Shown: piece after piece, positions 1 through 28,205 of the stretch
Numbering within the stretch: the stretch's first letter is position 1
Layout of the letters: the number at the start of each line of letters is the position of its first letter
DNA from: a virus
Direction: 5' to 3' (one strand)
Length of the DNA: 28,205 bases
Virus record (IMG/VR): IMGVR_UViG_3300042473_000589
Span: 1 to 28,205 of that record
Position numbers and translations under genes: made by a program
The notes under the pieces: model-generated
Told to the model about the DNA's origin: nothing
The model's input: only the letters and a program-made list of their open reading frames with translations
Databases searched by the model: none

Positions 1-16
1 AATATTATCTAACATA

Positions 17-712
17 TTATGCCTTAAAATTATCTCTTACTTGAAACTTATTCCAATCATATGGAATAATATTATCTTGCCAATTACGCTTTTTGATTAT
101 GTGCGTGAGAATAGGTAATTCAAAATCTCGTGCATCTTCTAATGCAGTATGCGGTTCAATAATAAAATTATTATTAATATATCCGCAAACCATTTCCGCA
201 TTAGTTTTAAATGTCATATTACCATGTTTAGTAACATTATTAAAACCGTGATTATCTAAACAGAATTGTTTATATTTTTTGGTTTTGCAGATATTACCGA
301 CCGAGGCTTGCCATAAACAAAACTTACTATTAAATCCTGATAAATCAATACCAGTATTAGCGCATTTATTAATATCAAAAGGCAGATTATATGCGGTTAA
401 TGTAGGATTATATTTGCCGATTGCCTGATTAATCCATTTATTGATAGCATTAACTGATGCAATCATTCTGACGCCAGTTTCTAACATGGCAATATAGCCC
501 ATTTTGCGTTTAGTTAATCCTTCATAACCCCAAATATCATTTTTAGTTTTATCGTGGAATAATTCCATAGTATTATAATGCCCATTAACTAATACCGCAC
601 ATTGATTATATATAATCCCCTCACGATCACAGATAATCATGGCAAAATCTGCCACAGTATCGCCCATTGTGGTTTCTGTGTCCAGAATACAAAAGTATTG
701 CTTTTTAGCCAT
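17..712 (-). CDS. DEDDh (DnaQ/RNase T-like) 3'-5' exonuclease
   Basis: The 231-aa protein has the exonuclease motifs in order. Motif I is LDTET with D11 and E13, motif II is AYNLPFD with D113, and motif III is PHTALEDAR with H188 and D193. His five residues before the last Asp defines the DEDDh subclass, whose two-metal centre removes nucleotides from 3' ends of DNA or RNA. No polymerase domain is attached and the length fits a stand-alone enzyme. In a phage such proteins usually serve replication, repair or nucleotide salvage; which one applies here is not visible. ATG at 712 is preceded by AAGG. The gene is the first one leftward of control block 1, so it is probably regulated from the palindrome at 766-783. 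The family call is secure; the substrate is unknown. Confidence 0.85.
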   Translation of the reverse strand: MAKKQYFCILDTETTMGDTVADFAMIICDREGIIYNQCAVLVNGHYNTMELFHDKTKNDIWGYEGLTKRKMGYIAMLETGVRMIASVNAINKWINQAIGKYNPTLTAYNLPFDINKCANTGIDLSGFNSKFCLWQASVGNICKTKKYKQFCLDNHGFNNVTKHGNMTFKTNAEMVCGYINNNFIIEPHTALEDARDFELPILTHIIKKRNWQDNIIPYDWNKFQVRDNFKA

Positions 713-738
713 TGTGTGCCTTAGTTAGTAGAGTCCCG

Positions 739-744
739 ATTTTA
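739..744 (-). promoter_or_regulatory. Possible -10 box of the exonuclease gene
   Basis: On the minus strand the hexamer reads TAAAAT, 27 bases upstream of the start at 712. No good -35 is present: the hexamers 17-18 bp upstream are ATGTTA/TATGTT and touch the palindrome at 766-783. If the promoter is real, a protein bound to that palindrome would cover its -35 region. This is the weakest of the leftward promoters. Confidence 0.35.
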
Positions 745-765
745 CACGCTTGCACAAAAAATAAC

Positions 766-783
766 ATAGGTGTAAACACCTAT
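766..783. promoter_or_regulatory. Operator-like palindrome, copy 1
   Basis: ATAGGTGT-AA-ACACCTAT is a perfect inverted repeat with 8-bp arms and a 2-bp centre. The same 18 bp occur at 1820-1837 and 2564-2581. In each copy the last base is the first base of a rightward -35 box. Size and placement are typical of a dimeric helix-turn-helix repressor or activator site. The binding protein is not known. Confidence 0.75.
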
Positions 784-812
784 TGACAAACTGGGCGAGG
801 GTGTGGTAAAAT
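783..812 (+). promoter_or_regulatory. Rightward promoter, control block 1
   Basis: The -35 TTGACA (783-788) and -10 TAAAAT (807-812) are separated by 18 bp. The -35 matches the sigma70 consensus perfectly and shares a base with the palindrome at 766-783. No ORF follows within 90 bases; the downstream sequence is hairpin-rich and then antisense to the microprotein gene at 904-1056. Confidence 0.65.
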
Positions 813-818
813 TGGCGC

Positions 819-887
819 CTGTGGTTTTTTCGCAACAGTCGCTTTAAGCGACCAGTTAAAACTGAAAACAAAAGTATTCAGTTTTTG
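819..887 (+). ncRNA. Possible small structured RNA 1
   Basis: The predicted transcript starts near 819 and has no start codon with a ribosome site. It contains the hairpin GTCGCTTTAAGCGAC (838-852) followed by AAAACTGAA (858-866) pairing with TTCAGTTTT (877-885) and a further T, which resembles a weak intrinsic terminator. The first 40 bases after the promoter (GGCGCCTGT, then GCAACAGTCGCTT, then AAGCGAC) are nearly identical in copy 2. Promoter, shared hairpins and lack of coding content support an RNA of about 70 nt; this is inference. Confidence 0.4.
858..886. terminator. Bidirectional terminator-like hairpin
   Basis: AAAACTGAA / TTCAGTTTT forms a 9-bp stem with a 10-nt loop and A/T runs on both sides. 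It could end the rightward RNA from 812 and the leftward microprotein operon that ends at 904. The stem is AT-rich, so it may be inefficient. Confidence 0.45.
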
Positions 888-903
888 TGGGAAACAAAAG
901 TAT

Positions 904-1056
904 TCATTTGTCCATAATGAATCTTTTATATTCTTGCATATTATTATGATAATCCCAAGTACCCAGCATTAGTAATGGCAAGATAATAGTTACTAAAATT
1001 TTATCGGGTCTGGAATATATAAAATGCCAGATTATCTGTGAGAATGTTTTAATCAT
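904..1056 (-). CDS. 50-aa single-pass membrane microprotein
   Basis: The peptide starts MIKTFSQIIW and ends FIMDK. It contains a hydrophobic stretch around residues 20-32 (KILVTIILPLLMLG), suitable for one membrane span, flanked by charged residues. Its ATG overlaps the stop of the 29-aa gene upstream in an ATGA junction, the usual sign of translational coupling. It is the last gene of the leftward operon headed by the HAD phosphatase. No family is recognised. Small phage membrane proteins of this type can be host-takeover, superinfection-exclusion or lysis-helper factors, but nothing here picks one. The gene has no Shine-Dalgarno site of its own, which fits coupling. Confidence 0.55.
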   Translation of the reverse strand: MIKTFSQIIWHFIYSRPDKILVTIILPLLMLGTWDYHNNMQEYKRFIMDK

Positions 1057-1142
1057 TTATCTAACCAATTTAAAAGTACAATTTTAATTGCAACAAAAAC
1101 AACAAAACCAATGCAAAAATATAAAGCTTGAATATCAGTCAT
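1053..1142 (-). CDS. 29-aa membrane microprotein
   Basis: The ORF encodes MTDIQALYFCIGFVVFVAIK followed by IVLLNWLDK. Almost the whole chain after residue 6 is hydrophobic, so it is a single membrane helix with a short acidic N-terminus and a charged C-terminus. Its ATG directly follows the stop of the upstream 50-aa gene, and its stop overlaps the next ATG by four bases. The end-to-end packing of three short ORFs argues that all are translated. No homologue is recognised; function unknown. Confidence 0.5.
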   Translation of the reverse strand: MTDIQALYFCIGFVVFVAIKIVLLNWLDK

Positions 1143-1295
1143 TTAATGTATTCTCTTAGTTAATATGTCTAAAATCTGTCTTAATGGCATTTGCATTATT
1201 TCCGATATATCATAAAGATTTAAGCCTTCGGCTAAAAAATCTTTAATTAATGTCTCGGCATAATCAATATTAATGCCCTTGTTTACTTGGTACAT
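1143..1295 (-). CDS. 50-aa soluble microprotein, possibly a small helical regulator
   Basis: The ORF starts MYQVNKGINI and ends LTKRIH. It is acidic in the middle and basic at the end. The segment ETLIKDFLAEGLNLYDISEI resembles the helix-turn-helix spacing of small regulators (an alternating hydrophobic helix, a turn at GLN, a second helix), but the match is loose. A clear AAGGGG Shine-Dalgarno site lies 5 nt before the ATG and sits inside the HAD gene, which this gene overlaps by 26 bases. That overlap with its own ribosome site is the best evidence the ORF is real. Function unknown. Confidence 0.6.
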   Translation of the reverse strand: MYQVNKGINIDYAETLIKDFLAEGLNLYDISEIMQMPLRQILDILTKRIH

Positions 1296-1746
1296 ATACA
1301 CCCCTTATATTAAATCTGTCACAAACCGCTTTTAGATAATTTGTATTATCTTCGTAAAATGTAAATTCAGCATCTTTAAATGTAACTAAATTAAAGAACT
1401 TAGCCAAACCATTAATTTTTAATAAACTACCAGAGATATTAGAATTCTCAGGTCTTGAAATAATATAATCAGGGTCGCCCAATATCGAGTTAATAAATGT
1501 ATAATCAGGGGTATTAAGAACACGGGCAGTAGCAATAATGACATAACACGATTCATCTTTTAAATCCATTTTATATTGTTCGGCTAATGGCAAAAGAGAA
1601 TCATTTAATGCTAAATCCTGATTTTCTCTCCAGTAATTTAAATCTATTCTTTCGCCTGACTCATCTACGATTGTGCGATACCTATGCAAACTGCAAACAA
1701 TAGTTCCATCCATATCATAAATTGAAACCTTTTTAATTTTAGCCAT
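1270..1746 (-). CDS. HAD-superfamily phosphatase
   Basis: The 158-aa protein has HAD motif I as YDMDGT (nucleophile D11, acid/base D13), motif II as IIATAR (T73), a lysine candidate for motif III near K110, and motif IV as YEDN (E132/D133). The overall size and the ATAR signature resemble the phosphatase half of T4 polynucleotide kinase-type enzymes and phage nucleotide phosphatases; no kinase P-loop is present. Likely roles are 3'-phosphate removal from nucleic acid ends or nucleotide dephosphorylation; the substrate cannot be read from the sequence. It is the first gene leftward of control block 2, and three microprotein genes follow without gaps. Confidence 0.75.
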   Translation of the reverse strand: MAKIKKVSIYDMDGTIVCSLHRYRTIVDESGERIDLNYWRENQDLALNDSLLPLAEQYKMDLKDESCYVIIATARVLNTPDYTFINSILGDPDYIISRPENSNISGSLLKINGLAKFFNLVTFKDAEFTFYEDNTNYLKAVCDRFNIRGVYVPSKQGH

Positions 1747-1772
1747 TTTGTAATCCTTTTCTGTATTCTGTG

Positions 1773-1802
1773 ATTATACACAAAAAACCGATAAAAAACT
1801 AT
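1773..1802 (-). promoter_or_regulatory. Leftward promoter of the HAD operon
   Basis: The minus-strand -10 is a perfect TATAAT (1773-1778). The -35 about 18 bp upstream is poor (ATAGTT at 1797-1802), so the promoter may need an activator. The -10 lies 42 bp from the palindrome at 1820-1837, exactly the distance found in block 3. Confidence 0.5.
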
Positions 1803-1819
1803 GTGTGCAAAAATACAAC

Positions 1820-1837
1820 ATAGGTGTAAACACCTAT
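1820..1837. promoter_or_regulatory. Operator-like palindrome, copy 2
   Basis: Identical to copies 1 and 3 (ATAGGTGT-AA-ACACCTAT). The surrounding bases AAAATACAACATAGG are also identical to copy 3. It sits between the leftward HAD promoter and a rightward promoter. Confidence 0.75.
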
Positions 1838-1865
1838 TGACAGCCAAAACAGACTATGCTAAAAT
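1837..1865 (+). promoter_or_regulatory. Rightward promoter, control block 2
   Basis: TTGACA (1837-1842), 17-bp spacer, TAAAAT (1860-1865). This is the best of the three rightward block promoters. It faces the hairpin-rich stretch 1872-2022 and then the 3' end of the leftward helix-turn-helix gene. Confidence 0.7.
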
Positions 1866-1871
1866 TTGGCG

Positions 1872-2022
1872 CCTGTTGCTTTTACGCAACAGTCGCTTGA
1901 AGCGACTAGTTAATAGCGAAGTGAGTGCTTACTTCGCAGCGGGCGCAAAAATGAATACCTAGGTTTTCAAAAAATACTGAAAACCTGGGTATTCAAAAAC
2001 AAGGGGCATAAGCCCCTTGTTT
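1872..2022 (+). ncRNA. Possible small structured RNA 2
   Basis: The stretch lacks a usable ORF but holds a chain of hairpins. CTGTTGC pairs with GCAACAG (about 1873-1892); GTCGCTTGAAGCGAC is at 1892-1906; GCGAAGT (1916-1922) pairs with ACTTCGC (1931-1937); a 16-bp stem at 1953-1994 (GAATACCTAGGTTTTC with GAAAACCTGGGTATTC) has one G-T pair; the terminator stem lies at 1997-2022. Nearly every base is in a potential stem, as expected of a structured RNA and not of a spacer. The 3' end is a guess. Confidence 0.4.
1995..2022 (-). terminator. Terminator of the helix-turn-helix gene
   Basis: AAACAAGGGGC (1997-2007) and GCCCCTTGTTT (2012-2022) form an 11-bp stem with loop ATAA. Read on the minus strand it follows the stop codon at 2021-2023 and runs into TTTTTG, a standard intrinsic terminator. 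On the plus strand the T-run is shorter, but it could also end RNA 2. Confidence 0.7.
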
Positions 2023-2347
2023 ACAAGGTTTTTTCAGCCTTGATAAAGTCAGCAATTTTCATCAAAGCCATTTTATTGGCTTTAGTGAGTGATTCTGTAT
2101 CAGATTCAGCCAAACCCAACGCATCACCAATAAAATCAGCGTGAACATCTTTTTTAATTGGTGTTTCACCTGATTTCGTTTTGTATGCTTTAGCAACATA
2201 AACCTTTTCACGGCTCAATTTTGCAACAACAGAACGAACAGTTTTGCCAAGTGAATCTGCAATAGATTCAACAGTCATACCGCCTTGGTATTGGGCAATC
2301 ATTTTCTCAGTCTGATCCTGAGTGTAGTTCACGGCTTTGGTAGTCAT
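2021..2347 (-). CDS. Small helix-turn-helix DNA-binding protein
   Basis: The 108-aa protein has an N-terminal helix-turn-helix (residues about 8-50). It contains the pattern MTVESIADSLGKTVRSVVAK, where SIADSLGKT is the turn and RSVVAKLSRE the recognition helix with basic residues. A lysine-rich linker and an acidic-then-helical C-terminus follow. Proteins with this plan are common in aquatic phages and are annotated only as regulators. A strong Shine-Dalgarno site (AAGGAGAAAAGAAC before ATG) points to high expression. It lies leftward of control block 3, so it is a natural candidate to bind the block palindromes; that link is inference. Confidence 0.65.
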   Translation of the reverse strand: MTTKAVNYTQDQTEKMIAQYQGGMTVESIADSLGKTVRSVVAKLSREKVYVAKAYKTKSGETPIKKDVHADFIGDALGLAESDTESLTKANKMALMKIADFIKAEKTL

Positions 2348-2370
2348 GTTCTTTTCTCCTTTAAAAACAA

Positions 2371-2399
2371 ATTATAACATCATGGCTTCATTAACGCAA
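2371..2399 (-). promoter_or_regulatory. Promoter of the helix-turn-helix gene
   Basis: On the minus strand TTGCGT (2394-2399) and a perfect TATAAT (2371-2376) are 17 bp apart. The elements overlap the end of the 37-aa gene, so the regulator may have its own transcript in addition to read-through from 2522. Confidence 0.55.
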
Positions 2400-2493
2400 G
2401 CCATACCCACAATGGCAAAAAGGTTATTGCAACGAATAAAATAGCACATAAAATATCTTGAATTAATTTGTTTGCAAATTTAGTCATTTTCAT
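2380..2493 (-). CDS. 37-aa membrane microprotein
   Basis: The peptide begins MKMTKFANKLIQDIL, a basic amphipathic head, continues into a hydrophobic span CAILFVAITFLPLWVWLAL and ends MKP. This is the layout of a single-pass inner-membrane peptide with the N-terminus in the cytoplasm. AAGGTG precedes the ATG; the second ATG (2487) is better spaced from it (9 nt), so the true product may be 35 aa. It is the first gene of the leftward transcript from block 3 and its stop abuts the promoter of the helix-turn-helix gene. No family recognised. Confidence 0.55.
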   Translation of the reverse strand: MKMTKFANKLIQDILCAILFVAITFLPLWVWLALMKP

Positions 2494-2516
2494 TTTCACC
2501 TTTTCACCATGTGTTT

Positions 2517-2546
2517 ATTATAGCAGAAAAAACCTAAAAAGTTCAA
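2517..2546 (-). promoter_or_regulatory. Leftward promoter, control block 3
   Basis: TTGAAC (2541-2546), 18-bp spacer, TATAAT (2517-2522) on the minus strand. It drives the 37-aa peptide and the helix-turn-helix gene. The -10 is 42 bp from the palindrome at 2564-2581, matching block 2 exactly. Confidence 0.65.
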
Positions 2547-2563
2547 GTGTGTAAAAATACAAC

Positions 2564-2581
2564 ATAGGTGTAAACACCTAT
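2564..2581. promoter_or_regulatory. Operator-like palindrome, copy 3
   Basis: Same 18 bp as copies 1 and 2. It lies between the leftward promoter at 2517-2546 and the rightward -35 at 2581. Confidence 0.75.
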
Positions 2582-2609
2582 TGACTACACTTTTGTACTC
2601 TGCTAAAAT
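2581..2609 (+). promoter_or_regulatory. Rightward promoter, control block 3
   Basis: TTGACT (2581-2586), 17-bp spacer, TAAAAT (2604-2609), followed as in block 2 by TTGGCGC. It faces about 245 bases without a gene. Confidence 0.65.
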
Positions 2610-2615
2610 TTGGCG

Positions 2616-2834
2616 CGCCGCGCGTAGTACTTTGGTTTTCTAAAAAAATCCTGCAAACAAAAGTATTCATAAAAAACCTTTTTTGAATACTAGCGGTCGC
2701 TTTAAGCGACCAGTTGCAAAAGCACCCTCACGAAAAGAATTCGAACTTGCACACTGGCGCACGGATTCCGTGCGCCCAAATTGCCGAAGTGAGTGCTCAC
2801 TTCGTTGAGTAACCCTGCTGGCATCAGGGTCTTT
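2616..2834 (+). ncRNA. Possible small structured RNA 3
   Basis: This gene-free stretch holds six hairpin candidates. They are the palindrome GGCGCGCC just after the promoter, AGTATTC...GAATACT with an inner A6/T6 stem (2662-2691), GTCGCTTTAAGCGAC (2696-2710), GGCGCACGG/CCGTGCGCC (2756-2776), CGAAGTGAG/CTCACTTCG (2785-2804), and ACCCTG/CAGGGT (2812-2830) followed by CTTTT. The second GTCGC hairpin and the CGAAGTGAG hairpin are shared with RNA 2. No ORF with a ribosome site was found on the plus strand. Existence as a transcript is inferred. Confidence 0.4.
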
Positions 2835-2835
2835 T
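2812..2835 (+). terminator. Terminator-like hairpin ending RNA 3
   Basis: ACCCTG (2812-2817) pairs with CAGGGT (2825-2830), loop CTGGCAT, then CTTTT. The stem is short (6 bp) but GC-rich, with a brief T-run on the plus strand. Confidence 0.45.
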
Positions 2836-2838
2836 CCT

Positions 2839-2860
2839 GATTAAGGGTTTACCCTTAATC
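2839..2860. repeat. Perfect 10-bp hairpin over a stop codon
   Basis: GATTAAGGGT-TT-ACCCTTAATC. It contains the stop codon of the 52-aa minus-strand gene. There is no T-run after it on the minus strand, so an mRNA-processing or stabilising role is as likely as termination. Confidence 0.6.
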
Positions 2861-3013
2861 AATATCAATTCGCATTATCTTATTATCTTTGATAATAAAA
2901 TACATATTAATATTATTCATTATAACCCATATACAGTTATTACCCTGTTTTAAAACCCAAGTATATGCAGAGTATTTTCTAGCCATATAATCATTTACTA
3001 TTTGATAATCCAT
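2855..3013 (-). CDS. 52-aa microprotein of unknown function
   Basis: The ORF begins MDYQIVNDYMARKYSAYTWV and ends NKIMRIDID. The middle (VLKQGNNCIWVIMNNINMYF) looks like two short beta strands with a hairpin, so a small beta-rich fold is likely; no membrane span or known motif is seen. GGAG lies 6 nt before the ATG, inside the end of the upstream 46-aa gene, and only one base separates that stop from this start. It is the last gene of the leftward operon that starts with the HNH-like nuclease. Not recognised. Confidence 0.55.
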   Translation of the reverse strand: MDYQIVNDYMARKYSAYTWVLKQGNNCIWVIMNNINMYFIIKDNKIMRIDID

Positions 3014-3014
3014 T

Positions 3015-3155
3015 TTATTCTCCAGAATAATATTGTGATAATGCTGAACGATATTCTGTCATATTATTAAAACGAATATCATGCTTAATGCAAAACAGTT
3101 TAAATCTATATACTTGGGCAGTAGTATAATGCGAGGGTATTGTATTATGTTTCAT
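3015..3155 (-). CDS. 46-aa microprotein of unknown function
   Basis: The ORF begins MKHNTIPSHYTTAQVYRFKL and ends LSQYYSGE. It is basic and rich in Tyr, His and Asn, with no hydrophobic span. AGGA lies about 8 nt before the ATG. It sits between the HNH-like gene and the 52-aa gene, with a 12-bp hairpin (3171-3198) in front and a one-base gap behind. Codon use is AT-rich like its neighbours. No family recognised. Confidence 0.5.
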   Translation of the reverse strand: MKHNTIPSHYTTAQVYRFKLFCIKHDIRFNNMTEYRSALSQYYSGE

Positions 3156-3170
3156 TATATAATCCTATTA

Positions 3171-3198
3171 TATAATAAGGGGTTTCCCCCTTATTATA
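3171..3198. repeat. Perfect 12-bp intercistronic hairpin
   Basis: TATAATAAGGGG (3171-3182) pairs with CCCCTTATTATA (3187-3198), loop TTTC. It lies just after the stop of the HNH-like gene on the minus strand and before the 46-aa gene. There is no clear T-run, so partial termination, RNA processing or 3'-end protection are all possible. Confidence 0.6.
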
Positions 3199-3203
3199 TT
3201 ATA

Positions 3204-3566
3204 TTATCCATTCATTCCGATTTTGTTGCATAATGCCCGAAACTGAGATAATGGCATATCTGAACGCATCCGATTAATACCATCACAAGCCAAGATAATA
3301 TTACCTACATTATAACCTTGAGCATTATCTATTCTATCCATAGTGCATAATGTAAAGCAGGGAATACCATCTATTAATCCACGTTCAATAGTCATTATTT
3401 CACCAGTATGAAAACATAATGCGTTTTGACCATAATATAATCCGCAAAGATAATCAATAGTTACATTATCATCTGAAACCCGATTATTCATTTTATCCCT
3501 TGAACGTGCCATTTTCAGGGATTTTGCAAAGAAGTGCTGAAGGGGTGAACGTGTGCTTTTAGCCAT
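3204..3566 (-). CDS. HNH / endonuclease VII-like small nuclease
   Basis: The 120-aa product ends in the signature TMDRIDNAQGYNVGNIILAC, then NRMRSDMPLSQFRALC. It matches the C-terminal half of a widespread phage nuclease family (consensus D-R-I-D-x-x-x-G-Y-x-x-G-N, then N-x-M-K/R-x-D-M). The upstream CFHTGE corresponds to the C-x-x-S/T-G turn of the same family. The zinc-binding cysteines are not all obvious, so activity is uncertain. Start: an in-frame TTG lies at 3587, but ATG at 3566 has AAAGG 8 nt upstream and is preferred. The role may be recombination, homing or packaging-related cutting. It is divergent from the terminase operon, across the putative cos region. Confidence 0.6.
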   Translation of the reverse strand: MAKSTRSPLQHFFAKSLKMARSRDKMNNRVSDDNVTIDYLCGLYYGQNALCFHTGEIMTIERGLIDGIPCFTLCTMDRIDNAQGYNVGNIILACDGINRMRSDMPLSQFRALCNKIGMNG

Positions 3567-3622
3567 TTTGAAAACCTTTGTATTCAATTATGAGGGCTTG
3601 CCATCTGCTTCCCTCTGACTGT

Positions 3623-3650
3623 ATTTTACACGTATTTTTTACGAGGTCAA
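3623..3650 (-). promoter_or_regulatory. Leftward promoter of the HNH-like operon
   Basis: TTGACC (3645-3650), 16-bp spacer, TAAAAT (3623-3628) on the minus strand. It lies 57 bases upstream of the start at 3566, next to the palindrome at 3657-3673. Confidence 0.65.
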
Positions 3651-3656
3651 CCCCTT

Positions 3657-3673
3657 TATGCAAAATTTGCATA
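3657..3673. promoter_or_regulatory. Operator-like palindrome between divergent promoters
   Basis: TATGCAAA-A-TTTGCATA is a perfect 17-bp inverted repeat with a one-base centre. It is unlike the three ATAGGTGT palindromes. It lies just upstream of the leftward -35 (3645) and contains the rightward -35 (3666-3671), so one protein could control both directions. Confidence 0.6.
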
Positions 3674-3693
3674 ACTATTTTTCGTACTATAAT
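3666..3693 (+). promoter_or_regulatory. Rightward promoter toward the terminase genes
   Basis: TTTGCA (3666-3671), 16-bp spacer, perfect TATAAT (3688-3693). The -35 is weak and buried in the palindrome at 3657-3673, which suggests regulation. The transcript would cross the structured patch 3727-3788 before reaching TerS. Confidence 0.45.
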
Positions 3694-3699
3694 TTAAAT

Positions 3700-3717
3700 T
3701 GAATACTCGGGTATTCA
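3700..3717. repeat. TGAATAC inverted pair
   Basis: TGAATAC-TCGG-GTATTCA, an 18-bp inverted repeat of a heptamer that recurs across the left non-coding region (874-880, 900-906, 1952-1958, 1989-1995, 2663-2669, 2684-2690, 3580-3586). It may be a protein site or an RNA hairpin. Confidence 0.55.
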
Positions 3718-3726
3718 AAACATACT

Positions 3727-3788
3727 ACTAGGGGTATGGGGGGGTTATCAGACACATATACCCCTAGGGGTATAGGGGCCCCCTGACA
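3727..3788. other. Candidate packaging (cos) region: dense palindromes and G runs
   Basis: The patch has an imperfect direct repeat, CTAGGGGTATgGGGG (from 3729) and CTAGGGGTATaGGGG (from 3764), each followed within a few bases by a GACA-containing end. It also has the perfect 18-bp palindrome TATACCCCTAGGGGTATA (3757-3774) and GGGGCCCC (3775-3782). It is the most GC-rich and symmetric non-coding DNA in the window. It lies about 100 bases before TerS, where lambda- and HK97-type phages keep cos. HNH proteins on both sides of the terminase fit cos cleavage. The cut position cannot be read from one strand of sequence. Confidence 0.45.
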
Positions 3789-3839
3789 CGGCCTATTTAA
3801 GGAAAATTTGCAAACACCCTAAGGTGCCAAAATCCACAC

Positions 3840-3868
3840 TTGCTAAAACATCCCTAAACTGGTATAAT
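3840..3868 (+). promoter_or_regulatory. Terminase operon promoter
   Basis: TTGCTA (3840-3845), 17-bp spacer, perfect TATAAT (3863-3868), 20 bases before the TerS ATG. AAAAAGGA just downstream is the TerS ribosome site. Confidence 0.7.
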
Positions 3869-3888
3869 CACATAAAAAGGACAATTCT

Positions 3889-4362
3889 ATGACAACTCAC
3901 CTACCTGCTGAAACCGTACGTATCTCCCCGGAAGCACTGGAAGTAGCAAATGCCTACCTCCAACTTAACGACGCCCGTGCCGTAGCTCAAGAACTTGATC
4001 TAGACCCTGAAGTGGTAACTAACTTATTAGCTAAACGTGAAGTAAAAGCATACATTGATTCAGTATTCTTTGATAGTGGATACAACAACAGATTTTTGAT
4101 GCGACGTGCTATGGATGCACTAATCAAGCAGAAGTTTTCAGAGTTGGAAGAATCACAAACTGGTAGCGCCAAAGATATTGCTGAACTACTTCAAATGTCG
4201 CACAAAATGTCAATGGACTTAATGGATCGTGAAATTCAGCTAGCCAAAGCGCAACAAGCTACTGGCCCACAAAAACAAGTCAACGTACAAATCAATGACG
4301 CACTAGATGGATCAAAGTATTCACAGCTAGTGCAGCGTTTAATTACTGGTGAAGGCGTATGA
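3889..4362 (+). CDS. terS: Terminase small subunit
   Basis: The 157-aa protein has an N-terminal helix-turn-helix (about residues 20-60; the pattern ARAVAQELDLDPEVVTNLLA is typical of TerS DNA recognition domains). A helical middle (YNNRFLMRRAMDALIKQKFS) and an amphipathic oligomerisation stretch follow, then a polar tail ending LITGEGV. Length fits the family. TerS rings bind the packaging site and hand DNA to TerL. The gene directly follows the putative cos region and its own promoter. ATG at 3889 has AAGGA at a good distance. Its stop overlaps the next gene (ATGA). Confidence 0.8.
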   Translation: MTTHLPAETVRISPEALEVANAYLQLNDARAVAQELDLDPEVVTNLLAKREVKAYIDSVFFDSGYNNRFLMRRAMDALIKQKFSELEESQTGSAKDIAELLQMSHKMSMDLMDREIQLAKAQQATGPQKQVNVQINDALDGSKYSQLVQRLITGEGV

Positions 4363-4661
4363 AATATTTACTAGGATTAATACTTTTTATATCAAGCGCG
4401 GCGTTAGCACAGCCCTTAATTATACAAAAGCCTGTAACTTGTACAGAAACTAAAATGTTACTACAAGGATTAACAAGTAGTGATTACAAAGAAACTCCTT
4501 TGTGGTTAGGTATAGAGCCTGGTGCTGAAGTACCAAAGTACAGCGTGTTTGTTAACCAACAAACCAAAACCTGGACAATAATCCAGTTTAATGATAAAAT
4601 AGCTTGCGTACTAGGTACAGGTACAGATAGCACTCAAATATTTAACGGACCCAAAATATAA
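4359..4661 (+). CDS. Exported protein of unknown function
   Basis: The 100-aa precursor starts with a clear Sec signal: MKYLLGLILFISSAALAQ has one basic residue, a hydrophobic core and an A-L-A cleavage site. No lipobox cysteine is present, so the mature protein of about 82 residues should be periplasmic or secreted. It has two cysteines (in TCTETK and ACVLGT) that could form a disulfide. The strand-rich second half (KYSVFVNQQTKTWTIIQF) resembles small hypothetical proteins of aquatic phages. Four-base overlap with TerS shows co-translation, odd for an exported protein in a packaging operon. Roles in lysis, exclusion or envelope modification are possible but unproven. Confidence 0.7.
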   Translation: MKYLLGLILFISSAALAQPLIIQKPVTCTETKMLLQGLTSSDYKETPLWLGIEPGAEVPKYSVFVNQQTKTWTIIQFNDKIACVLGTGTDSTQIFNGPKI

Positions 4662-4662
4662 A

Positions 4663-5055
4663 ATGTTAGACTGTTTAATTTTAGGCGACTCAATTGCCGT
4701 AGGTACTCATCGACAAAGACCAGAGTGCGTAGCCTATGCTAAAGGCGGCTGGAATACCTGGCAATGGAATCGCGACTATTTAAAAAATAACTTGTCAGCT
4801 AAAACTGTAATTATCAGTTTAGGCAGTAATGACCATAGCGGAGTTAAAACTAAAGCTGAGCTGCAACGAATACGTGAAAAAGTTGGCGTTGCAAAAGTGT
4901 TTTGGATTTTACCAGCCATCAAACCACATATCCAATCCCACGTCCACGAAATTGCTCAACAGTATAACGATACTGTACTACCATTTACCCCAAGCAGCGA
5001 CAAAGTACATCCAACCACACAAGGCTATCGCGAGTTAGCAAAGGCCACAAAATAA
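4663..5055 (+). CDS. SGNH/GDSL-type hydrolase
   Basis: The 130-aa protein has the family blocks in order. Block I is LILGDSIAVG with nucleophile S10, block II the glycine of AKGGW (28-29), block III GSND with N56, and block V DKVHPTTQGY with D113 and H116. All catalytic positions (Ser, Gly, Asn, Asp-x-x-His) are intact. It is short for the superfamily, so it is a minimal domain. It could be an esterase or deacetylase acting on sugar or peptidoglycan acetyl groups; no signal peptide is present. It sits between the exported protein and TerL, and its stop and the TerL start share one base (TAATG). Confidence 0.8.
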   Translation: MLDCLILGDSIAVGTHRQRPECVAYAKGGWNTWQWNRDYLKNNLSAKTVIISLGSNDHSGVKTKAELQRIREKVGVAKVFWILPAIKPHIQSHVHEIAQQYNDTVLPFTPSSDKVHPTTQGYRELAKATK

Positions 5056-6341
5056 TGTTAGTAGTCTCACGACCAGATATCAATGTCGACGTTATCCAAG
5101 AGTTTGATCCTCAACAGAGGTTTATTAAGCTACCCATAACAAATTACCTAAAGCTGCTAGATGTATACGATACAATCAACCGCCCACAGGTTGCTTTAAT
5201 CAACGCAGTCAACGATCCCAAATACAGGTTTATCTGTGCTGCACTCGCACGCAGGCTTGGCAAAACTTATATTGCCAATATCATCGGTCAATTGGTTACC
5301 TTAGTCCCTGGGTCTAATGTCTTAATCATTTCGCCTAACTATAACTTATCTTCGATCTCATTTGAACTCCAACGCAAACTCATCAAACACTTCGACCTCG
5401 AAGTCGCACGTGACAACCTCAAAGACAAAATTATCGAACTCAGCAACGGTTCTACCATTCGTATGGGTTCTCTTAGTACCGTTGATAGTACTGTTGGTCG
5501 ATCATATGACCTAATCATATTTGACGAGGCTGCACTAGGCGAAGGCGGTGAAGCCGCCTTTAATGTGGCACTACGTCCTACACTGGACAAGCCACAAGCA
5601 AAAGCTATTTTTATCTCCACACCTCGTGGTCGAAACAATTGGTTTTCACAATTTTGGCAGCGTGGTTTTGATCCCGGTTTCCCCGAGTGGATTAGCCTGC
5701 AAGCTGATTACACAGAAAATACTCGCATGGCTGAGTCGGACGTTGCCGAAGCGCGACGATCAATGTCAAAGTCAGAGTTCGAACAAGAATATTTAGCCTC
5801 ATTTTCCGTATTTGAGGGTCAGATTTATACACTACAGGATACAGATGTTATTGACATTCCAGAAGATATTAAAGGCGAAGCGTTTGCTGGATGCGACCCT
5901 GGTTACCGAGACGCTACTGCTTATTGCGCTATCGTTTACGATTGGAACCGCGATTGCTTTTATATTGTCGATGAATACTTAAAGTCGGAAAAGACTACAG
6001 CCGAACACGCAGCAGAATTTACAGCAATTAATGAAAAGCACGGAGTTGAAGTTACGTTTATCGACTCGGCAGCCGCACAATTTGCTGGTGACCTTGCCTA
6101 CTTATATAACATTTCAACTACCAAAGCCAAAAAAGATGTCTTACCAGGCATTGCGTATGTTCAGACCTTGCTACAGCAGGGTCGATTAAAGGTTGCCCCA
6201 CATTGCACTAACGTGCGAGCCATGTTTGACCAGTATCGCTGGGACCAACGTGAGGGGCTACAACGTGAACGACCAATGCATGATGATTATAGTCACATGG
6301 CCGATGCAGTTCGATATGCGCTGTACACCTATACTGTTTAA
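5055..6341 (+). CDS. terL: Terminase large subunit (packaging ATPase and nuclease)
   Basis: The 428-aa protein has a variant Walker A, ARRLGKT (65-71), Walker B IIFDEA with D157/E158, and a coupling motif ISTPRG (187-192). A C-terminal RNase H-fold nuclease follows, with acidic residues D281 (GCDPG), D337 (FIDSA) and D417 (HMADAV). This is the complete motor-plus-nuclease plan, at the usual length. It drives DNA into the prohead through the portal and cuts the concatemer. It is translated from a TAATG junction with the SGNH gene. The nuclease part follows the standard order and nothing appears truncated. Confidence 0.93.
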   Translation: MLVVSRPDINVDVIQEFDPQQRFIKLPITNYLKLLDVYDTINRPQVALINAVNDPKYRFICAALARRLGKTYIANIIGQLVTLVPGSNVLIISPNYNLSSISFELQRKLIKHFDLEVARDNLKDKIIELSNGSTIRMGSLSTVDSTVGRSYDLIIFDEAALGEGGEAAFNVALRPTLDKPQAKAIFISTPRGRNNWFSQFWQRGFDPGFPEWISLQADYTENTRMAESDVAEARRSMSKSEFEQEYLASFSVFEGQIYTLQDTDVIDIPEDIKGEAFAGCDPGYRDATAYCAIVYDWNRDCFYIVDEYLKSEKTTAEHAAEFTAINEKHGVEVTFIDSAAAQFAGDLAYLYNISTTKAKKDVLPGIAYVQTLLQQGRLKVAPHCTNVRAMFDQYRWDQREGLQRERPMHDDYSHMADAVRYALYTYTV

Positions 6342-6343
6342 TG

Positions 6344-6358
6344 CCACAAAAAATTTGT
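6344..6358. promoter_or_regulatory. Palindrome upstream of the HNH/portal promoter
   Basis: CACAAA-AAA-TTTGTG lies 4 bp before the -35 at 6362, immediately after the TerL stop. It may be an operator or simply a weak hairpin. Confidence 0.35.
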
Positions 6359-6361
6359 GCA

Positions 6362-6390
6362 TTGACTTTTTGTTGCTGTTCTGCTATAAT
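6362..6390 (+). promoter_or_regulatory. Head-gene promoter
   Basis: TTGACT (6362-6367), 17-bp spacer, perfect TATAAT (6385-6390). It is in the only gap between TerL and HNH and would drive HNH, portal and capsid up to the terminator at 10026. Confidence 0.75.
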
Positions 6391-6419
6391 ACTAGGTAAT
6401 TGTGGAGTACTTTGAAATA

Positions 6420-6857
6420 ATGGCAAAAAACACAAATAAGCGAATCCCTGTAAAGTGGGTTCGTGATAGGGCCAAAGCGGCCTACGAGAAGAAAACGGAG
6501 TGTTGCGTTTGTGGCTCTGCCACAGACTTAGAACTCCATCACCTACATTCAGTTACTATACTCCTAGACAAATGGTCTGAAGCCAAGGGTTACGATATTT
6601 CAACAGATGCCGGTATTTTAGCTGTGCGAGATGAGTTTATTGATGAGCACCAAGTAGAGTTATATGACCAAGTTTACACCCTTTGTAATCGTCATCATGT
6701 AGCGTTACACAGTGTTTACGGTAAAGCTCCCCGCCCTGGCAGTGAACCCAAACAGGCTCACTGGATAGAGACGCAGCGTGCAAAACATACTGGTGGTGTG
6801 GTGGAAGCAGTTGTACCCAAAAAGAGCTTTGGTAGTTTTTTCAGTGAGTTCACTTAA
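6420..6857 (+). CDS. HNH endonuclease of the packaging machine
   Basis: The 145-aa protein (numbered from ATG 6420) has a zinc pair C28-x-x-C31, the HH of LELHHLH (40-43) and a second knuckle LCNRHH (C89, H92, H93), a complete HNH treble-clef. HNH proteins encoded beside the terminase are a known part of cos-type packaging machines, where they stimulate TerL cleavage of cos. Start choice: an in-frame GTG at 6402 is closer to the promoter, but MAKNTNKRIPVKWVRD looks like the natural N-terminus. GGAG precedes ATG 6420 by a rather long 12 nt, so the GTG start stays possible. Confidence 0.82.
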   Translation: MAKNTNKRIPVKWVRDRAKAAYEKKTECCVCGSATDLELHHLHSVTILLDKWSEAKGYDISTDAGILAVRDEFIDEHQVELYDQVYTLCNRHHVALHSVYGKAPRPGSEPKQAHWIETQRAKHTGGVVEAVVPKKSFGSFFSEFT

Positions 6858-6866
6858 GGGAAAACT

Positions 6867-8042
6867 ATGTCAAGATTTACAGACTGGATTGTTGAAAAAT
6901 TCAATCCAGCTCAAACTCGTATTGCTCAAGAAGCAGGTACGCAAATTGGTACAGAAAGCAAGATAACATATCGTCAAGCTTTTCAAAAACTAGAAGCAGT
7001 TAATCGTTCAGTGAGTATGCTTGTTAATGCAGCTGGCTCACTTGACTACGACGTAAAAGATAAGATTCATGAAGGCGTTGTTGCTGGAATTCGTCAAAAG
7101 TCACTAAACACACTTTTGAACTTCAGACCTAACCCCTATCAAAGCACTCAAGAATTTCGCCAAGCAATCTTCACAGATTTGATCTTGGAAGGCAATGTGT
7201 TTATACACTTTGATGGTGTATTTATGTACCACTTGCCTGCAACATCAGTTGAGATTTTGCCTGATACAAAAACATTTATACGCGGGTATCGTTATAACGG
7301 TATGGTTGATTTTAAAGAACCAGAAGTGTTTCACTTCCGTGATCTTAATAGTCAAAGTATATATCGCGGCGCTTCACGCTTAGAAGCAGCACAACGAAGC
7401 ATTGCTACTTTATATGCAATGAAAGAGTTTCAAGAGAACTTCTTTGAAAATGGTGCTGTATTTGGTTTAGTTTTAACTAGCGAAAATACGCTTTCACAGA
7501 TCGCAAAAGAAAAAACAATTCAATACTGGTTACAGAAATATTCAACTAAACAAGGCGGCAAGCGTCCAGTTATTCTGGATTCAGGATTGAAGCCTGCACA
7601 AGTATCAAATCAAAACTTCAAAGATATGGATTTTGATCAATCAATTAAAACACACAACGAACTAATTATGCAATGTATTGGCATCCCACCTATTTTATTA
7701 GCTGGTGGAAATAATGCTAACATTTCGCCTAATCTACGATTATTTTATTTAGAAACAGTTATGCCGGTTGTTCGTAAATTTACATCAAGTTTAGAACGAT
7801 ACTATGGATACGATATTGAAGCAGTTACTAGTTCAGTATCGGCAATGCAACCAGAATTAAAAGATATTGCTGCTTACCATTCGACTTTAGTCAATGCAGG
7901 CATCATTACAGCTAATGAAGCAAGAAAAGAATTACGTTATGAGCCAAAAGATGGCAATGACGAAATAAGAATACCCGCCAATATTGCGGGTTCGGCTGCT
8001 GATCCGTCGAAAGGTGGTAGGCCCACAGATAATCAGCAATAA
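6867..8042 (+). CDS. Portal protein (HK97 family)
   Basis: The 391-aa protein is typical of HK97-type portals in length and layout. It has a conserved strand motif LEGNVFIHF, a YRGASRLEAA segment near the middle, and the late motif IGIPPILLAGGNNANISPN followed by an aromatic-rich helix (LRLFYLETVMPVVRKFTSSL). A dodecamer forms the DNA gate at one capsid vertex and the dock for TerL and the connector. AAGGG precedes the ATG. It lies between the HNH gene and the protease-capsid ORF. The polar C-terminal tail (GGRPTDNQQ) is variable in the family. Confidence 0.9.
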   Translation: MSRFTDWIVEKFNPAQTRIAQEAGTQIGTESKITYRQAFQKLEAVNRSVSMLVNAAGSLDYDVKDKIHEGVVAGIRQKSLNTLLNFRPNPYQSTQEFRQAIFTDLILEGNVFIHFDGVFMYHLPATSVEILPDTKTFIRGYRYNGMVDFKEPEVFHFRDLNSQSIYRGASRLEAAQRSIATLYAMKEFQENFFENGAVFGLVLTSENTLSQIAKEKTIQYWLQKYSTKQGGKRPVILDSGLKPAQVSNQNFKDMDFDQSIKTHNELIMQCIGIPPILLAGGNNANISPNLRLFYLETVMPVVRKFTSSLERYYGYDIEAVTSSVSAMQPELKDIAAYHSTLVNAGIITANEARKELRYEPKDGNDEIRIPANIAGSAADPSKGGRPTDNQQ

Positions 8043-8051
8043 AGGGGTAAT

Positions 8052-10007
8052 ATGGTAGATAAAAGTAAAATACTGTTTTTAAACAGTTCATTTATCAAGA
8101 GCGATACCACCGACGAAAAGACAACTAGTATAACAATCGAAGGGTACGCAAGTACTGATGACATTGATAGACAAGGCGACATTGTCCCAGCAAGTGTATG
8201 GAAAAAGGGTATACAAAATTATTTGAAGAATCCAGTAATTTTGGCATATCACAACCATAGCGAGCCAGTTGGTAGGATGGTAGATCACAGAGTTGACAGT
8301 AAAGGATTGTGGGTTAAAGCCCGTATTTCTTCAGCAGCTGACGAAGTTTTCAATCTTGTAAAAGATGGCATCTTAACGGCATTTAGTATCGGCTTCCGAA
8401 TCGTAGATGCGGAATATGATGCAGCCAAAGAGTTGTTTGTGGTAAAAGAGCTAGAACTGCACGAAATTTCAGTAGTGTCAGTACCAGCTAATCAAAATAC
8501 ACTATTTAGTCTTTCTAAGGCGTTTGATACAGCCGAAGAATTTAAATCTTTCAAACAGCAGTTTGCACCCGAAAGCGATTCAGCTAAAGGGCTAGAATCC
8601 TCAACGGAAGCAATCAGCGAAATTAAAAAGGAATGGGAAATGGATCCTAAACAATTAGAACAAATGTTGGCTGATGCAGCTAACAAAGCGGCTGAGCTCA
8701 CTGCTAAAGCCATCGCCGACTCACAGGCAAAAGCATTGGCCGAAAAAGCCGCTGCTGATAAAACAGAAGCCGAATTAGATGCACGCGTTAAAGCCGCTGT
8801 TGCTTCTATCTCTACTGGCGACACAGGTGCTGAGCGCTTGATGGCCGAAGTTGAGAAGCGTTTAGCTGCTGCTGAAGATTCAAGCAAATCAGTTATCGCT
8901 GGTTTAGAGGCTTCTTTGAAAGAAAAAGCTGCTGAAATCGAAGCAATCACAAAATCAAAAATGTCTTTCCAAGACAGCAAAGACGTTTTGGCTTACGCTG
9001 ACAAAGAAAAAGCAATTATGTTGGCTAAAATGGCTGGTAAGTCATTGGACGGCACAAAATTTGGTCGTGAATTAGTACAAAAATACGGTGCTCACCAGCC
9101 TTCAGGCACAACCGGCACTTGGGAACTTGAAGTTTCATTAAACATGGAAAATGAAGTTCGTCGTCGTTTAGTTGTTGCTCCTATTTTCCGCAACATCGCT
9201 ATGCAAACCAATGTCATGACCATGCCAGTGAATCCAGAAGCAGGAACTGCTACTTGGGTTACTAACGCTGAGTTTGGTAACGTTGCTGCTGCTCCTGGTA
9301 CATCAACTATTGGCGCTTCTGCTGGTGCTACACAAACCCACGCTTTCAAAGAAATCACTTTGAATGCTTATAAACTTGCCACAAACGAGTATACAGCATA
9401 CGAAGAAGAAGAAGATTCTTTGATCGCTTTGATGCCAATGATTCGTGACGGTATGATTCGTCGTGTTGCTCGCGCCGTTGACAAGGCTTTCTTGTTAGGT
9501 GCTGGTTCTGGTTCCGACCCTGTCAAAGGTTTGGCAAACTGGGCTACTAACACCACTGCTACTGGTAACACTATTGCCGCCGGCATGAACGTTGCTAAGC
9601 TTCGCACATTGCGTCAAGGTTTAGGTGCATGGGGTCTGGATCCATCAGAAGTAATTTATATCATTAATACTGATACTTATTACCAATTGCTGGAAGACAC
9701 AACCTTCCAAACAATGAACCAAGTTGGTACACAAGCTACACTGTTAACCGGTCAAATCGGTCAAATCGGTGGAAGCCCTGTGTTGGTCTCTGCAGAGTTC
9801 GCTTCCCCAGGTACTGGTGTTGCAGGCGCTATTGCATTGCACCCAGGCAACTTTATCGTTGGTAATCAGCGCGGTCTCCGCATTGATACCCAAGAGTTGG
9901 TTGAAACACAACGTCGCGTTATGGTGGCTAGCCTCCGTACTGGCATGACACGTGTTACTACTAATTTAGGTAACGCTGTTGCAGCACACAAGTACACAGC
10001 AACCTGA
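8052..10007 (+). CDS. Fused prohead protease, scaffold and major capsid protein
   Basis: One 651-aa ORF carries what are usually two or three genes. Residues 1-165 are an HK97-type (S78/U35) prohead protease: IEGYAST at the start, catalytic H67 in LAYHNHSEP, S112 in FSIGF, then HEISVVSVPAN with E138. Residues about 197-330 are an Ala/Glu/Lys-rich coiled coil like the HK97 delta/scaffold domain. Residues about 350-651 are an HK97-fold capsid protein (GTWELEVSLNMENEVRRRLV through the C-terminal RVMVASLRTGM). AAAGGGG precedes the ATG. There is no frameshift or stop between the parts. An internal start (8640) probably supplies most capsid subunits; full-length protein would be a minor protease carrier. 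Confidence 0.88.
   Translation: MVDKSKILFLNSSFIKSDTTDEKTTSITIEGYASTDDIDRQGDIVPASVWKKGIQNYLKNPVILAYHNHSEPVGRMVDHRVDSKGLWVKARISSAADEVFNLVKDGILTAFSIGFRIVDAEYDAAKELFVVKELELHEISVVSVPANQNTLFSLSKAFDTAEEFKSFKQQFAPESDSAKGLESSTEAISEIKKEWEMDPKQLEQMLADAANKAAELTAKAIADSQAKALAEKAAADKTEAELDARVKAAVASISTGDTGAERLMAEVEKRLAAAEDSSKSVIAGLEASLKEKAAEIEAITKSKMSFQDSKDVLAYADKEKAIMLAKMAGKSLDGTKFGRELVQKYGAHQPSGTTGTWELEVSLNMENEVRRRLVVAPIFRNIAMQTNVMTMPVNPEAGTATWVTNAEFGNVAAAPGTSTIGASAGATQTHAFKEITLNAYKLATNEYTAYEEEEDSLIALMPMIRDGMIRRVARAVDKAFLLGAGSGSDPVKGLANWATNTTATGNTIAAGMNVAKLRTLRQGLGAWGLDPSEVIYIINTDTYYQLLEDTTFQTMNQVGTQATLLTGQIGQIGGSPVLVSAEFASPGTGVAGAIALHPGNFIVGNQRGLRIDTQELVETQRRVMVASLRTGMTRVTTNLGNAVAAHKYTAT
8628..8642 (+). 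promoter_or_regulatory. Internal ribosome binding site for the capsid protein
   Basis: AAGGA (8628-8632), 7-nt spacer, ATG (8640-8642), in frame inside the protease-capsid ORF. It is stronger and better spaced than chance inside a coding region would suggest. Confidence 0.7.
8640..10007 (+). CDS. Nested scaffold-capsid product from an internal start
   Basis: ATG 8640 is in frame with the fusion (codon 197) and is preceded by AAAAAGGA ending 7 nt upstream, one of the best ribosome sites in the window. The product of 455 aa begins MDPKQLEQMLADAANKAAEL, exactly where the coiled-coil scaffold segment starts, after the protease and its linker. It would resemble the HK97 capsid precursor (delta domain plus capsid domain), later trimmed by the protease. 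This mirrors lambda C/Nu3 nesting. Codon use after this point is richer in GGT, CGT and GCT than in neighbours, as expected of the most expressed protein. Translation here is inferred. Confidence 0.7.
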   Translation: MDPKQLEQMLADAANKAAELTAKAIADSQAKALAEKAAADKTEAELDARVKAAVASISTGDTGAERLMAEVEKRLAAAEDSSKSVIAGLEASLKEKAAEIEAITKSKMSFQDSKDVLAYADKEKAIMLAKMAGKSLDGTKFGRELVQKYGAHQPSGTTGTWELEVSLNMENEVRRRLVVAPIFRNIAMQTNVMTMPVNPEAGTATWVTNAEFGNVAAAPGTSTIGASAGATQTHAFKEITLNAYKLATNEYTAYEEEEDSLIALMPMIRDGMIRRVARAVDKAFLLGAGSGSDPVKGLANWATNTTATGNTIAAGMNVAKLRTLRQGLGAWGLDPSEVIYIINTDTYYQLLEDTTFQTMNQVGTQATLLTGQIGQIGGSPVLVSAEFASPGTGVAGAIALHPGNFIVGNQRGLRIDTQELVETQRRVMVASLRTGMTRVTTNLGNAVAAHKYTAT

Positions 10008-10025
10008 TCTGCTAGTGTAATTGTT

Positions 10026-10053
10026 AACAAGACCCTTCGGGGTCTTGTTTTAT
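10026..10053 (+). terminator. Intrinsic terminator after the capsid gene
   Basis: AACAAGACCC (10026-10035), tetraloop TTCG, GGGTCTTGTT (10040-10049), then TTAT. The 10-bp stem with a stable UUCG loop is a strong hairpin; the T-run is short, so partial read-through into the neck genes is likely. Confidence 0.75.
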
Positions 10054-10082
10054 AAAGGTATATTGTGCCTTTATAAAACAAG
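10044..10082 (+). promoter_or_regulatory. Alternative 15-bp hairpin overlapping the terminator
   Basis: CTTGTTTTATAAAGG (10044-10058) pairs perfectly with CCTTTATAAAACAAG (10068-10082), loop TATATTGTG. Its left arm uses the 3' arm of the terminator stem, so the two hairpins exclude each other. Its foot abuts the ribosome site GTGAGG (10082-10087) of the next gene. Confidence 0.65.
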
Positions 10083-10092
10083 TGAGGTATTT

Positions 10093-10659
10093 ATGGCAAT
10101 AGATTTAATAACAAAATCTGAGTACAAATCTTACATGGGGATTACTAGTACAAATTCAGACGCAGAAATAGATTTCTTAATACCTAAAGTCAGTGACTTG
10201 GTAAAATCATACTGCCGTCGCACTTTTGTAGATTACTACAGCGATATAAAGGTTGAAGTTTTTGATGGTGGATTTAAAGAGATCTTATTAAAAGAAACTC
10301 CCGTTGTAAGTGTATCTTCAGTAGCATATAGTTCAGATTATGGTAAAACTTATACAAGTTTAGTAAAATTTACTGATTGGGTAACTAAGGGTGACGCAGT
10401 AATTTCTATTAATCCAAATGGATTTCCGGAAACACTTAATGGATATCGTGTAAGTTATTTTGGCGGATTTGATCCAATTCCAGGCGACTTAAAATTAGCA
10501 GTATTAGACTTACTCGAGTATTATTCACGCAATAATGGTGCTGTACATAGTACTCGTGATTTAAACCCTAACACTACGCAAATTAATTACGTTGCATCAA
10601 CTAATTTACCTGCATCAATTAAACGTGTTTTAGACCAATATGTAGCGGACTTTACATGA
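10093..10659 (+). CDS. Head-tail connector (HK97 gp6-like adaptor)
   Basis: The 188-aa protein begins MAIDLITKSEYKSYMGI and has the helical opening DAEIDFLIPKVSDLVKSYC that marks gp6-like head-completion proteins. A beta-rich middle and helices (LAVLDLLEYYSRN) follow. It would form a ring below the portal. The open frame extends upstream to 10021, but that part lies in the two hairpins; ATG 10093 has GAGG upstream and is the sensible start. The next gene overlaps its end (ATGA). Family assignment rests on position and pattern, so moderate confidence. Confidence 0.7.
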   Translation: MAIDLITKSEYKSYMGITSTNSDAEIDFLIPKVSDLVKSYCRRTFVDYYSDIKVEVFDGGFKEILLKETPVVSVSSVAYSSDYGKTYTSLVKFTDWVTKGDAVISINPNGFPETLNGYRVSYFGGFDPIPGDLKLAVLDLLEYYSRNNGAVHSTRDLNPNTTQINYVASTNLPASIKRVLDQYVADFT

Positions 10660-12356
10660 GTATATCAGAGTTTAGCTCAGTAATGAGAGCAAGAGCTTCT
10701 TTAGATAATAATCCTAGTACTTTCTTAACTATAGACTCGTGGACAGATGCCCTAGAAAGTAGTTTAAAATTACCTAATGCTCCTAGTATCGATAAACAAG
10801 TATTAGGTAGAGCAGCATCTTTAATGATACAAGATGGTAAAAGTTTAGATGGAAGACCTATTTCACAGTTTAGAAACTTAGGGCAGGCGTTAAGTAATAA
10901 TGTGTCCGTAGTTACTGAAGAAGGATTACGTAGACATTGGAAATTTTATGGCTTAAAAATGCCAACAGTTACGGAAACTGGTATTGCTAAAGGCAAAGAT
11001 AAGTACACTAATAAACCCTTACTAAAAGCATATATAGTTTGGTATAATCAAAATTATAAAGAAAATCCTTTACAGTTATTTTCTAATACCGGCGATACTG
11101 GTAACATAGAAGAAGCTACAGGAATTAGCTATTCGGATACATACTCTAATACAGCTACCGTTATGGTAGAGTTTTTAAAAGCTTGCGGGCTTAGTCAGAA
11201 AGATGCTTCAGAGTACGGCCAAAATTTTGAAGTAGGTCATATAGAATCTCAAGCATTTATAAGATTAAAAACTACGAAACAAGCAGGCGAATTTTACAAT
11301 AATACGTTTATTGACAAAATAATTAAACTACACGAGTATTTAGATATAGCATCTAGTAGCTTATTGCCAGAGTATGAGGCTTTAACTGCTTCTGTATTAA
11401 AAGGTACACAAAATAGAAACAATCTTTTTGTAAGTGTAGAAATGCAGCTAAAAGATTCTAAAACTAAAAGAGATTCTAAAGTTGGTATACTAGCTTCTAA
11501 TACTAATCAAGGTTCTGGAAGACTATCAAGAGCTTTAAACTTTGTAGCTCTTTTGCGTGATATAGGTAGTACCGAAGGTATATATTCCGAAGACAAAACA
11601 GCCCTTAGAAAAATTGGTCAAGACAGTGAAATAATTGCTGTTAAACTTAATGAGATTTATAGAAACTATAAAGCTAATTTATCAGAAGTTACTAAAGCTT
11701 TAAACAGTAGCTTTCCTAACAATAAAAAAGAAATAGCAAATTTTTTGCTAGACTTAAAAAGTTCTAAAACATTAAGAAAACATATAAAAGATACACAGCT
11801 AGCGGCTTTACGTAAAACAAAAGTTGAACCTTTTGGTGCAAAAGTTAAACCTGTACCCGTAAAATCTTTTAGTTCCACTGTTACTAAAGGTAATACGTTA
11901 GAAAAAGAAATTAAAGAAGCTGCTAAAAGAGTAAAAAGTAACTTATCTAAACTTAAGCAAGTAAAGAAAAAATCTAGTGATACTGTCGGTCCGGCTTTAA
12001 ATTTAAAAGTTAGTGCTGAACAAAGCACAGTTAATTTACCTAAACTGTTAGTCTTAATAAATTCACAACTGCATAATGCTATTCGTGATAATATGGGTGA
12101 AGGTACTCGAGAAGATATACTTAACTATAGAACCGGCAGACTAGCTGAATCAGCTGCTGTAGAGCGTCTATCAATGAGTAAGCAGGGAATGATAACTGCA
12201 TTTTACAATTATATGAAATACCCTTATGCAACTTTTAGCGTTGGTGGTGTACAGCAATATCCAAAAACCAGAGACCCTAAGTTATTAATCTCTAATTCAA
12301 TTAGACAAATTGCGCAACAAGCAGTAGGTAATAGATTAAGGGCATTTGCACTATGA
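10656..12356 (+). CDS. Large neck protein, unassigned
   Basis: The 566-aa protein has no function I can name with certainty. Position (between connector and tail terminator) is where HK97-type phages place a neck or tail-completion protein of about 100-150 aa. The C-terminal 85 residues (from NYRTGRLAESAAVERL through MITAFYNYMKYPYATF to SNSIRQIAQQ) look like such a domain. The first 480 residues are extra: helical, Lys/Ser/Asn-rich, with a charged segment around 395-440. Codon use is strikingly AT-rich with many AGA and TTA codons compared with the capsid gene. It overlaps both neighbours by four bases. Confidence 0.6.
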   Translation: MSISEFSSVMRARASLDNNPSTFLTIDSWTDALESSLKLPNAPSIDKQVLGRAASLMIQDGKSLDGRPISQFRNLGQALSNNVSVVTEEGLRRHWKFYGLKMPTVTETGIAKGKDKYTNKPLLKAYIVWYNQNYKENPLQLFSNTGDTGNIEEATGISYSDTYSNTATVMVEFLKACGLSQKDASEYGQNFEVGHIESQAFIRLKTTKQAGEFYNNTFIDKIIKLHEYLDIASSSLLPEYEALTASVLKGTQNRNNLFVSVEMQLKDSKTKRDSKVGILASNTNQGSGRLSRALNFVALLRDIGSTEGIYSEDKTALRKIGQDSEIIAVKLNEIYRNYKANLSEVTKALNSSFPNNKKEIANFLLDLKSSKTLRKHIKDTQLAALRKTKVEPFGAKVKPVPVKSFSSTVTKGNTLEKEIKEAAKRVKSNLSKLKQVKKKSSDTVGPALNLKVSAEQSTVNLPKLLVLINSQLHNAIRDNMGEGTREDILNYRTGRLAESAAVERLSMSKQGMITAFYNYMKYPYATFSVGGVQQYPKTRDPKLLISNSIRQIAQQAVGNRLRAFAL

Positions 12357-12790
12357 CAAGAAGAATAAGCATTGTAACAGCTTTAGCTGAAAAATTTAAA
12401 ATAATAGACGGAACTGGTAAGTTTAAAAGTGACTTGTCTGACAATAGCTACCCTAAATTAAAATTCTGGGATGAAGTTCAAGACTTTCCTTGTGTGTATC
12501 TTACAGCTGGTTCCGAACTAAGAGAATATCTACCAGGAGATTTTACCTGGGGACACCTAAACGTTAGTGTAAAAGTTTATGTTCGTAGCGAAAGCGAAGC
12601 GCAACAATTACTTGAAGACTTACTAGACGATTTAGAAAATGTAATAGATGCTAACCGAGTATTAGTATATGACATTACTAATAATCTGTCAACTACTGAA
12701 ATATTAATTCAGTCAATAACAACCGATGAAGGATTATTAAATCCTTATGGTGTCGGTGAAATAAATTTACAGGTGCGTTATGCACTCTAA
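12353..12790 (+). CDS. Tail terminator-like protein
   Basis: The 145-aa protein has an N-terminal helix, then FPCVYLTAGSELREYLPGDF, a strand-rich middle (LNVSVKVYVRSE), an acidic helix LLEDLLDDLENVID and a last strand pair ending EINLQVRYAL. That alpha/beta order and length match tail terminator/completion proteins (gpU-like) that cap the tail tube and join it to the neck. It lies between the neck protein and the tube gene. A four-base overlap couples it to the upstream gene. Sequence similarity to named members is low, so this is a fold-and-position call. Confidence 0.6.
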   Translation: MTRRISIVTALAEKFKIIDGTGKFKSDLSDNSYPKLKFWDEVQDFPCVYLTAGSELREYLPGDFTWGHLNVSVKVYVRSESEAQQLLEDLLDDLENVIDANRVLVYDITNNLSTTEILIQSITTDEGLLNPYGVGEINLQVRYAL

Positions 12791-12862
12791 TTACCTAATA
12801 GTACCAATACAGATAAATGTCTAGTAAGTGTACTCCTGGGTTACTAACTACAAGGAATAGCT

Positions 12863-14542
12863 ATGGCAGCAGTTAATTTAATTCGTAATAGTAGAGTCTT
12901 CTTTACTACTAACATTGACAGTTTCGGTCGTGTAAAAATTGGTGACTTCAAAAATGCTGGAAGTCCCATGACCGCAACTAATACTTTCGAAATTCAAGTG
13001 CTGGAAGGCATGAGCTTTTCACAAAATACTACTGTAGATACAGTTACACTAAACGAGGCAGGAGCTGCTCCTGTTCGTGGTCAGCGCAGTTTTAACACTG
13101 CCCTAGAGCCAGTAGACTTTACTTTCTCTACATATATTCGCCCACATAACACAGGTAGTTCAATTACTGCCGAAGAGCAGTATTTATGGAATGCTTTTGG
13201 TGGTGCAGCTAACTTTGGTGCCGCTGGTGCCGCTTGGACTTCTACAGCATCTACTGGTACTGTTGGATTTACTAATTCTAATAAACATCAATTATTGCCT
13301 TTTGGTTTAATTATCCTATTTGATAATGCTGGTTACGTTATTGATAACTGCGCCTTAGATTCTGCTACTATTGATTTTGGTATTGACGCTATTGCTGCAG
13401 TTGCATGGGCCGGTAAAGGTTCCGCAATTCGCGTAGTAGATAAGGCTGCAGCAGATACAGCAAGTCCTGTTGCGCTTACAAACGTAGGTACTTCAACCAG
13501 TAGCTTTGCAGGCACTAATACTGCGCTTGCCAAGAATACCGCAGCTCGTTATATTACTAACAAGTTGAGCACTTTAATTGTTAATGACGGTATCAATGAT
13601 TTTGTTGCCACTGCTGGCGGAGCCGTAACGGCCGTTACAGTTGGTACCGCTGGTTCTGGTTATACCTCTGTACCTACAGTAGCTTTTGCTGCAGCACCTT
13701 CTAATGGTGTAACAGCTACAGGTACCGCAGTATTGTCTGGTGGCGGTGTAACAGCAGCAGCAGTATCTGCTCCTGGAACTGGCTACACAGCTGCAACAGT
13801 AACATTCTCTGCCCCTCAGGTTGCTAATGGTGTAACTGCACTAGGTACCGCAACAGTTTCTGGTGGCGGTGTAACAGCTATTGTAATTACAACAGCTGGT
13901 ACTGGGTACACTTCTGCTCCAACAGCCACTATTGCTGGTGATGGTGCTGGCGCCACTGCAGGTGCAGTTACTATAGGTACTTCTACTATTACTGGTGTTA
14001 CAATTACTAACGCAGGTTCTGGATATTTGACTGCACCAGCAATTACCTTTACTGGTGGTGGCGGTTCAGCTGCTGCTGCAACTCCTACAATTGCAGCTAA
14101 TGTTGGTACTGTGTATACTATTGCTTTAACTGGTGGAAACATCACTTTTGCTAATAACTTAACGTATTTGACACCTGCTAACTTAGGTACAGTTAACTTA
14201 CCTATTACGTACTTCACAGGTACGCGCGCTATAAGCGGCACTATCAATGCATACCTAAAAACAGGTAGTCTTGAAAGTGGTGGACTATTATCTGATTTGC
14301 TGGCCCAATCAGCTACAACAGTCGACCCTAAGTTTACAATTAATGTACAACTTGGCGGACCTAGTACAAATGCTACTGGTGTTGAAATCAAGCTACCTGC
14401 AGCTATGTTGCAGATTCCTACAATTAACACAGAGCAAGTTATTTCTACAACAATTAACTTTACAGCTCAAGGTTTTGCAGGTACTGGTTACGATATTACA
14501 GAGTCTAACGAAGCAACTATCGTTTACCGCGCAGCAGTTTAA
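12863..14542 (+). CDS. Major tail tube protein with a four-repeat insertion
   Basis: The 559-aa protein opens like a siphovirus tube protein (NSRVFFTTNIDSFGRVKIGD, EIQVLEGMSFSQNT, ALEPVDFTFSTYIRP). It ends with the matching tube strands (GTINAYLKTGSLESGGLLSD to ISTTINFTAQGF). Residues about 253-413 hold four copies of a 40-residue unit with the core V-T-x-V-x-x-T-A-G-S/T-G-Y-T-S-A-P, rich in Gly, Ala, Thr and Val. Such units occur in phage decoration and surface proteins and probably protrude from the tail. AAGGAATAGCT precedes the ATG. The gene has its own terminator (14562). Without the insertion the length would be usual for the family. Confidence 0.75.
   Translation: MAAVNLIRNSRVFFTTNIDSFGRVKIGDFKNAGSPMTATNTFEIQVLEGMSFSQNTTVDTVTLNEAGAAPVRGQRSFNTALEPVDFTFSTYIRPHNTGSSITAEEQYLWNAFGGAANFGAAGAAWTSTASTGTVGFTNSNKHQLLPFGLIILFDNAGYVIDNCALDSATIDFGIDAIAAVAWAGKGSAIRVVDKAAADTASPVALTNVGTSTSSFAGTNTALAKNTAARYITNKLSTLIVNDGINDFVATAGGAVTAVTVGTAGSGYTSVPTVAFAAAPSNGVTATGTAVLSGGGVTAAAVSAPGTGYTAATVTFSAPQVANGVTALGTATVSGGGVTAIVITTAGTGYTSAPTATIAGDGAGATAGAVTIGTSTITGVTITNAGSGYLTAPAITFTGGGGSAAAATPTIAANVGTVYTIALTGGNITFANNLTYLTPANLGTVNLPITYFTGTRAISGTINAYLKTGSLESGGLLSDLLAQSATTVDPKFTINVQLGGPSTNATGVEIKLPAAMLQIPTINTEQVISTTINFTAQGFAGTGYDITESNEATIVYRAAV
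13618..14103 (+). repeat. Four-unit coding repeat in the tail tube gene
   Basis: Units of about 120 bp encode VTAVTVGTAGSGYTSVP, VTAAAVSAPGTGYTAAT, VTAIVITTAGTGYTSAP and ITGVTITNAGSGYLTAP. Shared DNA words such as GGTGGCGGTGTAACAGC recur at unit joints. The base composition is richer in G and C than the flanking tube sequence. Confidence 0.75.
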
Positions 14543-14561
14543 TTAACGGCTGCACTTTTAT

Positions 14562-14592
14562 AGAGACTGGGTTGATCTCCAGTCTCTCTTTT
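14562..14592 (+). terminator. Terminator after the tail tube gene
   Basis: AGAGACTGG (14562-14570), loop GTTGATCT, CCAGTCTCT (14579-14587), then CTTTTT. A textbook intrinsic terminator, 16 bases before the chaperone gene. Confidence 0.85.
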
Positions 14593-14607
14593 TAATCTTA
14601 TTATAAA

Positions 14608-15033
14608 ATGACTATTAATACTCTCTCTTTAAAAACACTGTTAGTTCCCTCCAAATCAGTACAGGTAGAATACCCTGGTATGCCTGGTTTTATGATTGAT
14701 TTGGCATTTTTATCGCGCGAAACACTTTTGTCGATTCGCAAAAAGTCTACAAAGACTAGCTTTAAGAATCGTCAAGCTTCGGAAGAATTTAACGAAGACT
14801 TGTTCTTACAACTTTATGTTGAAAATGCAGTTAAAGGATGGTCTGGCTTTAAGCTGAAGTATCTTGAACAACTAGCACCAGTTGACTTAAGTGGTAAAGA
14901 CATGGAAGCCGAACTAGGATATACTGCTGAAAATGCACTATACTTAATGAAGAACTCTAGCAATTTTGATGCATTTATTAGTGAACAGGTCACAGACTTG
15001 GGAAACTTTTCGACGACCAACTCCAGCAAGTAA
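14608..15033 (+). CDS. Tail assembly chaperone, short form (gpG-like)
   Basis: The 141-aa protein has the position (after the tube, before the tape measure) and length of lambda gpG-like chaperones, which coat the tape measure protein during tail assembly. It has a beta-rich N-terminus (VQVEYPGMPGFMIDLAF) and a helical C-terminus. The last codons contain the slippery site at 15000-15006. The start at 14608 has no recognisable ribosome site; it follows the terminator T-run by about 15 bases. Weak initiation would keep the protein low relative to the tube. No other start is better. Confidence 0.75.
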   Translation: MTINTLSLKTLLVPSKSVQVEYPGMPGFMIDLAFLSRETLLSIRKKSTKTSFKNRQASEEFNEDLFLQLYVENAVKGWSGFKLKYLEQLAPVDLSGKDMEAELGYTAENALYLMKNSSNFDAFISEQVTDLGNFSTTNSSK

Positions 15034-15392
15034 ACGCTCAGTTGGTTAACTACATTCAAAATATGGGCGTGTCAATGACAAAAGACCAGTATTTTGAAAT
15101 GTGCGAAATGTTAGGCTCAGATCCAGTAGAGTCTGAGATACCGGTGGAATTTGAAGATTTTCCATTTGAAGTGCAACAAGCATTTAATGCTTATCGAATG
15201 TTACGAGATGAGTGGGATACTATGAATGGTAACTACTTAGGTAAGTCTTTGATAGGTGTAAAAGATGTTTTAGAAGCAACAGAGATTGAACCTTCTGAAC
15301 AGAAGTTTATAATTATGCTAATACGCATAATTGACAACGTAAGATCAGACGAAATCAATAATAAGAAAAAGACACAAGAGCCTGCTAATTAA
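14608..15392 (+). CDS. Tail assembly chaperone, -1 frameshift form (gpGT-like)
   Basis: A -1 shift at G-GGA-AAC (15000-15006) joins the first 133 residues to a second frame starting LFDDQLQQVNAQLVNYIQ, giving about 261 aa. The second frame (to 15392) is acidic and helical (FEDFPFEVQQAFNAYRMLRD), as expected of the gpT part that binds the tape measure or tube subunits. The second frame has no ATG with a ribosome site near its beginning (only a TTG at 15042), so frameshifting is the natural way to express it. The paired gpG/gpGT plan is known from lambda and many long-tailed phages. Confidence 0.85.
15000..15046 (+). promoter_or_regulatory. Programmed -1 frameshift signal
   Basis: The slippery heptamer GGGAAAC lies in the correct phase (G GGA AAC) at 15000-15006; lambda uses GGGAAAG. 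Nine bases later ACCAACT (15016-15022) pairs perfectly with AGTTGGT (15040-15046) around a 17-nt loop that contains the zero-frame stop (15031-15033). Heptamer, spacing and hairpin together form a complete signal. Confidence 0.85.
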
Positions 15393-15409
15393 AATTAGCG
15401 GGCTTTTTT
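15380..15409 (+). terminator. Terminator after the chaperone genes
   Basis: GCCTGCTAATT (15380-15390), loop AA, AATTAGCGGGC (15393-15403), then six T. The stem (one G-T pair) includes the stop codon of the frameshift product. Confidence 0.85.
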
Positions 15410-15428
15410 GCGTTAAAAATTTTTTGGT

Positions 15429-15457
15429 TTGACAACTGCGTGGTCACATGGTATAAT
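15429..15457 (+). promoter_or_regulatory. Full-consensus promoter of the tape measure gene
   Basis: TTGACA (15429-15434), 17-bp spacer, TATAAT (15452-15457): 12 of 12 sigma70 consensus bases with the ideal spacing, right after a terminator. It should be recognised by unmodified host RNA polymerase. Confidence 0.85.
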
Positions 15458-15471
15458 GATCTCTAGTTAAG

Positions 15472-15491
15472 TTATCAAAAAATTTTGGTAA
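15472..15491 (+). repeat. Hairpin in the tape measure leader
   Basis: TTATCAAAA and TTTTGGTAA form a 9-bp stem (one G-T pair) with a 2-base centre, just before the ribosome site AGGAG at about 15501. It may modulate translation or merely be AT-rich spacer. Confidence 0.35.
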
Positions 15492-15510
15492 TATCCGAAC
15501 AGGAGTAAGC

Positions 15511-18500
15511 ATGGCTGAAAATACGACAGTTTTACACATTAAATTAGAAGATGTTGGTCAATCCATTGAAAATACTGACAAGAGTCTCAAAAAGGTTCGA
15601 GGAACCTATGACTCACTTGAAAAACAGATGAGCAAAGGCGGCAGTGGAGGTAAAGGCAAAGGCGGTTGGAAAAACGCTATGATGGGTGGCAATGAATACG
15701 ATATTGCCAGGGGTAGTGCCGGGTCTACTGGCGCATCAGGTCGTGACTTTGCAAATCAAGCTCGCGGACTTGACGGCCTAGTACGTTTATATGCTACTTA
15801 CGCAGCTAATTTGTTTGCAGCAGGTGCGGCTTTCCGCGCGTTAAGTGATGCTGCAGATACTAGTAATATGATTCAAGGTATGAATCAATTAGGTGCCGTT
15901 ACTGGACTAGCTTTAGGCAGTATTGCTAAAAATTTAATGACTGCTACCGACGGCGCAATTAGTATGCGCGAAGCAATGGAAGCAACTACAAAAGGTACTG
16001 CTGCTGGATTGTCCGGTAAACAAATGGAACAATTAGGTCAAGTAGCCAATAAAGCATCTAAGGCTTTAGGTGTTGCTATGCCTGACGCTATTAGTAGATT
16101 AACGCGTGGTATTAGTAAACTAGAGCCTGAATTGTTAGATGAACTGGGTTTATTTACAAAAATAGGTCCTGCTACTGAAAACTACGCTCGTAGTATAGGA
16201 AAAGCTGCGTCTCAATTAACTGATTTTGAAAGACGTCAAGCATTTGCTAACGCTGTATTAACAGAAGGTATAGACAAATTTAATTCTATTGATATACCTG
16301 CAAACCCTTATGATAAGTTGTTAGCAAGTTTAAAGAATTTAAGCTTTGTAGCACTAGACTTAACTAATAAAATTATTGTGCCCCTAGTAAGTGTGTTATC
16401 ACAAAGTCCTGCAGGATTATTAGCAATATTAACCGCAATAGGTGCTTCAATAGTTAAAAGTGCTATACCTGCGTTAGGACATTACAGAGAAAATTTAAAA
16501 AGAACTGCTAATGAAAGCACCGAAGCATTTACAAGAATGTATACAAATCAACAAGATGCTTTTAGTACTATGGCAGCAGATCGAGCAGCTGTAGCAGAGC
16601 GCGATTTTAAAAAGCAAAAAGATACTCAGAGTAAGTTACAAGCGTTAGCTGCAACAGGCAAAACTTTTACTAAAGGTACAAAAGTAGACTATGCTGGAAT
16701 AGCAAGTAAAGATCCTTTTGCATTAACAGATACTGAAATAAAATCACTAGAAAATCGCGCAAAAACTTTAGCAAAAACTAATAAAGAAGAAGCAGACAGA
16801 CTTAAAGCACATCTTGCAAATTTAAAAGCTATTCGTGCACAATCAGCTGCAGTTGGCGATATGGCCAGTAAAACACTTATTGACAGTTCTGAAAAGTGGT
16901 GGAGTACTGCTTTTGCAAATGACGTGATTAATAAATCAAAATTACAGAACATAGCAAAAGATACTATTAGATCTAATGTTGCAGAAACCCAGTCATTATT
17001 AGGTATGCGTGCAGCTTGGCAAAAATTAAATGAAGACCTTGCGGCATCAAAAGAAGGATATTTAAAAGTAAAAACTGGAGTTGACGAACACGGCAAAGCC
17101 ATAACGCAAAATGCCCCTAAATTAACTGCCTTTGATAGAGGCCTTGTTAGGGTTAGTGCTACTGCAGGTATGTTTGTACAAAAGCTAGGTACAACTATTT
17201 CGGCATTTGGAGCCTATGGTATGGCTATAGGTGCTGCAATTGCAGCTTTTGGTATACTTGACGCTATACTTACAAAAACAAGTAAAGAAACTACCGCCTT
17301 CAATGGAGCTATAGATGGTGTTACAGAATCAGTTGCAAGTGCGACTAGAACTATAGATTATTTAAGAAAACAACCCGCTATAGGTACAGCTTCAATAGCT
17401 GGATTTCTTGCATTAACAAATGCAAGTCAGGCAGTAACCGACAGTATTGAAACACAAATTAAAACTACGAAAGAATTGTTAAAAGTAACTAAAGATAGTG
17501 GCTGGGATGATTTTACTAATGTGCTTTCAGGAATATTTAACCAAGACATAGCTTCAAAAGGAGCAAAATCTTTAGCAACAACAGTACAATCTCAATTAAA
17601 AGTATTTCGTGAAGCAGGAATGGGAGAAGAAGCTGGAAAAGCTTTTAAAGATGCAATAGGCGTACAAAGTCTAGATCTTGAAACTGTAACAGATAGATTT
17701 AAAACTAGTACAGCTGCCCAAAACAGATATGCAGCTAGTGTTAAAATCCTACAAAATAAATTAGGTGAAACTAATGCTTCTTTGCAGACTTTTAAAAATA
17801 GTATTGATGCACTTACTAAGTCATATGACGAATTTATTCAGTCAACTGCTAATAGTAATCCATTATTTAAAGTAGGCGATAACTTACAAGTTTTATCTTC
17901 ATCAATGCAAGATGTAGCAAATAAAGGTGTAGATGCAATAAATGCAGCTTTCAATCAATTTGCTAATAATCCTAAAGCTACAGCTCAATTTGGTTCTGAA
18001 TTCGTCCAGCAGTTTGTTGATATAAGACAAGAATTTCAAACTACTCTTCAACAAGCGGCAAAGTATAAACAAGAGCTCTCTACAATAAATGAAGATATTG
18101 ACAAACAAGAACAAATAAAAAGAGAGACTAAGTCTGTACCACGAAAAGCAATAGCTCAAAGTAGAATAGTAGAGCTTGAAGGTAAAAAGGAAGAAGTTAA
18201 AGCTTTACAAATCGGATTAGACACTAGATCTTTTGTTGTAGCCTCACAGCTATTTGCAACAGGTGCAGATCTTGCTTTTAAAAATGGTGCAAAATATATA
18301 GATATTGCGCTTGGTCAAGCTTCTCAAAAAGCTGCATTAACTATTGCGCAAGCTACGGTTAGTGCACTATCTGGAGCAGAAGCTGCAACACGTTCTGGAC
18401 AGTTAAAAGATCAAGAAATAAAAGTTCAAATTGACGCAATAACTACTACTATGGCGTTAATTAGATCTAATACTGAATTAGAACTAACAATAGCAGAATC

Positions 18501-20547
18501 TAATGCTAGAATGGCTTTGCAAGAAGCTAAAGATTCTAATAAATCTCCAGAAATAATAAGAGAACTAGAAGCCAGGTTAGCAGGTACTACAAGTTTTAAA
18601 AATATAGTTGCTGGTACTACTGGTATGATTAAACCTGAAGATCTCTCAGCGTCTGGTAGACTAGATGCAAGAGATCCAGCTAATCCACAAACTAAATATG
18701 AAAAAGATCTTGCTGCTAAATTAAATAATATGCTGGGCCCACAGTTTGCCGCTTTAACATTAAAACAGGGCGAAAAGAAAGCAAACGTTTTAGATACTGC
18801 ACAAAAAGTAAACTTAGGTGAACTTGCTAATCAAAAGCAAATAGCAGCTGTTAAAGATTCTATACTGCAACAAGATATAGCAAGACAAGATATTTTAATG
18901 AGCATTAATACACTTAATGGCTCAGAAAATCTTGCACAAAAACAAATGTTAGACATGCAGCTGTTAGAAAGTAAGTTTAATCAAGAAATACTTGGATACG
19001 AAACAGCAATAAAAAATGCAAAACTGGATAACTCGGCTCAAGGAGTTTTAGAAGTTGATAAGCAACAATTTTTATTGGACAAAGTTAAAGAAAGACAAGA
19101 AAAAGAAAAAGACAATAAAGGTGTCGAGAATAGAATTAGACTTAAAGCCCAAGAACTGCAGCAAGCTACAACTTTAAATAGTTTAAACGAAGCATTGCTT
19201 GATCAAGATATAGCTAGATTAGGTATAATTAGTAGTTTAGTTGGATTCTCTTCAGAGCAGAATGTAAAAGTAACAGCACTACTTGAAACTGAAAAGTTAA
19301 ATAATAAATTCCTACTAGAGCGTCAAAAGATAATAAACGATATTGAGGCACTTAAATTAGCTTCACCAGCAGATACTAAAAGCATAGCTTTAGCAGAAGT
19401 AAATTTACAACTAGTCATAGCTAGGCAAGAAAAAGAAAAAGATAATAAGGGTTTGCAAGACCAATTAAAACTTATAGAAGCACGCTTTGATATAGAGCAA
19501 AAACTAGCTGCGTTTAAGAAAACTACAGCAGATGCTCAAAGCAGCCAGGCAGAAGACGAATTAAATTATAGAAAAGAATTAGGTTTAGTAACTAGTTTTG
19601 ACGCTGTCAAAGAAAAAGCAAACTTAGACAGGGGACGAGTATCTAGAGAAAGTGCTGAAGAACAATCAAAAATAGATAAAGAAATAGCTAAGAAAAGCCT
19701 AATAGAACAAAAAATTCTGGCTATTGAAGCCAGCGGTGACTCTGCTTTAGCAGGGGATTACGAAGCAGTAGAAAACATGACTAGGGCTATTAATGGTCAA
19801 AGTGAAGCTTTAAGAGCCACTAACTTACAAAAGATGAATGCTATTGATCTAAACGAAAAACTTGGTAGTAAAATGACTGGTTTCTCTAAGATTGTAGAAA
19901 ATAGTTTTCAAAGTATGGGAGATGCTTTAGCTGAATTTGCCAGAACAGGTAAGCTGGATTTTAAAAGTCTAGTAGACCAAATGCTAGTAGATTTAATTAG
20001 ATTTGAAATGCGTGCACAAATGTCCGCACTATTTGCTGGTGCAGGTGGACTAAGTGGTATGCTTGGTATGCTTACTGGTGTAGGTGTTCCAGGTAGCAAT
20101 AGTTTTGTAGGACCTTTACCAGAAAGTATGATTGGGCCTCTAACTCTTTCGGCCAAAGGCGGAGTATACGATGCTGGACTAAAAATGTATGCCAAAGGCG
20201 GAATGTTTACAAATTCAGTTGTCGATCAACCTACACTATTTAAATTTGCAAAAGGTACTGGATTAATGGGCGAAGCAGGTCCCGAAGCTATCATGCCCCT
20301 AAAGCGTGACAACAACGGTAATCTTGGAGTTCGTGGTGGGGGTGGTGGCGGCAATGTAGACGTAGTTGTTAACAACTATGGCAGCGAAAAAGCAACTACT
20401 AAAGAGACTATGGATTCACGTGGAAATCGTCGTATTGAAGTAATGGTTGGAGATATGGTAGCAGGCGAACTAAATCGCGTAGGCTCAAATACTCAACAAG
20501 CAATGACAGCCAACTATGGTACAACACCATTACTGGCAAGGAGATAA
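15511..20547 (+). CDS. Tape measure protein
   Basis: The 1678-aa protein is the largest in the window and follows the chaperone pair, as tape measures do. Hydrophobic segments lie near residues 90-140, 290-325 and 555-585 (GAYGMAIGAAIAAFGILDAI). Long Lys/Glu/Gln coiled coils cover about 600-1500. The C-terminal motif FAKGTGLMGEAGPEAIMPL is the classic lambda gpH-like signature, followed by a Gly run. At about 0.15 nm per residue the tail would be near 250 nm. Residues about 1115-1340 are a tandem duplication of 110-111 residues. AGGAG precedes ATG 15511. It ends in AAGGAG, the ribosome site of the next gene. Confidence 0.92.
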   Translation: MAENTTVLHIKLEDVGQSIENTDKSLKKVRGTYDSLEKQMSKGGSGGKGKGGWKNAMMGGNEYDIARGSAGSTGASGRDFANQARGLDGLVRLYATYAANLFAAGAAFRALSDAADTSNMIQGMNQLGAVTGLALGSIAKNLMTATDGAISMREAMEATTKGTAAGLSGKQMEQLGQVANKASKALGVAMPDAISRLTRGISKLEPELLDELGLFTKIGPATENYARSIGKAASQLTDFERRQAFANAVLTEGIDKFNSIDIPANPYDKLLASLKNLSFVALDLTNKIIVPLVSVLSQSPAGLLAILTAIGASIVKSAIPALGHYRENLKRTANESTEAFTRMYTNQQDAFSTMAADRAAVAERDFKKQKDTQSKLQALAATGKTFTKGTKVDYAGIASKDPFALTDTEIKSLENRAKTLAKTNKEEADRLKAHLANLKAIRAQSAAVGDMASKTLIDSSEKWWSTAFANDVINKSKLQNIAKDTIRSNVAETQSLLGMRAAWQKLNEDLAASKEGYLKVKTGVDEHGKAITQNAPKLTAFDRGLVRVSATAGMFVQKLGTTISAFGAYGMAIGAAIAAFGILDAILTKTSKETTAFNGAIDGVTESVASATRTIDYLRKQPAIGTASIAGFLALTNASQAVTDSIETQIKTTKELLKVTKDSGWDDFTNVLSGIFNQDIASKGAKSLATTVQSQLKVFREAGMGEEAGKAFKDAIGVQSLDLETVTDRFKTSTAAQNRYAASVKILQNKLGETNASLQTFKNSIDALTKSYDEFIQSTANSNPLFKVGDNLQVLSSSMQDVANKGVDAINAAFNQFANNPKATAQFGSEFVQQFVDIRQEFQTTLQQAAKYKQELSTINEDIDKQEQIKRETKSVPRKAIAQSRIVELEGKKEEVKALQIGLDTRSFVVASQLFATGADLAFKNGAKYIDIALGQASQKAALTIAQATVSALSGAEAATRSGQLKDQEIKVQIDAITTTMALIRSNTELELTIAESNARMALQEAKDSNKSPEIIRELEARLAGTTSFKNIVAGTTGMIKPEDLSASGRLDARDPANPQTKYEKDLAAKLNNMLGPQFAALTLKQGEKKANVLDTAQKVNLGELANQKQIAAVKDSILQQDIARQDILMSINTLNGSENLAQKQMLDMQLLESKFNQEILGYETAIKNAKLDNSAQGVLEVDKQQFLLDKVKERQEKEKDNKGVENRIRLKAQELQQATTLNSLNEALLDQDIARLGIISSLVGFSSEQNVKVTALLETEKLNNKFLLERQKIINDIEALKLASPADTKSIALAEVNLQLVIARQEKEKDNKGLQDQLKLIEARFDIEQKLAAFKKTTADAQSSQAEDELNYRKELGLVTSFDAVKEKANLDRGRVSRESAEEQSKIDKEIAKKSLIEQKILAIEASGDSALAGDYEAVENMTRAINGQSEALRATNLQKMNAIDLNEKLGSKMTGFSKIVENSFQSMGDALAEFARTGKLDFKSLVDQMLVDLIRFEMRAQMSALFAGAGGLSGMLGMLTGVGVPGSNSFVGPLPESMIGPLTLSAKGGVYDAGLKMYAKGGMFTNSVVDQPTLFKFAKGTGLMGEAGPEAIMPLKRDNNGNLGVRGGGGGGNVDVVVNNYGSEKATTKETMDSRGNRRIEVMVGDMVAGELNRVGSNTQQAMTANYGTTPLLARR
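18853..19530 (+). repeat. Tandem 110-residue duplication in the tape measure gene
   Basis: CAAGATATAG (QDIAR) recurs at 18871 and 19204, 333 bases apart. CAAGAAAAAGAAAAAGA (RQEKEKDNKG) recurs at 19096 and 19426, 330 bases apart. Both spacings are multiples of three and differ by one codon, so an ancestral in-frame duplication has drifted. Confidence 0.65.
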
Positions 20548-20550
20548 TAT

Positions 20551-20943
20551 ATGCCAATAGCATGGCCAGCATCGCTTCCGCAAGTGCCTCAAAAAGGCTT
20601 TACTGAATCGGTTGGAATTACTGTTATACGTTCAGCTACAGATGCTGGCCCTGCGAAGCAAAGACGCAGGGCCTCGCGTCCTAATGTATTGAATGTAAAC
20701 TTTTTAATGACTACCGCACAAACACAAACATTAGAAGCTTTTATTAAAAATTTACCTACCGCTACTCTGCCGTTAATTCCTGGTATTGCTGGTGTTAATC
20801 GTTTTACTTTTCCACATCCACGAATACTTGGTACAATTATAGATGTGCGTATTATACCAGGTAGTGATGGCGAATTCTTTAACTTACAATATATGGCACC
20901 AGGATACTGGTCTACCAGTCTTAAATTAGAAGTGATGCCATGA
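20551..20943 (+). CDS. Minor tail protein (gpM-like position)
   Basis: The 130-aa protein begins MPIAWPASLPQVPQKGFTES, with the W-P-x-S-L-P opening common in phage minor tail proteins placed after the tape measure. A basic stretch AGPAKQRRRASR and beta-rich remainder follow (FTFPHPRILGTIIDVRII). It would join the tail tip ring between tape measure and central tip. AAGGAG inside the end of the tape measure gene serves its ATG 20551; the next gene overlaps by four bases. The family is recognised by pattern and position only. Confidence 0.7.
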   Translation: MPIAWPASLPQVPQKGFTESVGITVIRSATDAGPAKQRRRASRPNVLNVNFLMTTAQTQTLEAFIKNLPTATLPLIPGIAGVNRFTFPHPRILGTIIDVRIIPGSDGEFFNLQYMAPGYWSTSLKLEVMP

Positions 20944-21467
20944 GCAGACTAAATAGTTTATCACAATCAGCCGTTAGGGCAATGTTTGCTTCAGAAACAC
21001 CTGAAGCAGTAATTTTACTTGTTACTATTACTAATCCTGCGGATGCTGCAAATCCTGTTCGTTTAGCAGACGGCTACACTAATAGACTTACTTCTTTAAC
21101 AACAGATGCAGAAATCGTATATGGTGTAACTAGTAATTCAAAAGATTATATTTTCTTACCTATGCAAATAGCTTTGCCAGGGGAAGAAGAAGCAGGAGCA
21201 GGGCAGTGTAGTTTAGTATTAAACTTTGTTACTCGTGAAGCTATTGATCTTATCCGTACTCATTTAACAAGCCCCGTTAGTGTACAAATAGATCTAGTAC
21301 TAGCTAGTAGCCCTAATACTGTTGAAGCTACTTTTACAGGTTTCAAAATAACGAATGTTACTTATAACGCGGATCAAATTACATTTGACTTAAATATGGT
21401 TAGCCTTAGTCGTGAACCATTTCCTTGTTTTACGTTTACTCCAGCTAACTTTCCAGGACTATTTTAA
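20940..21467 (+). CDS. Minor tail protein, DUF1833-like (gpL position)
   Basis: The 175-aa protein fits the DUF1833 pattern: an opening FASETPEAVILLVTITNP, a middle FLPMQIALPGEEEAGAGQ with the L-P motif, VLASSPNTVEATFTGFKI, and the ending EPFPCFTFTPANFPGLF. The final F-P-G-L-F is highly typical. Members are placed with tail-tip genes, equivalent to lambda gpL. Its stop and the next start share one base (TAATG). No cysteine cluster of an iron-sulfur type is seen, unlike lambda gpL. Confidence 0.75.
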   Translation: MSRLNSLSQSAVRAMFASETPEAVILLVTITNPADAANPVRLADGYTNRLTSLTTDAEIVYGVTSNSKDYIFLPMQIALPGEEEAGAGQCSLVLNFVTREAIDLIRTHLTSPVSVQIDLVLASSPNTVEATFTGFKITNVTYNADQITFDLNMVSLSREPFPCFTFTPANFPGLF

Positions 21468-24400
21468 TGAATTATAATAAGTATATTGGATTACCTTATG
21501 CCACAAATGGCAGAGATGAGAGTGGTATTGACTGCTGGGGATTAGTACGTTTATTTTATAAACAGGAATATGCTATTGAATTGCCCAGCTATACTGAAGA
21601 GTATTCAGGGGCATACGATACGCGTATTCTTGAAATGATGGATCAGTATAAAAACAATTGGTCACAAGTTCAAACACCAGAAACCGGCTCCGTTATAGTA
21701 TTCAATATATTAGGTGAGCCTTTTCACGTTGGAATTTATATTGGGGAAGATAAATTTATTCATGCTCGTGACGGCATGGATAGCGTTGTAGAGTCTGTTA
21801 ACAGTCCAAAATGGTCTAAACGTATCGAAGGTTACTATAAATATAGTACACAAGCTAACACAATGCTGGTAGGTAGACCACATCCCTTTAAACAAACAAA
21901 ATATACAGAGTTAGCTATAGCTGGCTCTACACTAGCCGACGTATCTCGAAACTTAATAGATACATATAAAATTAGTGATTACTTTGCTAAAAAATTAATT
22001 TTATTTTTAGATGGCGTTAAAATCCCGCAATCCGAGTGGAGTACTGTGCGTGTACAAGCAGGACAGAACGTTGTTTATAAAGTAGTACCAGAAGGTAAAA
22101 GTACTCAACGTTTAATACTTACGCTTGTTGTATTGTATATAGCCGTAAATTATGGTGCAGACGTTGGCAGTGCCTTGGGCATGACGGAAGCAGGAGTAGG
22201 TGTTGCTGAAGGCACTATGGTTACTACTGCAACTGGCAAAATAGTTGGTACTATGGCTATTAATATGGCAGGTATGGCGCTTATTAACGCCGCCTTTCCT
22301 ATTCGCCCATTAAATGGTAAAGACCCAGGAAGTTCTGCCCCTGTAAACGCTTTTAGTGGTGCAGCAAATCAAGCAAATCGCTATAATGCAATTCCAGTTG
22401 TGCTAGGAAAAATGCGTATGAATGCAATGCTTGGAGCAATGCCTTACGTAGAAACATTAACAGATACTAGCCTATTACATTTATCCCTTGTATGGGGATT
22501 CGGCCCACTAGCAGTTGATGACATTCGCGTAGGTGCAAAAACTTTAAACGAAGTTTACTATACTAGTCAAGCTGGCGTCGGGCAAGATACTCCTGTACCA
22601 GACACTTTGTTAGGCGTGCCTCAAGAAACTACAAACGGTAGATTAGATGCCTTTGATAAACTATATCCAACTGACGTAGAGCAACAATTCCCACAAATTG
22701 AATTAGTTAAAAATAGCGTAGATGGCAATCCTCCAGCAATTATTACATTAGCAGATTTTGCTGAAGATATTGACATAGCATTTACTTTTCCAGAAGGTAT
22801 GCGCAAAATTAGTACCAAAGACGGAAAAATTAGTGATGCTACTTGCGGAGTTCAAATTCGTCTACGTAAAGAAGGCGAAACAGCTTGGTCAACAGTACCT
22901 GCCTATCACCTAGGCAACTACAACTCACCAACACCTAGTGACACAGCCTTTAAAGTTACTATTGGCTCAGCTCCTACTTATACTGATGGTAATGGTGATT
23001 TACAGAATCTTTACAAGTGGTACGTACTTGCTATGGCACCAGGTGGTGGTATATCAGTATTTAGCGGAGCTGCCACTGATAACCAGTATGCAGACCCATC
23101 TCCTTATTTAAAAACTTTATCTACACAAGGATCGTATGCGTCTTTTGTAGGTACAAATAATAACGCAATACTAAGACTACCTACTATTCCTAATGGATAT
23201 GTAAAGCTTCATAGTATTTGCTTTTTTGGTGTAAATTATTTAGACACCTCTACAGTATCACATTTAGCCAGTACTGCTAGCACTACCATAGAAGGATTAT
23301 TGCTTACATCTGTTACTCGAGCAGTGCAGCGTAATTCAGCGGGTGCAGCTATTTTAGATCCTGATAGTGGTAATCAGATGCCTACAGCTGATTATGACAT
23401 TGTTATAGGAGCAGGACGAATTGTAAATAATTCGGGTGCCGCAGGCACACCACAGACTATATTTACTACTGCTCAATTTCCAGGCGTAGGCGGTCCCTAT
23501 GGCGGTTGGGGAGGCTGGAATTTATTTTTAACAAATAACGGAAGATGGTCATACACAGGTCAAACAGCCAACATTGAGTTTGATAAAACTGCACAAGTAA
23601 CTTTCCCAGAAGCAGGATACTATGAAATCTCAGCAGCTATTGACGATGAAGGATCAGTACTAATTGACGGTGCTCGTTTAATTACTATACCTAAAAATGC
23701 TTACGATCAAGTAGCTGTAACATGGTTCTATGCTGAAGCTAACAGTGTTCATACAGTAAGAATGAAAGGTGTAAATTCTGGAAGCGGTGCAGCAGCAGCA
23801 GCTTTGACTATTACATACACTAAAGATGCTGGATTAAATATTGCTGGCTCTATGGGTACGGAGTTAATATTTGGCAAAAACGGATTCTTTTCACAAAGAA
23901 AAGACGCTTTTAACTATGTTTATAAAATGCGTGGTTTACCGCGAGCAAAATACTCTATTCAAGTAATTAGAACAAACGACGACGTCACAGAAAAAGAAGA
24001 AGATCCCGATTATAGATATTACAGTAAGGTAATTTTGTATGCAGTTACTGGGTTTAATAAACAAACACTAAACGCTAATAATCAATTAGTTCCTATTCGT
24101 GTTGTAAAAAATCCACCTAAGTGTCATCTTGCACGAACTTTTATTAAACTGCAAAGCACTAATAAAATAAACGGCAGTTTAGAGGGAGTGAACGCTTTAG
24201 TACAAACTAAAGCTAATGTATTAAATAGAGCAACAAACGATTGGAAAACTGTAGATGTTACTAACAATCCTGCAGCATTATTTCTTTATGTGTTAATGCA
24301 TCCTGCCAATGCTTACAGAGTAGCTGACAACATTATAGATGCTGCAAAGTATGTAGATTTAAACGCACTAGCTGATTGGTATAAATTTTGTGAGCCTATG

Positions 24401-26014
24401 ACTTATGCAAATAATAAGTATACCAGAGATAGTACCAAACCTTGGCTTACCTATAATGCAGTAGTAACCAATGTTACCAGTGTTATGGATGTATTAAAAG
24501 ATATATGTTCAGCTGGTAAAGCAAGTCCTAACTACATAGACGGTAAGTGGACAGTAGTAGTGGATAAACCACGTACTGGAGTAGTACAGCACTTTACTCC
24601 ACATAATAGCTGGGGCTTTGAAGCTACAAAAATACTTCCTCGTATACCTGATGCATTTCGTATTACTATTGCGGATGAAGAAAAAGGCTATCAAGCAAAT
24701 GAGTACCGAGTGTTTAATCTTGGTAAAAACGAAAGTAATGCAGAGTTATTTGAAGAACTTAGCTTACCTGGTGTAACTAATTTTGCTCAAGCAAAGCATA
24801 TTGCTCAATGGCATATGGCGCAGCTAAAGTTGCGCCCAGAAATGTTTTCATTAAATGTAGACTTTGAGTACTTAGTTTGTAATCGCGGAGATTTAGTACG
24901 AGTTACACATGATGTTCCACTTTGGGGCAATGGCAGTGGTAGAATTAACAACTGCACAGTAGGCAGTGCAGTTATAACTTTAAGTGAAGAAATTTATTTA
25001 GAAACAGCAAAAACTTACAATATCAGGGTTAGAACTAATACAGGTAGCAGCGCACTAAAAACTTTAGCGCCTGTAGCTACAACAGGATATTATACTAGTA
25101 TTACACTATCTGGAGCACTAATAAGTGGTGACAATATAAATATTGATGACTTGTTTATGCTAGGAGAAGTTAGTAAAGAATCACAAGAACTAATAGTATT
25201 AAGTATAGAAGCCAACAGCAATATTAGTGCAAAACTTACGCTAGCTGATTACTCTCCACAAATTTACACAGCAGATTTATCTGGTTATTTAGCGTATAAT
25301 TCAAATATTACAACTACTGGAAATTATTTAGTTAGTGCAATAATTAACGAAGCCCCTACTATTGTTTCTGTAAACAGTGATAGTGCTATTAGTGATACAA
25401 TTGCTAATGGTACATTTACAAATACGGCTATTATTAGTTATACTAACTCTAGTAAACTTAGTGTAAGTGCTGAAAGAGTGCAACTACAAGTGATTCCTGG
25501 AAATGGGTTATTTGATGCAGCTTCTCCATCATACTACGGTACTAAAGATTCTTCAAGTATTATTGTACAACAACTTACAACAGGTCTTCTTTATAAAATT
25601 AGAGCTAGATATACTAATAATTCTGGAAATATTGTAGGTCCTTGGTCTGACACGTATTGGTTTACAAATGGTGGTAAAACTACTAACTTTGCAGCGTCTC
25701 CAACACTTGCAATAGATTTACAACAAACTTATATTGTAGCAACTCCTACTATTGTAAATCAACAGAGTGATTTTAAAGCTTATGCATATAGGTTATACAA
25801 AAGTACTGTTACTACAGACTTATGGGATACTACACCAATTATACCAGAAGTACAAAGTCAAGGACAAGGCTTTCTAGATTTAGAAAAGGTAGCAATACCT
25901 CGTATTTCTGAGGGTGGTATTGACTATAAGGTAGAGTGTAGGATATTAGATAAAACTAATAACTACAGTGCTGCAAGTTCATATGCTTTAATTAAAATTA
26001 AAACAATTGTTTAA
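21467..26014 (+). CDS. Tail tip fusion: NlpC/P60 peptidase, gpI-like and gpJ-like host specificity protein
   Basis: The 1515-aa protein joins three lambda tail-tip functions. Residues 1-125 are an NlpC/P60 cysteine peptidase with C23 (GIDCWGLV), H87 (FHVGIYIG) and H99, which would cut peptidoglycan stem peptides during entry. Residues about 135-210 resemble the gpI ubiquitin-like part (ILFLDGVKIPQSEW, a beta-grasp pattern), followed by the hydrophobic stretch typical of gpI/gpJ N-termini. The rest follows gpJ: PVVLGKMRMNAMLGAMPYVE, LLHLSLVWGFGPLAVDDIRV, and a conserved core near 1015-1135. Residues about 675-795 form an inserted PA14-like beta domain (GYYEISAAIDDEGSVLIDGA). A fibronectin III-like domain lies near 1335-1410. 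Start TAATG-coupled. Confidence 0.85.
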   Translation: MNYNKYIGLPYATNGRDESGIDCWGLVRLFYKQEYAIELPSYTEEYSGAYDTRILEMMDQYKNNWSQVQTPETGSVIVFNILGEPFHVGIYIGEDKFIHARDGMDSVVESVNSPKWSKRIEGYYKYSTQANTMLVGRPHPFKQTKYTELAIAGSTLADVSRNLIDTYKISDYFAKKLILFLDGVKIPQSEWSTVRVQAGQNVVYKVVPEGKSTQRLILTLVVLYIAVNYGADVGSALGMTEAGVGVAEGTMVTTATGKIVGTMAINMAGMALINAAFPIRPLNGKDPGSSAPVNAFSGAANQANRYNAIPVVLGKMRMNAMLGAMPYVETLTDTSLLHLSLVWGFGPLAVDDIRVGAKTLNEVYYTSQAGVGQDTPVPDTLLGVPQETTNGRLDAFDKLYPTDVEQQFPQIELVKNSVDGNPPAIITLADFAEDIDIAFTFPEGMRKISTKDGKISDATCGVQIRLRKEGETAWSTVPAYHLGNYNSPTPSDTAFKVTIGSAPTYTDGNGDLQNLYKWYVLAMAPGGGISVFSGAATDNQYADPSPYLKTLSTQGSYASFVGTNNNAILRLPTIPNGYVKLHSICFFGVNYLDTSTVSHLASTASTTIEGLLLTSVTRAVQRNSAGAAILDPDSGNQMPTADYDIVIGAGRIVNNSGAAGTPQTIFTTAQFPGVGGPYGGWGGWNLFLTNNGRWSYTGQTANIEFDKTAQVTFPEAGYYEISAAIDDEGSVLIDGARLITIPKNAYDQVAVTWFYAEANSVHTVRMKGVNSGSGAAAAALTITYTKDAGLNIAGSMGTELIFGKNGFFSQRKDAFNYVYKMRGLPRAKYSIQVIRTNDDVTEKEEDPDYRYYSKVILYAVTGFNKQTLNANNQLVPIRVVKNPPKCHLARTFIKLQSTNKINGSLEGVNALVQTKANVLNRATNDWKTVDVTNNPAALFLYVLMHPANAYRVADNIIDAAKYVDLNALADWYKFCEPMTYANNKYTRDSTKPWLTYNAVVTNVTSVMDVLKDICSAGKASPNYIDGKWTVVVDKPRTGVVQHFTPHNSWGFEATKILPRIPDAFRITIADEEKGYQANEYRVFNLGKNESNAELFEELSLPGVTNFAQAKHIAQWHMAQLKLRPEMFSLNVDFEYLVCNRGDLVRVTHDVPLWGNGSGRINNCTVGSAVITLSEEIYLETAKTYNIRVRTNTGSSALKTLAPVATTGYYTSITLSGALISGDNINIDDLFMLGEVSKESQELIVLSIEANSNISAKLTLADYSPQIYTADLSGYLAYNSNITTTGNYLVSAIINEAPTIVSVNSDSAISDTIANGTFTNTAIISYTNSSKLSVSAERVQLQVIPGNGLFDAASPSYYGTKDSSSIIVQQLTTGLLYKIRARYTNNSGNIVGPWSDTYWFTNGGKTTNFAASPTLAIDLQQTYIVATPTIVNQQSDFKAYAYRLYKSTVTTDLWDTTPIIPEVQSQGQGFLDLEKVAIPRISEGGIDYKVECRILDKTNNYSAASSYALIKIKTIV

Positions 26015-26023
26015 GGAATAGAC

Positions 26024-27379
26024 ATGGCAGGAACCTTATTTCCAGGCGTAAACTCGTTAATATTAAAACTAGATACCCCATACGATACAATTAGAACAGA
26101 CGATGTTAGAGATGATTTAATTAAAGTAAAAGTATGGTGTTCTGCAGTAGCAGGACCTTCTGGAGTAGGCTTTACTCCATCAGATGCCAACTTGGTATTT
26201 GATGGATTAAGTCTGTCTATTACTATATCTGGGTTACCTAATGGTCAAGCTACAGCAATTCCGTTTGTATCAGGCACACCTTATTATGTCAAATATGCCT
26301 TTATTAGTGATATTGAGGAAGAGGTATATACTGTTTCTAATCAGTTAACTGCTACGCCAATATCTGCTACTGCACAAGTTATTGATATTTCAGGATACAC
26401 TAGTTTTGTACAAAATGCATCACTTGTTTTCACACCTTTAAACGCCACTTTAACAGCAGTAACGCAAAATATAACTTCACCTGAATATGCCTGGGTAGTT
26501 ACAGGTGCCAGTCCTAGCAGTGGTACAGGTGAAAGCATTACAATAACTCCTGATGAAACTGCACTTTATGTAACAGTTACACTAACTGTTAGCGCGGGTA
26601 ATTTAGTAACTAATTTAACTAAAACTATTACACTGCCTATATTGTATAATGGGGCAAAAGGTGAAGTAGGTATTGCTGGCAAAATGTCTGCTTTTCCGAC
26701 TATTTACCAATGGACTACCGGCTCTAGTCCTCCTGCCCGTCCAACTGCGGGTACTTATACGTGGGGTAGTATCGACTTTGTAGTAGGCGGAGGCTGGGAA
26801 ACAACTGTTCCTATAAATAGCACTCCTGGAGCTACTTTGTGGTCAATAACTATTCCACTTTCTGTTGCTGGTACAACTCTAACAAGCCCACTTAATTGGG
26901 CAAGCACTAGTTATCCTATTAGAGCCATTTCTTTTAATGGCACACTAGGTACTACCGGAGGACCAGGTGCGGCAAGTTATATAATTCAACGACCTGCTGT
27001 AGGTTCTTCAGATGCCTCACCTACAAACGCAGAAGTAATTGCAGTAATTGGCAGAAGCCCAGTACTCGGCGATCTTGCAACTGTTAGTTATAACAACTAT
27101 AATGGTGCTAAAGTTTATCAAGCTACTAGTATTGATCCCAATACATTGGTCACAACTTGGGCAATAATGACTACATATATTCCAGGTAGTTTAATTGTTC
27201 AAAATACTATTACTAGCGATAGAATAGTAACAGGCACTATTGACGCATCAAAGTTAGTTATAGGCGATACTAATAATACATCAACTGTCAATAGACTTAT
27301 TTTGTTTAATGACAGACTTGAAGTCTGGGACAACAGTAACAGCGGCAAGCCACGAGTTAAAATTGGTAAATTATCCTAA
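26024..27379 (+). CDS. Tail fibre / receptor-binding protein
   Basis: The 451-aa protein is beta-rich. An N-terminal strand domain is followed by an Ig-like domain (about 125-210, VFTPLNATLTAVTQNI to VTVTLTVSAG), then a Gly/Thr/Ser-rich stalk. The C-terminal motif IVQNTITSDRIVTGTIDASK, followed by RLILFNDRLEVWDNS and KPRVKIGKLS, is often seen at the end of gpJ-like proteins and side fibres. Here it is a separate gene, so the distal part of the host-specificity protein is split off. AAGGAATAGAC precedes the ATG. Likely trimeric and exposed; receptor unknown. Confidence 0.75.
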   Translation: MAGTLFPGVNSLILKLDTPYDTIRTDDVRDDLIKVKVWCSAVAGPSGVGFTPSDANLVFDGLSLSITISGLPNGQATAIPFVSGTPYYVKYAFISDIEEEVYTVSNQLTATPISATAQVIDISGYTSFVQNASLVFTPLNATLTAVTQNITSPEYAWVVTGASPSSGTGESITITPDETALYVTVTLTVSAGNLVTNLTKTITLPILYNGAKGEVGIAGKMSAFPTIYQWTTGSSPPARPTAGTYTWGSIDFVVGGGWETTVPINSTPGATLWSITIPLSVAGTTLTSPLNWASTSYPIRAISFNGTLGTTGGPGAASYIIQRPAVGSSDASPTNAEVIAVIGRSPVLGDLATVSYNNYNGAKVYQATSIDPNTLVTTWAIMTTYIPGSLIVQNTITSDRIVTGTIDASKLVIGDTNNTSTVNRLILFNDRLEVWDNSNSGKPRVKIGKLS

Positions 27380-27388
27380 GGAATATTT

Positions 27389-27709
27389 ATGTACGGTATG
27401 CAGATTAATGATGCTTTAGGCAATGTTTACTACGATTCAAGTAGTGAGGCTGGAGTTTTTGTTGAGTTTTTAACACTATTTATAACAGGCAGCTCTGCCG
27501 ATAGATATGTTACTTATAATGGTGTAGGCGGTAAAGCAAGCTTACAAGGATTAAAATTAAAAATAATAACTTTATACGGTGGTGATCATTGGTATGAGGG
27601 TATAGATAACGGCGTCAGCGGATACCCACAAATAAGATATAACGAAATCAACCCAACTATTTCACCGTCCATTAGACGTGGAACAATTTTAATGGTAATG
27701 GCACGATGA
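27389..27709 (+). CDS. Small tail-tip associated protein, unassigned
   Basis: The 106-aa protein starts MYGMQINDALGNVYYDSSSE and is beta-rich without signal peptide or membrane span. The opening (G-M-Q-I-N-D-A-x-G) resembles the first strands of small fibre-tip proteins that share a G-F/M-x-I/F-x-N-D/N-x-x-G start; the next gene begins with the same pattern (TYGFKFNNNNGEL). The two may be related adaptor or fibre-tip subunits. AAGGAATATTT precedes the ATG and the next gene overlaps by ATGA. Function not recognised beyond the tail context. Confidence 0.55.
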   Translation: MYGMQINDALGNVYYDSSSEAGVFVEFLTLFITGSSADRYVTYNGVGGKASLQGLKLKIITLYGGDHWYEGIDNGVSGYPQIRYNEINPTISPSIRRGTILMVMAR

Positions 27710-28205
27710 CTTACGGATTTAAATTTAATAATAATAATGGTGAATTAGTTATTGACGATTCTAATGTTAAACCTTGGTATTTTACCGGATCAGTTGCTGG
27801 TACTAATAACTTTTTTGGGCAAAATTATAAAAACGTAGATGTTACTGCAAACGCTTATGAGTTTAATACTTTTGCAAATAATGCCCCACTCCAACCAAGT
27901 AGTTATGTTAATCAACCCTATTATACAGGCGATACTTGGAAAGTTTACGAGTTACGATATATAGCTCCAAATATTAGTGATTGTTTTTTTGTATATACAC
28001 TACCTCGCAGCAATGACAGTGGTGTTTGGTATTTTACACAAGATGTAGGAATAAATCAACCAAACAGTAGTACTGCTGGAGCAGGCCCAATACACTTATT
28101 AAATAATCCTAAGATAGATACTATACCTTATCCAGGAACAGGTCAAAATTATGTTTCAATATTTGCAATAGTTCCAGATCGTTGGTTTGCAACAGCAACT
28201 AGTGC
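27706..28205 (+). CDS. Fibre-associated protein, truncated by the window edge
   Basis: An open frame starts at ATG 27706, overlapping the previous stop, and runs 166 codons without a stop to the end of the window. It begins MTYGFKFNNNNGELVIDDSN and includes the strand-rich stretches NVDVTANAYEFNTF and YVSIFAIVPDRWF. Asn, Thr, Ser and aromatic residues are abundant, as in fibre-tip or receptor-contact proteins. The similar N-terminal pattern to the previous gene suggests a tandem family. C-terminus not in the window. Confidence 0.6.
   Translation, partial: MTYGFKFNNNNGELVIDDSNVKPWYFTGSVAGTNNFFGQNYKNVDVTANAYEFNTFANNAPLQPSSYVNQPYYTGDTWKVYELRYIAPNISDCFFVYTLPRSNDSGVWYFTQDVGINQPNSSTAGAGPIHLLNNPKIDTIPYPGTGQNYVSIFAIVPDRWFATATS

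Follow-up and report, generated by a model that had tools for sequence, protein, structure and literature searches.

The three control blocks described here lie in the window, i.e. the whole 28,205-nucleotide stretch analysed (a linear fragment), and appear to be copies of an intergenic module placed between genes of the pre-early region of a T5-like phage lineage. On balance, we favour the view that these modules are operator-controlled, non-coding antisense promoters in which GGCGC is probably also a nick site. A weaker leftward sigma-70 promoter in each module would start the next pre-early gene cluster, and a back-to-back near-consensus rightward promoter would fire away from it, into the 3' part of the preceding cluster, giving a short non-coding RNA that ends in a hairpin. 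Adjoining the -35 of the rightward promoter on its upstream side, TAGG-N8-CCTA would serve as an operator by which a phage regulator tunes that promoter and perhaps also the leftward one. GGCGC, which is invariant where the rightward transcript would begin, would be the recognition or nick site (R|GCGC) of a T5.153-type nicking endonuclease, the nick interrupting the non-template strand within the melted region of the promoter. Such modules may insulate or time each pre-early unit.

By sequence, the source phage belongs to an uncultured T5-like, Demerecviridae-related lineage: its terminase is T5-like (TerL ~49% to Vibrio T5-like phages), as is its major head protein (protease/MCP, 35%). The genes concerned are the following.

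17-712, minus strand: DnaQ-like gene, kept in relatives (115 loci); called 'DnaQ-like' by eye, without a Pfam or PHROG match
1270-1746, minus strand: homologue of Dmp, the T5 pre-early deoxynucleoside monophosphatase (tblastn E=5e-12); phrog_415, with the PHROG label 'polynucleotide kinase'
2021-2347, minus strand: 108-aa HTH protein, a member of the A2/D5 family of T5 (HMM vs T5: D5 E=1.5e-9, A2 E=1.9e-6; phrog_323)
3840-3868: promoter-like site belonging to terS
3889-4362, plus strand: terS (phrog_3802), the reference for the orientation of the promoter array
5055-6341, plus strand: terL, T5-like by sequence comparison
6420-6857, plus strand: T5.153 homologue (39% identity, E=1e-29), a candidate for the enzyme acting at G|GCGC

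Since Dmp and A2/D5 homologues are found beside terS, the block region corresponds, as judged by homology, to the T5 pre-early (first-step-transfer-type) region, just upstream of terS. Both have small genes with individual promoters, but T5 carries there no antisense consensus promoters with GCGC. The order DnaQ-Dmp-HTH-terS appears kept in the contigs inspected. T5 A1 was not found in 11 contigs by a sequence search that lacked a positive control; scanning the window for Rfam families and tRNAs, and the early genes for Pfam domains, returned nothing.

The preliminary description had placed one 18-bp palindrome in three near-identical divergent blocks, and most of this anatomy holds. The palindrome, ATAGGTGTAAACACCTAT (8-bp arms around an AA centre), is present at 766-783, 1820-1837 and 2564-2581, enclosed in an exact 25-mer, AACATAGGTGTAAACACCTATTGAC, with three copies in the window and 0 expected from shuffles. 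As described, a rightward TTGAC(A/T)-17/18-TAAAAT promoter directly adjoins every copy and is followed by (T)TGGCGC (783-818, 1837-1872 and 2581-2616); within the first 4 kb, these three belong to the best promoter matches. The spacing of 42 bp between palindrome and leftward TATAAT (1773-1778 in block 2, 2517-2522 in block 3) is exact (1820-1778 = 2564-2522 = 42); in block 1 the leftward -10 is instead TAAAAT (739-744), separated from the palindrome by 22 bp. That the blocks separate leftward genes is borne out by the ORFs. Near-identity applies to the 33-bp core and not to the flanks, which are less alike: 75% between blocks 2 and 3 over the 87-nt left flank and 85% between blocks 1 and 2 over the 59-nt right flank. 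The parts are listed by coordinate.

739-744, minus strand: block 1 leftward -10 TAAAAT with GTG before it, for the 17-712 gene (sequence only)
766-783: block 1 palindrome, operator-like TAGG-N8-CCTA (exact 18-mer; phased motif in relatives)
783-818, plus strand: block 1 rightward promoter TTGACA-18-TAAAAT-TGGCGC (promoter match; family in relatives)
814-818, plus strand: block 1 candidate nick motif G|GCGC (motif match)
838-852: hairpin GTCGCTTTAAGCGAC after promoter 1 (sequence)
861-886, plus strand: candidate terminator for the block 1 RNA, ACTGAA-N10-TTCAGT-TTTT (by eye, without a tool score)
1773-1778, minus strand: block 2 leftward TATAAT (GTGTATAAT), for the Dmp-like gene
1820-1837: block 2 palindrome (exact 18-mer)
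1837-1872, plus strand: block 2 rightward promoter TTGACA-17-TAAAAT-TTGGCGC, with a partial inverted repeat GCCAAA...TTTGGC
1868-1872, plus strand: block 2 candidate nick motif G|GCGC (motif match)
1873-1936: hairpin series after promoter 2, CTGTTGC-TTTTAC-GCAACAG, GTCGCTTGAAGCGAC and CGAAGTGAGTGCTTACTTCG (sequence)
2001-2028: overlapping terminator-like hairpins, both directions, at the 3' end of the HTH gene (sequence)
2517-2546, minus strand: block 3 leftward promoter TTGAAC-18-TATAAT, for the HTH gene cluster (promoter match)
2564-2581: block 3 palindrome (exact 18-mer)
2581-2616, plus strand: block 3 rightward promoter TTGACT-17-TAAAAT-TTGGCGC (promoter match)
2612-2616, plus strand: block 3 candidate nick motif G|GCGC (motif match)
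2696-2710: hairpin GTCGCTTTAAGCGAC, third copy (sequence)

The promoter joined to GGCGC is a large family. Among the matches listed, 653 such promoters occur in 192 IMG/VR stretches, nearly always on one strand per stretch, and each of the two search patterns hit at least ~120 viral stretches. Hundreds of copies in related phages thus establish the module as real. Only two matches, the chance level, were found in 84,980 cellular genomes, so that mimicry of host promoters is rejected; the element is specific to this lineage of T5-like phages. It is absent from T5 and from the Vibrio T5-like isolate D254, no isolate was found to carry it (a blastn search with the 39-mer returned nothing beyond partial, chance-like matches), and no description of the family was found in the literature. 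Three blocks had been thought odd for a phage, one such switch being usual; this is superseded, since large related contigs carry 2-10 copies per genome, mostly 5-9, with a median spacing of 875 bp. TTGACA-16/18-TATAAT occurs beyond chance, as sigma-70 promoter sequences would, and TG precedes the -10 (extended -10) in 291 of 441 elements. At the 115 loci, GGCGC follows 479 of 491 consensus promoters (98%) on the element strand and 1 of 68 on the opposite strand.

T5 promoter classes differ by their discriminators, and the mechanism of switching between them is unknown (PMC7472727). GGCGC might likewise be only a discriminator code, without nicking, that marks the rightward promoters as a single temporal class for host RNA polymerase bearing a phage factor. 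This is possible, though we hold it for the lesser likelihood: the strand bias of GGCGC is what such a code would give, and T5 early promoters do share an ATATT discriminator, with gpT5.026 weakening the contact between RNA polymerase and discriminator (PMC7472727). However, the motif lies 0-3 nt from the -10 and hence not at a fixed position, and it is conserved in related iterons, which are similar to the injection-stop nick of T5 and have no -10.

Site-specific nicks of T5, whose function has been open since the 1960s, follow the consensus R/GCGCRGG (PMC3517423), also given as NPu|GCGCN. GGCGC fits the R|GCGC core, and, as in T5, the core is confined to a single strand and is oriented to terL in the same way. 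The injection-stop nick of T5, GGATTTGCACAAAA|GCGC, is the only T5 match of its own regular expression (in both repeat copies), which in these phages gives 33 same-strand and 2 opposite matches; CACTGGCGC is split 97:2 between strands. Like the T5 injection-stop-signal nick (9748/121279), the iterons carry GGATTTGCAC...GCGCAG and then a palindrome, and they often read GCGCAG; an example is CACTGGCGCAG. In promoter elements the first base after GCGC is C (57%), A (33%) or G (9%), unlike the RGG that follows it at the major T5 nicks. Additionally, a T5.153 homologue, of a family annotated as 'nicking endonuclease' or 'SciA', is encoded on the element strand in 14 of 14 relatives' contigs tested, as a T5.153-type enzyme is in T5. 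We consider that the GGCGC sites are probably nick sites too. They differ from T5 nicks, which lack TTGACA/TATAAT and are scattered genome-wide, in being fused to promoters, several per genome, in the pre-early region only.

One family thus brings together a strong promoter and motifs of both the nick and the discriminator type, in hundreds of copies, on one strand, in the pre-early region only, of phages with a nicking endonuclease homologue. This coincidence opens both T5 nick function and promoter-class switching to tests that need only short pieces of DNA and not the phage itself. A bolder version, rather unlikely as it stands, sees here a new kind of viral control element, the nick-gated antisense promoter: virion DNA would enter with breaks at G|GCGC in promoter melted regions, flanked by hairpin-forming arms, and promoter firing and later sealing would time or meter the pre-early region during stepwise DNA entry. 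If true, T5-type nicks would acquire a role in transcription.

The element does not have the palindrome as its core: only about a quarter of the copies carry it, and promoter plus GGCGC is present in all. In relatives, TAGG-N6-8-CCTA recurs upstream of the same promoter; 101 of 435 elements have it where 5.4 would be expected, and a control motif occurs in 0. The distances between this motif and the -35 are quantised, at 0 bp (82), 11 bp (13), 21-23 bp (3) and 33-34 bp (2), and this dyad is thus helically phased with the promoter, as for a bound regulator. It is best read as an operator for a phage regulator, the 108-aa A2/D5-family HTH protein being the best candidate binder; a gene-association test gave phylogeny-like associations only and no single binder.

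Orientation indicates what the rightward promoters might do. Dmp lies on the strand opposite to the elements in 126 of 126 cases, DnaQ in 114 against 2 and HTH genes in 252 against 27, while terS (142/142) and terL (132/132) share the element strand; the rightward promoter opposes the 3' ends of leftward genes in essentially every relative. No rightward gene follows the blocks, a point missed in the preliminary description. Across the palindrome, leftward promoters (>=10/12 matches) are found in 143 of 424 elements (shuffles, 12). The suggestion that one protein steers transcription in both directions survives insofar as the palindrome resembles a protein-binding site; as a two-way gene switch it finds no support, the rightward promoter having no gene. 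Lambda-type divergent switches have back-to-back promoters with an operator in between. The blocks share this layout but differ in lacking genes on both sides, in being present in many copies and in having an operator that abuts one -35 only. The best reading is that the rightward promoters are non-coding and antisense to the pre-early genes.

Alternatively, they could be late promoters of the terS/terL structural operon, whose long transcripts would also silence the pre-early genes by antisense collision. All 497 elements positioned relative to terS/terL lie upstream on the same strand, and none downstream, as this requires. However, a hairpin directly follows GGCGC in 306 of 439 elements (14 in shuffles), a rightward terminator occurs within 160 nt in 169 of 436 (11 in shuffles) and the transcript path often meets one or the other within 25-100 nt; antitermination would be needed at several sites, and terS has its own promoter-like site. 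We regard late promoters as unlikely. For the antisense modules, transcription ending at these hairpins and an effect on pre-early expression are what we infer.

In T4-type PeSL cassettes, the promoter reportedly serves the adjoining early gene. The modules resemble these cassettes (promoter-stem-loops; Arbiol 2010 and Comeau 2014, as cited in PMC4503421) in repeating a promoter beside a stem-loop between early genes, and might likewise be recombination cassettes whose short homologies serve mainly gene exchange in the early region. The median spacing agrees with this, but the promoter points away from the adjoining gene, the stems covary rather than staying identical, even inside one genome, and the gene order appears kept; such a role is very unlikely.

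The covarying stems are formed in relatives by the spacer and the -10 flank. An own-arm complement is found in 162 of 441 elements vs about 0.2% in other classes; the arms track the -10, TATAAT pairing with ATTAT and TAAAAT with TTTTA (p=5e-30 and 7e-47), and loop length varies. In the window, block 2 has only part of the stem, and blocks 1 and 3 have none of it. The stem could be an RNA or single-stranded DNA structure (a processing site or single-strand promoter) to which the promoter match is secondary, and the wobble pairs of H3, whose stems are mutually related, lean 80:43 towards leftward RNA. Against this, a hairpin would require neither a perfect TTGACA nor the 17/18 spacing nor a TGN extended -10, and wobble pairs in the promoter stem lack a clear strand bias, a weak test, since the promoter dictates the sequence of the right arm. 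This structural reading is quite improbable. A single-strand promoter like Frpo of the F plasmid is not favoured, since the -35 is outside the stem.

Two further repeats in the window had been missed in the preliminary description: a second dyad resembling GAATACnnnnGTATTC, at 8 sites, and a hairpin GTCGCTT..AAGCGAC in 3 copies.

The three blocks of the window belong to an array of promoters ('elements') that occurs throughout a lineage, on one strand of a T5-type pre-early region and facing antisense; the elements have an almost invariant GGCGC, arms that covary, hairpins and, in part of the copies, a phased operator. In the window, a linear IMG/VR record of 28,205 bp, the 18-mer at 766, 1820 and 2564 lies, as previously described, within an exact 25-mer (three copies, never found in shuffles); every copy is adjoined by a rightward TTGAC(A/T)-17/18-TAAAAT promoter with GGCGC, and the 42-bp spacing between the palindrome and a leftward TATAAT is correct for blocks 2 and 3. 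An exact-match scan with 20 bases returned seven viral contigs (four near-identical, three diverged). The broader pattern of promoter plus GGCGC, with the palindrome dropped, gave at least 653 matches in at least 192 stretches; among the matches listed, 530 are distinct and only one stretch is matched on both strands. Cellular genomes yielded two matches in 84,980, about chance level, and no convincing match to the 39-base consensus was found among 50,697 isolate phage records. Genomes of ~100 kb carry the elements as one array of 2-10 copies.

The window's TerL and head protein are ~49% and 35% identical, respectively, to those of Vibrio T5-like phages, and its leftward genes are of T5 pre-early types. 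Two features are relevant here:

1270-1746, leftward, match to T5 Dmp (E 5e-12)
6420-6857, element strand, T5.153 homologue (39%, E 1e-29)

Loci hold up to five paralogous members of the family of the 108-aa helix-turn-helix (HTH) protein, which matches both T5 D5 (three repeats, E 1.5e-9) and T5 A2 (E 1.9e-6). Left of terS, a Vibrio T5-like isolate likewise has genes with the annotations DNA-binding protein, DNA transfer protein and polynucleotide kinase, regarded here as A2-, A1- and Dmp-like, respectively. Given these T5 pre-early gene types and the same gene side of terS in the isolate, the blocks appear to be located in the counterpart of the T5 first-step-transfer region, the window being a linear fragment. 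Prohead protease and major capsid protein are apparently fused in one 651-aa ORF (8052-10007), whereas T5 has two genes.

Elements are opposite in strand to Dmp (126/126), DnaQ-like (114:2) and HTH genes (252:27), and are therefore antisense to the genes between which they stand. They share their strand with terS (142/142), with terL (132/132) and with the T5.153 homologue (76/76). Where a locus has a terminase, the elements are always upstream of it (497, against 0 downstream). Leftward promoters occur on the other side of 143/424 elements. In the window, no rightward ORF of note follows the rightward promoters, the genes of the 5′ part being leftward. The two-way switch proposed in the preliminary description is thus only half right, since its rightward side has no gene. 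The elements would fire as promoters and may make short RNAs; a strong hairpin begins within a few nucleotides of GGCGC in 306/439 (14 when shuffled), and rightward terminator-like sites lie within 160 nt after 169/436.

To lessen bias from the GGCGC-based search, all consensus promoters were considered in those 115 loci that have three elements or more. GGCGC is present on 479/491 of those on the element strand versus 1/68 on the other, a 98% rate that is inflated by each locus having itself been found via GGCGC elements; that route of finding alone does not explain the strand bias. The motif lies 0-3 nt after the -10, so its position is not fixed relative to the start nucleotide.

TAGG-N6-8-CCTA occurs within 60 nt upstream of 101/435 elements (5.4 expected), at 0, 11, 21-23 or 33-34 bp from the -35. 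This helical phasing supports the operator suggested earlier and is the best evidence for a putative bound regulator, which may be an A2/D5-family protein. The interior varies and often lacks self-complementarity, which agrees better with recognition of half-sites than with a hairpin.

The spacer holds the exact reverse complement of the element's own -10/discriminator arm in 162/441 cases, against ~0.2% for other arms. TATAAT pairs with ATTAT (p 5e-30) and TAAAAT with TTTTA (p 7e-47), p-values that ignore relatedness; with one element per locus, 73 are paired versus 27 when re-dealt (maximum 42). Different arm classes stand side by side in one genome, which speaks for structure more than for shared ancestry. 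Of the window's three blocks, only block 2 retains part of the arm.

T5 is nicked in one strand between R and GCGC, and its injection-stop nick separates GGATTTGCACAAAA from GCGCAGGGCAATTGCCCTGC. A regex for the left side has no other match in T5; in the new phages it matches the same strand 33 times and the opposite strand twice, and a palindrome typically follows the match, as it does in T5. CACTGGCGC is distributed 97:2 between element and opposite strands. In G001, a contig of the window's own species, injection-stop-type iterons lie to the left of the window, ~1.5 kb from its start and on the same strand, and some left-part promoters look like such an iteron in which TATAAT stands ahead of GGCGC. 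Isolates carry members of the T5.153 family under the annotations 'nicking endonuclease' or 'SciA'; the homologue is present in 14/14 contigs, on the element strand. The promoter GGCGC is probably a nick-type site, at which the elements may be nicked; major T5 nicks are followed by RGG, which is not conserved after GCGC in the elements, and membership among T5 nick sites is therefore not claimed.

Iterons of type TTGCACTTGACAAGGATTTCCACTGGCGCAG beside palindromes (loci L043, L062, L067, L136 and L139; G001 13100-13160, minus strand) look like a candidate injection-stop or origin region. Post-promoter hairpins in L051, L056, L034 and others resemble Fur boxes (AATGCGAATGATTCGCATT, AATGAGAATCATTCTCATT), and the T5 injection-stop region has a similar sequence directly after its nick. 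Chromosomal ParB sites (parS, TGTTTCACGTGAAACA) are far more frequent than chance predicts, with 18 exact copies and 26 with one mismatch in 1.8 Mb. They occur in L056, L061, L071 and 36 further loci, and in those loci that were checked they lie 25-80 nt from elements. No ParB_N gene was found in 11 contigs tested; capture or decoy of host ParB is possible. Window 2696-2804 (reverse strand) slightly resembles a tRNA T-arm (GTTCGAATTC), and ARAGORN found no tRNA there. A second, GAATACnnnnGTATTC-like dyad occurs at 685, 864, 890, 1953, 1979, 2653, 3570 and 3701, downstream of promoters and near the start of an endonuclease VII-like gene; the word also makes hairpins in contig G006 and in L043, L049 and L065.
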